Shown: piece by piece, positions 1 to 64,000 of the stretch
Position numbering within the stretch: the first letter of the stretch is position 1
Layout: every line of letters begins with the position of its first letter
Origin: Aestuariivita sp.
GTDB lineage: Bacteria; Pseudomonadota; Alphaproteobacteria; Rhodobacterales; Rhodobacteraceae
Reading direction: 5' to 3'
NCBI GenBank assembly: GCA_018401465.1
Contig: JAGYKE010000004.1
Location: 496,001-560,000 of the forward strand
Length of the DNA stretch: 64,000 nucleotides
Notes under the pieces: model-generated
Databases searched by the model: none
What the model saw: only the letters and a program-made list of their open reading frames with translations
Told to the model about the DNA's origin: nothing
Made by a program: the position numbers and the translations under genes

Positions 1-570
1 GCCTTCGCCCCACTTCTTGTTCAGCTTGTATTCGAGATAGCGCACCATCTGTTCGGGTTCGTCGACCCACATGTCGGTCACCTCGCCGACGATTTCGCCG
101 TCGCCCGACACCACCGGCATGCCGCGCGGATCGGCGCCGGCGGAAACGGCGAAGGCGTCGTTTCTGGACATCGGCACGATCTTGGGATGGCCATGCCCGT
201 CGAGTTCGGGTTCGTCGCGGCGCGGCGCCCAGGATGCGGGGCCGACCCCGTCAAGCATCGGGTCCCCGGTGGGTTCGAGCGGATAACCGTTGGCGGCGTT
301 CGTCCTGCGCAGCGGCAGGTCCGGACGTTCAGGCGCCTGACCGCTCGGAACCGTCACTTCGCCGCGCCCATGGGGCAGCTTGAACGTCTTGTCTTCCGGC
401 AGCGGGAACAGCCCGGGGTTCGACGACTTGTTGCCGTCGTCGTCTTCCAGCGGATAGCCTTCGCGCATGTTCTCGCGCTGGATGTAGTAGAGCAGGAGCG
501 CGAAGAACGCATAGAACAGCCACAGCGTCGAAGCCGCCAGGTCGAACTCTCCGAAGAATGGTTCTGTCAT
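1..570 (-). CDS. puhA: Photosynthetic reaction centre H subunit PuhA (C-terminus cut by window edge)
   Basis: Encodes the H subunit that caps the cytoplasmic face of the photosynthetic reaction centre and tunes proton and electron transfer to quinone B. The first 190 residues are present; the family is about 255 residues, so the C-terminus lies beyond base 1. An N-terminal membrane helix (about residues 10-30, ending in YYIQREN) precedes the acidic cytoplasmic stretch GYPLEDDDGN typical of the family. The ATG at 570 has an AGGAGG ribosome site. It follows lhaA by 24 bases and is the last visible gene of the leftward bch operon, the usual bchM-lhaA-puhA order. Confidence 0.97.
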   Translation of the reverse strand, partial: MTEPFFGEFDLAASTLWLFYAFFALLLYYIQRENMREGYPLEDDDGNKSSNPGLFPLPEDKTFKLPHGRGEVTVPSGQAPERPDLPLRRTNAANGYPLEPTGDPMLDGVGPASWAPRRDEPELDGHGHPKIVPMSRNDAFAVSAGADPRGMPVVSGDGEIVGEVTDMWVDEPEQMVRYLEYKLNKKWGEG

Positions 571-594
571 GGTGATGTCCCTCCTTGTGGACAG

Positions 595-2028
595 TCAGGT
601 CGGAAACTCGGCCAGTCCCAGTCTGGTCGGTCCGGTCGCGGTGGATTGAGAAATGCCCGATGTGCGGACCAGCGGCCCCAGCACGGCAAGCGTGACGAAA
701 AGAAGTCCGATTTCGGCGTGATAGACGAAGGAATAGCCCGTCGCCGGTGTCGCCAGGCCTTCGCCTAGCACACCGGTCATGGCCAGCGCGCCGACACTGT
801 CGCGCAGGGCACCGCCCAGCGCGATCGCGATTCCGGCGGCGGTCGCTTGCGCGGCGCCCCAGGCGCCAAGTGCGAGACCGCGGCCCGCCATGCCCTTTGC
901 AGGCATGGACATGGCCGCTATCAGCGTCGAGACCGCGAAGAGACCGCCGCCGAACCCGATGAGGCCCGCACCCGCAAAGAACAGGGGTGCCGAGTTCATC
1001 GGAGCCGCGAAAATCACAGTGGAAAAGGCCCAGACCCCGGCCAGCACGCCCATCGCGGCCAGACGGTAGGCGTTCGAGCCACGGTTGAGCCGCTGCCCGG
1101 CATAGGCGAAGCCCGCCAGCGCGCCCAAGGCCCACATGGCGGTCAACAGCGTCGTGGACGACACCGACAGGCCGAGGATCTCGCCGCCATAGGGTTCCAG
1201 CAGCACATCCTGCATGCTGAAGGCCATGGTGCCGAGGAAGACCACGACCAGAAGCCGCCCGGCCTGACCGCCTGCCATGAAATCGGCCCAGGCGTCGGAA
1301 AAGCGCGGGCGCGGGGCCTCGCGTTCCGCACGCGTCATGGGGCGGACCTTTTCCTGTTTCCAGAGCGCCATCAGGTTCAGCGCCACCCCGACGACGGCGG
1401 CGCCCTGCACCACGCGGATGAGCCGCAGATCGGAATAATCCGACAGAAGCGCGCCGACGATGACCGCGGACACACCCATGCCCACAAGGAACATAACGTA
1501 AAGAAGCGCCACGACCCGCGGGCGGGTTTCGTCCGTCGCCCGGTCGCTGGCCAGCGCAAGGCCCGCGGTCTGCGTCATGTGCAGGCCCAGCCCCGTCATC
1601 AGGAAGGCCAGCGCCGCAAGGACCTGACCGGCGAAAGGAACCGCGTGGACCACATCGCCGCCCAGCACCAGAAGCGCGAAAGGCATGATCGCGAGGCCCC
1701 CGAACTGCCAGAGCGATCCGAACCAGATATAGGGCACCCGCTTCCAGCCGATGGCGGAGCGGTGCGTGTCGGACCGGAAGCCCAGCAGCGCGCGGAACGG
1801 CGCGATCAGCACCGGCAGCGCGATCATGGTGGCCACGATCATCGCAGGCACGCTGAGTTCCACGATCATCACGCGGTTCAGCGTGCCCAACAGCAGGACC
1901 GTGGCCATGCCGACCGACACCTGGAACAGCGACAGGCGCAAAAGCTGACCCATGGGCAGCCCCACGCTCGCCGCGTCGGCGAAGGGGAGCGCCCTGAGAG
2001 ACAGCATCTTGAGCCGCGCCTGCATCAT
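595..2028 (-). CDS. lhaA: PucC-family light-harvesting assembly protein LhaA
   Basis: A 477-residue polytopic membrane protein of the BCD/PucC branch of the major facilitator superfamily, with about twelve hydrophobic segments. In Rhodobacter this position (between bchM and puhA) holds LhaA, needed for light-harvesting complex 1 assembly and possibly for bacteriochlorophyll delivery. The conserved block LNRVMIVELSVPA near residue 50 and GFRSDTHRS near residue 85 are typical of the family. The ATG at 2028 overlaps the bchM stop, so translation is probably coupled. A second, divergent PucC-family member lies at 14195-15487. The function is known for relatives; the transported or handled ligand is inference. 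Confidence 0.93.
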   Translation of the reverse strand: MMQARLKMLSLRALPFADAASVGLPMGQLLRLSLFQVSVGMATVLLLGTLNRVMIVELSVPAMIVATMIALPVLIAPFRALLGFRSDTHRSAIGWKRVPYIWFGSLWQFGGLAIMPFALLVLGGDVVHAVPFAGQVLAALAFLMTGLGLHMTQTAGLALASDRATDETRPRVVALLYVMFLVGMGVSAVIVGALLSDYSDLRLIRVVQGAAVVGVALNLMALWKQEKVRPMTRAEREAPRPRFSDAWADFMAGGQAGRLLVVVFLGTMAFSMQDVLLEPYGGEILGLSVSSTTLLTAMWALGALAGFAYAGQRLNRGSNAYRLAAMGVLAGVWAFSTVIFAAPMNSAPLFFAGAGLIGFGGGLFAVSTLIAAMSMPAKGMAGRGLALGAWGAAQATAAGIAIALGGALRDSVGALAMTGVLGEGLATPATGYSFVYHAEIGLLFVTLAVLGPLVRTSGISQSTATGPTRLGLAEFPT

Positions 2029-2707
2029 CCGCGCAACTCCATCGCCTGACTGATGTAGAAGCCGCTGGTGATCTGGCCGACCGGCGACAGCCGCCGCGCC
2101 ACGCCCTGCGCCGCCACATCGCGCGCGAGTCGCACGGGATCATGCGGGATCATCACGGGCGACCGGTCGGATTGCGGGAACAGCTTGCCCACATACCACA
2201 TCCCCATGAGAAGCGTCGTGCGCGGCGCGACCGTGAAGACAACAGACCCCGACGTGCGGGGTTCGAGCCGCTTGAGCGCGCGGCCAATATCGGCGCCGGT
2301 GTAGTAGATCAGGCTGTCCATCGCGACGACGTGGTCGAAGGACCCGTGCGCGTCATCCAGCATGTCGCCCGACACGAAGCGCACCTGCGGCGCGAGATCG
2401 TCGGGCAGGCGGCGGCGGGCGATGTCGACAAGGTTGGGGGAGATATCGCAGGCCAGAACCTCGGCCCCGCGCGCGGCGAGTTCGACCGTCATCTGCCCTG
2501 CACCGCAGCCCGCATCGAGAACCCGCGCGCCGCGCAGGTCCTGGGGCAGGCGCGACAGAATCAGCGCACGCATGCGGTCGCGGCCCGCGCGCACGGTGGC
2601 GCGCACCTTCGATACCGGCGCGTCGCTGGTCAGGCGTTCCCAGGTGCGGGTCGCGGTCTTGTCGAAATAGGTCTCGACCCGCGACAGGGTCTGGTCATAG
2701 GCGCCCA

Positions 2708-2708
<1 letters not shown>
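2025..2708 (-). CDS. bchM: Magnesium-protoporphyrin IX O-methyltransferase BchM
   Basis: Methylates the C13 propionate of Mg-protoporphyrin IX using S-adenosylmethionine, the step after Mg insertion in bacteriochlorophyll synthesis. The 227-residue protein carries the class I methyltransferase motif VLDAGCGAGQM (about residues 63-73) and the acidic motif LACDIS. The N-terminus YFDKTATRTWERLTSD is a BchM signature. The chosen start is ATG 2708, which overlaps the bchL stop by one base; a TTG just upstream in frame is less likely. It sits between bchL and lhaA in the leftward operon. Confidence 0.96.
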
Positions 2709-3715
<1,007 letters not shown>

Positions 3716-3746
3716 TCAGGTTTCAGGTATGTGTTCGGACGGAGGG

Positions 3747-6700
3747 TCATTGCGCTGCGATCCCTTCCATCCGGTCTTCCAGCGCGTCCGCCGCATCCTG
3801 CAGCGCGGCGAGCGTTTCGGCATCGGGCTGCCAGTACTTGCGGTCGGACGCTTCGAGCAGGCGGTTCGCCATCCGGCTCGACGCCGTGGGGTTCAGCGCC
3901 GCCAGACGTTCGCGCATGCTTTCGTCCAGGACGAAGGTTTCGCTGATGCGCTGATAGACCCAAGGGTCGACCTGACCGGTCGTGGCCGACCAGCCCATCG
4001 TGTTGGTCACATGCGCCTCGATCTGGCGGACGCCTTCGGCGCCGTGCTTCAGCAGACCCTCGAAGAACTTCGGATTCAGCGACCGCGACCGCGTTTCCAG
4101 CGCGACCTGATCGCGCAGCGTGCGCACCTTGGCGGCACCCCGGGTCTGGTCGCCGATATAGATCGCGGCGTCCTCTCCCTTGGCGCGCTTCACCGCGCGG
4201 GCGATGCCGCCCAGCGTGTCGAAGTAATGATCGACCGAGGTGACCCCAAGTTCGACGCTTTCGAGGTTCTGATAGGCGAGGTCCACATCCGCCAGCGCCT
4301 GCTGCAGGAGCTTGGGGTTCGCCGCCCCCTTGCCGTCGACGCCATAGGCGAAGCTCTTGCGCGCCTGATAGGCGTCGGCGAGTTCGTCCTCGTCCCCGAA
4401 GGCGCTGGAATCCACAAGCTGGTTGACGTTCGACCCATAGGCGCCTTCGGCGTTGGAAAAGACGCGCAGTGCGGCGGTCTTCAGATCCACCCCCATCTGC
4501 GCGGCATAGGCCAGCGCATGGGCGCGGATGAAGTTCTGCTCCACCGGCTCGTCCGCCTCGGCCGCCTTCAGCGCGGCTTCGGCCAGCATCCGGGTCTGCA
4601 AGGGCAGCAGGTCGCGGAAGATGCCCGACAGCGTCATGATCACGTCGATGCGCGGGCGACCCAGCACCCCGAGCGGGATCAGGTCGGCCCCGGCAAGCCG
4701 CCCGAAACTGTCGAAACGCGGCTTTGCGCCGATCAGCGCCAGCGCCTGACCGATCGGTCCGCCGTCCGACTTGATGTTGTCCGACCCCCAGAGAACCAGC
4801 GCCACCGTGCGCGGCATCACCGGATGGGTATCAAGCAGAAGCTGCGCCTGCTTCGCCCCGTCGCGGCAGGCGAATTCGGTGGGCATGCGGAAGGGATCGA
4901 AGGCATGGATGTTGCGGCCCGTGGGCAGCACGTCCGTCGACCGGATCAGGTCGCCCCCGGGAACCGGTTCGATGTAGCGCGCGTCAAGCGCCCGCAGGAT
5001 CGCGGGGATTTCCGTGTCCTGCCGCAGCAGCGCGTCGATGCGCGCCCGCGTCTCTGCATCGACGCCCTTGATCAGGGCCAGGTAATCGGCGCGTTCGGCG
5101 TCGGAATAGGGCTGGCCCACGATGTGCAGCCCGTCGGGGATCAGCGCGTCTTCCGTCTCCAGCAACTTCAGCCAGAGCTGCATGGGCGGCGTGCCGCCCA
5201 TGTCGACCGCTGCGGCCTGTTCGGCGATCAGCGCCTCGAGTTCGATGCGGTGATTGTCGCCCGGTGCCATGCCGCGCCAGCGCGTCAGGCTGTCCTTGAG
5301 TTCGGCAAGCCCCTTGTACAGGCCCGACTGCGCCAAGGGTGGCGTCAGGTGGGTGATCGTCACTGCCCCCGATCGCCGCTTGGCCAGCGATGCCTCGGAC
5401 GGGTTGTTCGAGGCATAGAGATAGATGTTCGGCATCTCGCCGATGAGCCGGTCTGGCCAGTCATGCGCGCCCATGCCCGCCTGCTTGCCCGGCATGAATT
5501 CAAGCGCGCCATGCATCCCGAAATGCAGCACCGCATCGGCGGACCAAGTGTCGCGGATCCACATGTAGAACTGAACGAAAGCGTGCGTGGGGGCGAAGCC
5601 ACGCTCGAACAGCAGGCGCATCGGGTCGCCTTCGTAGCCGAAGGTGGGCTGCACCCCGACGAAGACATTGCCGAATTCGCGGCCCAGCACAAAGACACCG
5701 CGCCCGTCCGATTGCACGCGGCCGGGGGCCGGGCCCCAGACGGCCTCTATCGCCTGAAGCGGCGGAGTGTTGGCGACGATGTAGTCGGCACCGACATGGG
5801 CGGCAACATTCGCCTCCTGTCCATATTGGGCGGCATTGCCTTTCAGCACCGCCTCGCGCAGGGCATCGACGCTTTCGGGCACGTCGAGCGTATAGCCGCG
5901 CGCCTTCATCGCCCGCAGGGTGTTGAACAGGCTCTCGAACACGCTGAGATAAGCCGCCGTGCCCACCGCGCCCGCGTTCGGCGGAAACCCGAACAGCACG
6001 ATCGCGATCTTCTTCTGCGCCATCTCGCGCCGCCGAAGCCGTCCCAGCCGCAGCGCCTTTTCGGTGAGGCTTTCGATGCGTTCGATGCAGGGCACCATCG
6101 ACTTGGCCCCGTTCTTGCAGGGGCATTTGTAGGCGCAGCCGTTGCAGCCTTCGGGCCCAAGCCGCCCGCCAAAGACCGTGGGGCTGGCCGCGCCGTCGAT
6201 CTCGGGCAGGGCGACAAGCATGGTCGTCTCGATCGGGCCAAGGCCCTGCGGGCTGGCCGACCACTGGCCCAGCGTCTGGAATTCCAGAGGATGCGCCGCG
6301 ATGTAAGGCACATCCAGCGCGCGCAGCGTATCGACCGCCGCCTTGCTGTCGTTATAGGCAGGCCCGCCCACCAGAGAGAACCCGGTCAGCGACACCAGAA
6401 CGTCGATCCGGCTGCCGCCTTCACCCCGGAAGTAGGCCTCGATGGCGGGCCGCCCGTCGAGCCCACCTGCGAAGGCCGGAAGGACGCGGACGCCCTTGGC
6501 CTCGAAGGCACGGATGACGGCGTCGTAATGCGCGGTGTCTGACGACAGGACATAGGACCGCATCATCAGCAGACCTACGGTAGCAACCGGTGCCTTCGGC
6601 GAAGGCAGCTTCGCGGGATCGGTGGTGATCCGTTCCTTCAGGTCGGGGTGATAGAGGCCCACATCCGGGTAATCGACGGGCGCCGCCGCCTCGGGCGCGG

Positions 6701-7308
6701 CCTTCCAGGATGTGTTCTTGGCATAGCGGTTCACGAGGAAGCGCACCATCGCCTCCACGTTGTCGTCCGACCCGCCCAGCCAGTACTGCATGGTCAGGAA
6801 CCACGCGCGCAGGTCCTGCGCCTTGCCGGGGATGAAGCGCAGGATGCGCGGCAGGCGGCGTAGCAGCGCCATGTTCTTTTCGCCGGAATTCGACGACGGC
6901 TTCGACGACCCGCGCAGCTTCTTCAACAGCGCCATCATGCCGGAGGCGGGCGCCATCATGTCGAGGCTGCCCATCTTCGTCAGCTTGACGACCGAGGCAT
7001 CGGCCACGACCCCGATCATCGCGTCGCAGGCCGGGCGGCGGCGCTGCAGCGCGGGCAGGATGCGGGCGACGTGTTCTTCCAGAAACAGCAGGTTCGCCAC
7101 GACGATATCGGCGTTCAGAACCGCCTCTTCCGCTCTCTCGAAGGATCCCGGCGTTTCGCCCCATTCGGCGGCAGCGTGGACCGACAGCGACAATCCCGGA
7201 TAATCGCGGGCGAGCTTGGCCATCGCGCGTTCCGCCGGACCGGCCGCATGGCTGTCCAGCGTGACGATCACCACACGGTAGCCGGGCAACCGGCCGGTTA
7301 TGGCGCCA

Positions 7309-7319
<11 letters not shown>
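3747..7319 (-). CDS. bchH: Magnesium chelatase subunit H (BchH)
   Basis: The large porphyrin-binding subunit of magnesium chelatase, which works with BchI and BchD (not in this window) to insert Mg into protoporphyrin IX, the first step committed to bacteriochlorophyll. At 1190 residues it has full family length. The N-terminal [13 protein letters not shown] and the region with the cysteine-rich motif [12 protein letters not shown], then the cobalamin-synthase-type CobN fold with [13 protein letters not shown], identify it. The ATG at 7319 overlaps the bchB 3' end by 11 bases. It is the longest gene in the window. Confidence 0.97.
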
Positions 7320-10651
<3,332 letters not shown>

Positions 10652-10692
10652 GGCCGACTCCCCCTCTCGGTTTGGCTTTCACCTTGTGGAAG

Positions 10693-10720
10693 GTTATCGC
10701 CGCCCCAAGCCGAGTGTCAA
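10693..10720 (-). promoter_or_regulatory. Predicted sigma-70-type promoter of bchF
   Basis: On the minus strand TTGACA (10720-10715) is a perfect -35 element, followed after 16 bases by GATAAC (10698-10693), a 4/6 match to the -10 element. Transcription would begin near 10686, about 35 bases before the TTG start of bchF. The -35 element lies inside PpsR box 1, so repressor binding would block RNA polymerase. Confidence 0.6.
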
Positions 10721-10732
10721 TTAAAACTTACA
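10715..10732. promoter_or_regulatory. PpsR/CrtJ operator, box 1
   Basis: TGTCAATTAAAACTTACA matches the TGT-N12-ACA palindrome bound by PpsR/CrtJ. It overlaps the bchF -35 element. It pairs with box 2 at 10859, about 144 bp away, the kind of two-site layout at which CrtJ is known to bind cooperatively. PpsR is encoded 1 kb downstream. Confidence 0.82.
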
Positions 10733-10858
10733 CTTGAAGCTGCGCTGGCGTAAGGTGAATTTGACGCAGATTTCGATGCTGAATTTACAGTCATTTTCCA
10801 GTTTTTACGCGGATTTCCGCTGCTTTCTGTGGAAATCTGAGGGGGTAACGACAGAAAG

Positions 10859-10876
10859 TGTCAATTTGCTTTGACA
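10859..10876. promoter_or_regulatory. PpsR/CrtJ operator, box 2
   Basis: TGTCAATTTGCTTTGACA is a strong TGT-N12-ACA site with extended symmetric arms (TGTCA/TGACA). It lies 91 bp before the preferred ppaA start and 208 bp before the bchF start, so it could repress ppaA-ppsR, bchF or both. The right arm contains TTGACA on the plus strand, a possible -35 element, but no good -10 is seen downstream. Confidence 0.8.
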
Positions 10877-10966
10877 TCCAGATTCAACGCATGGACAGTG
10901 GAGGGGCGCGCGGCGACTCGGGTTATTGCGTCGGACTGCGCGCAACGCCGGAAGCGGGATCACGAC

Positions 10967-11755
10967 ATGGCGCATGATGGTCTGAAAGTGCAGGAGTCGA
11001 TCCGGGGTCTGAGCGCAGTCGGCAGCCTCGCGATTGAGGTCGTGTCGGTCCTCAATGCACGGCAGGGCCGGGTCCAGCGGGGGGTGCCCCGCCCCTATAT
11101 CGGCGCGATCTTGGAAAAACGGGTCATCAGCCGGGCCAGTTTCGATGCGCGCGCCACGCTTGAAGAACTGCGCGCATTCCGCCTGACCGACGAAGAGATC
11201 ATCGACCAATACATCCCCGCCGCCGCGGTCTCGATCGGTCACAAGTGGTCGGTGAGTGAACTGAGTTTCGCCGAGGTCACAGTCGCCACCGTGCGCTTGC
11301 AAAGCCTGCTGAGCGAGGCCGCGCATTCCGATCCCAACGGCGACGCGCTGGCGCAAGATACGCTCGAATGCCTTATGGTGACTCTCGAGGGAGACCAGCA
11401 CACCTTGGGCAGCTTTGTGGCGGCCACGCAGTTGCGCCGCCGGGGCGTCGTGGTCGAGATGAGCTGCGGCGAACCCGTCGCCGAGATCCGCGCCCGGATC
11501 GCCGAACGCACCTTTGACGTGGTCATGTTCTCGTCCTCGCGTGAGCGCGACCTTGATTCAATTGCACAAATCGTTAAATACGTGCGTCAGCGAGGTTCGA
11601 CGACACCCGTATTCGCCCTCGGCGGGATCGTATGCAGCGCCGTTCGGGGCCTCGACCGGCTGACGGGTGTCGACATAGTGACATCCGACATTGACGAGGT
11701 GTTGTCTTATTGCGGGCAAAGGTCGAACCACAGTCTGATGCGGGCGGTGCGATGA
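10967..11755 (+). CDS. ppaA: Cobalamin-binding PpsR antirepressor PpaA/AerR
   Basis: A B12-binding regulator that in Rhodobacter modulates PpsR/CrtJ in response to light through adenosyl- or hydroxocobalamin. The 262-residue protein (from ATG 10967) has a helical N-terminal half containing HKWSVSELSFAEVT (about 92-106) and a cobalamin-binding Rossmann half with DQHTLG (143-148); His145 matches the lower-ligand position of R. capsulatus AerR. The frame stays open upstream with a GTG at 10898, so a longer isoform is possible, although no clear ribosome site precedes it. It ends in an ATGA overlap with ppsR. Confidence 0.92.
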   Translation: MAHDGLKVQESIRGLSAVGSLAIEVVSVLNARQGRVQRGVPRPYIGAILEKRVISRASFDARATLEELRAFRLTDEEIIDQYIPAAAVSIGHKWSVSELSFAEVTVATVRLQSLLSEAAHSDPNGDALAQDTLECLMVTLEGDQHTLGSFVAATQLRRRGVVVEMSCGEPVAEIRARIAERTFDVVMFSSSRERDLDSIAQIVKYVRQRGSTTPVFALGGIVCSAVRGLDRLTGVDIVTSDIDEVLSYCGQRSNHSLMRAVR

Positions 11756-13170
11756 CCGCACGCCCTCAGGCCTTTGGAACAGGTGAGACCGCGGCGCACC
11801 TGACCCCAGCGGTTGTGCGCGATGTCGTGCTTGTGGCATCGGATATCACGCTGCATATCGACGAGAACGCCGTCATCCTTTCTGTCATGCTGAACAGCCG
11901 ATCCGACGGGTTCGGCAATCTCGATCACTGGACGGGGCGTCCCATCACCGATTTCCTGACCGAGGAAAGCATCACCAAGTTCGAAGAGGCGCATGCGACC
12001 TTTCTGGCGGGCGGCGATCTCCGCAAGCAGTTCGAGATGAACCACCACGACAACGCGTCGTGGGAATTTCCGGTGCGCTATGCCTTCGTGCGGCTGGGCG
12101 AGAGCGATGATGCCTTGCTGGTCGGGCGCGACCTGCGCCCTGTCGCCGAAGCCCAGCAGCAGCTGGTGCAGGCGCAGATCGCGCTGGAAAAGGGATACGA
12201 GGCGCGGCGCGAATTCGATGCGCGCTACCGCGTGCTTCTCAACAGCGTCCGCGAGGCGGTGGTGTTCGTGTCGGTGCGCGACGGCCGGGTGAAGGACCTT
12301 AATGATCCCGCCGCGGCCCTTCTGGGGATGGGGCGCGAACAATTGTCAGGCGCGCCCTTCGTCAACGCCTTCAAGGATCGCAGTTCGGGCGAATTGATCG
12401 AAAGCCTGCTCAATGCCTCGATCGCAGATGGCGAACAGGGCCTGACCGTGCCCAGCCTGACGGGACGGCGCCAGTTGCGCATTCGCCCCACCGTGTTCCG
12501 CGCCGCGGGCGAACGGATCGTCCTGTGCCGGATCGAAGCGGTGGGCGACGACCAGACGGGTGATGACGCGCTGACCGGCGGTCTGGTCGCGCTGTTCCGC
12601 GACGGCAGCGACGCGATCTTGTTCACCGACGCCAAGGGTGTGGTCACCGCGGCGAACGACGCGTTCCTCGAACTGGTCGATGCCGCCCATGCGTCGAGCG
12701 TGAAGGGCCGGTCGCTGGCCGACTTCCTGCATCGCGGTCAGATCGACCTGAGCATGCTGCTCGACAATTCCAAGCGCAGCGGACAGATGCGCATCTATTC
12801 CACCAAGCTGGTCAACGATTATGGATCGCGCCTGTCGGCAGAGATTTCGGCGGCTTGGATCACGACCGGCGCGCAACCCGTCGCGGCCTTCATCATCCGC
12901 GATGTGAGCCGGGTCGAAGCCGTGCGCCAGCCCGCCGCCGCCGGATCCGAGGAATCGAGCCGGAACGTGATGGAACTGGTCGGGTCGGCGACGCTGAAGG
13001 AAATCGTCGCCGAAACCACCGACGTGGTGGAAAAGATGTGCATCGAGACCGCGGTGAACCTGACGCGCAACAACCGCGTCGCCGCGGCCGAGATGCTGGG
13101 CCTGTCGCGGCAGAGCCTTTACGTCAAGCTGCGCAAGTATGGCCTTCTGAACAAGGGCCATGACCGCTGA
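11752..13170 (+). CDS. ppsR: Redox-responsive photosynthesis repressor PpsR/CrtJ
   Basis: Transcriptional repressor of photosystem genes under oxic conditions. The 472-residue protein has an N-terminal region, PAS-like repeats (roughly 20-130, 155-265 and 280-390) and a C-terminal Fis-type helix-turn-helix (about 430-470, NNRVAAAEMLGLSRQSLYVK). Two cysteines, C259 (IVLCR) and C430 (EKMCIE), correspond to C251 and C424 of R. sphaeroides PpsR, the pair implicated in redox sensing; the second sits just before the DNA-binding helices. The ATG at 11752 overlaps the ppaA stop, so both are co-translated. Its own recognition sites occur at three places in the window. Confidence 0.96.
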   Translation: MTARPQAFGTGETAAHLTPAVVRDVVLVASDITLHIDENAVILSVMLNSRSDGFGNLDHWTGRPITDFLTEESITKFEEAHATFLAGGDLRKQFEMNHHDNASWEFPVRYAFVRLGESDDALLVGRDLRPVAEAQQQLVQAQIALEKGYEARREFDARYRVLLNSVREAVVFVSVRDGRVKDLNDPAAALLGMGREQLSGAPFVNAFKDRSSGELIESLLNASIADGEQGLTVPSLTGRRQLRIRPTVFRAAGERIVLCRIEAVGDDQTGDDALTGGLVALFRDGSDAILFTDAKGVVTAANDAFLELVDAAHASSVKGRSLADFLHRGQIDLSMLLDNSKRSGQMRIYSTKLVNDYGSRLSAEISAAWITTGAQPVAAFIIRDVSRVEAVRQPAAAGSEESSRNVMELVGSATLKEIVAETTDVVEKMCIETAVNLTRNNRVAAAEMLGLSRQSLYVKLRKYGLLNKGHDR

Positions 13171-13273
13171 GGCGGTCGCGCCCTTCCCATCCCCGGACCA
13201 TGTGACAAACCGGCCGCCGATGCGGCGGATTGGCCGTTTCTTCCTCTCAGTAATCGCTTGCGCCGACTCAATG

Positions 13274-13291
13274 TGTCAGTAATAGTTTACA
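13274..13291. promoter_or_regulatory. PpsR/CrtJ operator, box 3, abutting the bchG start codon
   Basis: TGTCAGTAATAGTTTACA fits TGT-N12-ACA and is flanked by one further complementary pair (GTGT...ACAC). It ends one base before the bchG ATG at 13293. There is no ribosome-binding sequence between box and start codon. Repressor bound here would cover any transcription start of bchG. Confidence 0.78.
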
Positions 13292-13292
13292 C

Positions 13293-14198
13293 ATGACTGT
13301 CAGCGAAATGATACCAGTCCGTCGATGGCCTCAGCCCGCAGCGATGCTGCGGCTGATCAAGCCGATCACGTGGTTTCCGCCGATGTGGGCCTATCTCTGC
13401 GGCGCGGTGTCGTCGGGCGTGTCGCCCGCCGGTCAGTGGCCGCTGGTCTTCCTGGGGATGATCCTGGCCGGTCCCATCGTCTGCGGCATGAGCCAAGCGG
13501 CGAACGACTGGTGCGACCGGCATGTCGACGCGATCAACGAACCTGACCGCCCGATCCCGTCCGGCCGTATCCCGGGCCGCTGGGGCCTGTGGATCGCGCT
13601 GGCCATGTCGGCGCTGTCGCTGTTCGTGGGCTGGCAGCTGGGGCCATGGGGTTTCGGCGCCACGATCCTCGGCGTGCTTGCCGCATGGGCCTATTCGGTC
13701 GAACCGATCCGCCTGAAACGGTCGGGCTGGTGGGGTCCGGGCCTTGTGGGGCTGAGCTATGAGACGCTGCCGTGGATCACGGGTGCGGCTGTCCTGAGCG
13801 CGGGCGCGCCCGCGACCCCGGTGCTGATCGTGGCACTCCTCTATGGTCTGGGCGCGCATGGGATCATGACGCTCAACGATTTCAAGGCGCTGGAAGGCGA
13901 CCGGCAGATGGGGGTCAATTCGCTGCCCGTCACGCTGGGCCCGAAACGCGCCGCGCAGGTCGCCTGTCTGGTGATGACGGTGCCGCAGGTGATCGTGATC
14001 GCGCTTCTGATGATGTGGGACCGGCCGCTGCACGCCGCCGGCGTCGCGGGCGTTCTGGCGCTGCAGTTCTGGGCGATGACGGTGATGTTCCGCGACCCCA
14101 AGGGCAAGGCGCCCTGGTACAACGGCACGGGCGTCACGCTGTACGTGTCGGGCATGATGATCACCGCTTTCGCGGTGAGGACGCTGGGGGCAGGATGA
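13293..14198 (+). CDS. bchG: Bacteriochlorophyll synthase BchG
   Basis: An integral-membrane UbiA-family prenyltransferase that esterifies bacteriochlorophyllide a with geranylgeranyl diphosphate. The 301-residue protein has both aspartate-rich motifs, NDWCDRHVDA (71-80) and NDFKALEGDR (195-204), and the family block LIKPITWFPPMWAYLCGAVSSG (21-42). The start at ATG 13293 gives the family's usual short leader before LIKPITW, but it lacks a Shine-Dalgarno sequence and directly follows a PpsR box; ATG 13308 is an alternative also lacking one. It ends in an overlap with the next gene. Confidence 0.95.
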   Translation: MTVSEMIPVRRWPQPAAMLRLIKPITWFPPMWAYLCGAVSSGVSPAGQWPLVFLGMILAGPIVCGMSQAANDWCDRHVDAINEPDRPIPSGRIPGRWGLWIALAMSALSLFVGWQLGPWGFGATILGVLAAWAYSVEPIRLKRSGWWGPGLVGLSYETLPWITGAAVLSAGAPATPVLIVALLYGLGAHGIMTLNDFKALEGDRQMGVNSLPVTLGPKRAAQVACLVMTVPQVIVIALLMMWDRPLHAAGVAGVLALQFWAMTVMFRDPKGKAPWYNGTGVTLYVSGMMITAFAVRTLGAG

Positions 14199-15487
14199 TG
14201 CGCACGCTGTCATGGACCGATATCGTGCGCATGGGTCTTGTCCAGATGTGTCTGGGCGCGGTCGTGGTTCTGATGACCTCGACGCTGAACCGGCTGATGG
14301 TGGTGGAACTGGCGCTGCCCGCCGTGCTGCCCGGGCTTCTGGTCGCGCTGCACTACGGCATCCAGATCACGCGTCCCAACTGGGGCTTCCGGTCGGATAC
14401 AAAGGGCAACCGCACAATCTTCATCATCGGCGGCATGGTGGTTCTTGCGGCGGGCGGGTTCCTTGCCGCGCTGGGTGTTCTGGTGATGGAGACGGCCTTT
14501 GCCGCCGGCATGGCGCTGTCGGTTCTGGCCTATGCGATGATCGGCGTGGGCGTCGGTGCCTCGGGCACCTCGCTTCTGGCGCTGCTGGCCACGGCCACCG
14601 CACCGCAGCGGCGCGCGGCGGCGGCCACGATCACATGGTTGATGATGATCTTCGGGATCGCCGTCACCGCCGGCGCGGTCGGCGCCTTCCTCGACCCCTA
14701 CAGCCCCGCGCTTCTGTTGCGCATCGTGGGTATCGTCACCCTTTCGGCGGTGATCCTGACCGCGCTCGCGGTCCGGGGGATCGAGCAGCGCGTCGATGCC
14801 TCGCCCCGCCCCGAGGATATGCCCTTCCGCCACGGCATCGCGGAAATCTGGGCGGAACGCAGCGCGCGCAATTTCACCATCTTCATCTTCCTGTCGATGA
14901 CCGCCTATTTCATGCAGGAACTCATCCTTGAACCTTACGCCGGCCTCGTCTTCGGCTTCACGCCGGGGCAGTCCACATCGCTGTCGGGCGCGCAGAACGG
15001 TGGCGTGTTCCTTGGTATGGTTCTGGTCGGTATCGCCGCGACGGGCCTGCGCATCGGGTCGCTGCGCGCCTGGGTGATCGCGGGTTGTCTCGGGTCGGCG
15101 GGGATGCTGTCGGTCATCACGCTTCTGGGCACCATCGGGCCGGGTGCGCCGCTGGTCGTGGCGGTCACCGGACTTGGGTTCTTCAACGGCATGTTCGCGG
15201 TCGCCGCGATCGGGTCGATGATGGCACTGGCCGGTCAGGGAAGGTCGTCGCGGGAAGGCACGCGCATGGGCCTCTGGGGTGCCGCGCAGGCCATCGCGGC
15301 GGGCTTCGGCGGGCTGGCGGGCGCGGCCGCGGCCGACATCCTGCGCAGCGTCTTCGACAGCGACGCCTCCGCCTTCGGCGCGGTCTTCCTGGCCGAAGCC
15401 GTCCTTTTCGTTCTTGCCGCCCTCATGGCCCTGCAGGTCATGGAGCGGCGCGTGCAACCATCAGCGGACCTCGTTCCGGGAGAGTGA
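14195..15487 (+). CDS. PucC-family membrane protein of the bchG-bchP segment
   Basis: A 430-residue, roughly twelve-helix transporter-like protein of the BCD/PucC family, paralogous to LhaA. It shares the blocks STLNRLMVVELALPA and LEPYAGLVFG. In Rhodobacter the gene between bchG and bchP is named orf428 or bch2; its role is thought to involve bacteriochlorophyll or light-harvesting assembly, but it is less defined than LhaA or PucC. The ATG at 14195 overlaps the bchG stop; a second ATG follows at once. The function given is inference from family and neighbours. Confidence 0.9.
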   Translation: MMRTLSWTDIVRMGLVQMCLGAVVVLMTSTLNRLMVVELALPAVLPGLLVALHYGIQITRPNWGFRSDTKGNRTIFIIGGMVVLAAGGFLAALGVLVMETAFAAGMALSVLAYAMIGVGVGASGTSLLALLATATAPQRRAAAATITWLMMIFGIAVTAGAVGAFLDPYSPALLLRIVGIVTLSAVILTALAVRGIEQRVDASPRPEDMPFRHGIAEIWAERSARNFTIFIFLSMTAYFMQELILEPYAGLVFGFTPGQSTSLSGAQNGGVFLGMVLVGIAATGLRIGSLRAWVIAGCLGSAGMLSVITLLGTIGPGAPLVVAVTGLGFFNGMFAVAAIGSMMALAGQGRSSREGTRMGLWGAAQAIAAGFGGLAGAAAADILRSVFDSDASAFGAVFLAEAVLFVLAALMALQVMERRVQPSADLVPGE

Positions 15488-15491
15488 AGCC

Positions 15492-16670
15492 ATGTATGAT
15501 GTCGTCGTCGTCGGCGGAGGCCCGTCGGGTGCTACCGCAGCGGAAGATCTGGTGCGGTCGGGCCACAAGGTCGCGCTTCTGGACCGAGAGGGCCGGATCA
15601 AGCCCTGCGGCGGGGCGATCCCGCCGCGCCTGATGCAGGATTTCAACATCACCGAAGCGCAACTTGTCGCCAAGGTGAACACGGCGCGCATGATCTCGCC
15701 CACGGGGCGGACGGTGGATATCCCCATCGAGAACGGGTTCGTCGGCATGGTCGACCGCAAGGATTTCGACCCCTTCCTTCGCGCCCGCGCGGCCGAAGCC
15801 GGGGCCGAGTACTTCGTCGGCACCTTCCTGCGGATCGAACGCGAAGGCCGCCACCGCCGCGTCATCTACCGCGACAAGGCGACAGGCGAGGAACGCGAAC
15901 TCCCCTCCCGCCTGATCATCGGGGCGGATGGCGCGCGCAGCCGTGTCGGCAAGGCCGAGGTCGCAGGCTGGGACAAGATCCCTTACGTGCTGGCCTATCA
16001 CGAGATCATCAAGGCCCCGCCCAAGAACGATGTCTATGACCCGGTTCGCTGCGACGTGATCTATGACGGCGCGATCAGCCCCGATTTCTATGGCTGGGTC
16101 TTCCCCCATGGCGACAGCGCCAGCGTGGGCATGGGCACGGGCCTGACGAATGTCGACCTCAAGGAAGCGACCGCCGCCCTGCGCGCCGCCAGCGGGCTGG
16201 CCGATTGCGAAACGCTGCGCCGCGAGGGTGCGCCCATCCCGCTCCACCCGCTCGACCGGTGGGACAACGGGATTGACACCGTCCTGTCGGGCGATGCGGC
16301 GGGCGTCGTCGCGCCGTCTTCGGGCGAGGGCATCTATTACGCCATGGTCGGCGGACGGGTCGCCGCGACAGCCTGCGCCGCGACGCTGGCCTCGGGCCGC
16401 ATCAAGGATCTGCAGCTTGCGCGCAAGCTGTTCATGCGCGAACACAAGACGGTGTTCCGGGTGTTGCAATCCATGCAGAACGCCTATTACCGGTCCGATA
16501 ACCGTCGCGAACGCTTCGTGTCGCTGTGCCACGACGTCGATGTGCAAAGGCTGACCTTCGAGGCCTACATGAACAAGAAACTCGTCAAGGCGCGGCCCAT
16601 GGCGCATATCAAGATCGGGTTGAAGAACCTGGCCCACCTGACGGGGCTGGTTTCACCGGAACGGGTATGA
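15492..16670 (+). CDS. bchP: Geranylgeranyl (bacterio)chlorophyll reductase BchP
   Basis: FAD-dependent reductase that saturates the geranylgeranyl tail of bacteriochlorophyll to phytyl. The 392-residue protein starts with a dinucleotide-binding VVGGGPSGATAAEDLV (6-21), has the family motif IKPCGGAIPPR, the second FAD motif LIIGADGARSRVGK and SGDAAGVVAPSSGEGIYYAM. A GGGAGAG ribosome site precedes ATG 15492. It follows the PucC-like gene by four bases and overlaps idi by four, so bchG to idi form one transcription unit. Confidence 0.96.
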   Translation: MYDVVVVGGGPSGATAAEDLVRSGHKVALLDREGRIKPCGGAIPPRLMQDFNITEAQLVAKVNTARMISPTGRTVDIPIENGFVGMVDRKDFDPFLRARAAEAGAEYFVGTFLRIEREGRHRRVIYRDKATGEERELPSRLIIGADGARSRVGKAEVAGWDKIPYVLAYHEIIKAPPKNDVYDPVRCDVIYDGAISPDFYGWVFPHGDSASVGMGTGLTNVDLKEATAALRAASGLADCETLRREGAPIPLHPLDRWDNGIDTVLSGDAAGVVAPSSGEGIYYAMVGGRVAATACAATLASGRIKDLQLARKLFMREHKTVFRVLQSMQNAYYRSDNRRERFVSLCHDVDVQRLTFEAYMNKKLVKARPMAHIKIGLKNLAHLTGLVSPERV

Positions 16671-17209
16671 CGATCCTGATCCCGGCCTGGGTCAATGGCG
16701 AACTGACACCTGTCGACAAGCTCGAGGCGCACCTGAAGGGCCTGCGCCACAAGGCGGTGTCGGTCTTCGTGATCCTCGGGACCGAAGTTCTGATGCAGCG
16801 CCGGGCGATGGGCAAGTATCACACGCCCGGCCTGTGGGCGAACACCTGCTGCACCCATCCCGACTGGGACGAGGACCCCGCCGCCTGCGCCCTGCGCCGT
16901 CTGCGCGAGGAGCTGGGGATTACCGGGCTTTATCCCGAACACCGGCACCGGCTGGAATACCGCGCCGATGTCGGAAACGGCCTGACCGAACACGAGGTGG
17001 TCGATGTGTTCCTCGCCCGCGCCGGGAGCGGTGTGACGATGACACCTAACCCCGACGAGGTAATGGAGACGCGCTGGATCGACTATCATGATCTTCTGGC
17101 CGAGGTGGCGCGGCACCCGGACCGATTCACGCCCTGGCTCAAGATCTATCTTACCGATTATGCCGACATGATCTTCGGTTCCGACCTGATGATGGCCGCG
17201 CGCGGCTGA
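16667..17209 (+). CDS. idi: Isopentenyl-diphosphate delta-isomerase (type I)
   Basis: Interconverts isopentenyl and dimethylallyl diphosphate, supplying precursor for the geranylgeranyl tail and carotenoids. The 180-residue Nudix-fold protein has the catalytic cysteine in NTCCTHP and the acidic REELGI element of the Nudix-like motif. Start ATG 16667 overlaps the bchP stop. Placement at the end of the photosynthesis operon suits a dedicated prenyl supply for BchG. Confidence 0.95.
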   Translation: MTILIPAWVNGELTPVDKLEAHLKGLRHKAVSVFVILGTEVLMQRRAMGKYHTPGLWANTCCTHPDWDEDPAACALRRLREELGITGLYPEHRHRLEYRADVGNGLTEHEVVDVFLARAGSGVTMTPNPDEVMETRWIDYHDLLAEVARHPDRFTPWLKIYLTDYADMIFGSDLMMAARG

Positions 17210-17267
17210 TCGGGTCTTGAACCCCCCCGCGCGCGCTGGTTCAGTGCGCGCCGGGAGGACCCCTTTC

Positions 17268-18524
17268 ATGACCGTTCTGATCGCCGGTGCCGGCATTGCC
17301 GGCCTCACCCTTGGCCTGACGCTGCACCAGATCGGCGTGCCCTTCCGCATCTTCGAGTCCGCGCGCGAGATCCGGCCCTTGGGCGTCGGCATCAACATCC
17401 AGCCCAACGCCGTGCGCGAATTGTTCGATCTGGGCCTGCAATCGATGCTCGACCAGACCGGCGTGCGGACGCGGCAATACGGGTTCTATTCGAAGCTGGG
17501 CAAGACCATCTGGGAAGAACCGCGCGGCACATGGGCGGGCTATGCCTGGCCGCAATTCTCGATCCACCGGGGGCGGTTGCAGGTGATGCTCTACGAGGCG
17601 CTGAAGGCCCGCGCGGGGGCCGATTGCGTGGTCACCGGCGCCCGCGCGATGGGGTTCGAGACCGGGCCCAACGGGGCGGTTCTACATCTGGAAAGCGGGC
17701 GGGTGGAAGGCACGCTGATCGTCGCCGCCGACGGCATCCATTCGGCGCTCCGCGCGCAGATGGTCCCGCAAGAGGGGCCGCCGAAATGGAACGGCGCGAT
17801 CCTGTGGCGCGGCACGACCCGCGCCCGGCCCTTCTTCGGCGGCGCGTCGATGGCGCTGATCGGGCACGACTGGCAGAGGATCGTGGCCTATCCCATTTCC
17901 GAGCCCGATGAGACGGGCGAGGTGGTGATGAACTGGATCGCCGAATTGCGCGTGGACCCGTCGCAGGGCTGGCGCAAGGAAGACTGGAACCGCAAGGCGG
18001 ACCTTGCCGATTTCCGTCCCGAATTCGAGGATTGGCGCTTCGGCTGGCTGGACGCGCCCGCGCTGATCGACGGCGCGGCCGAGGTTCTGGAATACCCGAT
18101 GGTCGACCGCGATCCGCTTGACGCCTGGACACAAGGCCGCGTCACGCTGATGGGCGACGCGGCGCATGCGACCTATCCCGTCGGGTCGAACGGGGCGAGC
18201 CAGGCCATCGTCGACGCCCGCATGATCGGGGCGAAGATCCTTGAACACGGGCTGACGCCGGATGCTCTGCTTGCCTACGAGGACGCGATGCGCCCCATCG
18301 CCAACGGCGTGGTGCGCGCGAACCGGGCAGGCGGCGGGCCTGACGCCGTGCTGCAGCGGGTCGAGGACCTCTGCGGCGGCGATTTCGAGGTGATCGACGA
18401 CGTGATCCCGCAGGCCGATCTTGCGGCGCATGCGGCGAAGTACAAGACGATCTCGGGCTTTTCCATCGAGGCGCTGAACGCCCGGCCCCGGACGATTCCG
18501 GAAGGGGCGCGGGTGACGCTTTAG
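17268..18524 (+). CDS. FAD-dependent aromatic-type monooxygenase, substrate unknown
   Basis: A 418-residue flavoprotein hydroxylase of the UbiH/salicylate hydroxylase group. It shows the N-terminal GAGIAGLTLGL (about 6-16), the DG motif VAADGIHSALR and the GD motif MGDAAHATYPVGSNGASQA. ATG 17268 has a strong GGGAGGA site. It lies 58 bp after idi on the same strand, with a GC-rich imperfect hairpin between them. Nothing in the sequence fixes the substrate. It could belong to the photosynthesis operon or be an independent catabolic gene; the convergent neighbour glpK ends 28 bases downstream. Confidence 0.85.
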   Translation: MTVLIAGAGIAGLTLGLTLHQIGVPFRIFESAREIRPLGVGINIQPNAVRELFDLGLQSMLDQTGVRTRQYGFYSKLGKTIWEEPRGTWAGYAWPQFSIHRGRLQVMLYEALKARAGADCVVTGARAMGFETGPNGAVLHLESGRVEGTLIVAADGIHSALRAQMVPQEGPPKWNGAILWRGTTRARPFFGGASMALIGHDWQRIVAYPISEPDETGEVVMNWIAELRVDPSQGWRKEDWNRKADLADFRPEFEDWRFGWLDAPALIDGAAEVLEYPMVDRDPLDAWTQGRVTLMGDAAHATYPVGSNGASQAIVDARMIGAKILEHGLTPDALLAYEDAMRPIANGVVRANRAGGGPDAVLQRVEDLCGGDFEVIDDVIPQADLAAHAAKYKTISGFSIEALNARPRTIPEGARVTL

Positions 18525-18551
18525 CGGGGCCGCCGGGCCGGAGAGGCGCGC

Positions 18552-20024
18552 TCACACCATCTGCGCCGCCGCCACTGCGCGCTTCCACCGCGCGTAATCG
18601 GCCTCGCGCGCGGCGTCGTCGCTTCCCGGTGCGAACCGCCGTTCGGCGGCCCAACCGGCGGCGAAACCCTCCATGTCCGGATAGACGCCCGCCCGCATCC
18701 CGGCGAGCCACGCCGCGCCCAGCGCGGTCGTCTCGACCATGCGCGGCCGGTCCACGGGCGCGCCCAGCATGTCGGCCAGCCGCTGCATCGTCCAGTCGCT
18801 TGCCGCCATGCCGCCATCGACGCGCAGCACCGTGTCGCCCGCGCCCGCCCAGTCGGCGCGCATCGCCTCGACCAGATCGCGGGTCTGGAACGCGACGCTG
18901 TCCAGCGCGGCGCGCGCGAACTCCGCAGGCCCCGAATTTCGCGTCAGCCCGAAGACTGCGCCCCGGCAATCGGGGTTCCAGTAGGGTGCGCCGAGACCGG
19001 TGAAGGCGGGCACGATGGTCACCGTCTGGCCCGGGTCGGCGCGCTGCGCCAGATCGCCGGACGCGGCGGCGCTGCCGATGATCCCAAGCCCGTCGCGCAG
19101 CCACTGCACCACGGCGCCCGCAACAAAGATCGACCCTTCCAGCGCATAGGTGCGTTGCCCGTCCAACTGATAGGCGATGGTGGTCAGAAGCCTGTTCCCC
19201 GACACGACCGCCTGATCGCCGGTGTTCAGAAGCGCGAAGCACCCCGTGCCATAGGTCGATTTCATCATTCCCGGCGCGAAACAGGCCTGCCCAATGGTGG
19301 CCGCCTGCTGGTCGCCTGCAACGCCCAGAATGGGGATCGCCCCGCCCAGAAGCGTGGGATCGGTCACCCCGAAATCCGCCGCGCAGTCGCGCACCTTCGG
19401 CAAAAGCGACAGCGGTATGCCCAGCAGATCAGCGATGTCGGGGCACCACCGGCCCTTGTGGATGTCATACAGCATCGTGCGTGACGCATTGGTTGCGTCC
19501 GTCGTATGCACCTTGCCACCGGTCAGCCGCCAGATCAGGAAACTGTCGATCGTCCCGAAGGCGAGGTCGAGGCCGCGCGCCTCGCCCGCCCGGTCGAGTA
19601 TCCACGCGACCTTCGTGGCCGAGAAATAGGGGTCGACCAGCAGCCCGGTGCGAGCGGTGATCATCGCCGCGTGCCCATCGGCCCGGAGCCGGGCGCACAG
19701 ATCGGCAGTGCGCCGGTCCTGCCAGACGATGGCGTTGTGCAAGGGTTTGCCGGTGGCCCGGTCCCAGATTACGGTCGTTTCGCGCTGGTTCGTGATGCCG
19801 ATCCCGGCGATGTCCTTGGCGGTCACGCCCGCCTGTTCCATCGCCGCGCGGCAGGTGGACAGCGTGGTATCCCAGATCTCTTCCGGGTCGTGTTCGACCC
19901 AGCCCGAGGCCGGATAGATCTGACGGAATTCCTGCTGGGCCACCGCGACCACCTGCATCGCGGCGTCGAAGAGGATAGCCCGGCTCGATGTCGTGCCCTG
20001 ATCGATGGCAAGGATATGGGTCAT
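18552..20024 (-). CDS. glpK: Glycerol kinase
   Basis: Phosphorylates glycerol to sn-glycerol 3-phosphate in the cytoplasm with ATP. The 490-residue protein has the FGGY-family ATP motif [10 protein letters not shown] near the start, [13 protein letters not shown], and the C-terminal signature [15 protein letters not shown] 20024 has a GGAGGA site. It follows glpD by 23 bases in the same direction, so glpD-glpK form an operon that makes and oxidises glycerol 3-phosphate. No glycerol facilitator or uptake gene is nearby. Confidence 0.96.
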
Positions 20025-20047
20025 GCGCGAGTCCTCCGGCGCGCAGT

Positions 20048-21592
20048 CTAGGACAGGTTGCGGCCCTCGAACCAGTCGTCGAGTGCACGCACCTGCGCCT
20101 GCGTCAGCCGCAGACCCAGCTTGCTGCGCCGCCAGATCACGTCCTGCGTAGAGCGGGCGAATTCCCGGGTGACCAACCAGCGCAGTTCCGCCTCGGTCAG
20201 GGTCGCGCCGAAGTCGCGGCCCAGATCGGCGGCGGTCTTCGCGCCGCCAAGCACCTGCGCCGCCTCGGTCCCGTAGGCGCGGATCAGCCGCGCGGCCCAT
20301 GCGCCGGTCAGGAAAGGATGATCGGCGCGCAAGCGGTCGGTCAGGGCCTTCACCCGGTCATGGGGGAAATCGCCCCCGGGCAGGGCCACGCCGGCCGTCC
20401 AGGGGCCTTTCGCCACCGGCAGGCAGGTGCCGATCTTCTGCATCGCTGCTTCGGCCAGCCGACGATAGGTGGTGATCTTGCCGCCGAAGACATGCAGCAC
20501 GGGCGCGCGCGCCCTATCGACCGTCAGGACATAGTCGCGCGTCGCCGCCGTGGCCGAACTCGCCCCGTCGTCGTAAAGCGGCCGGACGCCAGAATAGCGC
20601 CAGACGATATCGGCGCGCGTCACATCCCGCGCGAAATAGCGCGATGCGAAGGCCAGAAGGTAATCGGCCTCGGCATCGGTGCATTCGGGTTGCGTGTCCG
20701 CGTCGGGATGGTCCTGATCGGTGGTGCCGATCAGGGTGAAATCCTGTTCATAGGGAATGGCGAAGATGATGCGCCCGTCGGAGCCCTGAAAGAAATAGGC
20801 GCGGTCGTGATCGAACAGGCGGCGCGTCACGATATGGCTGCCGCGCACAAGGCGCACCGCCTCGCGGCTGTTCGACCCGATCACGCCGCGCAGCGTGTCG
20901 CCCACCCATGGGCCTGCCGCGTTCACCAGCATCCGCGCGCGGAAGTCCCCGCCGGTCGTGGTGATGTGCCACAGATCACCGTCGCGCCGGGCGGCCGTCA
21001 CCTTGGTGCGTGTCAGGATGCGCGCACCGCGCGCCTGCGCGTCGCGGGCGTTCAGGATGACCAGCCGCGAATCCTCGACCCAGACGTCGGAATACTCGAA
21101 CGCGCGGGTGAATTCGGGGCGCAGGGCCTTGCCCGCCGGATCGCGCTTCAGATCAAGACTGCGCGTGCCGGGCAGGATCTTCCGCCCGCCCATGTGATCG
21201 TACAGAAACAGCCCCGCCCGGATCATCCATGCCGGGCGCCGCCCCTTGAGCCAGGGCATGACGCGCGACAGAAGTCGGGCCGCAGGGGTTTCGGTGTCGA
21301 AGCGCATCTGCGGCGACAGGGGCAGGACGAACCGCATGGGCCATGCGATATGCGGCATGGCGCGCAACAGGACCTCGCGTTCTTCCAGCGATTCGCGGAC
21401 CAGACGGAATTCGAAGAAATCGAGATAGCGCAGCCCGCCATGAAAGAGCTTGGTCGACGCCGACGACGTCGCGCCGCCCAGATCGCCCATTTCCGCCAGC
21501 GTCACCGACAGGCCGCGCCCCGCCGCATCGCGCGCGATGCCGCAGCCGTTGATGCCGCCGCCGATGATGAACAGGTCGCAAGGGTTCGCCAT
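20048..21592 (-). CDS. glpD: Aerobic glycerol-3-phosphate dehydrogenase
   Basis: FAD enzyme that oxidises glycerol 3-phosphate to dihydroxyacetone phosphate and feeds electrons to quinone at the membrane. The 514-residue protein begins with the FAD motif [20 protein letters not shown] and has the family block [12 protein letters not shown] and the C-terminal helical domain ([14 protein letters not shown]). ATG 21592 was chosen because it places the FAD motif six residues from the start; the ribosome site (AGGTG) is weak. It is transcribed divergently from the CoA-transferase-family gene. Confidence 0.95.
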
Positions 21593-21616
21593 GCACCTGT
21601 TTTGGCGCGAAATGCG

Positions 21617-21632
21617 TGACGGTTCCACGTCA
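21617..21632. promoter_or_regulatory. Inverted repeat in the glpD divergent promoter region
   Basis: TGACG and CGTCA arms are separated by six bases, 25 bases upstream of the glpD start and 62 before the divergent gene. On the minus strand the first arm also completes a TTGACG, a possible -35 element. This would suit a small dimeric repressor, but no regulator is encoded next to it, so the role is a guess. Confidence 0.3.
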
Positions 21633-21693
21633 AAGCGCGCTTGACGCTGCGTGCCCTGCGCCAGAGGGTCGGGCAAGACGGAAGGAGCCGGAC

Positions 21694-22806
21694 ATGCTGG
21701 ACAGGAACGGGCCCCTGCGGGGCGTGCGGGTGGTGGAACTGGCCGGGCTGGGGCCGGGGCCCTTTGCCTGCATGATGCTGGCCGACATGGGGGCGGACGT
21801 GGTGCGCGTGGCACGGCCGGGGCTGAAGCCGCTGTTCGGGATCGACCAGAAGTACAACCTCTATGACCGCTCGCGCCGGACGGTCGAGCTGAACCTGCGC
21901 GATCCGGCCGACCGCGACGCGGCGCTGGCCCTGATCGACCGGGCCGAGATCGTGATCGAAGGCTATCGCCCCGGCGTGATGGAGCGGCTGGGGCTGGCGC
22001 CCGACATGCTCATCGCGCGCAATCCGCGCCTTGTCGTGGGCCGGATGACCGGCTGGGGGCAGGACGGCCCTTTGCGTGACCGCGCCGGGCATGACATCGA
22101 CTACATGGCGATTTCCGGCGCGCTCTGGGCGATCGGGCCGGGGGACACGCCACCGCCGCCGCCGCAGAACATCGTCGCCGATCTGGCGGGCGGGGGCATG
22201 ATGATGGTCGCGGGGGTTCTGGCCGCGCTGACCCATGCGCGGGCGACGGGACAGGGACAGGTCGTCGACACCTGCATGTCGGACGGGGCCGCGCTGATGA
22301 TGGTGATGCAATACGGGATGAAGGCCGCAGGGATCGGGCATGACGGCGCGCGGGGTGCCGATATCCTGAACGGGGGGGCCGCGTGGTATCGCTGCTATGC
22401 CACGAAGGATGGCGGCTACATCGCGGTGGGCGCGATCGAGCCGCAGTTCTTCGCAACACTTCTGCAGGCCATCGGGCGCGAGGGCGATCCTGTCTTCGCC
22501 AATCAGTACGGACCGAACGGTCAGGCTGCGATGCATGCCGCGCTGGAAGACATCTTCGTGGGGAAAACGCGCGCCGAATGGGCGGCGATCTTGGAGCCGC
22601 TCGATGCCTGCGCGGTGCCGGTCCTGTCGATGGACGAGGCACCCGATCATCCCCACAACCGCGCCCGCGGCACCTTTGTCGAAACCGACGGAATCGTGCA
22701 GCCCGGCCCCTGCCCCCGCTTTTCGGCCACGCCCTCCGATCCGCCCACCCATGGCGACGCGGGCCGCGTCACCGCGCAGGAGGCGCTGGGCCGCTGGGCG
22801 GGGTAG
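21694..22806 (+). CDS. CoA-transferase family III protein, AMACR-like racemase
   Basis: A 370-residue member of the CaiB/BaiF family. His133 in AGHDIDYMAISG and Asp163 in NIVADLAGGG align with the catalytic His and Asp of alpha-methylacyl-CoA racemases, so racemisation of 2-methylacyl-CoA esters is more likely than CoA transfer. ATG 21694 has GGAAGGAG. It is followed after 97 bases by a periplasmic binding protein on the same strand. Substrate is unknown. Confidence 0.85.
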   Translation: MLDRNGPLRGVRVVELAGLGPGPFACMMLADMGADVVRVARPGLKPLFGIDQKYNLYDRSRRTVELNLRDPADRDAALALIDRAEIVIEGYRPGVMERLGLAPDMLIARNPRLVVGRMTGWGQDGPLRDRAGHDIDYMAISGALWAIGPGDTPPPPPQNIVADLAGGGMMMVAGVLAALTHARATGQGQVVDTCMSDGAALMMVMQYGMKAAGIGHDGARGADILNGGAAWYRCYATKDGGYIAVGAIEPQFFATLLQAIGREGDPVFANQYGPNGQAAMHAALEDIFVGKTRAEWAAILEPLDACAVPVLSMDEAPDHPHNRARGTFVETDGIVQPGPCPRFSATPSDPPTHGDAGRVTAQEALGRWAG

Positions 22807-22903
22807 GACGGCGCAATCTCCCTTGTGTGAATCCGGTCTTTGGCCAAGACTGGTGGCTGACGGGCCCGGAACAGGGCCGCGACAACCGTCTGGGAGAGAC
22901 CCG

Positions 22904-24391
22904 ATGATCCGTTTCACCACCCGATTTGCCCTTGCCGCGTCGGTGGCGCTGGCCGCCGGCCTGGGCGCAGCACAGGCGCAGCAGACCGACATCACCGTGG
23001 CGATGCAGCTCGAGCCGCCGCATCTCGACCCGACCAGCGCGGCGGCCGGGGCCATCGACAGCGTCCTTTATTCCAACGTCTTCGAAGGGCTGACGCGCTT
23101 TGCCAGCGACGGGTCGATCGTTCCCGGGCTGGCGGAAAGCTGGGAAATCTCGGACGACGGGCTGGTTTATACGTTCAAGCTGCGGTCCGGCGTGTCCTTC
23201 CATGACGGCACCGCGATGGACGCCGAGGACGTCAAGTTCAGCCTGGACCGTGCGCGGGCCGAGGACAGCGTGAACGCGCAGAAGGCGCTGTTCGCCGGGA
23301 TCAGCGACGTGACCGTGGTGGACCCGCTGAATGTGCAGGTGACGCTGACCGAGCCGAACGGGCTGTTCCTGTTCAACATGGCCTGGGGTGACGCGGTGAT
23401 CGTGGCGCCGGAATCGATCGAGGGGATCAAGCAGACGCCCGTCGGCACCGGTGCCTTCCGCTTTGTCGAATGGGTGCAGGGCGACCGCGTCGTGCTGCAG
23501 AAGAACCATGCCTATTGGGGCACGCCCGCCAAGCTCGAGAACGTGACGTTCAAGTTCATCAGCGACCCGACCGCCGCCTTTGCGGCGATGATGGCCGAGG
23601 ATATCGACGTCTTCGCGGGCTTCCCCGCGCCCGAGAACCTGCCGCAATTCGAAGCCGACCCGCGGTTCCAGGTGCTGGTCGGATCGACCGAGGGCGAGAC
23701 GATCCTGTCCACCAACAACCTCCAGCCGCCCTTCGACAATATCAAGGTGCGGGAGGCGCTGGCGCACGCTATCGACCGGCAGGCGATCATCGATGGCGCA
23801 ATGTTCGGCTATGGCACGCCAATCGGCACGCATTTCGCGCCGCACAATCCGGCCTATGTGGACCTGACCGCGCAGTCGGCCTTCGACCCCGACAAGGCGC
23901 GCGCCCTGTTGGCCGAGGCGGGCTTCCCGGACGGGTTCGAGACGACGCTGCACCTGCCGCCGCCGTCCTACGCGCGGCGCGGGGGTGAGATCATCGCGGC
24001 GCAGCTGGCAGCCGTCGGCATCAAGGCCGAGATCATCAACGTCGAATGGGCCCAGTGGCTGGAAACCGTGTTCACCGGCAAGAACTTCGGCCTGACCATC
24101 GTCAGCCATACCGAGCCGATGGATGTCGGGATCTATGCGCGGCCCGAATACTATTTCCAGTACGACAATCCCGCGTTTCAGGAGCTGATGGCGACGCTGA
24201 ACGGCACCACCGATCCAGCGAAGCGGACTGAACTTCTGCAACAGGCGCAGCGGATCATCGCGGACGATTACGTGAACGGCTACCTGTTCCAGCTGGCGGC
24301 GCTGAGCGTGGCGAAGGCGGGGGTGCAGGGTCTTTGGACCAATGCGCCGACGCAGGCGACCGACCTCACGGCGGTGAGCTGGGCGAACTGA
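22904..24391 (+). CDS. ABC transporter substrate-binding protein, peptide/nickel (SBP_bac_5) family
   Basis: A 495-residue exported binding protein. Residues 1-26 are a typical signal peptide ending AQA, and the mature part shows family blocks such as VYTFKLRSGVSFHDGT and GTGAFRFVEW. ATG 22904 has a GGGAGAG site. No permease or ATPase genes accompany it: upstream lies the AMACR-like gene and downstream a strong terminator. It must either serve a transporter encoded elsewhere or act alone. The ligand cannot be read from the sequence. Confidence 0.88.
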   Translation: MIRFTTRFALAASVALAAGLGAAQAQQTDITVAMQLEPPHLDPTSAAAGAIDSVLYSNVFEGLTRFASDGSIVPGLAESWEISDDGLVYTFKLRSGVSFHDGTAMDAEDVKFSLDRARAEDSVNAQKALFAGISDVTVVDPLNVQVTLTEPNGLFLFNMAWGDAVIVAPESIEGIKQTPVGTGAFRFVEWVQGDRVVLQKNHAYWGTPAKLENVTFKFISDPTAAFAAMMAEDIDVFAGFPAPENLPQFEADPRFQVLVGSTEGETILSTNNLQPPFDNIKVREALAHAIDRQAIIDGAMFGYGTPIGTHFAPHNPAYVDLTAQSAFDPDKARALLAEAGFPDGFETTLHLPPPSYARRGGEIIAAQLAAVGIKAEIINVEWAQWLETVFTGKNFGLTIVSHTEPMDVGIYARPEYYFQYDNPAFQELMATLNGTTDPAKRTELLQQAQRIIADDYVNGYLFQLAALSVAKAGVQGLWTNAPTQATDLTAVSWAN

Positions 24392-24410
24392 GCGCGTTCT
24401 TCGACGCGAA

Positions 24411-24447
24411 AAAAGGCCCGGAAACCGCGTCGGTTTCCGGGCCTTTT
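24411..24447. terminator. Strong bidirectional rho-independent terminator
   Basis: A perfect 16-bp stem (AAAAGGCCCGGAAACC and its complement) with a five-base loop GCGTC, flanked by A-rich and T-rich tracts on the two sides. It lies 20 bases after the binding-protein stop and serves that gene on the plus strand and, by its A-tract, the convergent aminotransferase on the minus strand. Confidence 0.92.
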
Positions 24448-24473
24448 CTTTTGAGACGGTCCGGACGAAGACC

Positions 24474-24517
24474 GATTTCGCGTCGAAATCTGTTGCGGTT
24501 TCCGCGTCGGAAACCGC
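24474..24517. repeat. Two further hairpins sharing the GCGTC loop
   Basis: GATTTC-GCGTC-GAAATC (24474-24490) and GCGGTTTCC-GCGTC-GGAAACCGC (24495-24517) follow the terminator and end one base from the aminotransferase stop. Both have perfect arms and the same five-base loop as the terminator; a minimal fourth copy (TTC-GACGC-GAA, 24400-24410) precedes it in reverse orientation. They have no T-tract, so they are not canonical terminators. Confidence 0.75.
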
Positions 24518-24518
24518 C

Positions 24519-25916
24519 TCAGCTTGCCGCCTTCCAAAGCCCTTCGGCCTTGACCTGCGCATAGCCTTCGTCCAGCGCCACGCGCGCCCGGTCAATCAGG
24601 ATGTCAATCTCGTCCGGGGTGATCACCAGCGGCGGCGAGATGATCATCCGGTCGCCCACATGGCGCATGATCAGGTTGTTGGCGAAGCACCGTTCGCGGC
24701 AGATGTACCCAACCGTCCCCGGTTCCGATGCGAACTTGGCGCGGCTGGCCTTGTCGGGCGTCAGCGCGATTGACCCCATCATGCCGACCATCTTCGCCTC
24801 GCCCACCATCGGGTGTTCGGTGAGGCTGGCCCATTTCTTCTGCAGATGGGGGGCGGCCACGTCGCGGACGTGGTCGATCACCTTTTCCTCTTCGAGGATG
24901 CGCAGGTTCTCCAGCGCCACAGCCGATGCGACCGGGTGCCCGGAATAGGTGTAACCGTGGTTGAACTCGACGCTGCCGATCACCTCGGCCACCTCGTCGC
25001 ACAGGATCGACCCGCCGATGGGCTGGTATCCCGACGACAGGCCCTTGGCGATGGTCATGATGTGGGGGCGGATGTTCAGCGTCTGGCTGCCGAACCAGTT
25101 GCCGGTGCGCCCGAAGCCGCAGATCACCTCGTCTGCGATCAGCAGGATTTCGTACTTGTCGCAGATGCGCTGGATTTCGGGCCAGTAGGTGTCGGGTGCA
25201 ACGATCACGCCGCCCGCACCCTGCACGGGTTCGGCGATGAAGGCCGCGACGCGGTCTTCGCCCAATGTCAGGATCGCCTCTTCCAGTTCGCGCGCGCGGG
25301 CGAGGCCGAAGTCTTCGGGGCTGAGGTCGCCGCCCTCGGCCCACCAGTTGGGCTGGTTGATGTGGTGGATGTCCGGGATCGGCATGCCGCCCTGCGCATG
25401 CATCCCAGACATGCCGCCCAGCGACCCCGACCCGACGGAGGACCCGTGATAGGCATTCTTGCGACTGATGATGATCTTCTTGCCCGGCTTGCCCTTCACA
25501 TCCCAGTAGGTGCGGACAAGACGGATGTTGGTGTCGTTCGCCTCAGACCCCGACCCTGCGAAGAAGACGTGGTTCAGATCGCCGGGCGCCAGTTCGGCCA
25601 GCTTCGCGGCCAGCGCGATGACCGGCACATGCGTGGTCTGGAAGAAGGTGTTGTAATAGGGCAGCTCGCGTATCTGCCGCGCGGCGACCTCGGCCAGCTC
25701 TTCGCGCCCGTAGCCGATGTTGACGCACCACAGTCCCGCCATGCCGTCGATGATCCGGTTGCCTTCGCTGTCGTTCAGCCAGACGCCCTTCGCCCGGGTG
25801 ATGACGCGCGCGCCCTTCTTCGCCAGCCCGTCGGCATGGGTGAAGGGGTGCATGTGATAGGCAGAGTCGAGCGCCTGAAGTTCGGCCGTCGGCATGTGGT
25901 TTGTAATCTGCGACAT
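24519..25916 (-). CDS. Class III aminotransferase, probably putrescine/polyamine-pyruvate transaminase
   Basis: A 465-residue PLP enzyme. The Schiff-base lysine is K291 (TIAKGLSSGYQPI), the cofactor-binding aspartate is D262 (ADEVICGFGR), and GSGSEANDTNIRL binds phosphate. The overall pattern resembles SpuC-type putrescine-pyruvate aminotransferases, and the neighbours (polyamine transporter, amine oxidase) support that, but omega-amino acid substrates cannot be excluded. It lies downstream of gntR on the same strand, with a perfect 16-bp palindrome in the 66-bp gap. Confidence 0.88.
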   Translation of the reverse strand: MSQITNHMPTAELQALDSAYHMHPFTHADGLAKKGARVITRAKGVWLNDSEGNRIIDGMAGLWCVNIGYGREELAEVAARQIRELPYYNTFFQTTHVPVIALAAKLAELAPGDLNHVFFAGSGSEANDTNIRLVRTYWDVKGKPGKKIIISRKNAYHGSSVGSGSLGGMSGMHAQGGMPIPDIHHINQPNWWAEGGDLSPEDFGLARARELEEAILTLGEDRVAAFIAEPVQGAGGVIVAPDTYWPEIQRICDKYEILLIADEVICGFGRTGNWFGSQTLNIRPHIMTIAKGLSSGYQPIGGSILCDEVAEVIGSVEFNHGYTYSGHPVASAVALENLRILEEEKVIDHVRDVAAPHLQKKWASLTEHPMVGEAKMVGMMGSIALTPDKASRAKFASEPGTVGYICRERCFANNLIMRHVGDRMIISPPLVITPDEIDILIDRARVALDEGYAQVKAEGLWKAAS

Positions 25917-25950
25917 GGCCCTGATCCTGCGCTGTGAGTGATGCGGACCA

Positions 25951-25966
25951 GAATATGATCATATTC
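25951..25966. promoter_or_regulatory. Perfect palindrome, probable operator before the aminotransferase gene
   Basis: GAATATGATCATATTC is a perfect 16-bp palindrome centred 42 bases before the aminotransferase start. The core TGATCA recurs in the promoter region of the divergent transporter operon at 26765-26772. The adjacent GntR-family gene is the natural candidate to bind both. Confidence 0.6.
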
Positions 25967-25982
25967 CACAGAGTCAATCGAA

Positions 25983-26678
25983 TCAGCCCGGCCCGGGCAG
26001 GCCCGCCAGCACCTGAGCGATCTGGTCCATTCCCTGTTCGACGTCCTGCCGCATCGCCTCTTCCGCGGCATCGGCATCGCCCGCGCCCAGCGCCAGCAAC
26101 AGGTCCTTGTGCCGGTCGGGCAGGCTTTGCGTGCCGAAGCGCCCGCAGACAACGCGCAGCGAGGGGCCGAACCGCAGCCAGAGCCCGTCGGCCAGCGCCG
26201 CCATGACCGGCGCCTGCGACTGGGCGTAGAGATGCGCGTGGAACAGGTAGTTCTGCCGCAGATAGCCTTGCACGTCGCCCGATGCGATGGCGCGGTCCAG
26301 CGCATGGTCGATCTGCGTCAGTCGGGCCAGCGCCTCGGTCGTCACCTGTCCGGCGGCCCGGCGCGCAAGCTGCGCTTCGACGGTTATTCGAAGAAAAACA
26401 ATCTCGTCGAGGTCAGCAAGGCTCAGCACCGGAACGCTGACGCGCCGGTTGTCCTGAAACCGGAGCGCGCCTTCGGAAATCAGGCGGCGGATCGCTTCGC
26501 GCACCGGTGTCATGCCGGCACCCAGCGCCTGCACCAGACCCTGGATGGTGACCGCTTCGCCCGGGGCGAGATCGCCGAACAGGATGCGGTCGCGCAGAGC
26601 GCGGTAGACGATCTCGTGCGCGGGCAGCTTCACCGCCGCCGCATCGCTCCCGACTGCCTGTTTGTTGACCATGTTCAC
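25983..26678 (-). CDS. GntR-family (FadR/FCD subfamily) transcriptional regulator
   Basis: A 231-residue regulator with an N-terminal winged helix (about 18-82, including MTPVREAIRRLISEGAL) and an all-helical C-terminal FCD ligand domain. The GTG at 26678 is preferred: it sits seven bases after GGGAGAG, whereas ATG 26672 is 13 bases away and an upstream GTG at 26756 has no site and would overlap the putative operator. It is divergent from the polyamine transporter operon and upstream of the aminotransferase, so it probably controls both. The ligand is likely a polyamine or breakdown product, by inference. Confidence 0.87.
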   Translation of the reverse strand: MNMVNKQAVGSDAAAVKLPAHEIVYRALRDRILFGDLAPGEAVTIQGLVQALGAGMTPVREAIRRLISEGALRFQDNRRVSVPVLSLADLDEIVFLRITVEAQLARRAAGQVTTEALARLTQIDHALDRAIASGDVQGYLRQNYLFHAHLYAQSQAPVMAALADGLWLRFGPSLRVVCGRFGTQSLPDRHKDLLLALGAGDADAAEEAMRQDVEQGMDQIAQVLAGLPGPG

Positions 26679-26745
26679 GCGGCTGCTCTCCCGTCTGCCG
26701 ACACTCTCTTGCACAGCTCCGATGTGCGTGAAAGCATATCGGATA

Positions 26746-26772
26746 TTGCCGTACACGGCAAAACTTGATCAA
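26746..26772. promoter_or_regulatory. Operator-like inverted repeats in the gntR/transporter intergenic region
   Basis: TTGCCG-TACA-CGGCAA (26746-26761) is directly followed by the palindrome TTGATCAA (26765-26772). They lie between the divergent gntR start and the binding-protein start (26826). The second shares its TGATCA core with the palindrome at 25951. Confidence 0.5.
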
Positions 26773-26825
26773 ATCGGGTCGATACGGCCCGAACAGCCGT
26801 GACCAAACTCAAGGGGAGAGACTGC

Positions 26826-27911
26826 ATGAACATCAAGACGCTGTCCATGACAGCCGTTCTGACGCTGACGGCCGCGGCCGTGTCGGCGAACGAAGTCCGG
26901 GTCTACAACTGGTCCGACTATATCGACGAAGAGCTTCTGGCCAAGTTCGAGGCCGAGACCGGAATCAAGCTGATCTACGACGTCTTCGATTCGAACGAAG
27001 TTCTGGAAACGAAGATGCTGGCCGGCGGGTCGGGCTATGACGTGGTGGTGCCGTCGGGCACCTTCCTACAGCGCCAGATCTCGGCGGGCGCGTTCCAGAA
27101 GCTGGACAAGTCGCAGCTGCCCAATCTGGAAAACATGTGGGACGTGGTCGCGGCCCGCACAGCGCAGTACGACCCCGGTAACGAATACTCCATCAACTAC
27201 ATGTGGGGCACCACAGGCATCGGCGTGAACGTCGGCAAGGTCAAGGAAGTCCTGGGCGAGGATGCGCCGATGAACTCCCTCGCGCTGATCTTCGACCCGG
27301 CGAACATGGAAAAGCTTGCCTCGTGCGGCGTGCATTTCCTCGATGCGCCGACCGAACTGATCCCCGCGGCGCTGAAGTATATCGGGGAGAACCCCGATGC
27401 TCAGGACGACGAAACCATTTCCAAGGCCGAACCCGTGCTGATGGGCGTGCGTCCCTTCGTGACCAAGTTCCACTCGAGTGAATACATCAACGCGCTGGCC
27501 AACGGCGACATCTGCGTGGCCTTCGGCTGGTCGGGTGATATCCTGCAGGCCCGCGACCGCGCAGCAGAAGCCGACAACGGCGTCGAAATCGAATACCACA
27601 TCCCCGCCGAAGGCGCGCTGATGTGGTTCGACCAGATGGCGATCCCGGTCGATGCGCCGAACCCGGCAGGCGCGCATGCCTTCCTGAACTTCATCATGGA
27701 TGCGCAGAACATGGCGGCGGCGTCGAACTACGTCTACTACGCCAACGGCAACGGGGCCTCGAAAGAGTTCCTGAACGAGGACGTGATCGGCGACACTGCG
27801 ATCTATCCGGACGAAGGGACGCTGCAGAACCTCTACACCACGTCGCCATACGACGCGGGTGTGCAGCGCGTCGTCACGCGTCTGTGGACCAAGGTCAAGT
27901 CGGGCACCTGA
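26826..27911 (+). CDS. Polyamine (putrescine) ABC transporter substrate-binding protein, PotF/SpuD-like
   Basis: A 361-residue periplasmic binding protein with a signal peptide of about 22 residues ending VSA. The mature start EVRVYNWSDYIDEELLAKFEAETGIKL is characteristic of PotD/PotF/SpuD; YNWSDYI contains ligand-box aromatic and acidic residues of that family. ATG 26826 follows GGGGAGAG. It heads a binding protein-ATPase-permease-permease operon and is separated from the ATPase by a terminator-like hairpin, which would keep the binding protein in excess. Confidence 0.93.
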   Translation: MNIKTLSMTAVLTLTAAAVSANEVRVYNWSDYIDEELLAKFEAETGIKLIYDVFDSNEVLETKMLAGGSGYDVVVPSGTFLQRQISAGAFQKLDKSQLPNLENMWDVVAARTAQYDPGNEYSINYMWGTTGIGVNVGKVKEVLGEDAPMNSLALIFDPANMEKLASCGVHFLDAPTELIPAALKYIGENPDAQDDETISKAEPVLMGVRPFVTKFHSSEYINALANGDICVAFGWSGDILQARDRAAEADNGVEIEYHIPAEGALMWFDQMAIPVDAPNPAGAHAFLNFIMDAQNMAAASNYVYYANGNGASKEFLNEDVIGDTAIYPDEGTLQNLYTTSPYDAGVQRVVTRLWTKVKSGT

Positions 27912-27926
27912 CCTGACCGATACTGG

Positions 27927-27957
27927 GGGCCGGGGCGGTGACGCTCCGGCCCTTTCT
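27927..27957 (+). terminator. Intra-operon attenuator/terminator after the binding-protein gene
   Basis: GGGCCGGGGC and GCTCCGGCCC form a 10-bp stem with one G-U pair and a six-base loop, followed by TTTCTT. It starts 16 bases after the stop codon and before the ATPase start. Partial termination here is a common way to favour the binding protein. Confidence 0.72.
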
Positions 27958-27976
27958 TCAGCAGGGAAGACCCGAC

Positions 27977-29104
27977 TTGCCAGCCACCGTTTTCGCCCCC
28001 TGGGCCGACCCGAACCAGAAGCCGCTGATCCGGTTTCAGAACGTCACCAAAAGGTTCGGGGACTTCACCGCGATCGACGATCTGTCACTCGACATCTATG
28101 AACGCGAGTTTTTCGCGCTTCTGGGTCCGTCCGGCTGTGGCAAGACGACGATGATGCGGATGCTGGCGGGTTTCGAGAACCCGACATCGGGGCGGATCGA
28201 ACTGGCTGGGCAGGACATCGTGCCGGTCCCGCCAAACAAGCGCGCCGTGAACATGATGTTCCAGTCCTATGCGCTGTTTCCGCATCTCACGGTCTGGGAC
28301 AACATCGCCTTCGGCCTGCGCCGCGACAGCATGCCCAAGATCGACCTGCAGCGCCGGGTCGAGGAGATGTTGAAACTCACCCGACTGGAAAAGTTCGCCC
28401 GCCGCAAGCCGCACCAGATTTCCGGCGGCCAGCGCCAGCGCGTGGCCCTTGCCCGTTCTCTGGCCAAGGCGCCGAAGCTTCTGCTTCTGGATGAACCGCT
28501 CGGCGCGCTCGACAAGAAGCTGCGCCAGGACACCCAGTTCGAGCTGATGGATATCCAGGAAAAGACGGGCACGACCTTCGTGATCGTCACCCATGACCAG
28601 GAAGAGGCGATGACGGTCGCCAGCCGCGTCGCGGTGATGGACGAAGGCCGCCTGATCCAGGTGGCCACGCCCGCCGACATCTACGAGGCGCCGAATTCCG
28701 TCTATGTCGCCGACTTCATCGGAGACGTGAACATCCTTGAAGGCACGGTGCGGGCGACGGGGCCGAACCGTTACCATTTCACATGGGCCGATACCGGCGA
28801 ATCCGTCACTGCCGCGTCGGAACGGCCCTTTTCCGACGGTCAGACAGCGCATCTCGCCATCAGGCCAGAAAAGGTCCAGATCAGCGCCGAACGCCCCGAA
28901 GGCGCCGAAAACGCGATCAAGGGCAAGGTCCACGACATCGCCTATCTGGGCAACATCAGTACCTTCCACGTCCGCGTCGCGGGAGAACGGATCATCAAGG
29001 CGCAATCCGCCAATACGCGCCGCATCACCAACCGCGCCTTCACATGGGAAGATGACGTCTGGCTGTCCTGGACGCCCACCGCGGGCGTGGTCCTGTCCGA
29101 CTGA
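27977..29104 (+). CDS. Polyamine ABC transporter ATP-binding protein, PotG/PotA-like
   Basis: Cytoplasmic ATPase of the uptake system, about 375 residues. It has Walker A GPSGCGKTTMM, signature ISGGQRQRVALARSL, Walker B LLLLDEP, the H-loop VTHDQEEAM and a C-terminal TOBE-type regulatory domain. The TTG at 27977 after CAGGGAAGA is preferred to a GTG at 27938 because the latter lies inside the terminator hairpin; family members begin a few residues before the equivalent of APWADPNQKPLIRFQNVTK. It overlaps the first permease by one base. Confidence 0.92.
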   Translation: MPATVFAPWADPNQKPLIRFQNVTKRFGDFTAIDDLSLDIYEREFFALLGPSGCGKTTMMRMLAGFENPTSGRIELAGQDIVPVPPNKRAVNMMFQSYALFPHLTVWDNIAFGLRRDSMPKIDLQRRVEEMLKLTRLEKFARRKPHQISGGQRQRVALARSLAKAPKLLLLDEPLGALDKKLRQDTQFELMDIQEKTGTTFVIVTHDQEEAMTVASRVAVMDEGRLIQVATPADIYEAPNSVYVADFIGDVNILEGTVRATGPNRYHFTWADTGESVTAASERPFSDGQTAHLAIRPEKVQISAERPEGAENAIKGKVHDIAYLGNISTFHVRVAGERIIKAQSANTRRITNRAFTWEDDVWLSWTPTAGVVLSD

Positions 29105-29985
29105 TGCGCCGCGCGATCCTCATCCTTGTTCCCTACCTGTGGCTGCTGGCCCTGTTTCTGGTGCCGTTCATCATCGTCGGCCGCATTTCGCTGTCGGACA
29201 CGGCGCTGGCGCGCCCGCCCTATCTGCCGCAGTTCAGTTGGGACGAAGGGATATGGGCTTTCCTGTCCCAGCTCGATTTCGAAAACTTCTGGTTCCTGAC
29301 CACTGACGACCTGTACTGGAAGGCCTATCTGTCGAGTCTTCAGATCGCCATCACGGCGACCTTCTTCGCGCTGCTGATCGGCTATCCCATCGCCTATGGC
29401 ATGGCACGCGCGCCCGAAGAATGGCGCCCGACCCTGATGATGCTGGTGATCTTGCCGTTCTGGACCAGCTTTCTCATCCGCGTCTATTCCTGGATCGGCA
29501 TCCTGAGCCAGGAAGGCTACCTCAACCAGATCCTTCTCTGGGCGGGGATCATCGACGCGCCGCTGATCATCCTGAACACCAACACGGCGGTCTATATCGG
29601 CATCGTCTATACCTATCTGCCCTTCATGATCCTGCCGATCTATTCCGCGCTTGACCGGCTTGACGGGTCGCTCATCGAAGCGGCCGAGGATCTGGGCTGT
29701 TCGCGGCTGCAGGCCTTCTGGCTGATCACCGTGCCGCTGTCGAAGAACGGAATCATCGCGGGCTGTTTCCTCGTCTTCATCCCGGCGCTGGGCGAATTCG
29801 TGATCCCATCGCTTCTGGGCGGGTCGGAAACGCTGATGATCGGCAAGATCCTGTGGGAGGAGTTCTTCAACAACCGCGACTGGCCGGTGGCGTCCGCCGT
29901 GGCGGTGGTGCTTCTGCTCATCCTTGTCGTGCCGATCGTGCTGTTCCAGCGCAACCAGCAGCGCCAGGCCGAGGAGGACCGCTGA
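29104..29985 (+). CDS. Polyamine ABC transporter permease, PotH/PotB-like
   Basis: A 293-residue inner-membrane permease with about six helices and the EAA loop EAAEDLGCSRLQAFWLITVPL that contacts the ATPase. The start ATG 29104 shares one base with the ATPase stop, and the stop shares a base with the next permease, indicating a tightly coupled operon. Family assignment is firm; putrescine versus spermidine preference is not visible. Confidence 0.92.
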   Translation: MRRAILILVPYLWLLALFLVPFIIVGRISLSDTALARPPYLPQFSWDEGIWAFLSQLDFENFWFLTTDDLYWKAYLSSLQIAITATFFALLIGYPIAYGMARAPEEWRPTLMMLVILPFWTSFLIRVYSWIGILSQEGYLNQILLWAGIIDAPLIILNTNTAVYIGIVYTYLPFMILPIYSALDRLDGSLIEAAEDLGCSRLQAFWLITVPLSKNGIIAGCFLVFIPALGEFVIPSLLGGSETLMIGKILWEEFFNNRDWPVASAVAVVLLLILVVPIVLFQRNQQRQAEEDR

Positions 29986-30800
29986 TGCGGATGTCGTGGT
30001 TCAACGCGACCTCGCTGACGCTGGGCTTCGCGTTCCTCTACCTGCCGATGGTCATCCTGATCATCTACAGCTTCAACGAAAGCCGGCTGGTCACGGTCTG
30101 GGCGGGCTTTTCCACCAAATGGTACGGAGAACTGCTGCAGAACCAGTCCTTTTTGGATGCAGCATGGGTGACGCTGAAGGTCGCCGTCTTCTCGTCCACG
30201 CTGGCGACGATCCTCGGCACGATGGCGGCCTATGTTCTGGTGCGCGGCGGCCGGTTCATGGGGCGGACGCTGTTTTCCGGCATGATCTATGCCCCGCTCG
30301 TCATGCCCGAGGTGATCACCGGCCTGTCGCTTCTGCTTCTGTTCATCGGTATCGGGCTCGACCGCGGGGTGCTGACCATCGTGCTGGCGCATACGACCTT
30401 TTCGATGGCCTTCGTGTCGGTCGTCGTGTCGTCGCGGCTGGTGACCTTCGACCGGTCGCTGGAAGAGGCCGCGCTCGACCTCGGCGCGTCGCCTTGGGAT
30501 GCGTTCCGGCTGGTGACGCTGCCCATCATCGCGCCCGCGGTGATCTCGGGCTGGCTTCTGGCCTTCACGCTGTCGCTCGACGATCTGGTGATCGCGTCGT
30601 TCACCGCCGGTCCGGCCTCGACCACGCTGCCGATCCGGATCTTTTCGGCCGTGCGTCTGGGGGTAAGCCCGGAAATCAACGCATTGTCCACGATCATGAT
30701 CGCCATCGTGACGGTCGGGGTGATCACCGCCTCGCTTGTCTCGAAACGCAGCATGGTGCGGCAGAAGCGCGACGAACAGGCGGCAGCGCGGGCGACATGA
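29985..30800 (+). CDS. Polyamine ABC transporter permease, PotI/PotC-like
   Basis: The second permease, 271 residues with about six helices and the EAA loop EEAALDLGASPWDAFRLVTLP. ATG 29985 is preceded by GAGGAGG within the end of the previous gene. Its stop overlaps the ATG of the amine-oxidase gene, which ties import to catabolism. Confidence 0.92.
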   Translation: MRMSWFNATSLTLGFAFLYLPMVILIIYSFNESRLVTVWAGFSTKWYGELLQNQSFLDAAWVTLKVAVFSSTLATILGTMAAYVLVRGGRFMGRTLFSGMIYAPLVMPEVITGLSLLLLFIGIGLDRGVLTIVLAHTTFSMAFVSVVVSSRLVTFDRSLEEAALDLGASPWDAFRLVTLPIIAPAVISGWLLAFTLSLDDLVIASFTAGPASTTLPIRIFSAVRLGVSPEINALSTIMIAIVTVGVITASLVSKRSMVRQKRDEQAAARAT

Positions 30801-32128
30801 CGCGCATCTTCGGGGATTACGCCTATGGCGCCGGGCCGCGGACGGGCTGTTTCTGGGACCGCTTCGCAACCGAAGTGGCGCAGGTCCGCCCCGCCCTGCG
30901 CGGCGAGGTGCGTGCCGATGTCTGCATCATCGGCGCGGGCTTCACCGGGCTGAACGCCGCGCTGGCGCTGGCGGAACAAGGCACGCGCGTCGTCGTCCTT
31001 GACGCGCAGCACCCGGGTTGGGGCGCGTCGGGGCGCAATGGCGGGTTCTGCTGCCTCGGCGGCGGCAAGATCGGCGAAGCCGCCCTGCGCGCCACCTATG
31101 GCACCGAAGCCGCCGCAGAATACCGCGCCGCCGAACGCGCGGCCGTGGAGCATGTGGGCGATCTGCTCAAGACGCGCAGGATCGACGCTGACACCCATTC
31201 AGACGGCGAAACGCTTCTGGCACATACGCCGCGCCACTGGGACGCGATCCTGAAGGATCTCGACTCAGGGCCCGGACCGCATGGCGCGGCGCCGCAGGTC
31301 ACCCGGGCCGAGGAACTGACCCAGATGGGGATGTCGGGGCCCTTTTTCGGCGCGGTGACCACGCCGATCGGCTTTGCCCTGAACCCGCGCATGTATCTCG
31401 ACGGACTGCTGGCTGAAGTCTGCAAGACAGGCGCCGCGGTACACGCCGACAGCGCTGTGCGGGCGGTCGACCGCGACGGCGCGGGCTGGGCCGTGACGAC
31501 CGACGTGGGCAAGGTTCGGGCGGGTGCCGTCCTGATCGCGACCAACGGCTATTCGTCGGAACACGTCCCGTCATGGATGGCGGCGCGGTACATGCCGACA
31601 CAGTCGACGGTGCTGGTGACGCGCCCGATCACGGCCGAAGAACAGCGCGCCCAAGGCTGGACCAGCCTTCAGATGTGTTATGACAGCCGCAATCTGGTGC
31701 ATTACTTCCGGCTCATGCCCGATGGGCGGATGCTCTTCGGGATGCGGGGCGGCATCTTCTCGTCCCCGCGGGCCGAGGCGCGGTCGCGCGCGGCCGTGCG
31801 CCAGCACTTCCGCGCGATGTTTCCGGCCTGGGCACAGGTCGAGATCGAACATGAATGGTCGGGCATGGTCTGCCTGTCGCCAAAGCGGCTGCCCTATGCC
31901 GGGCCGATCCCCGGTCAGCCGGGCCTCTTCGCCGCCTATGCCTACCATGGCAACGGGGTCAGCATGGGCAGCTATCTTGGCCGTCTGATCGGCATCCTGA
32001 TCGCGGGCGGCGATGCACAGGCGATCCCCGAGGCGATCCGCGCCGACCCGCAACGCTTTCCCTTCGGGCGGTTCCGCCGAATCCTGATGCCCCCGCTTTA
32101 TGCTTCGCTGAAACTGGCCGATCTCTGA
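30797..32128 (+). CDS. FAD-dependent amine oxidase (DAO family), PuuB-like
   Basis: A 443-residue flavoprotein of the D-amino-acid-oxidase fold, similar in type to gamma-glutamylputrescine oxidase. It has the dinucleotide motif CIIGAGFTGLNAALALAEQG (about 44-63), the block GWGASGRNGGF and a C-terminal YHGNGVSMGSYLGR. It overlaps the permease by four bases and is probably the last gene of the operon. No gamma-glutamylputrescine synthetase (PuuA) is present here, so it may act on free polyamines, or PuuA is elsewhere. Confidence 0.87.
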   Translation: MTRIFGDYAYGAGPRTGCFWDRFATEVAQVRPALRGEVRADVCIIGAGFTGLNAALALAEQGTRVVVLDAQHPGWGASGRNGGFCCLGGGKIGEAALRATYGTEAAAEYRAAERAAVEHVGDLLKTRRIDADTHSDGETLLAHTPRHWDAILKDLDSGPGPHGAAPQVTRAEELTQMGMSGPFFGAVTTPIGFALNPRMYLDGLLAEVCKTGAAVHADSAVRAVDRDGAGWAVTTDVGKVRAGAVLIATNGYSSEHVPSWMAARYMPTQSTVLVTRPITAEEQRAQGWTSLQMCYDSRNLVHYFRLMPDGRMLFGMRGGIFSSPRAEARSRAAVRQHFRAMFPAWAQVEIEHEWSGMVCLSPKRLPYAGPIPGQPGLFAAYAYHGNGVSMGSYLGRLIGILIAGGDAQAIPEAIRADPQRFPFGRFRRILMPPLYASLKLADL

Positions 32129-32190
32129 GTTGACTTGCCGGGGCGCATCACCCAACCCTTGAGCGGATTTTTGGTGACGAGGGCAGTCCA

Positions 32191-33549
32191 ATGAAGATTA
32201 CCATGATCGGCACTGGCTATGTCGGCCTCGTGTCTGGCGTCTGTTTCTCCGATTTCGGACATGAGGTGATCTGCGTCGACAAGGATCCGCGCAAGATCGA
32301 CCGCCTGAAGGCGGGCGAGGTGCCGATTTATGAACCGGGTCTCGACGATCTGATCGCGAAGAACGTCGCGGCCGGGCGGCTCACCTTCACGACCGATCTG
32401 CCGTTGGCAGTCGCCGGAGCCGAGGCGATCTTCATCGCCGTGGGCACCCCGACCCGTCGCGGCGATGGCCATGCCGACCTGACCTATGTCTATGCTGCGG
32501 CGGAAGAGATCGCGCAGGCGATGACCGGCTATGCCGTGGTGGTGACCAAGTCGACCGTGCCCCTGGGCACCAACCGCGAGGTCAAGCGCATCATCGCGAA
32601 GACCCGGCCTGATCTGGACTTCGACGTGGCCTCGAACCCCGAGTTCCTGCGCGAAGGCGCGGCCATCGATGATTTCATGCGCCCCGACCGTATCGTCGTC
32701 GGCGTTCAGAACGACCGCGCGGCCGAGGTGATGGCGGAAATCTACCGCCCGCTTTATCTGCGCGACTTCCCGATCGTGACCACCGATCTGGAAAGCGCGG
32801 AGATGATCAAATACGCCGCCAACGCCTTTCTGGCGATCAAGATCACCTTCATCAACGAAATCGCCGCTTTGTGCGAAAAGGTGGGAGCCGACGTCAAGAA
32901 GGTCAGCCATGGCATGGGGCTCGACGGGCGGATCGGCAACAAGTTCCTGCATGCCGGTCCCGGCTATGGCGGGTCGTGCTTTCCCAAGGACACGCGGGCG
33001 CTGGCACGGATGGGGCAGGATCACGCCGCGCCCGTGCAGCTGGTCGAAACGGCGATCCAGGTCAACGACGACATCAAGCGGCGGATGATCGACAAGATCG
33101 TCGATCTGTGCGGCGGGTCGGTGAACCGCAAGACCATCGCGGTGCTGGGGGTGACCTTCAAGCCCAACACCGACGACATGCGCGAGGCTCCGGCGCTGAG
33201 CATCCTGCCCTGGCTCGTCGGCAATGGCGCGAAGGTGCGCGTGACCGACCCCAAGGGTCAGGCCGAGGGCGAGGCGCTGCTGCCCGGCGTCATCTGGGTC
33301 GATGATGCCTACAAGGCCGCGCACAAGGCGGATGCCGTCGTGATCCTGACCGAATGGAACGAATTCCGCGCGCTCGACCTCAAGCGTTTGGCACGCAAAA
33401 TGGAAACCCCGCGGCTGGCCGACCTGCGCAACATCTATTCCGTCAAGGATGCGAAGCGCGCGGGCTTCGAGGCCTATGTGAGCGTCGGTCGTGTGGATTT
33501 CCTGAAAGCGGCCAGCGCCGAAAGCTCGGCCTCGGCCGCCGCCGAATAG
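32191..33549 (+). CDS. ugd: UDP-glucose 6-dehydrogenase
   Basis: NAD-dependent four-electron oxidation of UDP-glucose to UDP-glucuronate, a precursor for exopolysaccharide or lipopolysaccharide. The 452-residue enzyme has the Rossmann motif MIGTGYVGLVSG (5-16), the catalytic cysteine C263 in GGSCFPKD and the substrate-domain block GVTFKPNTDDMREAP. The ribosome site is a purine-rich GACGAGGGCAG. Its last 76 bases overlap the 3' end of the phosphotransferase gene on the other strand, and its last 20 or so residues are a low-complexity Ala/Ser tail. Confidence 0.95.
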   Translation: MKITMIGTGYVGLVSGVCFSDFGHEVICVDKDPRKIDRLKAGEVPIYEPGLDDLIAKNVAAGRLTFTTDLPLAVAGAEAIFIAVGTPTRRGDGHADLTYVYAAAEEIAQAMTGYAVVVTKSTVPLGTNREVKRIIAKTRPDLDFDVASNPEFLREGAAIDDFMRPDRIVVGVQNDRAAEVMAEIYRPLYLRDFPIVTTDLESAEMIKYAANAFLAIKITFINEIAALCEKVGADVKKVSHGMGLDGRIGNKFLHAGPGYGGSCFPKDTRALARMGQDHAAPVQLVETAIQVNDDIKRRMIDKIVDLCGGSVNRKTIAVLGVTFKPNTDDMREAPALSILPWLVGNGAKVRVTDPKGQAEGEALLPGVIWVDDAYKAAHKADAVVILTEWNEFRALDLKRLARKMETPRLADLRNIYSVKDAKRAGFEAYVSVGRVDFLKAASAESSASAAAE

Positions 33550-34373
33550 GCGGGCGCGCCGGTTCCGGCCCGCCACAGACAATAGGCTGCCATGCGCCAG
33601 TGAAAGAGCGGGGCAAGCGCATGATAGCGCGCAGCTGTCTGTGCATCGCCGTAGGATGCGAAGAACCTCTCCGTGTCGCCGGCCCGGGGCGCGCAGCTGC
33701 GATAGAGCATCCGCATCGCGGGCGACAGAAGGATGGCGATATCGGCGCATGGGTCGCCGATGGCCGGGCATTGCCAGTCGATGAAGACGGGACCGTCCGG
33801 CCCGATGACGATGTTTGCCGCGACCGGATCGCCATGCAGAAACATCGGCACGGTGGCGTCTTGGATCTCCGGCGGGTCGGGGCGCAGGGTTGAGAGCCGC
33901 CGCGCCTGCAGTCCTGTACAAAGCACCGGAAACCGTGCGCCCGTGTCGATCAGGGCGGGCGGGGTGCAATCGACGCGGCGCAGGCCCGCAGGCGCTGGCG
34001 TTTGGTGAAGAGCGCGCAGCGCGCAGGCTGCCTGTGCCATGTCGCCCGCCCAGTGCGGACCCTCGACCCAAGGGTAAAGCACCCACGAACCCGCCGCGCC
34101 CGCACCACGCGCCACCAGCCGCGGCGCGAGGGCAGAGAGGGCCGGATGGGTCAGGCAGATCGCTTCGGCCTCGGGATCGTTGGGGAAAAGCGGATTGCCC
34201 CCGTCCCGGGCATAGAGCTTGAGCACAAGGTCGCACCCCGGCCCGGTCAGCCGCCACGCCCGGTTCGTGCGCCCCCCGCGCAGCCTTCGGATGACAGGCC
34301 GGGGCGGCAGGCAGCCAAGATCGCCCAGTTGCCGCAGGATAGCCGGCGGCGGGCTCTGCCCGGTGTCCGCCAT
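33474..34373 (-). CDS. APH/choline-kinase-like phosphotransferase
   Basis: A 299-residue protein of the aminoglycoside phosphotransferase fold. The catalytic loop FLHGDPVAANIVIG and the metal-binding IDWQCPAIGDP are intact, and the lysine of DLVLKLYARDGG is the expected ATP contact. Such proteins phosphorylate small alcohols such as choline or sugars; resistance is not implied. The ATG at 34373 has only a weak site. The gene converges on ugd and overlaps it by 76 bp. Confidence 0.82.
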   Translation of the reverse strand: MADTGQSPPPAILRQLGDLGCLPPRPVIRRLRGGRTNRAWRLTGPGCDLVLKLYARDGGNPLFPNDPEAEAICLTHPALSALAPRLVARGAGAAGSWVLYPWVEGPHWAGDMAQAACALRALHQTPAPAGLRRVDCTPPALIDTGARFPVLCTGLQARRLSTLRPDPPEIQDATVPMFLHGDPVAANIVIGPDGPVFIDWQCPAIGDPCADIAILLSPAMRMLYRSCAPRAGDTERFFASYGDAQTAARYHALAPLFHWRMAAYCLWRAGTGAPAYSAAAEAELSALAAFRKSTRPTLT

Positions 34374-34661
34374 GGCTGGGCCCTGCAGTGCATCTGAAGA
34401 GGAAGGTTCGGAAATGACGGCACCGGTTCTTGCTGTCGGGCGAACCTACGGCCACCGTGCGGGCTGGGCAAGCCGCCGTCCGACCGCGCAGACCCGGGGC
34501 GGCAGGTGCCGCGCGCCGCGGGCTCCCCGCCAGTCCGGGTAGTACTGGTCGTGCAACCCTGCCCGGTCGGCGTGCTGGGTCCGGGCCATCGCAGCGGCGA
34601 CCGCCAAGGTGAAACAAGCACCAAAAGGCCCACAAGGCCCGGACCAGCAGCCCGTTGCGCA
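34374..34661. other. Gene-poor stretch between phosphotransferase and flgD; possible 47-residue ORF
   Basis: No convincing gene. The minus strand has an open frame 34589-34446 (ATG start, 47 residues, rich in Arg and Ala, containing LHDQYYPDWRG) in the same frame as flgD after its stop. It has no ribosome site. In a GC-rich genome such a frame can arise by chance, so it is recorded only as a possibility. Confidence 0.25.
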
Positions 34662-35333
34662 TCAGCCGCCCTGCCGGTTGCGCAGCGCGCTTACCCCTTC
34701 GGCCGCGATGCGCGCCCCGCCCTCGAGGAGGAGATGCGTCTGCCCGTCGATGACCTGCGCCTCGACCACGCGGGCATAGACCTGCGCCTGTTCGCGCGCG
34801 ACGATGACGCCCAGCGCGCTGCTTTCCACCGAAAGGCTATAGTTGCCATAGGGCAGGACACTGCCCGCATCATCGCGCCCGTCCCACATAAGGGTGTCTT
34901 CGCCGGGCGGCAGGCTGCGCCGCGCCACTTCGACCCCCCGCGCGGTCTCGATCACCAAGGTCGCGGTGTCGGCACCCGGGGCGCGCGGTGCCACAACCTC
35001 GATCGGGTCGCCGGCCCACCGGGCCTGGGCCGGAGCACGTGCCTCCATGCCGACCCAACCGGCAAGCGCGGCCATGTTTCCCGTGGCGAGTGCGGCGGAC
35101 AATCCCGCAAGCCGGTCATTGGCGAGAACCTGCTGTTCCACCATCGAAAACTGCGCGAGTTGCGTGGCATATTGGCTGGAATCGAGCGGCTCAAGCGGGT
35201 CCTGATACCGGGCCTGCGCGGTCAGCATGCGGATGAACGTCTCGAAATCCGAGGACAGCGTCGCGGCGTTCGAGGCGGTTTGCCGCGCCGTTGCGGGCGG
35301 CGCCGGTTGGGGTGCAATGCCTTGAACGGTCAA
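34662..35333 (-). CDS. flgD: Flagellar hook assembly scaffold FlgD, TTG start
   Basis: Hook-cap protein needed to polymerise the hook. The 223-residue protein has the N-terminal block FETFIRMLTAQARYQDPLEP followed by SSQYATQLAQFSMVEQQV, typical of FlgD, and a C-terminal Ig/tudor-like part (MWDGRDDAGSVLPYGNYSL). The start is TTG at 35333, six bases after AGGAGG; no ATG suits. The ribosome site overlaps the TAG that would end fliK after correction of the frameshift described there. Confidence 0.93.
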   Translation of the reverse strand: MTVQGIAPQPAPPATARQTASNAATLSSDFETFIRMLTAQARYQDPLEPLDSSQYATQLAQFSMVEQQVLANDRLAGLSAALATGNMAALAGWVGMEARAPAQARWAGDPIEVVAPRAPGADTATLVIETARGVEVARRSLPPGEDTLMWDGRDDAGSVLPYGNYSLSVESSALGVIVAREQAQVYARVVEAQVIDGQTHLLLEGGARIAAEGVSALRNRQGG

Positions 35334-36561
35334 TGCTTCCTCCTACAGTCGGATGTCGAGCCCACCAACCCCATGAAGGACCGGCGCGACAGGGGAAGGG
35401 GGACGGCGCCTGAGCGGGCCGGTCGGACGCGGCGAATGCCACTTCTTCAACCGGGCGGGCCGCCGGGTGCCCGCGGAAGTGATCGGACCCCGGCGCACCG
35501 AAGTTCAGATCGACGTCGCGGAACCCGAGACTGCGAAGGTCCTGTCCCAGATCCGCCGCGTGGCGCCGCAGAAGGTCGAGCGTTTCAGGCCGTTCCGCCG
35601 CGATGGTCACGACCAGCCCCGCATCAGTTGGTGTCAGCGAGAGCCGCAACCGCCCCAGTTCCTGCGGATGCAGGGCGATGTCGATCGTGCCATCCGCTGA
35701 CCGCCCCAGCGCCACCGCGATCTGGGCCGCCACCGCCTGCGGTGTGACCGGTGCCCCGGGCGGGGCGGCCGGACCGGGCCTTGCGCCTTCGGCAAGGGCG
35801 GGGGCCGGGCCGGAAACAAGCCCGGTGTCGGACCGGAGCGACCCCGCCTCTCCCCCGACAGGGGGGAGATCGGCAAGCCGCGAAAGCGAAGGCGGGGGCG
35901 GCGCGACTGGCCCGGGCGCAAAGGCGGGGGCGGCGGTCGCAGGCGGCTGCTGATTCTTCGGAGCAGGCAGCGCGGGCGGTATCGCCCAGCCCTCGGCCAC
36001 GGGGGGCACGGGCGGGTGTCGCGCCGGGTTCAGGGCCGGTGCTTGCGATGCTGCCTGCGTCGGGTTTGCGCGGGGTGCCTCGGACAAGGCGGGGGGCACC
36101 GGTCTGTCCGGCAGCGCCACAGGTCCGGCCTTGTCCACGGGCGCGGGCACTTGGCCCCCGACGGGGTCAGCCGGTTTCGCCGGTCCGTCGGGAAGCCCAA
36201 GGGCAACCACCGGTCGAGCGACCTCTGCCGCAGGCGCTTCCCGAGCGGTCTGGTCCGGGTCTGCCCCATCGTCCGGCACAGGACTATGCCGGTCCGCGAT
36301 GACCGGCGCGACCACGCCATCCGCCATGACCACAGCCCCTGCCGCGACGGCCTCATCCGCAAGGGGATCGGGCGATTCGCCCATATCCTCCTGCACGATG
36401 GCAGCAGCCGGGCCACCCCACGCGGCCTTCGCCGCCAAGGGTGCCCCGCGCAGGGCCGCCAGCACATCGGCAAAGACCGGAAGGGCGGGAACGTCCAGAG
36501 AGGTGGGTGGCGCGGGCGCAACGGGCGCAATATGCGGCGGCGGAAGGATGGGAAACTGCAT
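35191..36561 (-). CDS. fliK: Flagellar hook-length control protein FliK, probable 3' frameshift
   Basis: Secreted molecular ruler that switches export from hook to filament. As read, 456 residues: a Pro/Ala-rich N-terminal two-thirds and the conserved FliK C-domain (about 280-375, with IDIALHPQELGRLRLSL and LRSLGFRDVDLNFG). After residue 390 the open frame turns atypical (SWGWWARHP) and runs 143 bases into flgD. In the +1 frame the DNA instead encodes PVAPVLHGVGGLDIRL then TAG at 35345-35343, a natural FliK ending ten bases before flgD. A one-base excess in the G run at 35398-35402 (C run on the coding strand) would explain it. The gene is probably intact apart from this, or is a sequencing error. 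Confidence 0.88.
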   Translation of the reverse strand: MQFPILPPPHIAPVAPAPPTSLDVPALPVFADVLAALRGAPLAAKAAWGGPAAAIVQEDMGESPDPLADEAVAAGAVVMADGVVAPVIADRHSPVPDDGADPDQTAREAPAAEVARPVVALGLPDGPAKPADPVGGQVPAPVDKAGPVALPDRPVPPALSEAPRANPTQAASQAPALNPARHPPVPPVAEGWAIPPALPAPKNQQPPATAAPAFAPGPVAPPPPSLSRLADLPPVGGEAGSLRSDTGLVSGPAPALAEGARPGPAAPPGAPVTPQAVAAQIAVALGRSADGTIDIALHPQELGRLRLSLTPTDAGLVVTIAAERPETLDLLRRHAADLGQDLRSLGFRDVDLNFGAPGSDHFRGHPAARPVEEVAFAASDRPAQAPSPFPCRAGPSWGWWARHPTVGGSIDRSRHCTPTGAARNGAANRLERRDAVLGFRDVHPHADRAGPVSGPA

Positions 36562-36610
36562 CGGGGCCCTTTCAGGACGAATCTGACCCCTGCAGTTTCC
36601 CTCATCCGGG

Positions 36611-36625
36611 TTACCGGATGTTTAC
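36611..36625. promoter_or_regulatory. CtrA-like box between fliK and the rod-binding gene
   Basis: TTAC-N7-TTAC in the 113-bp divergent region. It resembles the CtrA target TTAA-N7-TTAA with one mismatch per half. The 7-bp gap is the same as at four other flagellar promoter regions in this window. Confidence 0.5.
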
Positions 36626-36674
36626 CCCCGACCCGGAAACTGAGGCGAGTTGTCCTGTCAGGAAGGAAAAGCCG

Positions 36675-36953
36675 ATGCTGCCGCCGGTCGCCCCGCATTC
36701 ACCCGCCTTGCCACCCCGTCCCGCGCCCGATCCGATGCGCGAAGCCGCAGTCGCGCTTGAGGCGACGTTTCTTGCCGAGATGCTGAAATCCGCCGGTCTG
36801 GGCCGGGGTTCCGATGCCTTCGGCGGCGGTGCGGGGGAAGATCAGTTCGCCTCGTTCCTCCTGCATGAGCAGGCAACCGCGATGGCGCGCGCGGGCGGCA
36901 TCGGACTGGCCGAGACGATCCATCTCACCCTGAGGGAGCGGGCAGATGTCTGA
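36675..36953 (+). CDS. Rod-binding protein, FlgJ N-terminal domain only
   Basis: A 92-residue protein consisting solely of the FlgJ rod-binding domain (VALEATFLAEMLKSAGLG and GEDQFASFLLHEQATAMA). It would act as a periplasmic rod-assembly chaperone or cap. The muramidase domain of enterobacterial FlgJ is absent; the separate lytic transglycosylase at 50701-51405 probably supplies that activity, as described for Rhodobacter SltF. ATG 36675 has GGAAGGAAAA. It overlaps the next gene by eight bases. Confidence 0.88.
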   Translation: MLPPVAPHSPALPPRPAPDPMREAAVALEATFLAEMLKSAGLGRGSDAFGGGAGEDQFASFLLHEQATAMARAGGIGLAETIHLTLRERADV

Positions 36954-37290
36954 CGCCGCGCTGAACGCGCTCGATAGGCTTCTCGAAGAAGAGCGGGCGG
37001 TGCTGATCTCGGGGGATCTGCAGCGCATCGCAGACATCGCCGATAGCAAGGAAACCCTTGTGGCGGGACTCGACGACAGCGGTGCGGGGGGTGCCGCACA
37101 TATTCCCTTGAAACGAAAAATACAGCGAAATCAGGTTCTTATGGACGGTGCACTTGAGGGGATCCGCAATGTGGCGGCACAGCTTGCGGTGCTTCGCGAA
37201 ACCGGCTGCACGCTCGAGACCTATGACAGGAACGGGCGGCGGCAAACCTGGTCCGGGCCGCGCGGCGACGGCATCGAAAGGCGGGCCTGA
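36946..37290 (+). CDS. flgN: FlgN-like flagellar export chaperone
   Basis: A 114-residue, mostly helical acidic-basic protein. The N-terminal LNALDRLLEEERAVLISGDLQRIADIADSKETL matches the FlgN family, which chaperones the hook-filament junction proteins FlgK and FlgL; both of those are encoded at the right end of the window. ATG 36946 lies inside the end of the rod-binding gene, so the pair is co-translated. Confidence 0.82.
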   Translation: MSDAALNALDRLLEEERAVLISGDLQRIADIADSKETLVAGLDDSGAGGAAHIPLKRKIQRNQVLMDGALEGIRNVAAQLAVLRETGCTLETYDRNGRRQTWSGPRGDGIERRA

Positions 37291-37329
37291 CGGGTTTGCG
37301 TCAAATCCGCGGGAAAGAACGCGGCGCGA

Positions 37330-37346
37330 TTAGCGAAGGCTTAACC
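37330..37346 (+). promoter_or_regulatory. CtrA-like box upstream of flagellin
   Basis: TTAG-N7-TTAACC, about 150 bases before the fliC start. The second half-site is a full TTAACC, the best match among the five boxes. It sits 40 bases after the flgN stop in the 206-bp region that must hold the flagellin promoter. Confidence 0.55.
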
Positions 37347-37496
37347 GGCCCTGCGCAAGGGTTACCCCGCATTCAATCAGGATGGCGCGGCGCGGCCAGC
37401 GGTCGGGCGCACAGGTCAGAACGGCATTCCCCGCCATCCCTCCGGGCGTGGCTTCCAGAGGGCGCTAAAGCGTCCAGAATCAAAGGACACAGGATC

Positions 37497-38342
37497 ATGT
37501 CGAGTATCATCACCAATAACAGCGCGATGGTCGCGCTGCAGACACTGAAGAACATCAACTCGGAACTGGGCAAGACCCAGAACGCCATCTCGACCGGCAA
37601 GGACATCGCAACCGCCAAGGACGGATCGGCGATCTGGGCCATCTCGCGCGTGATGGAAGCGGATGTGGCGGGCTTCAACGCAGTGTCGGATTCGCTGGCA
37701 CTGGGCGAAGCGACCGTGGCGGTCGCCTCGGCCGCAGCCGAACAGGTTGTCAACGTGCTCGAGGACATCAAGGAACTGGCCATCTCGGCCAATTCCGAGA
37801 ACGTGGATTTTGCAAAGATCCAGGCCGATATCGAGGAACGCGTGGCGCAGGTCGCGTCGATCATCGGCGCGGCGCAGTTCAACGGCGCCAACCTTCTCGC
37901 GACCGATGTGGATGGCAGCGGCGCGACCGGGCTGACAGTCTTGTCCTCGCTCGACCGTGTCGGTTCGGCGGCGCCGACGGCCTCGACCTTCACCGTGGCG
38001 ACCGTGGATTTCGAAGCGGATATCGATCTTGGCACCAACCTGACCGCAATCACCGATGCGACCACGGCAGCCACCGCGCTGGGGGAGATCGAGACCTTCC
38101 TGCAGACGGCGATCGACGGGGCCGCCGCGCTGGGTGCATCGGGCAAGCGCATCGAAGACCAGGGAAATTTCGTCAGCAAGCTGACGGATGCAATGAAATC
38201 GGGCATCGGCGCGCTGGTCGACACCAACATGGAGGCGGCATCGGCCCGGCTTCAGGCGCTGCAGACCCAGCAGCAGCTGGGCGTGCAGGCGCTGTCGATC
38301 GCCAACCAGGCGCCGCAGACCATCCTGCAGCTGTTCCGGTAA
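37497..38342 (+). CDS. fliC: Flagellin
   Basis: Filament subunit, 281 residues. The N-terminal SSIITNNSAMVALQTLKNINSELGKTQNAIS and the C-terminal QTQQQLGVQALSIANQAPQTILQLFR form the conserved D0/D1 coiled coils; the variable central part is short, so the filament should have a small outer domain. ATG 37497 follows AAAGGACACAGGA. It is the only flagellin in the window and heads fliC-flaF-flbT-DUF1217, an alphaproteobacterial arrangement in which FlaF and FlbT control flagellin synthesis. Confidence 0.96.
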   Translation: MSSIITNNSAMVALQTLKNINSELGKTQNAISTGKDIATAKDGSAIWAISRVMEADVAGFNAVSDSLALGEATVAVASAAAEQVVNVLEDIKELAISANSENVDFAKIQADIEERVAQVASIIGAAQFNGANLLATDVDGSGATGLTVLSSLDRVGSAAPTASTFTVATVDFEADIDLGTNLTAITDATTAATALGEIETFLQTAIDGAAALGASGKRIEDQGNFVSKLTDAMKSGIGALVDTNMEAASARLQALQTQQQLGVQALSIANQAPQTILQLFR

Positions 38343-38351
38343 GTCCGGCAA

Positions 38352-38375
38352 CCGGGGCGCCCCCGGGCGCCCCGG
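38352..38375 (+). terminator. Strong GC hairpin between fliC and flaF
   Basis: CCGGGGCGCCC and GGGCGCCCCGG make a perfect 11-bp stem ten bases after the fliC stop. No T-tract follows, so it is more likely a 3' stabiliser of the abundant flagellin mRNA or a partial attenuator than a full terminator; flaF and flbT continue downstream. Confidence 0.6.
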
Positions 38376-38422
38376 ATCCCCATGTTCCCCGGCCCTTTCA
38401 AACCGCCGATTGAGGTGTTTTC

Positions 38423-38794
38423 GTGAATGCAATCCTGAAGGCGCAGCAGGCTTACGGATCGGTAGGCGCGACGCTGCGCAGTCCCGTCAGCCTGGAATAC
38501 GACGCGGTCGCCCGGATTACCCGGCAGCTGATCGCGGCAGACCGGACCCGGGACAGCGATTTTGCCGGCTTCGTCTCTGCACTGCACCGCAACCGCCGGC
38601 TCTGGTCGGTTTTCGCAATCGAAGTTGCAGACCCGGGCAACCCGCTTCCCGCGGATCTGAAGGCGCGCATCTTCGCGCTCGCCGACTTCTCGCGTCGCCA
38701 CACCAGCAAGGTTCTGGCCGATTCCGCAGAGATCACACCGCTGGTCGAGGTGAACATGGCCATACTGCGCGGCCTGCAGGCGCAGGGAGGCTGA
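38423..38794 (+). CDS. flaF: Flagellar biosynthesis regulator FlaF
   Basis: A 123-residue cytoplasmic protein which in Caulobacter promotes flagellin secretion and translation. The family pattern AYGSVGATLRSPVSLEYDAVARITRQL and LWSVFAIEVADPGNPLP is clear. The start is GTG at 38423, after GAGGTG. It lies one base upstream of flbT, its antagonistic partner. Confidence 0.92.
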   Translation: MNAILKAQQAYGSVGATLRSPVSLEYDAVARITRQLIAADRTRDSDFAGFVSALHRNRRLWSVFAIEVADPGNPLPADLKARIFALADFSRRHTSKVLADSAEITPLVEVNMAILRGLQAQGG

Positions 38795-38795
38795 C

Positions 38796-39200
38796 ATGGG
38801 TGGGCTGGTCCTGAAACTGGGTCCGAAGGAACGGGTCCTGATCAACGGCGCGGTGATCGAGAACGGCGACAAGCGCTCGCGCCTGTCTGTTCTGACGGCC
38901 GAGGCGAACATCCTGCGCCTGCGTGACGCCATCCACCCGGAGGAGGCAAACACCCCGGTCCGGCGTGTGTGCTATGCCGCGCAGCTGGTCCTGTCGGGCG
39001 ACACCTCGCCCAAAGACGCGCGCTTGCCGCTGCTGCGGCGGATCGAGGAACTGAGCCAGGTCTTCACTGATCCCGACAGCCGCGCCCGCATCGCCGAGGC
39101 CTCTCAGGCCCTGATCGAAGACCGTCACTATCAATGCCTGAAAGCGTTGCGCGCCCTTCTGCCGCGTGAGGAACGGCTGTTGGCCGTGCGCTCCAGATGA
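38796..39200 (+). CDS. flbT: Flagellin mRNA translation repressor FlbT
   Basis: A 134-residue protein that in Caulobacter binds the flagellin mRNA leader and triggers its decay until the hook is complete. The N-terminal LVLKLGPKERVLINGAVIENGDKR is characteristic. ATG 38796 has GGGAGG. The stop overlaps the next start (ATGA). Confidence 0.93.
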   Translation: MGGLVLKLGPKERVLINGAVIENGDKRSRLSVLTAEANILRLRDAIHPEEANTPVRRVCYAAQLVLSGDTSPKDARLPLLRRIEELSQVFTDPDSRARIAEASQALIEDRHYQCLKALRALLPREERLLAVRSR

Positions 39201-40006
39201 CGTTTCAGCCCGTCCTGCCGGTGGGCGGCCTTGCCGGATGGGCTTTCCTGTCCCGCACGATCGACAGCCAGATGTCGGCTTTCGCCGCCTCGCCCAGCCT
39301 TTCGCGGGACAGCGACTACTTCCGCGAGACCATCGGCACGATCCGCACGGCCGAGGCGCTGGTCGCCGACCGGCGGCTTCTGTCGGTGGCGCTCGGCGCC
39401 TTCGGGCTGCAGGACGATCTGCCCAACCGGGCGCTGATCCGCCGCGTCCTGGAAGACGGGACCGCCAGTCGCGATGCCCTCGCCAACCGCCTGTCCGACG
39501 ACCGGTACCGACAGTTGTCGGATGCCTTCGGCTTCGGACCCGGACAGGGACTGCAGACCCTCCGGCCCGGGTTCGCGGATCAGATCATCGCGCGCTTCGA
39601 AAGACAAAGCTTCGAGATCGCCATCGGGCAGGCGGACCCAGCCATGCGGATCGCCTTGTCGGGTCAGCGGGAACTGCTCCGCATCGCCGGCGAGACCGCA
39701 AATACCGAAGCGCAGTGGTTCAAGATCCTGTCCCTGCCGCCCCTGCGCAAGAAGATGGAGGTGGCGCTGGGCCTGCCCGGCAGCATCGGGCAGATCGACA
39801 TCGACAAGCAGCGCGACATCTTCCAGGACCGTGCCCGCCGCCAGTTCGGCACCGACGATCTGGCGGAACTGACCCGGCCTGAAACGATGCGCCGGATCAC
39901 CGAGGCCTATCTGGTCCGTCAGCAAATCGCGGCGGGCCAGACATCGCTGTCTGGGGCCGCGGCGGCGCTGACCCTTCTCGCGCAGGCGGGCGGCGGGCGC
40001 GGATGA
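39197..40006 (+). CDS. DUF1217-family flagellar-associated protein
   Basis: A 269-residue, largely helical protein of the DUF1217 family, which occurs with flagellar genes in Rhodobacteraceae and rhizobia. No catalytic motif is evident; there is no signal peptide or membrane segment. The LSRDSDYFRETIGTIRTAEALVADRRLLSVAL pattern near the N-terminus is typical. It is translationally coupled to flbT, so a role in filament assembly or secretion is likely but unproven. Confidence 0.85.
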   Translation: MTFQPVLPVGGLAGWAFLSRTIDSQMSAFAASPSLSRDSDYFRETIGTIRTAEALVADRRLLSVALGAFGLQDDLPNRALIRRVLEDGTASRDALANRLSDDRYRQLSDAFGFGPGQGLQTLRPGFADQIIARFERQSFEIAIGQADPAMRIALSGQRELLRIAGETANTEAQWFKILSLPPLRKKMEVALGLPGSIGQIDIDKQRDIFQDRARRQFGTDDLAELTRPETMRRITEAYLVRQQIAAGQTSLSGAAAALTLLAQAGGGRG

Positions 40007-40263
40007 TCGGCACATGGCCCTGACGGGCAGCGCGCCCGGACAGGCGGGGCGGTCGCCTGACACGGGATCCGCGCGGCGCATCCCCACCCCCATTTCCGCA
40101 AGCGCCCGGGCATCGACACCCGCGACGACCGATCCGACATCCGGTCTGCCTTGCCCCGGCATCCACTTGCCCCCGGCGCGCCCGCGCATCACAGGACTCG
40201 CCCTGTCGGGGATTTGTTCCTCTGACACCATCGCCGGCGCGATCGCGGCCCCGGCCGGTGCGG
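40007..40263. other. Stretch between convergent genes with no supported gene
   Basis: Lies between the DUF1217 gene (plus) and fliI (minus) stops. Frames are open on both strands, as is common at this GC content, but none has a ribosome site and all run into the flanking genes. No strong terminator hairpin with T-tract was seen. Confidence 0.4.
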
Positions 40264-41616
40264 TCAGCCCTTCGGCTCGGCCGGGCCCCGTCCGGGCCCT
40301 GCGCGGCGCAGGATCAGGGCCAGCCGTTCGAACCCCGCCGCAATGCTGCGGTCGTCGCTGCGTGCCAGAAACGCATCGAGTTCGCCGTGCACCCGCAGCG
40401 CCCGGTCGACAACCGGATCGCTACCTTCGGCGTAAAGCCCCGCGCGGATCATCGGCTCGGCCCGTTCATAGGCGGCGATCAGCTGACGTGCCTCGCTCAG
40501 CAGGGCATTTTCGGCCACGCTCGCCGCTTCGGGCAGGCTGCGCGAGACCGACCGCGACAGGTCGATCGCCGGGAACCGGCCCCGCTCCGCGATCGCGCGG
40601 TCAAGGATCACATGCCCGTCGAGAACGCCGCGCAGGATATCGGCCACGGGTTCCTCCATGTCGGACCCGGCGACCAGCACGCTGAAGACCGCCGTGATGT
40701 CGCCCTGACCGTCGCTGCCCGGACCGGCCCGTTCGCACAGCGCCGTGATCATCTGCCCGGTCGAGGCCGGAAACCCGCGCTGGGCGGGGAGTTCGCCCCC
40801 CTGCAGCGCGACATCGCGATGCGCTTCGGCGAAGCGCGTGACCGAATCGGCCAGAAGCAGCACGTTCCGCCCCTGATCGCGGAAATGTTCGGCCACCGCC
40901 ATCGCCGCCCAGCCGCAACGCCGCCGCACCAGAGGCGACTGGTCCGACGTCGCCGCGACGACGACCGCGCGCGCCATCCCCTCATCCCCCAGAACGTCGC
41001 GCGTGAACTGCCGCACCTCGCGCCCGCGTTCGCCGATCAGGGCCAGCACGACCACATCCGCCTGCATCCGCCGGCACAGCGCTGCAAGCAGCCGCGACTT
41101 GCCCACCCCCGACCCCGCGAAGAGGCCGATCCGCTGCCCACGCACCAAAGGCAGAAAGGTGTTCAGCGCCGCAAGCCCGGTCTCCAGCCGCGCGCCGAGA
41201 CCGCGTCGCCCCCCTGCCGGCGGGGGCGGCGCCAGCACCGGCCTGTCGCGCGGCCCGCGCAGGAGCGGCGCGTCGTCCAGCGGCCGCCCGTAAGGGTCGA
41301 TCACGCGGCCTATCCAGTGATCCGCCGGCGCGATGCGGTCCAGCGGGCCAAGGTGCTCGACCGCATCGCCCAGCGCGATCCCCAAAGGCGGATCGTGCGG
41401 CAGCGCCGTGACCATACCTTCGGCGATACGCACAACCTCAGCCGGAAGGGCAGCGCCGCTGCGGGCCCGGATCGACAGATGGTCGCCCAGCCGCGCGATA
41501 TCGGCCAGACCCGACACCGCGACCGCCCCAGCCGCCACACCCGACACCCGGCCCAGCCCCTGCACGCGCCGCAGCGCGGCGATTTCAGCCGTAAGCGCGG
41601 CGAGGGCTTCTGTCAT
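40264..41616 (-). CDS. fliI: Flagellum-specific ATPase FliI
   Basis: F1-beta-like ATPase of the flagellar type III export apparatus. The 450-residue protein has Walker A AGSGVGKS (167-174), the following IGERGREV, Walker B NVLLLADSVTRFAEAHRDVAL and QRGFPASTGQMITALCERAG. It is transcribed alone to the left, divergent from flgB; a partner FliJ is not adjacent. ATG 41616. Confidence 0.96.
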   Translation of the reverse strand: MTEALAALTAEIAALRRVQGLGRVSGVAAGAVAVSGLADIARLGDHLSIRARSGAALPAEVVRIAEGMVTALPHDPPLGIALGDAVEHLGPLDRIAPADHWIGRVIDPYGRPLDDAPLLRGPRDRPVLAPPPPAGGRRGLGARLETGLAALNTFLPLVRGQRIGLFAGSGVGKSRLLAALCRRMQADVVVLALIGERGREVRQFTRDVLGDEGMARAVVVAATSDQSPLVRRRCGWAAMAVAEHFRDQGRNVLLLADSVTRFAEAHRDVALQGGELPAQRGFPASTGQMITALCERAGPGSDGQGDITAVFSVLVAGSDMEEPVADILRGVLDGHVILDRAIAERGRFPAIDLSRSVSRSLPEAASVAENALLSEARQLIAAYERAEPMIRAGLYAEGSDPVVDRALRVHGELDAFLARSDDRSIAAGFERLALILRRAGPGRGPAEPKG

Positions 41617-41667
41617 CGGGCATCCTTCCTTGTCGGGTGTCGCAAACCGAATCTAAAGGAATCACCC

Positions 41668-41682
41668 TTAATCCCCGGTTGA
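41668..41682 (+). promoter_or_regulatory. CtrA-like box between fliI and flgB
   Basis: TTAA-N7-TTGA, 24 bases before the flgB start in the 89-bp divergent region. The first half is perfect and the second has one mismatch. The position suits control of flgB and perhaps fliI. Confidence 0.5.
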
Positions 41683-41705
41683 GACGGATCGAGGGAGAAG
41701 CCCCG

Positions 41706-42095
41706 ATGTTCACAACACTGGATGTGTTCACGACTGCGCATGCCATGGCCCGCCATGCCGGGCAGCGGCAGGCCCTTGTGGCCGAAAACATGGCGAATGC
41801 CGACACGCCGGGTTTCCGCCCGCGCGACCTCGTGCCTTTCGGCGAAATGGTGCGCGGCGGACCCGACGCGATGGTACCGAAGGCAACGCGCCCCGGGCAC
41901 CTGTTCGGCACGACGGGCGACGACAGCCTGCGCCTTGCCGATATCCGCGGCGCGACGGGCGCGAATGGCAATGGCGTCACGCTCGAGGCCGAGATGCTGC
42001 GCGCGGTCGAGGTCAAGCGCCAGCACGACCGCGCGATCGCGATCTACAAGTCCGGGTTGACGGTGCTGCGCACCGCGCTCGGCCGCAACGCGTGA
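41706..42095 (+). CDS. flgB: Flagellar basal-body rod protein FlgB
   Basis: Proximal rod subunit, 129 residues, without a cleaved signal. The rod signature ENMANADTPGFRPRDL is present and the C-terminal helix aligns with the FlgB family. ATG 41706 follows GAGGGAGAAG. First gene of the rod/ring operon flgB-flgC-fliE-fliQ-flgF-flgG-flgA-flgH-fliL-like. Confidence 0.94.
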   Translation: MFTTLDVFTTAHAMARHAGQRQALVAENMANADTPGFRPRDLVPFGEMVRGGPDAMVPKATRPGHLFGTTGDDSLRLADIRGATGANGNGVTLEAEMLRAVEVKRQHDRAIAIYKSGLTVLRTALGRNA

Positions 42096-42103
42096 GGACG
42101 GGG

Positions 42104-42496
42104 ATGAGCGATTTCTCAAGCGCCCTCTCCGTCACCGCAAGCGGGTTGCGTGCCCAGGCGCAGCGCCTGCTGGTCGTATCGGAAAACATCGCCAACGCCG
42201 ACACGCCGGGCTTCCGCCGCAAGACCCTGCCATTCGGGCGCGAGGTGCAGACCGGCGCCATGGTGGGCGAGGTGCGCACCGGGGATGTCCGGCTCGACCG
42301 ACGCGCGCTGCCCCGCATCTACGACCCCGGGCATCCGCTTGCCGATGCGACCGGGCACTACAACGGGTCGGGCGTGGACCTCATCGTGGAACTCGCCGAC
42401 GCCCGGCAGGCCCAGCGCAGCTATGAGGCCAACCTCAAGATGTTCGAACAGACCCGGCAGATGTCGTCGGGTCTCATGGATCTTCTCAGACGATAG
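42104..42496 (+). CDS. flgC: Flagellar basal-body rod protein FlgC
   Basis: Proximal rod subunit, 130 residues, with the rod signature SENIANADTPGFRRKTL and the C-terminal DARQAQRSYEANLKMFEQTRQM. ATG 42104 has GAGGACGGGG; a GTG four codons upstream overlaps the flgB stop and is less likely. Confidence 0.95.
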   Translation: MSDFSSALSVTASGLRAQAQRLLVVSENIANADTPGFRRKTLPFGREVQTGAMVGEVRTGDVRLDRRALPRIYDPGHPLADATGHYNGSGVDLIVELADARQAQRSYEANLKMFEQTRQMSSGLMDLLRR

Positions 42497-42508
42497 GAGT
42501 GTGCCAGA

Positions 42509-42790
42509 ATGGACATTCGCAACCTCACCGCCGCGGCGCAGTACACCGCCGCGCGCAACGCCACCCAACCCGATCCGCAGGCAGGCCGGGCGCTGGAAAG
42601 CGCGGCGCGCGACTTTGCCGCCACCCTGCGCGACAGCGAAACCCTGTCGCTGCAGGCGATGACCGGCACCGCCGACCCACACGCGCTGGTCCAGGCGCTG
42701 GCGCAGACCGAACTCGCCGTCGAAACGGCGGTGACGCTGCGCAACCGCGTGGTCGAAGCCTATCAGGAAATCCTGCGGATGCCGGTCTGA
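42509..42790 (+). CDS. fliE: Flagellar hook-basal body protein FliE
   Basis: A 93-residue rod-MS ring junction protein. The conserved C-terminal half DPHALVQALAQTELAVETAVTLRNRVVEAYQEILRMPV defines FliE. ATG 42509 follows AGGAG. It lies between flgC and fliQ, a common order. Confidence 0.92.
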   Translation: MDIRNLTAAAQYTAARNATQPDPQAGRALESAARDFAATLRDSETLSLQAMTGTADPHALVQALAQTELAVETAVTLRNRVVEAYQEILRMPV

Positions 42791-42791
42791 C

Positions 42792-43061
42792 ATGCTGGGC
42801 GACGCCGTCTTCCTCGACGTCCTGCGGCAGGGCCTGTGGGTTTCGGTCGCGCTGTCGCTGCCGATCCTTGGCGTCGCCCTTGTCGCCGGGCTGATCATCG
42901 GCCTGCTGCAGGCGCTGACCTCGATCCAGGAGATGACGCTGACCTTCGTGCCCAAGATGGCCGCCATCGTCGCGGTCTTCTGGGTATCGATGGGGTTCAT
43001 GACCCAAAGCCTTGTCGCCTTTTTCCAGACGCAGATTCTTCCTTTGGTGTCAGGAGGTTAG
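42792..43061 (+). CDS. fliQ: Flagellar export gate protein FliQ
   Basis: An 89-residue membrane protein with two hydrophobic hairpin helices, part of the FliPQR export channel. The motif LIIGLLQALTSIQEMTLTFVPKM is characteristic. ATG 42792 begins directly after the fliE stop. fliP and fliR are at 58693 and 47844, so all gate subunits are in this window. Confidence 0.94.
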   Translation: MLGDAVFLDVLRQGLWVSVALSLPILGVALVAGLIIGLLQALTSIQEMTLTFVPKMAAIVAVFWVSMGFMTQSLVAFFQTQILPLVSGG

Positions 43062-43062
43062 A

Positions 43063-43782
43063 ATGGATCTTCCCGGCTCTGTCACGCTGTCGCGTCAATC
43101 CGGCCTCCTGCGTGAAATGCAGGTCGTCGCGAACAACATCGCCAATGCCGCCACCACAGGGTTCCGGCAGGAAGGACTTGTCTTCGCCGAACATGTCCGC
43201 CGGATGGAGGATGCGCCCTCGGTCTCCATGGCCCATGCGAATGTGCGGGCGACCTCAATGGCGCAGGGCAGCCTGACAGCGACGGGTGGGGCCTTCGATC
43301 TGGCCATCGACGGCGACGGCTTCTTCCTGATCGAAACTCCGGCGGGCGAAAGGCTGACGCGTGCGGGGCACTTCACGCCCAATGCCGACGGCGATCTTGT
43401 CACGCCGGACGGGTTTCGCGTTCTCGACGCCGGGGGTGCCCCGGTCTTCATCCCCCCCGGTGCGACCGGCATCACGGTCGCCGCCGACGGCACGATCAGT
43501 GCAGGGGCGACGCCCCTTGGTCAGATCGGCCTGGTGCTGCCCGCAGACCCCCTGTCGCTGCGGCGCGAGGATGGCGTGCGGTTCGCCGCGCAGGGCGGCC
43601 ACGTTCCGGCGGATGCCGCCCGGGTCGTGCAGGGCAGCCTCGAGGCATCGAATGTCGATGCCGTTTCGCAACTGGCCCGGATGGTCGCGGTGCAGCGCGC
43701 CTACGAACTGGGCCAAAGCTTTCTTGACGCCGAGGATCAGCGCATCCGGTCCGCCCTGACCGCGCTGACCCGCCCAACCTGA
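43063..43782 (+). CDS. flgF: Flagellar basal-body rod protein FlgF
   Basis: Proximal rod protein, 239 residues. It has the rod signature VVANNIANAATTGFRQE and the hook-basal domain AFDLAIDGDGFFLIETPAGERLTRAGHF, ending with the helical EASNVDAVSQLARMVAVQRAYEL. ATG 43063 follows CAGGAGG. It is adjacent to its paralogue flgG. Confidence 0.94.
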   Translation: MDLPGSVTLSRQSGLLREMQVVANNIANAATTGFRQEGLVFAEHVRRMEDAPSVSMAHANVRATSMAQGSLTATGGAFDLAIDGDGFFLIETPAGERLTRAGHFTPNADGDLVTPDGFRVLDAGGAPVFIPPGATGITVAADGTISAGATPLGQIGLVLPADPLSLRREDGVRFAAQGGHVPADAARVVQGSLEASNVDAVSQLARMVAVQRAYELGQSFLDAEDQRIRSALTALTRPT

Positions 43783-43792
43783 GGAGAACACG

Positions 43793-44578
43793 ATGCGCGC
43801 CCTGGACATCGCCGCGACCGGCATGTCGGCCCAGCAGATGCGGGTCGAGACGATCTCGAACAACCTCGCCAACATGTCGACCACCGGCTACAACGCGCGG
43901 CGCGCGGAATTCGCCGATCTGCATTACCAGCAATTCGCCCACGCGGGCACCGTCAGCGCCGCAGACGGCACGGTCCTGCCCACCGGGGTGCAGCTGGGTC
44001 TGGGTGTGCGGCCTTCGGCGGTGACGGTCCTTCTGGCGCAGGGCGCGCTGTCGGAAACGGGCGGCGATCTTGACCTTGCCATCGAAGGGCCCGGATATCT
44101 CGAGGTGACGCTGCCCTCGGGTCAGGCCGCCTTCACCCGCGACGGCGGGCTGAAACGGTCGGCCGAAGGTGCCATCGTGACGTCGGACGGGTTTCCCGTC
44201 ATGCCCGAAATCGTGATTCCTTCGGACGCGCGCAGCCTGTCGATCAACGCCGCGGGCGAGGTCTATGCCTATTTCGACGGCACGCCCGAGGCGCAGCTGC
44301 TCGGTCAGTTCACGCTCACCAGCTTCACCAATGCCAAGGGGCTCGAGGCGTTGGGCGGCAATCTCTTTGCGGAAACTGCGGCCTCGGGGGCGCCAATCAC
44401 GGGCGCGCCGGGCGAAGACGGGCTTGGCACGTTGCGGCAGGGCTATCTCGAAGACAGTTCGGTCGACGCCGTGCGCGAGGTGACCGAACTGATCGAGGCG
44501 CAGCGCGGATACGAGATGAACGCCAAGGTCATTTCCGCCGCCGACCAGATGATGGCCGCAACCACGCAGGTGCGTTGA
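43793..44578 (+). CDS. flgG: Flagellar distal rod protein FlgG
   Basis: Distal rod subunit, 261 residues. The signature ISNNLANMSTTGYNARRAEF and the C-terminal LEDSSVDAVREVTELIEAQRGYEMNAKVI are diagnostic of FlgG. ATG 43793 follows GAGGAG, and the stop shares a base with the flgA start. Confidence 0.96.
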   Translation: MRALDIAATGMSAQQMRVETISNNLANMSTTGYNARRAEFADLHYQQFAHAGTVSAADGTVLPTGVQLGLGVRPSAVTVLLAQGALSETGGDLDLAIEGPGYLEVTLPSGQAAFTRDGGLKRSAEGAIVTSDGFPVMPEIVIPSDARSLSINAAGEVYAYFDGTPEAQLLGQFTLTSFTNAKGLEALGGNLFAETAASGAPITGAPGEDGLGTLRQGYLEDSSVDAVREVTELIEAQRGYEMNAKVISAADQMMAATTQVR

Positions 44579-44988
44579 TGCGGGCCGCGCTGATCCTGTG
44601 CTGTCTTGCCGGCCCCGCGCTGGCCGACATCGTCGTGCCCACGCGCACGATCCGCGCGGGCGATCTGATCGCGCCTGCCGATCTGACGGTGAAGCCGGGC
44701 CACCGTGACGGCGTCGCCCGACGCGCCGAAGACGTGGTCGGTCAGGAAGCGCGTGTCGCCCTTTATGCCGGGCGGCCCATACCCCTTTCCGATCTGGGGC
44801 CGCCCGCGCTGATCGACCGCAACCAGCTGGTGACGCTGGTCTTCCTGCGCGGGGGCCTTGCCATCTCGGCCGAGGGGCGCGCATTGGCGCGCGGCGCCGA
44901 AGGCGACCGCATCCGCGTGATGAATCTGTCGTCGCGGGCCACCGTGACGGGGCGGGTCCGGGCCGACGGCACGGTGGCCGTGCCATGA
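44578..44988 (+). CDS. flgA: Flagellar P-ring assembly chaperone FlgA
   Basis: Periplasmic chaperone for P-ring formation by FlgI. The 136-residue protein starts with a signal peptide (RAALILCCLAGPALA) and contains the SAF domain features TIRAGDLIAPADLTV and ARVALYAGRPIPLSDL. ATG 44578 overlaps the flgG stop; a TTG codon just before is rejected. Confidence 0.92.
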   Translation: MRAALILCCLAGPALADIVVPTRTIRAGDLIAPADLTVKPGHRDGVARRAEDVVGQEARVALYAGRPIPLSDLGPPALIDRNQLVTLVFLRGGLAISAEGRALARGAEGDRIRVMNLSSRATVTGRVRADGTVAVP

Positions 44989-45725
44989 CCGGTCTTGCCT
45001 CGCGGCCCCTCATCCTTGCCGTCATCGGCCTTGTGGCCGTGGGCTGCGGCCGCGGCGGCCATATCGGCAAGCCGCCCGGCTTCGCCCCCGTCGATGGCGG
45101 CGTCGAACAGATGGCGATGCTGTCTCCGGGTCTTCCGCTGACCGTCGACACGCCCAGTCCCGCGGGCCAGTCGTCCCTCTGGAGCGGGAATGCGCAGTCC
45201 CTTCTGGGCGACCGCCGCGCCGTGCAGCGTGGCGACATCCTGACCGTGGTGATCGAGATCGATGAAAGCGCGGAAATCTCGAACACCACGTCGCGCGCAC
45301 GCTCCGGATCGGAAAGTCTGGGCATCCCGCAGCTCTTCGGTCTGCCGCAGCGGATCGACGAACGCCTGCCCGACGGCGCCGCGATGGCCGATGCCGTATC
45401 GATCGACAGCGCCAGCCAGAGCCGGGGCCAAGGTTCGGTCCGCCGGACCGAACAGCTGACCCTGCGCGTGGCCGCGACGGTGGTCGATGTGCTGCCCAAC
45501 GGCATCCTCGCCATATCGGGGTCGCAGGAGGTGCGCGTGAACTTCGAGATGCGCGAGCTTCTGGTCAGCGGATTTGTCCGTCCGGCCGATATCTCGCGCC
45601 AGAACGAGATCACCTATGACAAGATCGCCTCGGCGCGCGTGTCTTATGGCGGGCGCGGGCAGATCACCGACATGCAGCAGCCGCGGATCGGACAGCAGAT
45701 CCTCGACGCGGTCCTGCCGTTCTGA
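44985..45725 (+). CDS. flgH: Flagellar L-ring protein FlgH
   Basis: Outer-membrane lipoprotein forming the L-ring around the rod. The 246-residue precursor has a lipobox (LVAVGC, cysteine at 21), the block SLWSGNAQSLLGDRRAVQRGDILTVVI and ISGSQEVRVNFEMRELLVSGFVRPADI. The ATG at 44985 overlaps the flgA stop. Confidence 0.95.
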   Translation: MTGLASRPLILAVIGLVAVGCGRGGHIGKPPGFAPVDGGVEQMAMLSPGLPLTVDTPSPAGQSSLWSGNAQSLLGDRRAVQRGDILTVVIEIDESAEISNTTSRARSGSESLGIPQLFGLPQRIDERLPDGAAMADAVSIDSASQSRGQGSVRRTEQLTLRVAATVVDVLPNGILAISGSQEVRVNFEMRELLVSGFVRPADISRQNEITYDKIASARVSYGGRGQITDMQQPRIGQQILDAVLPF

Positions 45726-45734
45726 GAGCGCGGG

Positions 45735-46199
45735 ATGAAGCTTGTTCTGCCCATCCTGTTCCTTGTGGCCGGCATCGCGGCGGGTGTCGGGCTTGGCCTT
45801 GCCCTGCAGCCCGGCCCGGAGGGGGCACCGGCCACCGAGGAAACCCAGCCACCACCCCCGCCGACGGGCGCTGAGGGATCCGACTTCGTCCGCCTGAACA
45901 ACCAGTTCGTGGTGCCGGTGGTGCGTGAGGATCGCGTGCGGTCGCTGGTGGTTCTGTCGCTCACCCTCGAAGTGCCGGCTGGCATGACGGCGGCCACTTA
46001 CGACATGGAGCCGCGCCTGCGTGACGAATTCCTGCGGGTCATGTTCGATCACGCCAACATGGGCGGGTTCGACGGGGCCTTCACCCAGGCGGGCAATCTC
46101 GATCTGCTGCGCAATGCCCTGCGGCTGGCCGCCGACGCGGTTCTGCCCCATGGCACGCGCGACGTGCTGATCACCGACATCGCCCGGCAGGATATGTGA
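45735..46199 (+). CDS. FliL-like flagellar basal-body-associated protein (copy at rod operon)
   Basis: A 154-residue single-pass membrane protein: a hydrophobic N-terminus (about 3-25), a Pro-rich linker and a C-terminal domain containing RLNNQFVVPVVREDRVRSLVVLSLTLEV, a FliL-type stator-associated pattern. FliL surrounds MotAB stators in other bacteria. A second, more canonical fliL lies at 55619-56110. This copy ends the flgB operon and may be a diverged paralogue. Confidence 0.75.
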   Translation: MKLVLPILFLVAGIAAGVGLGLALQPGPEGAPATEETQPPPPPTGAEGSDFVRLNNQFVVPVVREDRVRSLVVLSLTLEVPAGMTAATYDMEPRLRDEFLRVMFDHANMGGFDGAFTQAGNLDLLRNALRLAADAVLPHGTRDVLITDIARQDM

Positions 46200-46303
46200 C
46201 GCTTCCCTTTCAGGTCCCGCCTCAGGCCCTGTGCCATGCGACGACTGAGAAGGCGCGCACCGCTTCGACCGCGCTGCGCGCGCAAATCTGCTGCCCGCCA
46301 GAA

Positions 46304-46762
46304 TCACGCGTCGGGCTCATGCCAGCTCTCCCCGCCGGATCCCGTCAGCGCTCCGTTCCGCGGAAAGGCGGCGAGGGCGCGCGCCGTTTCGGCCGTACGG
46401 CGATCATGGGTCCGGCGCGCAGAGCGCGCGGATAGCCGGGCAAGATCCTCCAGCGCCCGGACCCGCCCGAAGGCGGTGCGCAGCGCCGCGGTTTCCTGCA
46501 CCTTGCGGGCCAGAACACGAGCGAGGTCGGACTGAAGTCCGGTCCTTTGCCTCTCGACCCAGGTGGTCCAGACGGCATCGCCGCCGGACAACGCAATCGA
46601 CGTCATGTCCGCCCCGCGCGCCTCTGCCACCATGGTGTCGAGATGCACCAGCGCCGCCCTGATCTGCGCCTCATCGCGCAGAACAGGGGCAAGGCGGGCC
46701 AGCTCGCGCCGGTACAGAAGGACGGCAATCGCCTGGATATCGTCAAGTTCGGGGTCCGTCAT
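46304..46762 (-). CDS. Small helical protein of unknown function, possible FliJ-like
   Basis: A 152-residue Arg- and Ala-rich helical protein without membrane segments. Its ATG overlaps the flhB stop, so it belongs to the flhA-fliR-flhB operon. The length, charge and predicted coiled-coil stretches (about 55-135) are like those of FliJ export chaperones, and no other fliJ is seen, but similarity is only general. The gene converges with the FliL-like gene across a 104-bp gap with no clear terminator. Confidence 0.6.
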   Translation of the reverse strand: MTDPELDDIQAIAVLLYRRELARLAPVLRDEAQIRAALVHLDTMVAEARGADMTSIALSGGDAVWTTWVERQRTGLQSDLARVLARKVQETAALRTAFGRVRALEDLARLSARSARRTHDRRTAETARALAAFPRNGALTGSGGESWHEPDA

Positions 46763-47847
46763 GTCACACCTCTCGCCGCACGCTGCCGCATGGCGTCCGC
46801 GAACCGGATGGCGGCAGCGACCGCGCGGTAATGCCTGACGGGAATCTCCTCGCCGATCGCGGTGGCGGCGTGGAGGGCGCGCGCTGTGGGCGGATCGCTG
46901 TGGATCGGCACGCCTGCCTCGGCTGCCGTCCGGCGGATGGCAGCGGCGACATGGTCGGTGCCCTTGGCCACGCAGCGGGGCGCGGCCCCCGGTTGTCGCG
47001 ACCAGGACAGGGCAACGGCGAAGTGTGTCGGATTGACGATCACCACATCCGCCCCGGGAACCTGCGCCATCATCCGGTTGCCCGCGATCGCCATCCCCTT
47101 CTGCCGGCGGGCCTGCCGCAGATGGGGGTCGCCTTCGGCGTCCTTGGTTTCGTCCATCACCTCCTGCCGGGTCATGCGGTTGCGACGCAGGTGGTCATGG
47201 CGCTGCCAAAGCCAGTCGAGCGCCCCGATGACGGCGGCGATCACCGTGATCACCAGAAGGAAGTCGAGGCACAACTCCGCCATGATCCGCACGGCCACCC
47301 TTGGCGGTGCGGTCAGGCTGCCGAGGATCGTGTCGGCATGCCGGTTCAGGAACAGCCCCAGACAGACCGCCAGAACCGTCAGCTTGACGAAACTCTTGGC
47401 GAATTCGAACAATCCCTGCGCGCCGAATTTCTGACGGGCATTTTCGATGGGCGACAGGCGCGACAGCTTCGGTGCAAGCCGTTCGGGGGCAAAGACCCAG
47501 GCGTTCTGCACGGTGACGAAGGCGATGACCAGAACCGCAGGCCCCGCGAAAAGAAGCCAGGTGCCAAGGATCACACCGAGGGCCATCGGAAGCAACGTGG
47601 TCAGGTAAGGACCTTCGGGCGGCAGGGACAAAGTCAATTGGCCCCGGTCGAACGACAGGGTCAGCGCCTGCCCTGTCGCAAGAAGCGCCTGCGCCCCGCC
47701 AAGTGCCGCGGCCAGCAACAAGCCGGCATAGGCCGCGGCGGCGAGAACATCCTGTGACCGGGCGATCTCTCCCTTGCGACGCGCCTGTTCGAGCTTGTGC
47801 GGCGTCGCCTCGAATGACGGATCGGCGTCCTGTTGGCGTTCGCTCAT
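46759..47847 (-). CDS. flhB: Flagellar export switch protein FlhB
   Basis: Membrane protein that switches export specificity from hook to filament substrates after autocleavage, in concert with FliK. The 362-residue protein has an N-terminal ATPHKLEQARRKGEIARSQD, four membrane helices and the cleavage motif NPTH at 272-275. ATG 47847 overlaps the fliR stop. Confidence 0.95.
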   Translation of the reverse strand: MSERQQDADPSFEATPHKLEQARRKGEIARSQDVLAAAAYAGLLLAAALGGAQALLATGQALTLSFDRGQLTLSLPPEGPYLTTLLPMALGVILGTWLLFAGPAVLVIAFVTVQNAWVFAPERLAPKLSRLSPIENARQKFGAQGLFEFAKSFVKLTVLAVCLGLFLNRHADTILGSLTAPPRVAVRIMAELCLDFLLVITVIAAVIGALDWLWQRHDHLRRNRMTRQEVMDETKDAEGDPHLRQARRQKGMAIAGNRMMAQVPGADVVIVNPTHFAVALSWSRQPGAAPRCVAKGTDHVAAAIRRTAAEAGVPIHSDPPTARALHAATAIGEEIPVRHYRAVAAAIRFADAMRQRAARGVT

Positions 47848-48614
47848 GGCGGCGGCGCAAGAGGATCGGCCGCGAACTGTGCAAGGCCTTCGGCCCAGAG
47901 CGTCAGCAACGCGGGCGTGACCAGCGCCAGCAGGACAAGTCCGCCCAGCGTGATCGCCGGCGCGCCAACAAAGGCGACCATCAGCTGCGGCATCGCCCGG
48001 TTGATCGCGCCGAGCGCCAGATTGTAAAGCAGGGAGGCGATCACGAAAGGAGCCGCCAGCGAGAAGGCAAGGCCGAAGGCATGGGCCGTGCGCCCGATCC
48101 CCCAGGTGGCAAGCGCCACGGGATCGGGCCAGCCACCGGGTGGAAACAGTGCATAGGACAGGATGAGGAGTTCAGCCGCCCGCACATGCAGGCCGAGGAT
48201 CACCGCCAGCGTGATGCCCCCCAGCGCCAGCAGATATCCCATGGCGGGGATCGGTTCAATCGCCGCGCCGCCGAGGATCTGGGCCAGCGAGGTCGACTGC
48301 GCCGCGATCGTGCCCGCCGTCTGCAGAGCCAGCACGAACAGCCGCAGCCCCATGCCCAGAGCGAGACCGACGACGACCTCGGCCCCCGCGAACCGGGCAA
48401 ACCCGAGCACATCGCCGGGCGGGGCCACCGGGCCGATGGCCGGCGCGACAATGGCCGCGAAGGCGATCGCGATGGTGAGCCTGATGCGCGCGGGAACCGT
48501 CCTCTCCCCGAAGCCGGGCAGCAACGTGACCAGCGCACCGACCCGCAGGAAGATGGCTGCGAACCCCCAGAGCGCCGCCTGGCTAATGCCCGCGAGATCG
48601 GCTGCCACATTCAC
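47844..48614 (-). CDS. fliR: Flagellar export gate protein FliR, GTG start
   Basis: A 256-residue membrane protein with about six helices, part of the FliPQR gate. The pattern FLRVGALVTLLPGFGERTVPARIRLTIAIAFA is typical. The start is GTG 48614, overlapping the flhA stop as GTGA; no ATG suits. It lies between flhA and flhB. Confidence 0.94.
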   Translation of the reverse strand: MNVAADLAGISQAALWGFAAIFLRVGALVTLLPGFGERTVPARIRLTIAIAFAAIVAPAIGPVAPPGDVLGFARFAGAEVVVGLALGMGLRLFVLALQTAGTIAAQSTSLAQILGGAAIEPIPAMGYLLALGGITLAVILGLHVRAAELLILSYALFPPGGWPDPVALATWGIGRTAHAFGLAFSLAAPFVIASLLYNLALGAINRAMPQLMVAFVGAPAITLGGLVLLALVTPALLTLWAEGLAQFAADPLAPPP

Positions 48615-50698
48615 GCCGCGACGGTCCCGACAAGGGCAGCACGCGCCTCGAGCCCGATCTCCTCGAAGGACAGGACCGGGTTGGCCAGACCTTTTGCCTT
48701 CATCACCGTGCGCAGGAAGCGCCTTCGCCGCATGGTGGTGACCACCGCCGGAAAGACGCCACGGCGGCCGGTCTCTGCCAACCTGTCGGACAGCGCCGTC
48801 GCCAGACGGTTGAACTCCTGCGGCGGCAGGGCAATGTCATATCCGCAGCGGTCGGTCTGCACTTGGTGCGCGGCGAATCTGTCTTCCCATTCGGGGGCCA
48901 ACTGAACGAGCGGGATCGTTCCGTCTTCGCGCCGCAGATCGGCGACAAGCTGGAACCCGAGCCTTTGACGGACTTGTTCGCAGATCGCCTCGGGCTGGGT
49001 CGAGATCATGCGCGCCTCGGCCATGCTTTCCAGGATCAGCGCCATGTTCCGGATCGACACCTGTTCATCGAGCAGCAACCGCAGCACGGCATGCAGCGCA
49101 TCGATGGGCACCTTGTCGGGCATGAGTTCGTCAAGGAACCGGCGGTTCGCCTCGGCCCGTGCCGGATCGGACACGCGCGTCATCTCGGACAGGATGCGGC
49201 GCAGCGACTTCAGCGTCAGCAGCCGGGCAAGATTGCGCCTGATCACCTCGAGCAGGTGCGTGGCCAGAATCTCGGCCGGGGTCACAATGGTGACACCGGC
49301 AAGCGCGGCCTCTTCGCGGTCGCGCGGATGGATCCAGCGCGCAGGCGCGCCATAGACGGGTTCGGTCACATCAGCCCCACCCGGGAAAGGCCACGCGCCA
49401 TCCGGCACCAGCGCCATCACCATGTCGGGATGCAGCACGCCACGGGCCTGTTCGATGCCCTGGATTCGGATGACATAGGTGCCAACCGGCAGGGCGGGTT
49501 CGTCAGTCAGCCGGATATCGGGCAGGATCAGGCCGAAACAGGTGGCGACATGATTGCGCATGTTGGCGATCCGCGCATCCAGACCGGTGCCCGGATCAAG
49601 CGCCATGTGGACCAGATCGGCGGCGAATTCCACATGTAGATCATCAAGATCGAGAACGTCGCCGATGGCCTTGCGTGGCGTACGGGAATCGGCGGGGTGG
49701 GCCCTGGCCTCTTCTGCCGCGCGGCGGCGATTTCGCCTGAGGATCAGCTGTGCCGCAAGCGCCAGCGCCGCGCCCCCGGCGACGAAAGGCAAGAAGGGCA
49801 GGCCCGGCACCAGCGCGAACAACCCCATAAGGGCGGCGACCGTCATCAGCGCCGCTGGATACCGGCCCAGCTGGTCGAAAAGCGTCTGGTCGGTCGCGCC
49901 CTTCGCCCCTCCCCGCGCCAGCAGAAGGGCCGAGGCGATCGAAATGATCACCGCCGGGATCTGCGACACGAGACCATCGCCCACCGTCAGGATCGCGTAG
50001 GTTTCGAACGCGCGCTCAAGCGGCATGTCGTGGACGGCGAGGCCCATGATCAGCCCCATGACGAGATTCAGCAACGTGATCAGCAAACCGGCAATCGCGT
50101 CGCCCTTCACGAACTTGGACACGCCGTCGAGCGACCCGAAGAATGTCGTTTCCTGCTGTTCCAGTTCCCGCCGTTCGCGCGCCTGCTGATGATCTATGGC
50201 GCCGGCGGACATGTCGCTGTCGATGGCAAGCTGCTTGCCCGGCATCCCGTCAAGCGCAAAGCGCGCGCCCACTTCGGCCATGCGCGCCGCACCCTTGGTG
50301 ATCACCATGAAGTTGACGATCAGAAGGACGCAGAAGACGACGAGGCCAAGGAAGATGCTGCCGCCCATGATGAACCGGGCGAACCCTTCGATCACCTCGC
50401 CCGCGGCGTCAGTGCCGGTATGGCCCTCGCCGATGATCAGCTTGGTCGACGAGATGTTGAGTGACAGCCGCAGCATCAACGATGCCAGCAGGATCGTCGG
50501 AAAGGCCGAGAAATCGAGCGGCTTCTCGATGAACAGGGTAACCGTGAAGATCAGGATGGCCAGCGCGAAAGACGCGGCGAGACCGACATCGAGAAGCCAG
50601 GCCGGCACCGGCAGGATCATCATGACGATGACCGCCATAAGCGCCAGTGCCAGAAGCACGGTCGGGTTGAAGATGTCCCTTACCGACAGGACCGGCAT
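48611..50698 (-). CDS. flhA: Flagellar export apparatus protein FlhA
   Basis: The large export-gate protein, 695 residues. The N-terminal half has about eight membrane helices and the conserved FHIPEP-family blocks ARFALDGMPGKQLAIDSDMSAG and a long cytoplasmic C-terminus that docks chaperone-cargo complexes. ATG 50698 lies two bases after the transglycosylase stop. All main export-gate proteins (FlhAB, FliPQR) are present in the window. Confidence 0.96.
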   Translation of the reverse strand: MPVLSVRDIFNPTVLLALALMAVIVMMILPVPAWLLDVGLAASFALAILIFTVTLFIEKPLDFSAFPTILLASLMLRLSLNISSTKLIIGEGHTGTDAAGEVIEGFARFIMGGSIFLGLVVFCVLLIVNFMVITKGAARMAEVGARFALDGMPGKQLAIDSDMSAGAIDHQQARERRELEQQETTFFGSLDGVSKFVKGDAIAGLLITLLNLVMGLIMGLAVHDMPLERAFETYAILTVGDGLVSQIPAVIISIASALLLARGGAKGATDQTLFDQLGRYPAALMTVAALMGLFALVPGLPFLPFVAGGAALALAAQLILRRNRRRAAEEARAHPADSRTPRKAIGDVLDLDDLHVEFAADLVHMALDPGTGLDARIANMRNHVATCFGLILPDIRLTDEPALPVGTYVIRIQGIEQARGVLHPDMVMALVPDGAWPFPGGADVTEPVYGAPARWIHPRDREEAALAGVTIVTPAEILATHLLEVIRRNLARLLTLKSLRRILSEMTRVSDPARAEANRRFLDELMPDKVPIDALHAVLRLLLDEQVSIRNMALILESMAEARMISTQPEAICEQVRQRLGFQLVADLRREDGTIPLVQLAPEWEDRFAAHQVQTDRCGYDIALPPQEFNRLATALSDRLAETGRRGVFPAVVTTMRRRRFLRTVMKAKGLANPVLSFEEIGLEARAALVGTVAA

Positions 50699-50700
50699 GA

Positions 50701-51405
50701 TCAGGGTACACTTCGCGAAGAGAGGATCGCCCGGCGAGCCCCCATGCCCGAGCCGAGCCGCACCAAAGATCCCGGTCCGGCGGCATCGTTGGCATTGGCG
50801 GGCAGACCCGTGGCGGTCCAGTCCTCGGCCGCATCGATCTGCGCGAGGATTTCGGAGAAGCGGGCGGCATAGAGGTCGGCCTTCTCCGGTGTGCGGGAGT
50901 GATAGGCCCGCACCGCCCCTTCCCAGTCGCCGGTTTCACGATAGAGGTCCCTCAGGAAGGTCGCGGCATAGCGCGCATTGCCGAAGGGATCGAACATCGC
51001 TTCGATCGAGGTGAAGCGGGCGCCGTGCCAGCGGTAGTTGATCTGGAAGCACCCGATGTCGAAATCGCGCGCTCCGCTGCGGAAGGCGTCATAGACAAAA
51101 CGCCAAGCTTCGACTTCGCTGGCAAACCAGTGGCCCTTTCCGTCGAGATTGACGGTCCAGGGCCAGGGATAGAGTCCGTCCTTGCCCTGCCGCCCGGTTT
51201 CGACCCGGGTGATTGCCAGCAGGATGGACAGGGGCACCCCGCTGTCGCGCGCCGCATTTCGCGCGGCATCGTCACAAAGCCCAGCAACCTCAGGTTGCGC
51301 CGACAAGACCACGGAGGGAAGGAGTGCGATCCACGTCGGAATAAGGCGGCGCAAGAGCGACCGATACGCTGTCCTGCATTTGCTGTTGCTGGTCCAGGGG
51401 GCCAC
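50701..51405 (-). CDS. Exported lytic transglycosylase (SltF-like), GTG start
   Basis: A 234-residue SLT-domain peptidoglycan hydrolase. The catalytic glutamate is E69 in AITRVETG, followed by DIGCFQINYRWHG and YNRR-type motif AYHSR. The GTG at 51405, after AAAAGGAAA, gives a leader with a hydrophobic core ending LSA that can serve as signal peptide. Placement before flhA and the single-domain FlgJ-like protein suggest it clears peptidoglycan for the rod, as SltF does in R. sphaeroides. It follows the 738-residue gene by 70 bases. Confidence 0.85.
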   Translation of the reverse strand: MAPWTSNSKCRTAYRSLLRRLIPTWIALLPSVVLSAQPEVAGLCDDAARNAARDSGVPLSILLAITRVETGRQGKDGLYPWPWTVNLDGKGHWFASEVEAWRFVYDAFRSGARDFDIGCFQINYRWHGARFTSIEAMFDPFGNARYAATFLRDLYRETGDWEGAVRAYHSRTPEKADLYAARFSEILAQIDAAEDWTATGLPANANDAAGPGSLVRLGSGMGARRAILSSRSVP

Positions 51406-51475
51406 GAATGTTTTCCTTTTGTTCCCAATTCGGATAAGGGCCGAAGGTTGAGATTCGGTAATCAGGGCCCGTCCG

Positions 51476-53692
51476 TTACCTCGGCGGCGCCAGATGCCGG
51501 GAGAGCAGGTCGGCGATGCCGGCGCGAATGTCGCGACTCCGGTCGATGAGACCCGACGCCGCCGCAAGATCGCCGTCGGCATCCGGCATGGCGGGTGTGA
51601 CAAGGGGTCTGTAGGGCGCGGCAGCGGCCTGCTCCGGCATCGCGGCGCGTCCCGCCAGCCAGTCAAGCCGGTCGGCGGTGGTGCCGTCGGTCCGGCGAAG
51701 CAGGTCGGCGGCGGCCGCAAGGTCGCCATTGCGGCGCAGCACCTCGGCACGCAGAGGGTCTGCTTCGGGATCCATGGCACCTGACAGCTGCAACTCGGCC
51801 CGTTGCAGATCACCGTGGGCGATGGCGGCGCGGGCACGCAGGCGCAGGCGCGCCTCACCGTCCGGCGCGCGGGCGGGAGGTTGCAGAAACCGCTCTGCCG
51901 GGGCCGGAAAGCCCAGATCGATCAGGCGTTCGGCCAACCGGTTGCCCACCGCATCGGGCAGACCGGCGATCACTGGCGCCGATGCCGTCAGCGCGTGGCG
52001 CAACAGGTCGGCATCAGCCGCGGTGCGCGCCAGTTCCGACAGAAAATCGGCCTCGGCCCGCTGGGCGGCGCCCTGACCATCGCGGCGACCGATCTCGGGC
52101 ACAAGGGCCGATGCCGTGTCGAAATCGCCCGACAAAGCCAGCAGACGGACTTGGGCAAGCCGCAGGACCGGTCCCTCCTCCATCCGGCGCATCTCGGTCG
52201 CGAAGGACGCCGTGAGCGCCAGAAGATCCGCGGGCGGCGGGCGGCGGTCCGACCAGAGGGCAGCGGCCAGCTCGACCGCGGCAGCTGCGGAACCCGGCGA
52301 TTCGGCCCGGGCGACCGCGAGCAATGCCGCTTCGCGCCCGTTCGGGTCACCGCGGGTTGCGGCAAGGGCGGCGGCGGCGGACAGAGACGCGGGTGTCTCG
52401 GTCGGGGTTACGCGCAGGATGCGTCGGAGTACCCGTTCGGCGGCAGCATCGGCCCCGGCCACCGTCATTCGGGCCGCAACACGTTCCCCCACCAGGGACT
52501 GAAGACCCGGGGGTAGTCGCTGAAAGGCGCGCTCCACCGCTGCGATGGCAGGCACCGGGTCCTGCGGCGATCCTGCGGCGGACAGCATCGACCAGAGCGC
52601 GACATCCCCGTCACACTGGGCTTGCCCATCGAAGGCCCCGGGCGCAGGATCGCCTTCGATGATGCGCGCCATGTCGGCGAGACGGGCAAGCCCGGGATCG
52701 GGATCAGGCAGGAGCGCCAGAACCTGCAGCGCCTCGGACCCGAACCCGTAATGAAGGTAGAAACGAGCAAGGTCCCCCGCCACCTGCCGGTCAATCACAT
52801 CGAACTCGCCGTAAAGGCGTGCCCGGCGGTCTGCCGCCCCGGTGGCGAAATCGGTCCTTCCCGCCCAGTCCTGCAGGGCCACGGCATCGTCGGGCAGGCA
52901 GGTGACGCCGGTAAGGGTGGGCGGCCGGGTCTCCCGGTCGGCCACCGCGGCGTCAATGGCAGTTGTCGCGGTCAGGTTGATCGACAAGGGCCGGGGCGGT
53001 TCTTGGGACACGGGCGCGGCGGTTGGTCCCTTCGGCGGGGGCGTCACGGGAAGTGATGTCTCGATCATGCCCTTGGTCGCGGCGCGCCCGATCTGGAGCA
53101 GCAGCGCCTCGCGCGCGCGGTCGATGCGGGCATCAGGCAGAACGTCGCGCGGGCTGATGGTTCCGGACAGGGCGGGCAACAGGACCGCGCCGGGAAAAAG
53201 CTGCGCAGGCGAAGGCTCTGCGTCTTCGGAGCCTTGCAGGATTTGCCCCCACGGAAGTGGTCGCCGATCGGCGCCCGTGTCGGAAAAGCGATAGGATTGT
53301 CGCGGCACAATCGGCATGAAGGAGGTCGCGACCGTCCTATTTGATCGGTCGCGGATGTCGACGGCAACAAGGTCAGGGCCTGCATCGAAGGCCGACAGGA
53401 CGCAGTCGCAGGCAAGCTCGAATTCCACCGCCCCGCCCACGTCGCGCAGAGCCTGCAGGCGCGTGCGGTCAATACGGCGGAAGGCCAAGGTGAGGTCGAA
53501 GGTCGCATCCGACAGGCTGAGGGCGAGGCGCGGGCGCGCACCTGTCTCACGCAGGGACCATTCCGCGCCTGCCGGGATCGCGAAGGTCAGGCGGGTGAAA
53601 TCGGCATGTTCGCCCGACCGTACCACAATCGTCTGCGCCCATGCGCTGGGCGTGACCAGCGCAACCCAAGCCACCATAAGGAAAACGCGCAT
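51476..53692 (-). CDS. Large exported repeat-type protein of the motility operon, function unknown
   Basis: A 738-residue protein with a clear signal peptide (MRVFLMVAWVALVTPSAWA). After it, about 20-150 is beta-rich and contains SGEHADFTRLTFAIP, reminiscent of AMIN-like cell-envelope domains; a Pro-rich linker follows (about 205-240), then about 450 residues of Ala- and Leu-rich helices resembling TPR-type repeats. No catalytic motif is seen. The ATG shares one base with the motA stop and the transglycosylase follows, so it is tied to motor and rod assembly. I do not recognise a named family. Confidence 0.8.
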   Translation of the reverse strand: MRVFLMVAWVALVTPSAWAQTIVVRSGEHADFTRLTFAIPAGAEWSLRETGARPRLALSLSDATFDLTLAFRRIDRTRLQALRDVGGAVEFELACDCVLSAFDAGPDLVAVDIRDRSNRTVATSFMPIVPRQSYRFSDTGADRRPLPWGQILQGSEDAEPSPAQLFPGAVLLPALSGTISPRDVLPDARIDRAREALLLQIGRAATKGMIETSLPVTPPPKGPTAAPVSQEPPRPLSINLTATTAIDAAVADRETRPPTLTGVTCLPDDAVALQDWAGRTDFATGAADRRARLYGEFDVIDRQVAGDLARFYLHYGFGSEALQVLALLPDPDPGLARLADMARIIEGDPAPGAFDGQAQCDGDVALWSMLSAAGSPQDPVPAIAAVERAFQRLPPGLQSLVGERVAARMTVAGADAAAERVLRRILRVTPTETPASLSAAAALAATRGDPNGREAALLAVARAESPGSAAAAVELAAALWSDRRPPPADLLALTASFATEMRRMEEGPVLRLAQVRLLALSGDFDTASALVPEIGRRDGQGAAQRAEADFLSELARTAADADLLRHALTASAPVIAGLPDAVGNRLAERLIDLGFPAPAERFLQPPARAPDGEARLRLRARAAIAHGDLQRAELQLSGAMDPEADPLRAEVLRRNGDLAAAADLLRRTDGTTADRLDWLAGRAAMPEQAAAAPYRPLVTPAMPDADGDLAAASGLIDRSRDIRAGIADLLSRHLAPPR

Positions 53693-54561
53693 CAGGCAGC
53701 GTCCTTTCTGATCGTCTTCAGCGCATCCTCAAGATCGGAGAAGCTGGGACGGCAGTGACCGGGTGTGTTCTGGCGGCCGACCTCGATGCAGATGTTGGCC
53801 GCGTGCTTGTGCAGGTTGGCGACCAGAACTTCCCGGATCAAAAGGTAGAAGTGATGGTCCTCCTCGACCACCGTCTTGACCTTGGCCGCGAAGGGGCCGA
53901 CGAAGCAGTAGGACAGGAAAACACCCAGAAAGGTGCCGACCAGTGCGCCGCCGATCAGCTTTCCCAGCACTTCGGGAGGCTGGTCGATCGAGGCCATCGT
54001 CTTGATCACGCCCAGAACCGCGGCCACGATGCCCAGCGCGGGCAGACCGTCGGCCATGGTCTGCAGTGCATGGGCCGAATGCATCGCGTGGTGCAGGTTG
54101 GCCTCCATCCGCTTTTCCAGCACCTCCTCGACCTGGTGGGGATCGTCGTAGTTCATAGCGGCGGACCGCATCGTGTCGCAGATGAGTTCCACAGCCTCAC
54201 GGTCGGCCTGGATGCGTGGATAGCGGCCGAACAGCGTCGAGGTGCCGGGCGATTCGATATGTTCCTCGACCGCGACGGGATTGGCGCGGGCAATCCGGAT
54301 CAGTTCGAAAAGCAGACAGAGGAGATCACGATAATCCTCGCGCTGCCACTTCGGCCCGCGGAAAACCTTGGCGACGTCCCGCAACGTCTGGCGGACGGCG
54401 GCGATACCATTGCCGATCAGGAAGGCGCCGACGGCCGCCCCGCCGATCATCATCATCTCGAACGGGAGTGATTTGAGAATGATCCCCATCTTGCCACCCG
54501 CGGCCAGATAGCCGCCGAACAGCATGACGAAGACGATGACGATTCCGACGATTCCAAGCAT
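53692..54561 (-). CDS. motA: Flagellar motor stator protein MotA
   Basis: Stator ion-channel subunit, 289 residues with four membrane helices. It has GIVIVFVMLFGGYLAAGGKM at the start, the cytoplasmic charged loop around REDYRDLLCLLFELIR and the channel block MADGLPALGIVAAVLGVIKTM. MotB is not encoded next to it, so it must be elsewhere. ATG 54561; a CtrA-like box lies about 45 bases upstream. Confidence 0.95.
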   Translation of the reverse strand: MLGIVGIVIVFVMLFGGYLAAGGKMGIILKSLPFEMMMIGGAAVGAFLIGNGIAAVRQTLRDVAKVFRGPKWQREDYRDLLCLLFELIRIARANPVAVEEHIESPGTSTLFGRYPRIQADREAVELICDTMRSAAMNYDDPHQVEEVLEKRMEANLHHAMHSAHALQTMADGLPALGIVAAVLGVIKTMASIDQPPEVLGKLIGGALVGTFLGVFLSYCFVGPFAAKVKTVVEEDHHFYLLIREVLVANLHKHAANICIEVGRQNTPGHCRPSFSDLEDALKTIRKDAA

Positions 54562-54605
54562 GCGTCCCTTCCCAGCGGTCTTGGGTCATTATCGGCGACA
54601 GGGGT

Positions 54606-54620
54606 TTAAGGAAGGCTGAA
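54606..54620 (-). promoter_or_regulatory. CtrA-like box upstream of motA
   Basis: On the minus strand TTCA-N7-TTAA, followed by AC. It fills the 63-bp gap between the motE-like stop and motA start. One mismatch in the first half; the 7-bp gap is conserved. Confidence 0.45.
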
Positions 54621-54624
54621 TACG

Positions 54625-55227
54625 CTAGTTCTTGGGCACATTCGCGTGACGACCGGCCAGGATGGCGCTGATCGTATAGGCCGATGCAGGCGACAACCCG
54701 GACAGCAGGGCCGCCGCCGCATCGGGGCGCATGCGGGCCACGAAACCGGCGGCGAAATCCGGGTCCATCTCTTCGAAGACGCGGGCGGCATCCTTGGGTT
54801 TCATGCTCTCGAACACCGAGGTGAGCCGCGCGACATCCGCTTCAGCCGCGCCATCGGCGACGGCGAGAGTTGCCTTCAACCGGTCCTCGGCGGCGACGAG
54901 GTCGGCCAACTGCGCCTCGACCGCGCGCTCGGCAAGACGAAGGGCATGCAAGCGGTCCTCAAGAGCGCGTTCGCGTTCGGTCAGCGCCGCCTCGCGGTCC
55001 GAGAAGGCCGCAAGAAGCGCGGCAATCTCGTCGCGCGACAGGTCCTGTGCTGTGCCGCCCTCCTCTTCCGCCGCTGCAGCGGATGGCGCGGCGATTTCTC
55101 GCGCGATCGCCTCGCCCGCGCCACCGGCGAGCCGGGCGATGGCCGATCCGACGAACAGAGCCGCCAGCAAAGTCAGCGCCCCACGGCCGGGCCGCCGCGG
55201 CCCTTTGCCTCCGAAGACAACCCACAT
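54625..55227 (-). CDS. MotE-like flagellar protein (MgtE N-domain type)
   Basis: A 200-residue protein with one N-terminal membrane helix (about 15-35), a long coiled coil (about 65-125) and a C-terminal domain with SMKPKDAARVFEEMDPDFAAGFVARMRPDAAAALLSGL, the MgtE-N-like pattern of MotE. In Sinorhizobium MotE is a periplasmic chaperone for the MotC stator factor. ATG 55227 is preferred because GAGAAGG lies nine bases upstream and the previous gene stops two bases before; longer forms would overlap that gene. Confidence 0.78.
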   Translation of the reverse strand: MWVVFGGKGPRRPGRGALTLLAALFVGSAIARLAGGAGEAIAREIAAPSAAAAEEEGGTAQDLSRDEIAALLAAFSDREAALTERERALEDRLHALRLAERAVEAQLADLVAAEDRLKATLAVADGAAEADVARLTSVFESMKPKDAARVFEEMDPDFAAGFVARMRPDAAAALLSGLSPASAYTISAILAGRHANVPKN

Positions 55228-55228
55228 G

Positions 55229-55609
55229 TCAGACACCTTCTCTTCCGTTGCGCGCATGACGGATGAACATCGGTTCCCCCTGCCGGCGCGGCGGCGGGTC
55301 AGGTGCGGCAGCGGGCGGAATGTCAGCGGGCAAGTCATGAAGCGAGGCCATCATCAGTTCCAGCCGCTGCGCCGCCCCTTCGGCGCGTTGCGTCAGCCGC
55401 TCCAGCGCGTCTTCGGACCGCGTGCTCGTGTCGCGGGCGGCCTGCAGCGTGCGCGTCATGTCGTCGACCTGTGCCGACAGCACCGCGACGGCACCACCCA
55501 CGCCTTTTTCCAGATCGTTGAACCGGCGCAGTCGGTGGGCCAGCACAGCGCAGTAGATCGCGGCGCCGAATGCCCCCGCGACCATCAGAATATCGGCGAT
55601 CAGATCCAT
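55229..55609 (-). CDS. Small single-helix membrane protein of the fliL operon
   Basis: A 126-residue protein with one membrane helix at the N-terminus (about 3-24), a helical stretch likely to form a coiled coil (about 30-95) and a Pro-rich basic tail. No named motif is recognised. It sits between fliL and the motE-like gene, separated by nine bases and one base, so it is very likely expressed with them and may join the motor-stator surroundings. Confidence 0.75.
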   Translation of the reverse strand: MDLIADILMVAGAFGAAIYCAVLAHRLRRFNDLEKGVGGAVAVLSAQVDDMTRTLQAARDTSTRSEDALERLTQRAEGAAQRLELMMASLHDLPADIPPAAAPDPPPRRQGEPMFIRHARNGREGV

Positions 55610-55618
55610 CCGCCCCCC

Positions 55619-56110
55619 TCAGCTCAGCACGAATTCCATGATCAGCACATCGCGCACGCGTCCGTCGCCCACGACGACCTGCACGCGGCGCAAAAGCTGC
55701 CCGCGCAGCCGCGGCAGAACCGCGGGATGCTGGAAATCCGCCGGTTCCAGCGCGCGCAGATAACCGTTCATCACGTCGACGACGCGCGGCATCATCTTCT
55801 GCACCTCCCCCACATGCGGCGCCACCACCTCGAGCTGGGCGCGGAACCGCAGCACCCGGTCGTCGGGCAACGACGCGATGATCGGATCGACCTCTACAAA
55901 CGCGATGTCGGGCAAAGGCGCGGCTGGGTCTGCGGCGATATGCGATTCGCCCCCGCCGAAAAGGCCGGCGCGCACCGTGAAAAACCCGCCCGAAGCCCCG
56001 GCCATTGCGAGAAAAACCCCGAGAATCAAAGGAAGTTTCGACCCCTTGCGCGGAGTGGTCGGTGCGTCTGCGGCGGCATCCGTCACGGGCATTCCCCTTT
56101 TTTGCGACAC
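55619..56110 (-). CDS. fliL: Flagellar basal-body-associated protein FliL, GTG start
   Basis: A 163-residue single-pass protein: short cytoplasmic N-terminus, membrane helix (about 27-47) and periplasmic FliL domain ending RVRDVLIMEFVLS. The GTG at 56110 is chosen because AGGAAG lies five bases upstream; ATG 56092 has its purine run too close. It is divergent from fliF across a 99-bp region with a CtrA-like box. Supports stator function. Confidence 0.88.
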   Translation of the reverse strand: MSQKRGMPVTDAAADAPTTPRKGSKLPLILGVFLAMAGASGGFFTVRAGLFGGGESHIAADPAAPLPDIAFVEVDPIIASLPDDRVLRFRAQLEVVAPHVGEVQKMMPRVVDVMNGYLRALEPADFQHPAVLPRLRGQLLRRVQVVVGDGRVRDVLIMEFVLS

Positions 56111-56132
56111 CGTCTTCCTACCCCGGGAGGCA

Positions 56133-56147
56133 CTAACCGAATGTTAA
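56133..56147 (-). promoter_or_regulatory. CtrA-like box between fliL and fliF
   Basis: On the minus strand TTAA-N7-TTAG. The first half is perfect and the second differs only at the last base. It lies in the 99-bp divergent region and could drive either operon. Confidence 0.55.
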
Positions 56148-56209
56148 GCGAAGCACGTCAGAACGGGCACAGGGCGGTTAGAAGGGCCGCTTCCGGTCGG
56201 AGGATGGAT

Positions 56210-57805
56210 GTGCAGGGATTGGCGGGAACCTGGTCGCAGCTCGACATGCGGCGGCGCGTGGTGGCGGGACTCGCGGTGTTGGCTGTGCTGGCCAGCGTGG
56301 TCGCGATCGCGCGGATGGCCGCGACACCCAGCCTGTCGCTGCTCTATGCAGGTCTGGAAAGCAGTGCGGCAGGCGATGTGGTGCGCGCGCTGGAACAGGC
56401 GGGCGCCACCTACGAGGTGCGCGGCGGCTCGATCTTCGTCGATGCCGCACAGCGCGACACTCTGCGCATGACACTGGCGAGCGAAGGTCTGCCCGCGCAT
56501 GGCGGACGGGGCTATGAATTGCTCGATTCGCTGAACGGCTTCGGCACGACGGCACAGATGTTCGACGCCGCCTACTGGCGCGCGAAGGAAGGGGAACTGG
56601 CACGCACCATCGTGGCAAGCCCCTTCGCGGCGCAGGCCCGCGTGCACATCGCGCATGTCGGGTCGAGCCCCTTTGCCCGCTCGGCCCGGCCCACCGCTTC
56701 GGTCGCGATCACCCCCGCGGGGGCTGAGGTCACCGCCGATCAGGCACGCGCGGTCCGCCATCTGGTCGCCGCTGCGGTCACCGGGCTGGCAGTCGAGGAT
56801 GTGACGGTCATCGATTCGTCCGGTCGCCTGATCGGCGACGCCTCGGACATGCCGCTGGCCCCGGCGGGCGACGACCGCGCAGGGGTCTTCCGCGACCGCG
56901 TGCAGCGCCTGGTCGAGGCGCGCGTGGGACGAGGCAATGCGGTGGTCGAGGTCAGCGTGGAAACCGTGACCGAAACCGAATCGATCCGAGAACGGCTGAT
57001 CGACCCCAACGCCCGCGTCGCCATCAGTTCGGATGTGGAAGAACGGACGAACACCTCCTCGGAAACCGCGCCGGGGGTCACGGTCGCATCCGACCTGCCC
57101 GATGGGGACGCGGGCGCGGGCGAAGGCACGTCCGCCCGGGGCAGCGAAACGCGCGAACGGATCAATTTCGAAGTGTCCGAGACCGAACGCGAGGTGCTGC
57201 GTACGCCGGGTGCGATCCGCCGCATCACGGTCGCGGTGCTGGTGGGTGGTCTGCCGCAGACAGCAGGAGACGGCAGCAGCAGCACCGTTGCGCGCCCGGA
57301 AGAAGAATTGGCGGCGCTGCGTGAGCTTGTCGCCTCGGCCGTCGGCTTAGACGAGGCGCGGGGCGACGTGATCACGATCCGCAGCATGGAGCTGCCCGCC
57401 CTGCCCGCAGAAGGGACGGTGGCAGAAACAGGATGGATGCCCCACCTTGCCATCGACGCAATGTCGCTGATCCAGACGGCGATCCTCGCGCTCGTGGCAC
57501 TGGTGCTGGCGCTGTTCGTGGTGCGCCCACTGCTACTCGCGCCGCCGCAGACCCGGGTCGCCCTGCCCCCGGCGGCGCCTGCGACGGCGGCACCCCCTCT
57601 CCTGACCGGAGAGATCGAGGATGAACCGGTCCGGTCCGAACCACCCAACGACCTGCGCATCCGCCAGATGGCGCAGGGCCAGACAGGCGGTGTCGATACC
57701 CCGGCGGATCCGGTGGAACGGCTGCGGGCGCGGATCAGCGAACGCCGCGACGAAACGGTCGAAATCCTGCGCACCTGGCTCGAGGACGAGGAGCGTGTGT
57801 CGTGA
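56210..57805 (+). CDS. fliF: Flagellar MS-ring protein FliF
   Basis: Forms the MS ring in the inner membrane, the base of the flagellum. About 531 residues: membrane helix near the start (VVAGLAVLAVLASVVAIARM), ring-building motifs (LLYAGLESSAAGDVVRALEQAGATYEV), a second membrane helix (about 422-445) and a C-terminal acidic tail ending EILRTWLEDEERVS that would bind FliG. GTG 56210 lies six bases after GGAGG; ATG 56204, two codons earlier, directly abuts that site. The frame is open far upstream, but that part is antisense to fliL and motE-like genes. Confidence 0.94.
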   Translation: MQGLAGTWSQLDMRRRVVAGLAVLAVLASVVAIARMAATPSLSLLYAGLESSAAGDVVRALEQAGATYEVRGGSIFVDAAQRDTLRMTLASEGLPAHGGRGYELLDSLNGFGTTAQMFDAAYWRAKEGELARTIVASPFAAQARVHIAHVGSSPFARSARPTASVAITPAGAEVTADQARAVRHLVAAAVTGLAVEDVTVIDSSGRLIGDASDMPLAPAGDDRAGVFRDRVQRLVEARVGRGNAVVEVSVETVTETESIRERLIDPNARVAISSDVEERTNTSSETAPGVTVASDLPDGDAGAGEGTSARGSETRERINFEVSETEREVLRTPGAIRRITVAVLVGGLPQTAGDGSSSTVARPEEELAALRELVASAVGLDEARGDVITIRSMELPALPAEGTVAETGWMPHLAIDAMSLIQTAILALVALVLALFVVRPLLLAPPQTRVALPPAAPATAAPPLLTGEIEDEPVRSEPPNDLRIRQMAQGQTGGVDTPADPVERLRARISERRDETVEILRTWLEDEERVS

Positions 57806-58392
57806 CCCTGACCCGTCTTCTGGAGGATTTCGGCCCGGCCACCCGGGCCCCCGTCACCGCCGACGAAAAGGATGTCGCGCGCGAGGACCAGCGCCTCGCC
57901 GTCTTCGAACAGGGGTATGCCGCGGGGTGGGAAGACGCGCTTTCCGCACAGACCGGGCAGGACAGGCGGGCCAGCGAGGCTTTTGCCCTCGCACTGGAAG
58001 ACCTGAGCTTTCCCTATCAGGAGGCGCTGGCGCAAATGATTGCGAACACCGCGCCGGTGATCGAGGCGATCCTGCACCAGATCGTGCCGGGGCAAATCGC
58101 CGATCATCTTGCCCGCATCGTCTGGGACGAGGTGGAGACATTGCTGCGTGATCCCGCGCATAACCGGGTCGAGATCGTCGCGTCACCAGCGCGCGTCGCC
58201 TTCCTAGAGAAGGCCATACCCCAGGGCATCGACGCCTCGATCCGGGCGGACGGAACGCTGGACAAAGACTGCGTGCGGCTGCGCGTGGGCCCGGCGGAAC
58301 GCCAGATCGACATGTCCCACATCGCGCGGCGCCTCGATGGGGCGGTCGCGGCCTTCAGGCACCAGACGGAAAGCGGAAAGACACATGGATGA
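57802..58392 (+). CDS. FliH-like flagellar assembly protein, GTG start
   Basis: A 196-residue protein in the fliF-fliN interval. It has FEQGYAAGWEDAL near the N-terminus, a common FliH pattern, and a C-terminal domain like the peripheral stalk of ATPases. It would regulate FliI at the export gate. GTG 57802 overlaps the fliF stop. FliG, normally found here, is not encoded, so this gene follows fliF directly. Confidence 0.75.
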   Translation: MTLTRLLEDFGPATRAPVTADEKDVAREDQRLAVFEQGYAAGWEDALSAQTGQDRRASEAFALALEDLSFPYQEALAQMIANTAPVIEAILHQIVPGQIADHLARIVWDEVETLLRDPAHNRVEIVASPARVAFLEKAIPQGIDASIRADGTLDKDCVRLRVGPAERQIDMSHIARRLDGAVAAFRHQTESGKTHG

Positions 58393-58678
58393 CACCCCCA
58401 ATCCCGGCCGCGCGGCGACCGATCCGAACAACCCTTTCAGCGCCGTTCCCGTCGACGTGGTCGTGTCGGTGGGGCGCGCGCGGCCGCTGGTGCGCGATCT
58501 CGTGCAACTGGGCGAGAATTCGGTGCTCACGCTCGACCGCCGGGTCGAAGACCCGGTGGAACTCTATGTCGGCGACCGGCTGATTGCGCGCGGCCATCTC
58601 GAAGAGATCGAAGGCGACGGACAAGGCCTGCTTGCCGTCCGCCTGACCGAGATCGCGCAGCCGGGGCCCGGTCTGTAA
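58385..58678 (+). CDS. fliN: Flagellar motor switch protein FliN
   Basis: C-ring component, 97 residues. The SpoA domain VPVDVVVSVGRARPLVRDLVQLGENSVLTLDRRVEDPVELYVGDRLIARGHLEEI is complete. ATG 58385 overlaps the previous gene by eight bases. FliM and FliG, its switch partners, are not in the window. Confidence 0.93.
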   Translation: MDDTPNPGRAATDPNNPFSAVPVDVVVSVGRARPLVRDLVQLGENSVLTLDRRVEDPVELYVGDRLIARGHLEEIEGDGQGLLAVRLTEIAQPGPGL

Positions 58679-58692
58679 AGGGCAGGTGGACC

Positions 58693-59451
58693 ATGCCGCA
58701 ACGCGCGTCGCTGCACCATCATGGCGTGGTTCGCGCCCTTCTTGCTGCAGCGCTGATCATCGGCGCAGCCACGGGTGCGCAGGCGCAGGACATCACTCTG
58801 TCACTGGGCGAGGATCAGTCGCTCAGCGCGCGGGCGATCCAGCTGATCGTGCTTCTGACCTTGCTCAGCCTCGCGCCCGGGCTGGCCATCATGGTCACCT
58901 GCTTTCCGCTCATCGTGACGGTGCTGTCGATCCTGCGCACCGGGATCGGCCTGCAGCAATCGCCGCCCAACATGCTGATCGTGTCGCTTGCGCTCTTCCT
59001 GACCTATTTCGTGATGGAACCCGTCTTTGCCGCCGCGTGGCAGGACGGTGTCGCCCCGCTGACCGCCGGCACGCTCACCATCGAGGAGGCATGGCCGCGG
59101 ATGATCGCGCCGTTCCGCGACTTCATGGCCGCCCGCGTCGATGCCGAAACCTTCGTCTCCATGGCCAATCTCAGGCCGGCGACGGAGGGGCTGCTGCCGG
59201 GGGCGGATGCGCCGCTGTCCATCCTCGTGCCCAGCTTCATGCTGTCGGAACTGGCGCGCGCCTTCCAGATCGGGTTCCTCATCTTCCTGCCCTTCCTGAT
59301 CATCGATCTGGTCGTGGCGGCGGTTCTGATGTCGATGGGCATGATGATGGTGCCGCCCGCCATCGTGTCGCTGCCGTTCAAGCTCGCCTTCTTCGTGGTC
59401 GCGGACGGGTGGCGTCTGGTGTCCGAGGCGCTTGTGCAGGGCTATCTTTAA
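58693..59451 (+). CDS. fliP: Flagellar export gate protein FliP
   Basis: Core of the export channel, 252 residues with a cleavable signal (ending AQA) and four further helices. The conserved FliP blocks ITCFPLIVTVLSILRTGIGLQQSPPN-type sequence (about 67-93) and SFMLSELARAFQIGFLIFLPFLIIDLVVA are present. ATG 58693 follows AGGTGG. It closes the fliF operon. Confidence 0.95.
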   Translation: MPQRASLHHHGVVRALLAAALIIGAATGAQAQDITLSLGEDQSLSARAIQLIVLLTLLSLAPGLAIMVTCFPLIVTVLSILRTGIGLQQSPPNMLIVSLALFLTYFVMEPVFAAAWQDGVAPLTAGTLTIEEAWPRMIAPFRDFMAARVDAETFVSMANLRPATEGLLPGADAPLSILVPSFMLSELARAFQIGFLIFLPFLIIDLVVAAVLMSMGMMMVPPAIVSLPFKLAFFVVADGWRLVSEALVQGYL

Positions 59452-59564
59452 GCCCGCCGCTGCACAAAGGGCGCTTGGCGGCGGAAAATGCGCCCGGCAC
59501 CTTGCCGAATGAACCCCGCTGCGGCACAACCCGGGGGTGTCTGCCGGAACAAGGAAGACTGGCC

Positions 59565-60983
59565 ATGACGATCACGCCCGTTCTGCTCTGCGGTGGGTCC
59601 GGAACGCGGCTCTGGCCCCTGTCGCGCAAGAGCTATCCCAAGCAATTCGTGCCTCTTCTGGGCGACGAGACACTGTTCCAGGCCTCGGCCCGCCGCCTGT
59701 CGGGCGACGGATTCGGCGCGCCGCTGATCGTCACCAATTCCGATTTCCGCTTCATCGTGACCGAACAGCTTTCCGCTGCCGGGATCGATCCGGGCGCCAT
59801 CCTGATCGAGCCTTCAGCCCGCAACACCGCGCCCGCGATCCTGGCGGCGGCCGAGTTCGCCCTGACCCGGGACCCCGACGCGCTGCTGCTCGTGGCGCCG
59901 TCGGATCACGTTGTGCCGGATGCCGCGGCGTTCCGCGCCGCGGTCGAAGCGGGTGTCCCCGCCGCCCGCGACGGCCGGATCGTCACCTTCGGGATCGAAC
60001 CCGCCTATGCCGAAACCGGTTACGGATACCTCGAACTTTCGGGCAAGCCCGAACCGCTGACCGCCGCACCGCTGCGGCACTTCGTCGAGAAACCCGACAG
60101 ATCGACGGCCGAGGCCATGGTCAAGAGCGGCCGTTTCCTGTGGAACGCGGGCATTTTCCTGTTCACCGCACGCAGCCTGATCACGGCTGCGGCCGAACAC
60201 GCGCCCGATCTGGTCGAGCCAGTGCGCGCGGCGGTGACGGGGGCCAAGCCCGACCTTGGCTTCCTGCGCCTCGACCCCGGGGCATGGGCGACCTGCCGCG
60301 ACGTATCGATCGACTATGCGGTGATGGAGAGGGCCGACAACCTTGTCGTCGTGCCCTATACCGCCGGGTGGTCGGATCTGGGCGGATGGGATGCAGTCTG
60401 GCGGCAGACCCCGCGGGACGCCGACGGCGTCGGCACGTCCGGGGCGGCCACCGCCATCGGCTGCACCGATACCCTGCTGCGGTCGGAGGCCGACGGCGTC
60501 GAACTGGTCGGGATCGGCCTTGCCAACGTGATCGCGGTGGCCATGCCGGACGCGGTTCTGGTCGCAGACATGTCGCGGGCGCAGGACGTGAAACTGGCGG
60601 TGGCGGCGCTCCGTGCCAAGGGCGCGAAACAGGCCGAGGCCTTCCCCAAGGATCACCGCCCCTGGGGCTGGTTCGAGACGCTGGTGCTGGCTGAGCGGTT
60701 CCAGGTCAAGCGCATCCTCGTCCATCCCGGACAATCGCTGTCGCTGCAAAGCCATGTGCACCGTGCCGAACACTGGATCGTGGTGGCAGGCACCGCAAAG
60801 GTCACGATCGACGAGGACGTCAAGCTCCTGAGCGAGAACCAGTCGGTCTACATCCCGCTCGGGGCCATTCACCGGCTCGAGAACCCGGGAAAGGTGCCGG
60901 TCGTGATGATCGAGGTTCAGACCGGTACCTATCTGGGTGAAGACGACATCATCCGCTACGAAGACATCTATGCCCGCCAGTGA
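59565..60983 (+). CDS. manC: Mannose-1-phosphate guanylyltransferase / mannose-6-phosphate isomerase
   Basis: Bifunctional enzyme making GDP-mannose for polysaccharide. The 472-residue protein has the pyrophosphorylase motif LLCGGSGTRLWPLSRKSYPKQF (about 7-28), FVEKPDRSTAEAMV, and a C-terminal cupin isomerase domain with HRPWGWFE and SHVHRAEHWIVVAGTA. ATG 59565 follows AAGGAAGA. It lies alone between flagellar operons; with ugd at 32 kb it points to nearby exopolysaccharide functions. Confidence 0.93.
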   Translation: MTITPVLLCGGSGTRLWPLSRKSYPKQFVPLLGDETLFQASARRLSGDGFGAPLIVTNSDFRFIVTEQLSAAGIDPGAILIEPSARNTAPAILAAAEFALTRDPDALLLVAPSDHVVPDAAAFRAAVEAGVPAARDGRIVTFGIEPAYAETGYGYLELSGKPEPLTAAPLRHFVEKPDRSTAEAMVKSGRFLWNAGIFLFTARSLITAAAEHAPDLVEPVRAAVTGAKPDLGFLRLDPGAWATCRDVSIDYAVMERADNLVVVPYTAGWSDLGGWDAVWRQTPRDADGVGTSGAATAIGCTDTLLRSEADGVELVGIGLANVIAVAMPDAVLVADMSRAQDVKLAVAALRAKGAKQAEAFPKDHRPWGWFETLVLAERFQVKRILVHPGQSLSLQSHVHRAEHWIVVAGTAKVTIDEDVKLLSENQSVYIPLGAIHRLENPGKVPVVMIEVQTGTYLGEDDIIRYEDIYARQ

Positions 60984-61003
60984 GGGTGTCGCCGCGCCCG
61001 GCT

Positions 61004-61020
61004 GGCACCGATGGGGTGCC
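61004..61020. terminator. Hairpin between convergent manC and flgI
   Basis: GGCACC-GATGG-GGTGCC, 21 bases after the manC stop and nine before the flgI stop. There is no T-tract on either side, so it may be a weak shared terminator or only an mRNA-end structure. Confidence 0.4.
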
Positions 61021-61028
61021 GGTGGCGG

Positions 61029-62135
61029 CTAGCGCACCACGAAATCGGCGTGAAGCGCGCCCGCCGCCTTGATGCTTTTCAGGATGTCGATCATGTCGCG
61101 CGGCGCCACGCCCAGCGCGTTCAGCCCCGTGATCACTTCGGACAGCGATGTGCCCGGGCTCACCTCGGCCAGTCCGGGGCGGGGGTCTTCTTCGATGGCG
61201 GCGGCGCTGCGGGGCAGGACGATCGTCTCTCCGTCAGAGAACGGGTTGGGCTGCACGGCGATCGGCCGCTCCTCGACCCGGAGCGTCAGTCCGCCCTGCG
61301 CCACGGCAACGCGCGAGATGCGCACGTCCTCGCCCATGACGATGGTGCCCGACCGCTGATCGACGACCACGCGCGCGCGGCGTTCCGGGGTGACCGGCAG
61401 GTTCTCGATCCGGCCAAGGGCATGGGCGGTCGATGTCGCCCGTGTTGCTGCCACGTCGAGCTCGATCGTGCCCGAATCGAGCATGACCGCAACCGGGCGC
61501 CCGAAGGCTGCGTTGATCGCCTCCTCGATGCGGCCGGCGGTGGTGAAGTCGGGTTCACGGAGCGCGAGCCGCACCCGGCTGAGCGAGGACAGCGCGAAGT
61601 CGACCTCCCGTTCGATGCGGGCGCCCGAAGGGATGACACCCGCGGTCGGCACCCCCTGCACGACCGATGCCGCCTCGCCCGCGACCGAGACGCCACCGGC
61701 CAGGATCGACCCCTGCGCCACGGCATAGATTTCGCCATCGGCGGCGTTGAGCGGGGTCATGACGAGGGTTCCGCCCAGAAGGCTGCTGGCATCCCCGATG
61801 GCCGAAACCGTGACGTCGATCTGACTACCAGACCGGGCGAAGGGCGGCAGGGTCGCGGTGACGAAGACCGCCGCCACGTTGCGCGGCCGGAACTGTTCGC
61901 CCGTCACGTTCACGCCCAGCCGTTCGAGCATGTTCAGCATGATCTCTTCGGTGAAGGGCGAATTGCGCAGCCCGTCGCCGGTGCCGTTCAGACCGACGAC
62001 AAGGCCATAGCCGACCAGTTCGTTGCCGCGCACGCCGTCGAATTCCACAAGGTCCTTGATCCGGATCCTCTCGGCCAAGGTGAGCGTCGGCAGAAGGAGA
62101 AGAAGGGTGGCAAGAGCCGCGCGCAGGCCGGTCAT
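61029..62135 (-). CDS. flgI: Flagellar P-ring protein FlgI
   Basis: Periplasmic ring subunit around the rod, 368 residues with a signal peptide (ending LTLA). The family blocks RIKDLVEFDGVRGNELVGYGLVVGLNGTGDGL and NVAAVFVTATLPPFARSGSQIDVTVSAIGDASSL are complete. ATG 62135 overlaps the flgL stop (ATGA). Its chaperone FlgA is encoded at 44578. Confidence 0.96.
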   Translation of the reverse strand: MTGLRAALATLLLLLPTLTLAERIRIKDLVEFDGVRGNELVGYGLVVGLNGTGDGLRNSPFTEEIMLNMLERLGVNVTGEQFRPRNVAAVFVTATLPPFARSGSQIDVTVSAIGDASSLLGGTLVMTPLNAADGEIYAVAQGSILAGGVSVAGEAASVVQGVPTAGVIPSGARIEREVDFALSSLSRVRLALREPDFTTAGRIEEAINAAFGRPVAVMLDSGTIELDVAATRATSTAHALGRIENLPVTPERRARVVVDQRSGTIVMGEDVRISRVAVAQGGLTLRVEERPIAVQPNPFSDGETIVLPRSAAAIEEDPRPGLAEVSPGTSLSEVITGLNALGVAPRDMIDILKSIKAAGALHADFVVR

Positions 62136-63130
62136 CGCAGGAACGCCGCAAGGCCAAGCCGCGCGGTCCGCGCCGTCGCGGTGTAGAAGGCGTCGAGGCG
62201 GTTCTGGACGTCCTGCAGGGCCAGCGCCGTCTCGAACGGATCGGCGGCAAGCAGATCGGACCGCGCAGCCGTCAGCGCGGCGATCTCGGTCGCGGCGCGG
62301 GTCTGCTGGCGGTCGATCCGCTCCTGCGCGACGCCAAGCGCCTCCTGCCGCGCGATGAGCGCGCTTTCGGCGCCAAGAAGATTTCCGGCCGCCCGGGCCT
62401 GCAGGCGGGCGCGATCGTCAAGCGGGATCGCCGCGGCATCGGAGCCCGCCAGCGCGATCAGCACGGTGTCGCGCAGAAGCCCGACCAGCGCGGGATCGTC
62501 GGCGCGCAGGTTCTGCGTGACCTCGACCCCGTCGCTCAGATCGAAGGGCGCGAGGGATCGGTCGGCACCGCGATAGGCTTCGGTGCGGAAGCCGGCAGGG
62601 TCTGCGAACCAGTTTGCGATCCGGGTTTCCAGATCCGCAGCCGAAGTGGCCCCGGCTGCGACCGTCGCGGCCCTTTCCATCAGATCGGCCGCGGGGATGA
62701 CAGGCGCCCCGGTGGTCGCCACGCCACCGAACAGCGCCCGCCCGCCCCGGCCCGCGTTGAGCGCGGAGACAAGATCGGCGAGCGTCTGGCGGGCCGCCTC
62801 GGCGGTGCGCGGGACGGTCGAACCCGGCGCGGTCGATCCCAGCGCGGCGACCTGCCGCCCCAGATCGCCCGCGCGCCCGGTCATGCGGCCCAGCTGATCC
62901 TGCGCCGCCGCGAAGAAGGACGCCGTTTCGCGCAAGGCAACACCCTGTCCGTCGAGCACCGTCAGCCGGTGCGTCAGCCCGGCCAGCGGGCCCGAGGAGG
63001 CACCCGGGATTTCGGCCCGTCGGCCTGCGCCCAGTTCCTGCGTGAGGCGTTGCATGTCGGTGCGCAAGGCGGCGCTCTGCCGGTTCGCGACAAGGGTGCG
63101 GGCCACATCGCCCAGAGAGACAAAGGTCAT
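62132..63130 (-). CDS. flgL: Hook-filament junction protein FlgL
   Basis: A 332-residue flagellin-like junction protein. Coiled ends with SLGDVARTLVANRQSAALRTDMQRLTQELGAGRRAEI at the N-terminus and the C-terminal ALQDVQNRLDAFYTATARTARLGLAAFLR are typical. ATG 63130 lies three bases after the flgK stop. Likely an FlgN cargo. Confidence 0.9.
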   Translation of the reverse strand: MTFVSLGDVARTLVANRQSAALRTDMQRLTQELGAGRRAEIPGASSGPLAGLTHRLTVLDGQGVALRETASFFAAAQDQLGRMTGRAGDLGRQVAALGSTAPGSTVPRTAEAARQTLADLVSALNAGRGGRALFGGVATTGAPVIPAADLMERAATVAAGATSAADLETRIANWFADPAGFRTEAYRGADRSLAPFDLSDGVEVTQNLRADDPALVGLLRDTVLIALAGSDAAAIPLDDRARLQARAAGNLLGAESALIARQEALGVAQERIDRQQTRAATEIAALTAARSDLLAADPFETALALQDVQNRLDAFYTATARTARLGLAAFLR

Positions 63131-63133
63131 GTG

Positions 63134-64000
63134 TCAGAGCCTCAGAAGGGTTTGCATCATGTCGTCCAGCGTCTGCAGCACCCGGGCATTGGCCGCATAG
63201 GCCCGCTCGATCAGCATCAGGTTCGACAATTCGGCATCGGTATCGACACCTGCCCGGCCGGTTTCCGCCGCAAGCGCGTGGTCACGCGCAGTCGTCGCGA
63301 AACTGGCCTTCTGATCGGCAAGATCGCGGCGCAGTCCGGCTGACGTGGCCAGTTCGCCGATCATGCCCCCCATCGACAGGGGCGTCCCTGCAAAGGACCC
63401 CGCCGGCGGGGCCCCGACCGTGGCCAGTGCCGCAGTCATCGCGCGGATCAGACCGGCATCGCCCGCAGGCCCGGGAGCGGCGGCATTCAGACCGTCGCGC
63501 AGCCGCCAGGACGCGCCATCGACGCGCGGGTCGATGCGTAACCGCTCCGACAGGCCCGGGGCGTCAGCGGGCCCCGCTGCAATGAAAAGACCCTGTTCCC
63601 CGGGGCCGAGCGTCGCATCGACGGACGGGCCCGCGAAACGGTCGATCAGGCTGCGCGCCAGTGCGTCCAGATCGGCCTGGGCGGAGACCGCCAGATCGTC
63701 GCGCACCGCCAGATGCGCGGACAGCGTCCCGCCGCGCAACGGGTTCGTCCCGGTGGAAAGGGGCAATGCGCTGCCGTTCAGGGTCAAGCCCGACAGTGCG
63801 CCGTGTTCCACACTCATCCCCGGCAACACGGCATTGGCGGGCGTGAACCCGATCCGCGCAGCAGCGCCGTCCAGGAGGATGGCACCGCCCTGAGTGTAAA
63901 GGGCGATGCCGCCATGATCACGGGCGATTTCGCGGACGGGGGCGATGACGTTGATCCGGTCGATCACCGCCTGCCGCTGGTCGGTCAGACCCGAGGCATC
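63134..64000 (-). CDS. flgK: Hook-associated protein 1 FlgK (N-terminus cut by window edge)
   Basis: The last 288 residues of FlgK, the first hook-filament junction protein; the N-terminus lies beyond base 64000. The C-terminal helix GVDTDAELSNLMLIERAYAANARVLQTLDDMMQTLL is diagnostic. The frame is open to the window end, so a start at the internal GTG near 63967 is rejected. Heads the visible flgK-flgL-flgI operon. Confidence 0.93.
   Translation of the reverse strand, partial: DASGLTDQRQAVIDRINVIAPVREIARDHGGIALYTQGGAILLDGAAARIGFTPANAVLPGMSVEHGALSGLTLNGSALPLSTGTNPLRGGTLSAHLAVRDDLAVSAQADLDALARSLIDRFAGPSVDATLGPGEQGLFIAAGPADAPGLSERLRIDPRVDGASWRLRDGLNAAAPGPAGDAGLIRAMTAALATVGAPPAGSFAGTPLSMGGMIGELATSAGLRRDLADQKASFATTARDHALAAETGRAGVDTDAELSNLMLIERAYAANARVLQTLDDMMQTLLRL

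Follow-up and report, generated by a model that had tools for sequence, protein, structure and literature searches.

The fliK gene of the Aestuariivita sp. genome studied here, which encodes the flagellar hook-length ruler, carries a net gain of one base (about position 35380-35410) that scrambles the short tail required for completing the hook. At somewhat better than even odds, we regard this gain as a genuine, recent mutation in the strain that was sequenced. The lesion is an isolated and ordinary frameshift, caused either by a recent mutation or by a sequencing error, and it involves no new mechanism. It lies in a stretch of 64,000 nucleotides of contig JAGYKE010000004.1, to which we refer as the window. 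The features on which our analysis relies are compiled in Table 1.

Table 1. Features in the window and elsewhere in the genome. Positions are those of the window unless a contig or a locus is given.
Feature	Position	Strand	Basis
fliK as assembled (456 aa; Flg_hook at aa 291-358)	35191..36561	-	Pfam; ORF list; codon usage
flgD (hook cap), intact, TTG start	34662..35333	-	Pfam FlgD and FlgD_ig
Spurious read-through tail of fliK, past the native stop	35191..35342	-	codon usage; in no relative
Displaced native FliK C-terminus, +1 frame, ...GVGGLDIRL and stop TAG	35343..35391	-	sequence; motif universal in relatives
AGGAGG ahead of flgD (ribosome-binding site), shared in part with the native stop of fliK	35339..35344	-	sequence
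Interval of the frame change, net one extra base, holding the C runs 35398-35402 and 35392-35395	35380..35410	-	codon-usage switch-point scores; same-genus relative
Broken gmd	contig C1 ~327940 (locus L133 ~1038)	-	Pfam profile split over two frames
Long repeat-type, secreted-protein-like gene, apparent one-base frame change beside GGGGCC	contig C3 ~680190 (locus L139 ~190)	-	by eye
IS3-type element copies with overlapping orfA/orfB, placed precisely at contig ends (C1 and C3)	L095 1-1254; L135 18748-20000; L134 18296-19565		

The fliK frame and its displaced end

The product of the assembled fliK gene contains a Flg_hook domain (PF02120; E = 5e-14) that scores 52.3 bits against a curated cut-off of 29.8 and thus identifies it as a member of the FliK family. 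Its gene occupies the fliK position directly upstream of flgD within a flagellar cluster, and genes for flagellin, FlaF, FlbT, FliI, FlgF/G, FlhA, FlhB, FliR, MotA, FlgI and a FlgK-like protein are found around it; the remaining flagellar genes that we scanned in the window are intact. A search of the genome for another Flg_hook copy yielded no second gene. Since fliK is the sole gene of this type in the genome, there is no spare copy that could stand in for it.

As had been noticed in the original prediction, the fliK frame (36561-35191) enters flgD (35333-34662) by 143 bases. The final approximately 66 amino acids of the frame represent an out-of-frame read-through towards and into flgD, and the codon-usage score of this tail is negative, giving it a clearly non-coding character. 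The terminal signature of the FliK proteins of Rhodobacteraceae, [LVIM]D[LIM]R[LIVFM], is missing from the assembled frame and is present one base out of frame. There, the DNA ahead of flgD encodes PVAPVLHGVGGLDIRL, followed by a TAG (35345-35343) that overlaps the AGGAGG of flgD (35344-35339), precisely at the coordinates that had been proposed. The displaced end has undergone zero decay, a finding that fits a sequencing error as well as it fits a very recent mutation. The flgD gene itself begins with TTG instead of ATG, close after its AGGAGG (window 35331-35344).

FliK ends in the Rhodobacteraceae

For comparison, we used the flgD loci of Rhodobacteraceae genomes together with the FliK loci of 295 genomes from this family, with one genome per species; the 3' end of fliK was read at each locus, and the removal of duplicates left 101 distinct relative tails (loci L003-L132). 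Every one of these 101 tails ends with [LVIM]-D-[LIM]-R-[LIVFM] directly before the stop codon, and, judged from this survey, such an end of FliK is essentially universal in the family. The distance between the fliK stop and the flgD start is mostly 3-20 bases, with a longer gap in a few relatives. In the same-genus relative, the gene terminates with ...SGSLDIRL-stop, and flgD follows 12 bases further on. The relatives thereby back the suggestion that a one-base frameshift near the 3' end of fliK separates the gene from a normal end, and a tight flgD junction, in the +1 frame. Relatives that share the Trp/Arg-rich tail and an overlap of about 140 bases had been named beforehand as evidence against this suggestion, and neither a tail of this type nor a large overlap with flgD is found among the 101 distinct tails.

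These data also refute the notion that FliK of this lineage genuinely ends in the long Trp/Arg-rich tail and that the match to GGLDIRL arose by chance, a reading to which we attach a vanishingly small probability. The frame is indeed open as assembled, but the motif closes FliK in the same-genus relative and in every other relative, the codon usage of the tail is anti-coding, and a chance match would be a rare event: the pattern [GSA][LVIMF]D[LIM]R[LIVFM]-stop occurs just once at the 26,932 stop codons in 764 kb of the genome (six frames), and this one occurrence is the displaced fliK end.

The approximately 40 residues ahead of the terminal motif are hardly conserved among the 101 tails, yet the end pattern is invariant. 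The family-wide [LVIM]D[LIM]R[LIVFM] end matches the Lon-recognized LDIRI end of the Caulobacter FliK protein.

Site and size of the frame change

A codon-usage model built from 155 long ORFs of the genome favors the fliK frame up to about position 35430 and the +1 frame beyond it. When every possible switch point was scored with this model, most of the weight fell on positions 35380-35398, inside the segment 35335-35410 in which the frame change had been predicted. The highest scores fall on the run of four C (35392-35395) and on the bases that immediately follow, and the run of five C (35398-35402) lies 2-3 log units below. Both runs, which read as G on the plus strand, are present as described in the original prediction. 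The longer run, named there as the likely site with the run of four as the alternative, is situated in the interval of the frame change, but codon usage disfavors it against the run of four, if only by the 2-3 log units just given.

Between an Asp codon shared with the same-genus relative and the stop codon, there are 26 codons in the relative and 26 codons plus one base in the window, and the simplest event behind this difference is that a single net base was gained. The linker varies too much for the added base to be pinpointed.

Mutation of the strain or error of the assembly

We infer that a real mutation is somewhat likelier than an assembly error as the source of the extra base. The ends of the contigs coincide exactly with the borders of IS copies, and the IS3-type elements found there suggest a repeat-limited, short-read assembly; as assemblies of this type should seldom be wrong at runs of five bases, the contig ends point to a real mutation. 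We also count towards a real mutation that the indel in gmd, a second broken gene, is located outside any long run.

The alternative, in which sequencing or assembly introduced the extra base by mistake and the strain possesses an intact fliK gene ending with GGLDIRL nine bases before flgD, is a serious contender that we nevertheless place below even odds. It would readily account for the perfect preservation of the displaced end and the normal flgD junction in the other frame. Furthermore, lone single-base breaks are also present in gmd, another conserved gene, and probably in a third gene within about 0.69 Mb of coding sequence, and the reference genome of Caulobacter NA1000 had the same kind of one-base error in fliK (PMC8545394). 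Against an error speak the completeness of the genome (99.99%) and the lack of any sign of a systematic homopolymer error among about 1,400 C/G runs that are at least five bases long in the surveyed 764 kb. However, our frameshift survey caught 88 of 164 simulated breaks, which renders this a weak argument.

This survey relied on a codon-usage HMM for same-strand frame changes and flagged 13 of them in 764 kb, although with a sensitivity of 54% the true number of breaks is uncertain. Most of these flags are ordinary gene junctions (pufL-pufM, a crtD-crtC-like pair, the gene before flhA, and tsaE), an IS3 element at a contig edge that carries its usual shift, and a decayed IS110 element; the idea of a heavily error-ridden assembly was rejected. 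The gmd gene, encoding GDP-mannose 4,6-dehydratase, is broken by one one-base frameshift, with positions 26-120 of the Pfam profile GDP_Man_Dehyd in one frame and positions 121-324 in the next. The repeat-type gene at 680.19 kb of contig C3 is probably broken by a lone single-base change as well. As read from their translations, pufL-pufM and the apparent crtD-crtC genes (contig C3, ~471736 and ~482117) lie about 14-24 kb before the window, and in view of their presence the organism is probably phototrophic and contains bacteriochlorophyll.

Programmed shifting and phase variation

The original prediction had also offered a programmed +1 shift and a phase-like mutation as explanations, and our data support neither. 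A programmed +1 ribosomal shift, for instance at CCC-T, or slippage of the transcript would restore the native FliK end during expression, and we regard this as very improbable. The stretch TCC-CCC-TTC-CCC-TGT does hold CCC-T steps, which are in general somewhat shift-prone. However, the site is devoid of a stop codon or another stimulator, and each of the 101 distinct relative tails is encoded without a change of frame, so that the relatives need no shift and none is conserved; the same-genus relative even has a five-C run of its own nearby and stays in frame. Slippage is countered by the commonness of comparable runs (the 764 kb surveyed contain about 6,000 C/G runs with a length of four or five bases); C runs of four to five bases are far too short for transcript slippage. 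More improbable still is that this species alone shifts by +1 at low frequency within the C-rich stretch, which would equip part of the FliK molecules with the switch-triggering, Lon-recognized LDIRL end and thereby tune hook termination.

Reversible phase variation of hook assembly via the C run could draw on the presence of a five-C run inside the frame-change interval. This is, however, the longest run there, whereas a hypermutable tract comprises about eight or more bases; runs as short as five C are not hypermutable. Runs of four or five C are moreover very common in this genome, with 1,110 C/G runs of five in 764 kb, and our literature search found nothing relevant on phase variation of fliK. 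We consider this explanation scarcely credible.

Expected effect on the flagellum

If the extra base is real, ribosomes translating the assembled fliK gene would leave the native frame once the Flg_hook domain and the larger part of the disordered tail have been translated. The final approximately 16 native codons, ending with GGLDIRL, would be lost, and reading would continue 143 bases into flgD. The resulting FliK protein should keep its ruler and its FlhB-binding core and should be without the five C-terminal residues by which the export switch is triggered. The removal of the last five residues (LDIRI) from the Caulobacter FliK protein abolishes its effect on motility and flagellin as well as its degradation by Lon (PMC8545394). 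For other bacteria, studies as they are cited in that paper report that the last five residues of FliK are required for the export switch (PMC8545394), and in the model developed for Salmonella, these residues act on the C-terminal domain of FlhB and thereby flip the switch (PMC13344023). Motility is lost in fliK transposon mutants of Phaeobacter inhibens, which belongs to the same order (PMC12363192). In Phaeobacter, secreted FliK is present in the medium. A FliK protein without its switch-triggering residues would be expected to cause overgrown hooks with few or no filaments; hence, provided that the base is real, we infer long hooks and poor filament formation as the phenotype of this allele. 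It would then constitute a naturally occurring variant in which FliK is deprived of nothing but its terminal switch motif, a modest point. An automatic annotation would give FliK a false tail and let its gene overlap extensively with flgD, so that the finding is mainly a matter of correct annotation.

Likeness to known fliK genes

The closest parallel is the fliK gene of Caulobacter crescentus NA1000 (CCNA_00944/motD), where cloning and RNA-seq proved the frameshift in the reference sequence to be an error (PMC8545394). In both cases, a one-base difference garbles fliK in the genome sequence of an alphaproteobacterium, and the native Caulobacter end, LDIRI, is the same motif. In the window, the assembly shows a base gained close to the 3' end of the gene, whereas the Caulobacter reference misses a base in the middle of the gene, and the error is proven.

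With the FliK proteins of Rhodobacterales fla1 flagellar clusters, for example from P. inhibens (PMC12363192), the window protein shares the Flg_hook domain, the disordered tail, the gene order fliK-flgD, and the nearby flgN, fliC, flaF, flbT and fliI genes; it differs in that its conserved terminal motif is out of frame. Non-flagellated roseobacters (Salipiger, Sagittula, Pelagibaca) likewise contain a broken fliK gene beside otherwise present flagellar genes (PMC4149021). These genes are described as truncations, whereas the window fliK gene is of full length and only its end is displaced.
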